Assembly: GCA_002841685.1 (NCBI GenBank) | Contig: PHAM01000065.1 | Span: 1 to 9,465 of the forward strand | DNA: 9,465 nt | From: Elusimicrobia bacterium HGW-Elusimicrobia-2 | GTDB taxonomy: Bacteria; CG03 | Direction: 5' to 3' | In this document: in pieces, positions 1 through 9,465 of the stretch | How positions within the stretch are numbered: the stretch's first letter is position 1 | How the letters are laid out: each line of letters starts with the position of its first letter | The notes under the pieces: model-generated | What the model was told of the DNA's origin: nothing | Seen by the model: only the letters and a program-made list of their open reading frames with translations | Database searches by the model: none | Made by a program: the position numbers and the translations under genes

Positions 1-951
1 CGGGGGGTCCTTGAAATATACGCGCCTCTGGCGCACCGCCTGGGAATGAATATCGTCAAGGCCGAGCTCGAGGACAGGGCTTTCGCCGTGCTGCACGACA
101 GTGAATACAAAAAAATACAGGAAAGGCTCCGCCTTCTTCATCCGCGGGCCAGCCAGGCGATAAAAAAGGTGGAGCATGAGCTATCGCATAAATTTCACGC
201 CAGCGGCCTCACGGATGTTATTATCCAGGCGAGAGTGAAAAGCCCCCTGAGCATTTACCGAAAAATGCAGAAACAGAGCAAGGGCATAGACGAGCTCGAG
301 GATATTGTCGCCGTGCGCGTTATCAACGAGAATAAAGAGGACTGCTACAAAACGCTCGCCCTGCTGCATGAAATATATGTTCCGGTGGAAGGATCTTTTA
401 CGGATTACATATCCTACCCCAAATTAAATATGTATCAGTCAATACACACGACCTGCGATGTCGGCGGGGAAATCATTGAGTTTCAGATCAGGACAGGCGA
501 TATGCACAGGACCAGCGAATACGGCATCGCTGCGCACTGGAGGTACAAAGACATGTCCGCTCTCGCGGCTAAGGGGCTGAAAAACTGGCTGGATTCATTC
601 TACGAATGGCAGATGGACAAGCTTTCAAGGGATGAATTCATACACAACCTCAAAACAGAGCTGAGCTATGACGAGATCTTCGTTCTCACGCCCAAAGGCG
701 ATGTGAAAAGGCTCCTCAACGGTTCCACGGCGATAGATTTCGCGTATGCCGTGCACAGCGATATCGGAGATCATTTCAGGGGCTGTCTGATTAACGGTGT
801 TATGCAGCCGATGGGTTATATTCTCAAAAGCGGCGACCGCGTTGAGATCCTGACCGCCAAACGCGCGCACCCTTCCAGAGACTGGCTGAAAATAGCGAGA
901 AACCCTTCGGCAAGATACAAGATCCGCCGGCGGCTAAGAACCGGGGATTGA
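1..951 (+). CDS. rel: RelA/SpoT-family (p)ppGpp synthetase, 3' part only (5' end outside window), short C-terminus
   Basis: This gene makes the alarmone (p)ppGpp from ATP and GDP/GTP in the cytoplasm. The frame is open from base 1, and the first residues read EIYAPLAHRLG, the conserved linker after the HD hydrolase domain. The gene therefore starts upstream, and the ATG at 46 is internal. A synthetase domain follows: SIYRKM, then ELEDIVAVRV with the probable catalytic Asp at 301-303, YQSIHT, and IEFQIRT with the probable catalytic Glu at 478-480, then EYGIAAHW. A TGS domain (about 670-870, IFVLTPKGDV to GDRVEIL) comes next, and the protein ends about 25 residues later. The helical, zinc-finger and ACT domains of full-length Rel are absent. 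The position of the RXKD/EXDD motif reads SFTD (394-405), and the usual PKxNGYQS reads PKLNMYQS. Both catalytic acids are present, so I expect synthetase activity. Whether the HD hydrolase is active cannot be seen here. Confidence 0.93.
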   Translation, partial: RGVLEIYAPLAHRLGMNIVKAELEDRAFAVLHDSEYKKIQERLRLLHPRASQAIKKVEHELSHKFHASGLTDVIIQARVKSPLSIYRKMQKQSKGIDELEDIVAVRVINENKEDCYKTLALLHEIYVPVEGSFTDYISYPKLNMYQSIHTTCDVGGEIIEFQIRTGDMHRTSEYGIAAHWRYKDMSALAAKGLKNWLDSFYEWQMDKLSRDEFIHNLKTELSYDEIFVLTPKGDVKRLLNGSTAIDFAYAVHSDIGDHFRGCLINGVMQPMGYILKSGDRVEILTAKRAHPSRDWLKIARNPSARYKIRRRLRTGD

Positions 952-955
952 ACTA

Positions 956-1138
956 TTAGACCTTGCGCACGTTTTTGAAACAGGAAACGCACACGTAGCC
1001 TGACTGTGTTTTGTTGTTATATTCAAAGCGGATTTTCTGGAGATTCACGCCCCATGTCCGCCTTGTCGCGCGGTTGGACTTACTGCGGTTGTTGCCCGCC
1101 ATGGCTTTTTTTCCGCACACGCTACATATTTTTGACAT
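956..1138 (-). CDS. rpmB: 50S ribosomal protein L28, zinc-ribbon form
   Basis: This is a 60-residue L28, a component of the large ribosomal subunit. The family signature is visible: a CSVCGKKAMAGNN start, then SNRATRRTWGVNLQ, and a basic C-terminus ending NVRKV. Two Cys pairs, C5/C8 and C50/C53, form the zinc-binding variant; many bacteria also carry a Cys-free L28 used under zinc limitation. The length is normal for the family. The ATG at 1136-1138 is preceded on this strand by GGAGG (1148-1152) with a 9-base spacer, which fixes the start. The gene is divergent from recG and convergent with rel, the two stop codons lying only 4 bases apart, so the transcripts probably overlap at their 3' ends. 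Confidence 0.96.
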   Translation of the reverse strand: MSKICSVCGKKAMAGNNRSKSNRATRRTWGVNLQKIRFEYNNKTQSGYVCVSCFKNVRKV

Positions 1139-1147
1139 AATTTTTTT

Positions 1148-1152
1148 CCTCC
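1148..1152 (-). promoter_or_regulatory. Shine-Dalgarno of rpmB
   Basis: CCTCC on the plus strand reads GGAGG on the minus strand, 9 bases upstream of the rpmB ATG. It is a near-perfect ribosome binding site, as expected for a highly expressed ribosomal protein. Confidence 0.8.
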
Positions 1153-1173
1153 GCTCACAATCCGCTGGTTAAT

Positions 1174-1203
1174 TTGCGCGGACGTTTTGGAGAATGCTAT
1201 AAA
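1174..1203 (+). promoter_or_regulatory. candidate sigma70-type promoter for recG operon
   Basis: TTGCGC (1174-1179) and TATAAA (1198-1203) are separated by 18 bases. TGC directly before the -10 resembles an extended -10. Transcription would begin near 1210 and leave a leader of about 55 bases before the recG ATG at 1265. The call rests on sequence resemblance only. Confidence 0.4.
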
Positions 1204-1222
1204 ATTTTCTAAAATTACGCAA
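1194..1222 (-). promoter_or_regulatory. candidate promoter for rpmB, facing the recG promoter
   Basis: On the minus strand TTGCGT (plus-strand 1217-1222) and TAGCAT (plus-strand 1194-1199) are 17 bases apart, with an AT-rich spacer. The match is weaker than for the recG promoter. It overlaps that promoter's -10 region, so the two transcripts could compete for RNA polymerase. Confidence 0.25.
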
Positions 1223-1249
1223 GCGTTCAACCGAAATTAAAAATAAGTT

Positions 1250-1257
1250 GGAGAAGG
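1250..1257 (+). promoter_or_regulatory. ribosome binding site of recG
   Basis: GGAGAAGG lies 7 bases before the ATG at 1265, counted from the end of the motif. It supports this start over downstream alternatives. Confidence 0.65.
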
Positions 1258-1264
1258 ATTCTTT

Positions 1265-3361
1265 ATGGACAAAACCGATGTGAGGTATATAAAAGGCGTG
1301 GGCCCGGGCAACGCTTTTCTGCTGGAAAAAATAGGCATACGCACGGTTGAGGATATGTTCGCTTATCTGCCTTTCAGGATGGAAGACAGAAGGAATTATA
1401 TTTCTGCGCGCGAATTAACGGCTGTCCTGCCCTCGGATGAGAGTTTTTTTGTCGCCGGAACGGTCAAAAAAATAACCGGCGGAAAATCTCCGCGCCGCCG
1501 CGCGCGTATTGTTGAGATCACGCTGGAAGACAAAGCCGGCACCGGTAATATACGTCTTCTCGCTTTTCAGAACAGGGTCAAATATATACTGGCTGTTATT
1601 GAGATCGGCCAGGAGATAGCCGTTTACGGGAAAGTGGAGCTGCTCGCGGAAGGTTTGACGATGAGCAATTTTGATTTCGAGGTGCTCAAAGCCGGACAGA
1701 AGAGCCTCTCGTTTTTCCGCAGGGTGCCGGTTTACCGGCTGACAAAGGGCATAAGCATCAAGCGCTTCAGGCGCTGGATGTGGAACGCTCTGGAAAAATA
1801 TTCTCAATCCGTGGAGGAGTTCATTCCCGCCGATATAAGAAAACGCCTCGCTCTTCCGCCTCGACCGGCCGCTTTCAGAAACGCGCATTTTCCGGAAACG
1901 CCCCGGGCGCTCTCGGAGGCATACAGAAGGATCAAATTTGAGGAATTTTTTATTTTTGAATGCGCCGTGGCCTATAACCGCGCTCAAATAAAAAAAACCA
2001 GAAAAGAGCTCACGTACAAATTGAAAAAAAACTTATTGACGCCGTGGAAGGACTCCCTTCCGTTTGATTTCACATCCGGCCAGAAGACAGCCATAAACGA
2101 TATTTTCAGGGACATGCTCTCCCCTTTCCCGATGAACAGGCTGATCCAGGGCGATGTCGGCAGCGGCAAAACCGTGGTGGCCGCCTCCTCGGCGGTTCTC
2201 GCAAAGGAGAACGGGTATCAGACGGCTATACTCGCTCCCACGCTGCCTTTGGCCGAACAGCATTTCAAAACTCTTTCTTCCCTGTTTAGCGCCGGCAGGG
2301 TAAAAACTCTTCTTCTGACGGGCGGTATGAAAAAAGAAGACAGGCGCCTTGCTCTGGAGGAAATAAGCTCGGGAAAAGCCGATGTCGTTATAGGCACGCA
2401 CGCACTTTTTCAGGAACATGTTAAATTTAAGAAACTGTCGCTGGTTATAATAGATGAGCAGCAGCGCTTCGGCGTTCATCAGAAAGCCGCTCTTTCCGCC
2501 AAGGGAAGTTCGCCGGATATTCTTGTTCTTACGGCGACCCCCATACCGAGAGCTTTATCACTGGCTTTGTTCGGCGATCTGGACAGGAGCGAGATACGCG
2601 TATTACCGCCGGGAAGAAAAAAAGTGGAGACCATTCAGGGAAGTTCGCAGGAGGCCTATGACCTGATCAGTAAACAGATAGATAAGGGTTTTCAGGCTTT
2701 TGTGGTTTATCCCTGCATTGAGGAGGCACAGGATGAGCATTCCGCGAAAGCCGCGTATAAATATCTTTCGGATGAGGTTTTCCCGGATTACAGGGTGACA
2801 CTCCTTCACGGCCGCATGACGCCCGCGGCCAAGAGCGCGGCAATGGAAAAATTCTCCGATGGTAAAACGGACATTCTCGTTTCCACAACGGTCATTGAGG
2901 TGGGTGTGGATATCCCTCGCGCGACATTTATGCTCATTGAAAATGCCCAGATGTATGGCCTGAGCACCCTGCATCAGCTCCGCGGCAGAATAGGACGCGG
3001 CGGAGAAAAATCCTGCTGCTTTGTAACGGTTGCGGGCGCGGACTCTCTGGCTCTTGAGCGTATATCCTGCTTCCTGAAAAGCTCCGACGGTTTTGAGCTG
3101 GCGGAAAAAGACCTTGAGCTGCGCGGGGCCGGACAGTACTTCGGAGCCGCGCAGCACGGGATGATGGATATCAGCTTTAATTACAATAAAGCGCTGGAAG
3201 AAAAATTCCCGGATTTGTCGGACATCGCTGTCCTGAACACCGCGCGGGAGGAAGCTTTTCCCCTTCTGGAAAAAGACCCTGCGCTGCGGAATAACCGGGC
3301 GCTGAAAACGAGATTAATGGCGCGTTTTTCAGAGGGCTTTAATCTTGCAAAGGTCTCTTAA
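1265..3361 (+). CDS. recG: ATP-dependent DNA helicase RecG
   Basis: RecG is a double-stranded DNA translocase that regresses stalled replication forks and processes branched recombination intermediates. At 698 residues it matches the usual length (about 690). The N-terminal part holds the wedge/OB-fold region, with VRYIKGVGPGNAFLLEKIGI at the start and IVEITLEDKAGTGNIRLLAF further on. The helicase core follows: Walker A GDVGSGKT with K302, Walker B as DEQQRFG (D397), TATPIPRAL (motif III region), then the second RecA-like lobe with LLHGRMTP, ILVSTTVIEVGVDIPRAT and QLRGRIGRGG. The C-terminal DLELRGAGQYFGAAQHG element is typical of RecG. No motif is missing. The ATG at 1265 is supported by GGAGAAGG at 1250-1257. 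recG is the first gene of a probable operon with two exported HEAT proteins. Confidence 0.97.
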   Translation: MDKTDVRYIKGVGPGNAFLLEKIGIRTVEDMFAYLPFRMEDRRNYISARELTAVLPSDESFFVAGTVKKITGGKSPRRRARIVEITLEDKAGTGNIRLLAFQNRVKYILAVIEIGQEIAVYGKVELLAEGLTMSNFDFEVLKAGQKSLSFFRRVPVYRLTKGISIKRFRRWMWNALEKYSQSVEEFIPADIRKRLALPPRPAAFRNAHFPETPRALSEAYRRIKFEEFFIFECAVAYNRAQIKKTRKELTYKLKKNLLTPWKDSLPFDFTSGQKTAINDIFRDMLSPFPMNRLIQGDVGSGKTVVAASSAVLAKENGYQTAILAPTLPLAEQHFKTLSSLFSAGRVKTLLLTGGMKKEDRRLALEEISSGKADVVIGTHALFQEHVKFKKLSLVIIDEQQRFGVHQKAALSAKGSSPDILVLTATPIPRALSLALFGDLDRSEIRVLPPGRKKVETIQGSSQEAYDLISKQIDKGFQAFVVYPCIEEAQDEHSAKAAYKYLSDEVFPDYRVTLLHGRMTPAAKSAAMEKFSDGKTDILVSTTVIEVGVDIPRATFMLIENAQMYGLSTLHQLRGRIGRGGEKSCCFVTVAGADSLALERISCFLKSSDGFELAEKDLELRGAGQYFGAAQHGMMDISFNYNKALEEKFPDLSDIAVLNTAREEAFPLLEKDPALRNNRALKTRLMARFSEGFNLAKVS

Positions 3362-3373
3362 AAATAATATCAT

Positions 3374-3377
3374 GGAG
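3374..3377 (+). promoter_or_regulatory. ribosome binding site that sets the start of the first HEAT gene
   Basis: GGAG lies 6 bases before the ATG at 3384. The frame is open further upstream and offers a TTG at 3345 and ATGs at 3372 and 3381. Only 3384 combines normal spacing with a clean signal peptide beginning MKIDR. Confidence 0.6.
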
Positions 3378-3383
3378 ATTATG

Positions 3384-4397
3384 ATGAAAATTGACAGAAT
3401 CCTGATTTTATCCGCGATATGTATTGCGGGGACATTGCACGCGTCTCTTGCGAATGATCTGCAAAAAGACATTGTTTCCGACACGCCCCTTGTCCGTCGC
3501 CGCGCGGTGTATTCCATTATTCACTCCACTCTCCCTCCCGTTACGGCCATGAATCTTCTGGGCGTGGCGGCCTCGGATGATGATCTGCTCGTGAGGAGGC
3601 TCGCCGTATCCGGGATCACCCAGTTCAGCCGCTTTTTCTCCGAGGCCCGTATTGATTCCGTTATGGAGGTGGATGTCTCTACCTCCGTGGTTACGGATGA
3701 GCTCACGGAAGATACCACGGCACAGCAGGAAATAACCTTGACGAGCATAGCGCTGGATATATTGAGAACCGCTTTGAGTGACAGCGCCGCGGTCATAAGA
3801 GCCGACGCCGTCCGTGTGCTGAGCGCCTTTCCCGCCTCAATCGCGGGAGGGGATGTTCTTTCTATGCTGGATGATTCCAGTTTTATAGTTATAAAAGAGG
3901 CTCTCCGAGCGGCCGCGAATCTGCGAATGGCCGGGGCCGCCGAGAAAGTGGGGGACTTGCTGAAACACAAGGGCGAGATCGTCAGAGTCGCCGCCGCGGA
4001 GTTTGCCGGAAATATGCGGCTGGAAGAATACTTTAAACAATTGCAGAAGATGGCCTCCAAAGATAAATCGGCGGAAGCGCGGAAAACAGCGCTTCAGGCG
4101 ATGATTAAAATACATCCGGCTGATAAAAGCACAATATTAAAAGATTATCTGGAAGAGAAAGATATGAACATAGCGCTTGAGGCTGCTCTTCTGCTGGCAA
4201 GAGATTCTGATTATTCAGGCAAAAAAACCGTATTTTCGGCGCTGGAAATCAAGGATCCGGGAATTCGCCTGGCAGCGGCGAAAGTGCTGCTCTATTATGA
4301 TGATGAAGAAAGCCGCGGGCTTTTCAGGAGCCTTCTGAATGACAGTGACTCCGAAGTGAGAAGTTTCGCCGAGAAGAATAACAGGAGGGAACAATGA
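3384..4397 (+). CDS. exported HEAT-repeat protein (first of a tandem pair)
   Basis: This is a 337-residue protein of unknown function. It starts with a Sec-type signal peptide: basic MKIDR, a hydrophobic stretch, and a likely cleavage after A23 (ASLA|ND). It should act outside the cytoplasmic membrane. The remainder is an alpha-helical array of roughly seven or eight degenerate HEAT repeats, recognised by recurring VRRRAVYSI, VRRLAVSGI, IRADAVRVL and IRLAAAKVL helices, each following a short D-rich turn. A Ser/Thr/acidic insert (about residues 92-117, VDVSTSVVTDELTEDTT) interrupts the array near its first third. Such solenoids usually bind proteins; no catalytic motif is visible. The gene follows recG by 22 bases and overlaps the next HEAT gene by ATGA, so it is probably co-transcribed and translationally coupled. 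It may be a diverged tandem duplicate of its neighbour. Confidence 0.85.
   Translation: MKIDRILILSAICIAGTLHASLANDLQKDIVSDTPLVRRRAVYSIIHSTLPPVTAMNLLGVAASDDDLLVRRLAVSGITQFSRFFSEARIDSVMEVDVSTSVVTDELTEDTTAQQEITLTSIALDILRTALSDSAAVIRADAVRVLSAFPASIAGGDVLSMLDDSSFIVIKEALRAAANLRMAGAAEKVGDLLKHKGEIVRVAAAEFAGNMRLEEYFKQLQKMASKDKSAEARKTALQAMIKIHPADKSTILKDYLEEKDMNIALEAALLLARDSDYSGKKTVFSALEIKDPGIRLAAAKVLLYYDDEESRGLFRSLLNDSDSEVRSFAEKNNRREQ
4383..4389 (+). promoter_or_regulatory. strong ribosome binding site inside the end of the first HEAT gene
   Basis: AGGAGGG lies 4 bases before the ATG at 4394, within the last codons of the upstream gene. It supports independent initiation as well as coupling at the ATGA overlap. 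Confidence 0.7.
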
Positions 4398-5338
4398 GGA
4401 TAATTATCGCGCTTGTTTTATGCACCGGACTGGCTCTTGCCCAGCAGGGAGGAGCTGAAAATCAGTTTAAGCTCATGAAAAGCACATCGCCCGCCGTGCG
4501 CCGTGAAGCCGTCAGAGACATAGGCAGAACGAGACAGCCTTCTTCCGTGAATATTCTCTGCGAAGCGCTTGAAAACGACGCTGATTTCGGCGTGCGCGCC
4601 ATGGCGGCGGAGGCTCTCGGCAATATGCGCAGTAAGGAGGCCGTTCCATCGCTAGTGAAGGCGCTCAATGACAAAAACAGAAATGTCCGGTCGTCGGCCA
4701 TCGTGGCCTTTGGTTATATAAGAGATAAAAATTCCGTTCAGCCGCTCGTGGAATATTTAAAGAAGGAAACGGACCTCGGTTTGCGCCTGTCGGCTGTCAA
4801 TGTGCTGGGGGTTATAGGCTCCGATGAAGCAGGCCCGGCCCTGATAGAGATGCTTGAAGGCCAAAATCCCCGCCTGAGTTCCGTTGCCGCTCAGTCCCTC
4901 GGCAGGATGCGCTATTCGCAAGCGGCCAAGCCGTTGATAAAAGTTGCCGCTAAAAGCAAGGAAGGGTCTTCGCGTATCGCGGCTATAAAAGCCCTGGGCG
5001 AGATAAGGAACCTCGAAGCCGTTAAAACCCTTGAGGATCTGCTGGAAAAGGAAAAATCTCAGGATGTTCAGTACGCCCTTGTATATTCTCTCGCTCAGCT
5101 GGGAAGTGACAAAGGTTTTGCATTAGCTCTTGCCGCCGCCAAATCTGAAAACATAGAAACAAAAAGAAACGGCATTCGCGCGCTCGGCCTGATGAGGCAG
5201 AAAACAAAAGAAATTGAAAATATAGTTATTAAGGCGTCAAAAAGCGAGAATACCGGGCTGAAAAGAGACGCCGAGTCAACGGCTTCTTATCTGGATATAA
5301 AGCTGCCGCCGCCCGAAAAAACGCCGTCAAAAAAATAA
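4394..5338 (+). CDS. exported HEAT-repeat (PBS-lyase-type) protein (second of the pair)
   Basis: This 314-residue protein has a short signal peptide (MRIIIALVLCTGLALA, likely cleavage after A16) followed by a regular HEAT array. About nine repeats can be read from helices such as VRREAVRDIG (from V35), VRAMAAEALG (V67), VRSSAIVAFG (V98), LRLSAVNVLG, LSSVAAQSLG and SRIAAIKALG, spaced 31-32 residues apart. This is the EZ/PBS-lyase-like HEAT pattern. Because the repeats fill nearly the whole mature protein, it is probably a pure protein-binding scaffold in the periplasm or on the envelope. The C-terminus is Lys/Pro-rich (LPPPEKTPSKK). Its repeats are more regular than those of the preceding gene, with which it overlaps by 4 bases. 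No enzymatic motif is seen and the partner is unknown. PBS-lyase-like repeats are widespread outside cyanobacteria and do not imply phycobilin chemistry. Confidence 0.88.
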   Translation: MRIIIALVLCTGLALAQQGGAENQFKLMKSTSPAVRREAVRDIGRTRQPSSVNILCEALENDADFGVRAMAAEALGNMRSKEAVPSLVKALNDKNRNVRSSAIVAFGYIRDKNSVQPLVEYLKKETDLGLRLSAVNVLGVIGSDEAGPALIEMLEGQNPRLSSVAAQSLGRMRYSQAAKPLIKVAAKSKEGSSRIAAIKALGEIRNLEAVKTLEDLLEKEKSQDVQYALVYSLAQLGSDKGFALALAAAKSENIETKRNGIRALGLMRQKTKEIENIVIKASKSENTGLKRDAESTASYLDIKLPPPEKTPSKK

Positions 5339-5358
5339 TTTAAACCTCTGCCTTCTTT

Positions 5359-5391
5359 GTCTCGGCGACGAGGTATGCTGATTTTATTTTT
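5359..5391 (+). terminator. weak candidate rho-independent terminator after the HEAT genes
   Basis: GTCTCG-GCGA-CGAGGT (5359-5374) can form a six-pair stem with two G-U pairs and a GNRA-type loop. A T-rich run (ATTTTATTTTT, 5381-5391) follows six bases later. The stem is short and the T tract is offset, so termination would be inefficient if it occurs. Confidence 0.3.
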
Positions 5392-5403
5392 GGAATATTG
5401 TTT

Positions 5404-5410
5404 AGGGGGA
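5404..5410 (+). promoter_or_regulatory. ribosome binding site that sets the start of the flavoprotein gene
   Basis: AGGGGGA sits 5-6 bases before the ATG at 5416. This favours 5416 over the in-frame TTG at 5398, which has no such site. Confidence 0.65.
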
Positions 5411-5415
5411 TAGCG

Positions 5416-7899
5416 ATGAAACAGACAATGACTGAGATGCAGTTCAAAGCGGAATTGGCCAAATGCGAATATTGCGAGGAAAGGCCCTGCGAATCCGCTT
5501 GCCCGGCGAATTGTTCGCCTTTTGATTTTATAATGGCCTCGAAAGAGGGCGAAGCTCAGGATTATCTGAGAGCGGCATCCGCGATAATGAAGAGCAATCC
5601 GCTCGGCGGCGTCTGCGGCACGGTTTGTCCCGACAGGCACTGCATGGCGAAATGTTCGCACAAGGATTTTGACGGTTCCGTCAAAATACCCGAGGTGCAG
5701 GCCTATATAATACAAAAAGCCAGAGAACTGGGCGGGATCCCGGGGTTCAATAAGGCAAAATCAAAAGGGAAGAAAATAGCCGTCATCGGCGCCGGTCCCG
5801 CCGGACTTGCCGCGGCGGCTGTGCTCGCTCAGAAGGGTTATCAGGTCGTTGTCTTTGAGAAAAACCGTCTTCCCGGCGGAGCCTGCAACCTCATACCCGC
5901 TTTCAGGCTGGACAGAAAGATCATCAAGACGGATATAGATTTCATAAAAGCGCTCGGAAGCATAGAGATACGCACAGGTCAGGCGGTGAAAGAAGCCTCG
6001 GATCTGCTTAAAAAAGATTATAAGGCCGTTATTTCGGCCACGGGCCTCTGGGCGCCGATTCTTCCCGGAATTGAAAATCAGGGCAAGGCTGTCAATGTCA
6101 TAGACTATTTGATCAATCCGAAAAAATACAAATTCGCAGGCAAAGTCGCTGTCATAGGCGGTGGGGCATCCGCGGTTGACTGCGCGGTGACGGCGAAAAA
6201 AAACGGCGCCCCAAAGGTGGAGATGTTTATCCTTGAAACAGTTTCCGAGATGCCGCTGAGCGCTAAGGAAAGAGAAGAGCTCCTTGAAAACGGCATTGAA
6301 CTGACCAACAGGACCTCGGTGACGGCCATCAAGACAAAGAGCGGAAAAATTTCAGGGCTCACAATGGTAAAGGTAGATCTTGCCGCCGGCAAAAAATTCG
6401 CGCTCAAAGATCTGAAGACGATTTCCGGCACGGAGCAGTCAAGAAGCGACATCAAAAATGTGATCATCGCCATAGGCACCCGCGCCGGAAAACGTTTTGC
6501 CCGGACGAAAGGAGTTTTCTCCGCGGGAGATTACGCCAACGGCCCCACAACGGTAGTTGAAGCCGTCGCTTCAGGGAAAAACGCCGCGGAAGAGGCCGCG
6601 GCTTATCTTGCCGGTAAAAAAGCATCGAAGGTGAAAAAGGACGTGAAGAGCACCGTGGAGATCAGCGGCTATGAACCGCTCCCCGTTTCTCTTGAGACGG
6701 ATTTTTTTGGCAGAAAGATAAATTCACCGTTTCTGCTTTCTGCGGCCCCCCCGTCAGACGGTTACGACCAGATGAAGAAGGCGTATGAATCAGGCTGGGC
6801 GGGCGGAATTATGAAGACGGCTTTTGACGGTGTGCCGATACACATCCCCGGCGAATATATGCATGCATTCAGCAAGACGACTTATGGCAACTGCGACAAT
6901 GTTTCCGGCCATTCTCTTTCAAGGGTCTGCGCTGAAGTTAAGAAGTTAGTTAAGCAATTTCCCGACAGGCTGACGATGGCCTCAACGGGCGGTCCTGTCA
7001 CGGGAAACGATAAGGAAGACAAAAAAGGTTGGCAGGCCAACACAAAGAAGCTTGAAAACGCCGGCGTTATGGGAATAGAGTATTCTCTTTCCTGCCCTCA
7101 GGGTGGCGACGGCACCGAGGGAGATATAGTTTCGCAGAACGCCGCTCTCACGGCTAAGATAATCGACTGGATTATGGAAGTGTCCGACCCGAATATACCG
7201 AAACTCTTCAAGCTCACCGGCGCCGTAACGTCAATAGTGCCAATAGCGCGGGCGATTAAGGAAGTGTTTGATAAGTATCCCGGAAAGAAAGCCGGCATCA
7301 CTCTTGCCAACACATTTCCCGTCGTGGATTTCAGGCCCGGGAAAAAAGGCAAATGGGATGAAGCCATTGTTTTCGGTATGAGCGGCGAGGCCGTGGCCCC
7401 AATAAGTTATAACAACCTGATATGCGCGATGCCTGTGGGCCTTACGATATCCGGCAACGGCGGCCCTATGAATTACAAGCAGGCGGCGCATTTCCTCGCC
7501 ATAGGCGTAAAAACTGTGCAGTTCTGCACGATGCCGACAAAATACGGCTGCGGAATTTATGACGAACTTGCCAGCGGCGTGAGTTATCTTATGAAACAGA
7601 GGGGAATAAAATCCATGAAAGAACTCATAGGTATAGCTCAGCCGAATCCCGTAACAGGTTTTATGGATATTTCGCCGACGAAACAAATATCGTCGCTGAA
7701 AGACAAAGAGATTTGTCTTAGCTGCGGCAACTGCGCCCGCTGTCCCTATCAGGCTATATCGCTGGATAAAGACGGCTTCCCTGAGATCGACCCCGCGAAA
7801 TGTATCGGCTGTTCCATCTGCACGAAGAAATGTTTTACCGGCGCTCTTGAAATGCGCAAAAGAACTCCGAAAGAATTAAAGCAGCTTAAAGAGGACTGA
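5416..7899 (+). CDS. dihydropyrimidine dehydrogenase-like Fe-S/FAD/FMN oxidoreductase (PreT-PreA-type fusion)
   Basis: This 827-residue cytoplasmic enzyme has the domain order of dihydropyrimidine dehydrogenase (1025 residues in mammals). Residues 17-95 hold two N-terminal Fe-S sites (C17, C20, C25, C29, C67, C71, C76, C80), with Q95 where DPD uses a glutamine ligand. An FAD Rossmann motif (GAGPAG from G125) and a second nucleotide site (GGGASAVD from G248) follow. An FMN TIM-barrel spans about 415-750, with catalytic-type Cys C560 (SLSCPQG), K599 and N632-T633. A C-terminal 2[4Fe-4S] ferredoxin domain follows (C767-C776 and C796-C806). Electrons should pass between NAD(P)H, FAD, the clusters and FMN. 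Three oddities stand out: S557 replaces the substrate-binding Asn of NLSC; the NADPH-binding Arg after the second Rossmann strand is missing (FILETVSEMP); and one ferredoxin cluster has CxxCxxCxxC spacing. The fold is certain. A pyrimidine substrate is only likely, and no catabolic neighbours support it. Confidence 0.82.
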   Translation: MKQTMTEMQFKAELAKCEYCEERPCESACPANCSPFDFIMASKEGEAQDYLRAASAIMKSNPLGGVCGTVCPDRHCMAKCSHKDFDGSVKIPEVQAYIIQKARELGGIPGFNKAKSKGKKIAVIGAGPAGLAAAAVLAQKGYQVVVFEKNRLPGGACNLIPAFRLDRKIIKTDIDFIKALGSIEIRTGQAVKEASDLLKKDYKAVISATGLWAPILPGIENQGKAVNVIDYLINPKKYKFAGKVAVIGGGASAVDCAVTAKKNGAPKVEMFILETVSEMPLSAKEREELLENGIELTNRTSVTAIKTKSGKISGLTMVKVDLAAGKKFALKDLKTISGTEQSRSDIKNVIIAIGTRAGKRFARTKGVFSAGDYANGPTTVVEAVASGKNAAEEAAAYLAGKKASKVKKDVKSTVEISGYEPLPVSLETDFFGRKINSPFLLSAAPPSDGYDQMKKAYESGWAGGIMKTAFDGVPIHIPGEYMHAFSKTTYGNCDNVSGHSLSRVCAEVKKLVKQFPDRLTMASTGGPVTGNDKEDKKGWQANTKKLENAGVMGIEYSLSCPQGGDGTEGDIVSQNAALTAKIIDWIMEVSDPNIPKLFKLTGAVTSIVPIARAIKEVFDKYPGKKAGITLANTFPVVDFRPGKKGKWDEAIVFGMSGEAVAPISYNNLICAMPVGLTISGNGGPMNYKQAAHFLAIGVKTVQFCTMPTKYGCGIYDELASGVSYLMKQRGIKSMKELIGIAQPNPVTGFMDISPTKQISSLKDKEICLSCGNCARCPYQAISLDKDGFPEIDPAKCIGCSICTKKCFTGALEMRKRTPKELKQLKED

Positions 7900-7916
7900 T
7901 TGGATTTATTTATATA

Positions 7917-8364
7917 ATGAATCGGTCAGATAACTTAAAAACGCAGAAAGAAATTATTGTCAAAACCGTTTTAAGCCATTACCCTGATATACAGGCAATT
8001 TATCTTTTCGGTTCTTACGGCACCGGCGATGAATGGCCGGACAGCGATGTTGATATCGCTTTGCTTTTTAAGGCGGAGACAGCCGGGCGAACAAGCCGGG
8101 CGAACAGGTTCATTGACGATGAGTGATTTGAAATTTGAGCTGGAAAAGACGCTTAACAAAAAACTGGATATGGTTAATCTGCGGTTAATGAATACGGTTT
8201 TCCAAAAAGAAATCATTGACGCCGACGGCCGGATTTATTGCGGTGACGAATATAAAGCTGATGAATTTGAAATGCTGACAATCTCTAAATATCAGCGGTT
8301 GAATGAAGAAAGGAAAAGTATTATTGAGGATGCTTTAGCAACCGGGGGGTTTTATAATTTATGA
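7917..8364 (+). pseudogene. mntA: MntA-family nucleotidyltransferase antitoxin, frameshifted by a 13-base duplication
   Basis: In type VII toxin-antitoxin systems MntA is a minimal nucleotidyltransferase that neutralises the HEPN toxin HepT by adding AMP to a tyrosine. The first fragment (7917-8126, 69 residues) carries the catalytic GSYGTG...DSDVD motif (G32-S33, D44, D46) and then runs into out-of-frame codons and a TGA. The second frame (stop at 8364) resumes with MSDLKFELEK, LDMVNL (the probable third catalytic Asp region), NTVFQKEII and DEYKADEFEML, all typical of the MntA C-terminus. An exact 13-base tandem duplication (8081-8106) explains the shift. With one copy removed, the frame reads AETAGRTGSLTMSDL and gives a 144-residue protein of normal length. 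An ATG at 8119 lies 5 bases before the first fragment's stop, so a coupled 81-residue C-terminal fragment could be made. The gene overlaps hepT by ATGA. No strong ribosome binding site precedes 7917. Confidence 0.88.
8081..8106 (+). repeat. exact 13-base tandem duplication within mntA
   Basis: The unit AGCCGGGCGAACA occurs at 8081-8093 and again immediately at 8094-8106 with no mismatch. Thirteen is not a multiple of three, so the second copy shifts the mntA frame. The adjacent identical copies fit replication slippage and could in principle revert by loss of one unit. Confidence 0.95.
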
Positions 8365-8780
8365 ATGACATTATTTTGAACAAAAAAGAAAGCATTGAGC
8401 GTTGTATAAAACAGATTCGCGGTTACTATGCGCTCAAAAGTGATAAGGATTTCAAGGATGATTTTCTGAAACAGGACGCAATCGCTCTCAATTTACAGCG
8501 CGCCTGTGAGCAGGCTATTGACTTGGCCAATCATATTATAAAAATTCAAAAACTCGGTTTGCCGAAAGAGAGCAGGGAGAGTTTTCAATTACTGACAAAA
8601 AACAAAATCATACCCGAAGAAATGGGGCAGAAACTTGAAAAGATGGTTGGCTTCAGAAATGTGCTGATTCACGAATATCAGCAACTGGATGTAACTTTGA
8701 TGATAGATGTGATTGAAAATCATTTAGACGACCTGATTGATTACACCAACATTATTGTGAGCAAATTTTATAATGAGTAA
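8361..8780 (+). CDS. hepT: HepT-family HEPN ribonuclease toxin
   Basis: HepT is the HEPN-domain RNase of the MntA-HepT (type VII) toxin-antitoxin system; it acts as a dimer in the cytoplasm and cleaves RNA. This 139-residue helical protein has the family length and the RX4HXY motif as RNVLIHEY (encoded near 8662-8685): Arg and His form the nuclease site and the Tyr is the residue AMPylated by MntA. Other family features include the N-terminal IERCIKQIR helix, LNLQRACEQAIDLANHII and the C-terminal helix LDDLIDYTNIIV. The reading frame shows no lesion. The start overlaps the mntA stop (ATGA, 8361-8364), implying coupled translation, with only a G-run (8344-8349) as a possible ribosome site. The gene is more AT-rich than the housekeeping genes, consistent with horizontal acquisition. 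With mntA frameshifted, how the toxin is restrained is unclear. Confidence 0.9.
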   Translation: MNDIILNKKESIERCIKQIRGYYALKSDKDFKDDFLKQDAIALNLQRACEQAIDLANHIIKIQKLGLPKESRESFQLLTKNKIIPEEMGQKLEKMVGFRNVLIHEYQQLDVTLMIDVIENHLDDLIDYTNIIVSKFYNE

Positions 8781-9312
8781 TAGTGTAAATAAAACTCTTG
8801 ATAGCAAAGCGAAAGCATTGGTTCCTATCTTATTTCAACTTGTGGACAAAACCAGAGACTCATTATACACAGGTTTTAAATTGTATGAAAAAAAAACGGA
8901 GCATGTATTTGATGTTGATAAATTTAATGACAAGGGATATTATGAAATAGCACTTTTTTATCCTCACTTCGTAGACAGGATTGCTTTTGAATGCATGAAA
9001 ACAGATGAAAGGGAATTTTTTATGGAGGCATTAATTAAAGAGTTTTGTAATGTTATGGAAACTTCAATTGGGGAAACAGGTTTTGCTGAAAATTATATTA
9101 AACGGGAACAAGAGTATGAAAAATATAAAATGGTTTTTTTAGAAAACAACATGCCGGGAAGTGCAAAATATACAGTACTTTGGGAACTTGGAAACAAAAT
9201 AAGTAGGGTTTTAGATTGGAAAATGGATATTCTGTTGTTTACAACTATCTACGTTTGTTTTGTCTCTTACTGGTCTATGGTTCAGGAAATGCTACTTAAA
9301 AAGGATATATAG
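8773..9312 (+). CDS. unrecognised 179-residue protein, third gene of the toxin-antitoxin cluster
   Basis: I do not recognise this protein. It begins with an ATG that overlaps the last 8 bases of hepT, so translation is probably coupled; upstream there is only a weak GTGAG. The sequence is mostly helical in character, rich in Lys, Glu, Phe and Tyr. A distinctive middle reads FYPHFVDRIAFECM, then a charged stretch REQEYEKYKMVF. Near the C-terminus residues 153-170 (ILLFTTIYVCFVSYWSMV) are hydrophobic enough for one membrane helix, or a buried helix. There is no signal peptide and no motif I can assign to nuclease, ATPase or DNA-binding families. Base composition is very AT-rich: 16 G+C in the 60 bases from 8881, against 28 in the 60 from 7801. 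This suggests foreign origin with the module. The frame is intact and the long open reading frame in coupled context makes it a real gene. Confidence 0.75.
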   Translation: MSNSVNKTLDSKAKALVPILFQLVDKTRDSLYTGFKLYEKKTEHVFDVDKFNDKGYYEIALFYPHFVDRIAFECMKTDEREFFMEALIKEFCNVMETSIGETGFAENYIKREQEYEKYKMVFLENNMPGSAKYTVLWELGNKISRVLDWKMDILLFTTIYVCFVSYWSMVQEMLLKKDI

Positions 9313-9465
9313 TCTGGATTATTCACACTGTATGTCATTTCGAAGGAGTTTTTACGACTGAGAAATCTAACCCGAGTTCGCCAAACTGACAAAAAGTTCT
9401 TTGCTACACAAGCAATTTCATAAAAGTGTGGTCACTACCGATTGCTTGATTTTACTATTATACTG
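9313..9465. other. non-coding right edge
   Basis: These 153 bases carry no credible gene on either strand. They contain the repeat-like palindrome at 9333-9368 and otherwise AT-rich sequence. I see no convincing terminator for the upstream genes and no complete promoter before the window ends. Confidence 0.6.
9333..9368. repeat. candidate dispersed intergenic palindromic repeat (REP-like)
   Basis: The segment begins TGTCATTTCGAAGGAG and ends GACTGAGAAATCT. ATTTC and GAAAT form the base of an imperfect inverted repeat; 9 of 13 positions pair between ATTTCGAAGGAGT and ACGACTGAGAAAT. Short elements of the style GTCATT-CGA...GA-AATCT are familiar as multi-copy intergenic repeats in many bacterial genomes. 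Only one copy is visible here, so the assignment rests on resemblance. Confidence 0.45.

Follow-up and report, generated by a model that had tools for sequence, protein, structure and literature searches.

In Shewanella oneidensis, the antitoxin MntA adds AMPs to a tyrosine of the toxin HepT; its residues D39, D41, and D71 bind Mg, and its α4 helix (98-113) enters a groove of HepT, removal of the helix impairing neutralisation (PMC7641770). An antitoxin-only deletion failed in this species (PMC4621449). More generally, recent gain and loss of HEPN-MNT pairs have been described, and solo toxins and antitoxins are found in prokaryotic genomes (PMC2701414). The module described here lies in a window that is the whole of contig C15 (9465 bases), from a 1.78-Mb draft genome of 94 contigs that is 96% complete. 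It shares with the S. oneidensis pair (SO_3166/SO_3165, PDB 5yep; PMC4621449, PMC7641770) the gene order mntA-hepT, the gene overlap, the RX4HXY motif of HepT, and the GSX10DXD motif of MntA, and S. oneidensis MntA gives a family profile match of E = 5e-27 for the alignment of the relatives. Unlike that pair, it carries a 13-bp duplication that disrupts the antitoxin frame, and the length of the segment surrounding the break is also different. Like the solo toxins, hepT presumably has no functional partner here, but the partner gene is still present as two readable pieces (PMC2701414).

The toxin gene of the module is intact by sequence. hepT (8361-8780, plus strand) codes for a full-length protein of 139 aa with the RX4HXY motif RNVLIHEY at 8655-8678, which matches the NCBIfam profile NF047751 HepT_toxin as an equivalog (147.8 bits, cut-off 60), the Pfam family PF01934 (108.9 bits, cut-off 23.5), and PDB 5yep_B (phmmer E = 4e-38). 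On its profile, length, and motif, HepT is a predicted RNase toxin, and the gene pair is assigned on the same kind of evidence to the type VII HepT/MntA modules. mntA lies directly upstream, and the two genes overlap in an ATGA at 8361-8364, where the hepT ATG falls on the stop codon of the C-terminal mntA piece. Compared with close relatives, the ribosome-binding sequence of hepT is altered, GGGGGG at 8344-8349 (plus strand) standing for the GGGAGG found in most of the aligned upstream sequences. The end of hepT is overlapped by the start of an ORF of 179 aa (8773-9312, plus strand) to which no family was assigned; it had no match in Pfam or NCBIfam, a marginal one to PADLOC PDC-S02 (E 0.003), and no counterpart beside related HepT loci.

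mntA, hepT, and the 179-aa ORF form a low-GC segment that begins at 7917, where GC content drops from about 0.51 to 0.35. The left flank is anchored by a conserved host gene (5416-7899, plus strand) coding for a FAD/Fe-S oxidoreductase with a dihydropyrimidine-dehydrogenase-like part, and the genes further upstream are a small minus-strand ORF (956-1138), recG, and two coding for HEAT-repeat proteins. The first gene of the contig, viewed by eye, is presumably the C-terminal part of a Rel/SpoT-type protein. DNA identity to a congener (G003) is 93% up to position 7895, at the oxidoreductase stop codon, and in place of the module the congener contains an Mrr-type restriction gene (L068 3984-4995). 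Close HepT proteins were absent from the other genomes of the genus, the best being 30% identical. Because the identity to the congener ends at 7895 with an Mrr-type gene there, and the other genomes of the genus lack a close HepT, the module occupies a site whose defence or toxin-antitoxin genes vary. The contig stops at 9465 because of an interspersed repeat (9313-9465), about 98 bases of which are common to the ends of contigs C14, C18, C61, and C76, with shorter parts found elsewhere. Contig C48 of the same genome carries a tandem MNT-HEPN cluster (L092 7621-10622), in which two long ORFs of 280 and 308 aa each combine the two domains, alongside separate MNT and HEPN genes.

The exact 13-base tandem duplication reported in the first-pass annotation was recovered at 8081-8106. 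By direct sequence check, AGCCGGGCGAACA occupies 8081-8093 and, with the same letters, 8094-8106 on the plus strand, and Tandem Repeats Finder returned 2.0 copies with 100% match. In a direct test the period-13 run was exactly 26 bases, with no extension to either side, so the ends of the unit share no bases. Flanking microhomology is thus absent from the ends of the duplicated segment, and replication slippage, named in the annotation as the source, is for this reason possible rather than demonstrated. As background for repeat counts, 228 kb of stretches from the same genome were searched, and 4 exact two-copy repeats whose unit was at least 10 bases long were observed against about 0.3 expected in a Markov control; such repeats are therefore real mutational products, which rules out a chance repeat. 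The 9.5-kb window holds one repeat of this class, that of mntA. Three of the repeats in the 228-kb sample lie in ORFs and are all in-frame (units of 12, 15, and 12 bases), and the fourth, with a 12-base unit, lies at the end of contig C5. Unlike the three in ORFs, the mntA duplication has a 13-base unit and is out-of-frame. A further MNT gene in this genome (L087 3611-3636, contig C13) contains an exact in-frame 12-bp repeat (KLEEKLEE) that follows the DxD strand, at roughly the position of the mntA lesion within the protein.

The duplication brings a premature TGA at 8124-8126, which ends the first reading frame (7917-8126, plus strand) after 69 aa, and the remainder of MntA is read in another frame up to the stop at 8362-8364. 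The N-terminal piece retains the GSX10DXD catalytic motif as GSYGTGDEWPDSDVD (8010-8054) and scores 49.7 bits against Pfam Polbeta and 44.5 bits against NCBIfam NF047752 MntA_antitoxin (profile positions 2-36 of 106). The C-terminal piece (8119-8364, plus strand), 81 aa from a possible restart ATG at 8119, includes, by alignment, the Asp that is the third metal ligand and the region of the C-terminal helix, and matches positions 44-106 of 106 of NF047752 at 49.6 bits. Both values are below the curated cut-off of 60, against 103.4 bits for the MntA of an intact relative, and no single chain spans the whole MntA domain above that cut-off. The family identity of MntA and its truncation at this TGA, as first annotated, both hold. 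In a model of the L048 relative (pLDDT 92), helix 46-52 contains the break, which lies past the DxD strand (residues 38-43) and ahead of the invariant D73 and helix 100-130; this places the GSX10DXD motif on one piece and the third ligand and contact helix on the other. MntA as one chain is broken, and its capacity to neutralise HepT has probably been lost with it. Rejoining of the frames by ribosomal frameshifting was rejected, since no known +1 signal was seen by eye at mntA and the RNA fold of the break region was unremarkable (z -1.4).

A HepT search of 84,980 genomes gave 24 related loci. Phages and viral contigs yielded no HepT homologues and plasmids only ones of <60% identity, so that second copies of the module in mobile elements of these kinds were set aside. 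Twelve loci from KSB1, Nitrospirae, Desulfobacteraceae, Verrucomicrobia, and other groups (L044-L055), with HepT identities of 58-73% over 132 residues, were aligned. They have the same gene order and overlap, and their MntA is in one open frame in 12/12, that of L044 being shortened at its upstream end, whereas it is broken here. In 11/12 the stretch that separates the DxD strand from the conserved L55 has the one-copy length (L047 is three residues shorter), in agreement with the earlier view that one copy restores MntA length. The two-copy state is therefore derived, and an ancestral two-copy state is ruled out. The first-pass annotation had held that relatives with an intact frame and different sequence at this site would speak against the lesion. 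All of the relatives do have an intact frame with different residues, but 11/12 have them at the one-copy length, so the two-copy state is still the derived one and the lesion stands. A repeat of the AGCCGGGCGAACA type was present at the site in none of the aligned relatives, a pattern search found no one-copy allele outside the window, and no second allele of the mntA locus occurred in the genomes or viral contigs searched. Among the 24 loci, 20 have an MntA frame with its motif, two are cut by a contig end upstream (L043, L061), and two have lost the MntA frame with motif along with a complete HepT (L059, L065). Damaged toxins are also found among the relatives, with the catalytic His changed to Q in L044 and to Y in L055, and a frame break near the HepT start in L053. 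A full-length HepT with intact motif next to a broken MntA was seen only at the present locus in this survey.

The lesion had also been called recent, and this description stands in part. The copies are identical, there is no further stop or indel, and the branch-length ratio of the MntA C half to HepT in a shared tree is ordinary (1.30, against 0.67-2.03 in the relatives). On the other hand, 7/37 conserved sites (those kept in at least 90% of the other sequences) are changed in the C half, compared with 0/12 in the N block and 2/67 in HepT, the difference between C half and HepT giving a Fisher p of about 0.009. Only L055, whose toxin His is lost, has more C-half changes, and the near-invariant positions affected here include R93 and R133 (L048 numbering). 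These changes hint at a possible loosening of constraint in the C half. Since MntA is generally more variable than HepT, we call the lesion young and give it no date; synonymous sites are saturated, and dN/dS gives no age. That the 13-base lesion is fairly young is moderately supported. General decay of the region is ruled out by the intact neighbour genes and HepT.

The real puzzle is how the cell tolerates an intact HepT, given that deletion of mntA only failed in Shewanella. We think it rather probable that mntA is a young null allele in a horizontally acquired module and that it is tolerated, most likely, through reduced translation of HepT. The type VII module would have been gained by horizontal transfer, after which the antitoxin gene would have taken the derived, fairly young out-of-frame 13-bp tandem duplication, presumably by a replication error, with the premature stop abolishing MntA function. 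Translation of mntA ending about 235 bases upstream would uncouple hepT, whose ATG overlaps the mntA stop, and the change of GGGAGG to GGGGGG perhaps lowers HepT translation further. Several points run counter to a null allele: a G-rich sequence is kept 11 bases before the hepT ATG, so hepT is perhaps translated without coupling; the C half of mntA has stayed open; free synthesis of HepT should harm the cell, and the failed deletion in Shewanella might indicate that the mntA pieces are still functional; and the two-copy form could stem from the assembly or represent a minor allele.

The last of these points, in which most cells would carry one copy and an intact antitoxin, is in our view unlikely as the explanation of the locus. 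The draft genome is in 94 contigs, an intact HepT without antitoxin is hard to tolerate, and the interspersed repeat at the contig end signals difficult assembly nearby; however, the lesion lies >1 kb from that end in a contig whose genes other than mntA are uninterrupted, and an exact 13-base insertion is not, to our knowledge, a common short-read error. The chance is a little smaller that the two pieces form a split working antitoxin, translation stopping at 8124 and restarting at ATG 8119 so that two chains assemble into active MntA. This ATG overlaps the region of the premature TGA, 5 bases ahead of it, as a stop-restart arrangement would have it; the C piece runs through 81 codons without a stop and has the ordinary branch ratio given above; and the break falls in a segment of variable length, S. 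oneidensis MntA being shorter there and L047 lacking three residues. The HepT-MntA interface also appears flexible, because in Legionella the MNT protein keeps its toxin under control although it has no long α4 helix (PMC11586414). Against two working chains, only a weak AGG is found 10 bases ahead of the restart, the three-Asp active site must form from two pieces, R93, R133, and other near-invariant C-half positions are changed, and none of the relatives has a split MntA.

A phase-variable antitoxin, with the repeat losing and regaining a copy at a rate sufficient to turn MntA on and off, is highly improbable, and the reversible antitoxin switch suggested in the first-pass annotation is unsupported. 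Adjacent identical copies are able to contract in principle, and reversible frameshifts are documented as 'frameshift scars' in M. tuberculosis, where an out-of-frame indel likewise turns a gene off and can potentially revert; the evidence there came from population data, whereas the present case is one state in one assembly (PMC8339072). The mntA unit is long and present in two copies only, the searched genomes and viral contigs hold no second allele, and the relatives have no repeat tract at the site. Two-copy repeats with long units are as a rule much less mutable than established phase-variable tracts, and no directly comparable short-duplication switch was found in the literature. Neutralisation of HepT by a different MNT protein encoded in this genome is just as improbable. 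Searches of the genome gave 14 Polbeta-type and 6 HEPN matches, but the HEPN relative nearest to this HepT within it is only 27% identical, and pairs of the HepT/MntA family are expected to be specific. Should a two-piece antitoxin made by stop and restart still restrain HepT, or should the repeat toggle at a useful frequency, cells with an armed and cells with a disarmed addiction module would coexist in the population, an outcome to which we give only a slim chance.

Taken together, the observation and the family assignment are correct and the derived frameshift is real-looking; the lesion is ordinary in kind, one frameshift in one draft genome. A cell that loses an antitoxin while its toxin stays intact would be expected not to survive, so naturally occurring examples show how such modules die or get defused. 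The start of hepT inside the stop of mntA suggests a simple safety feature, by which a frameshift in the antitoxin may silence the toxin too.
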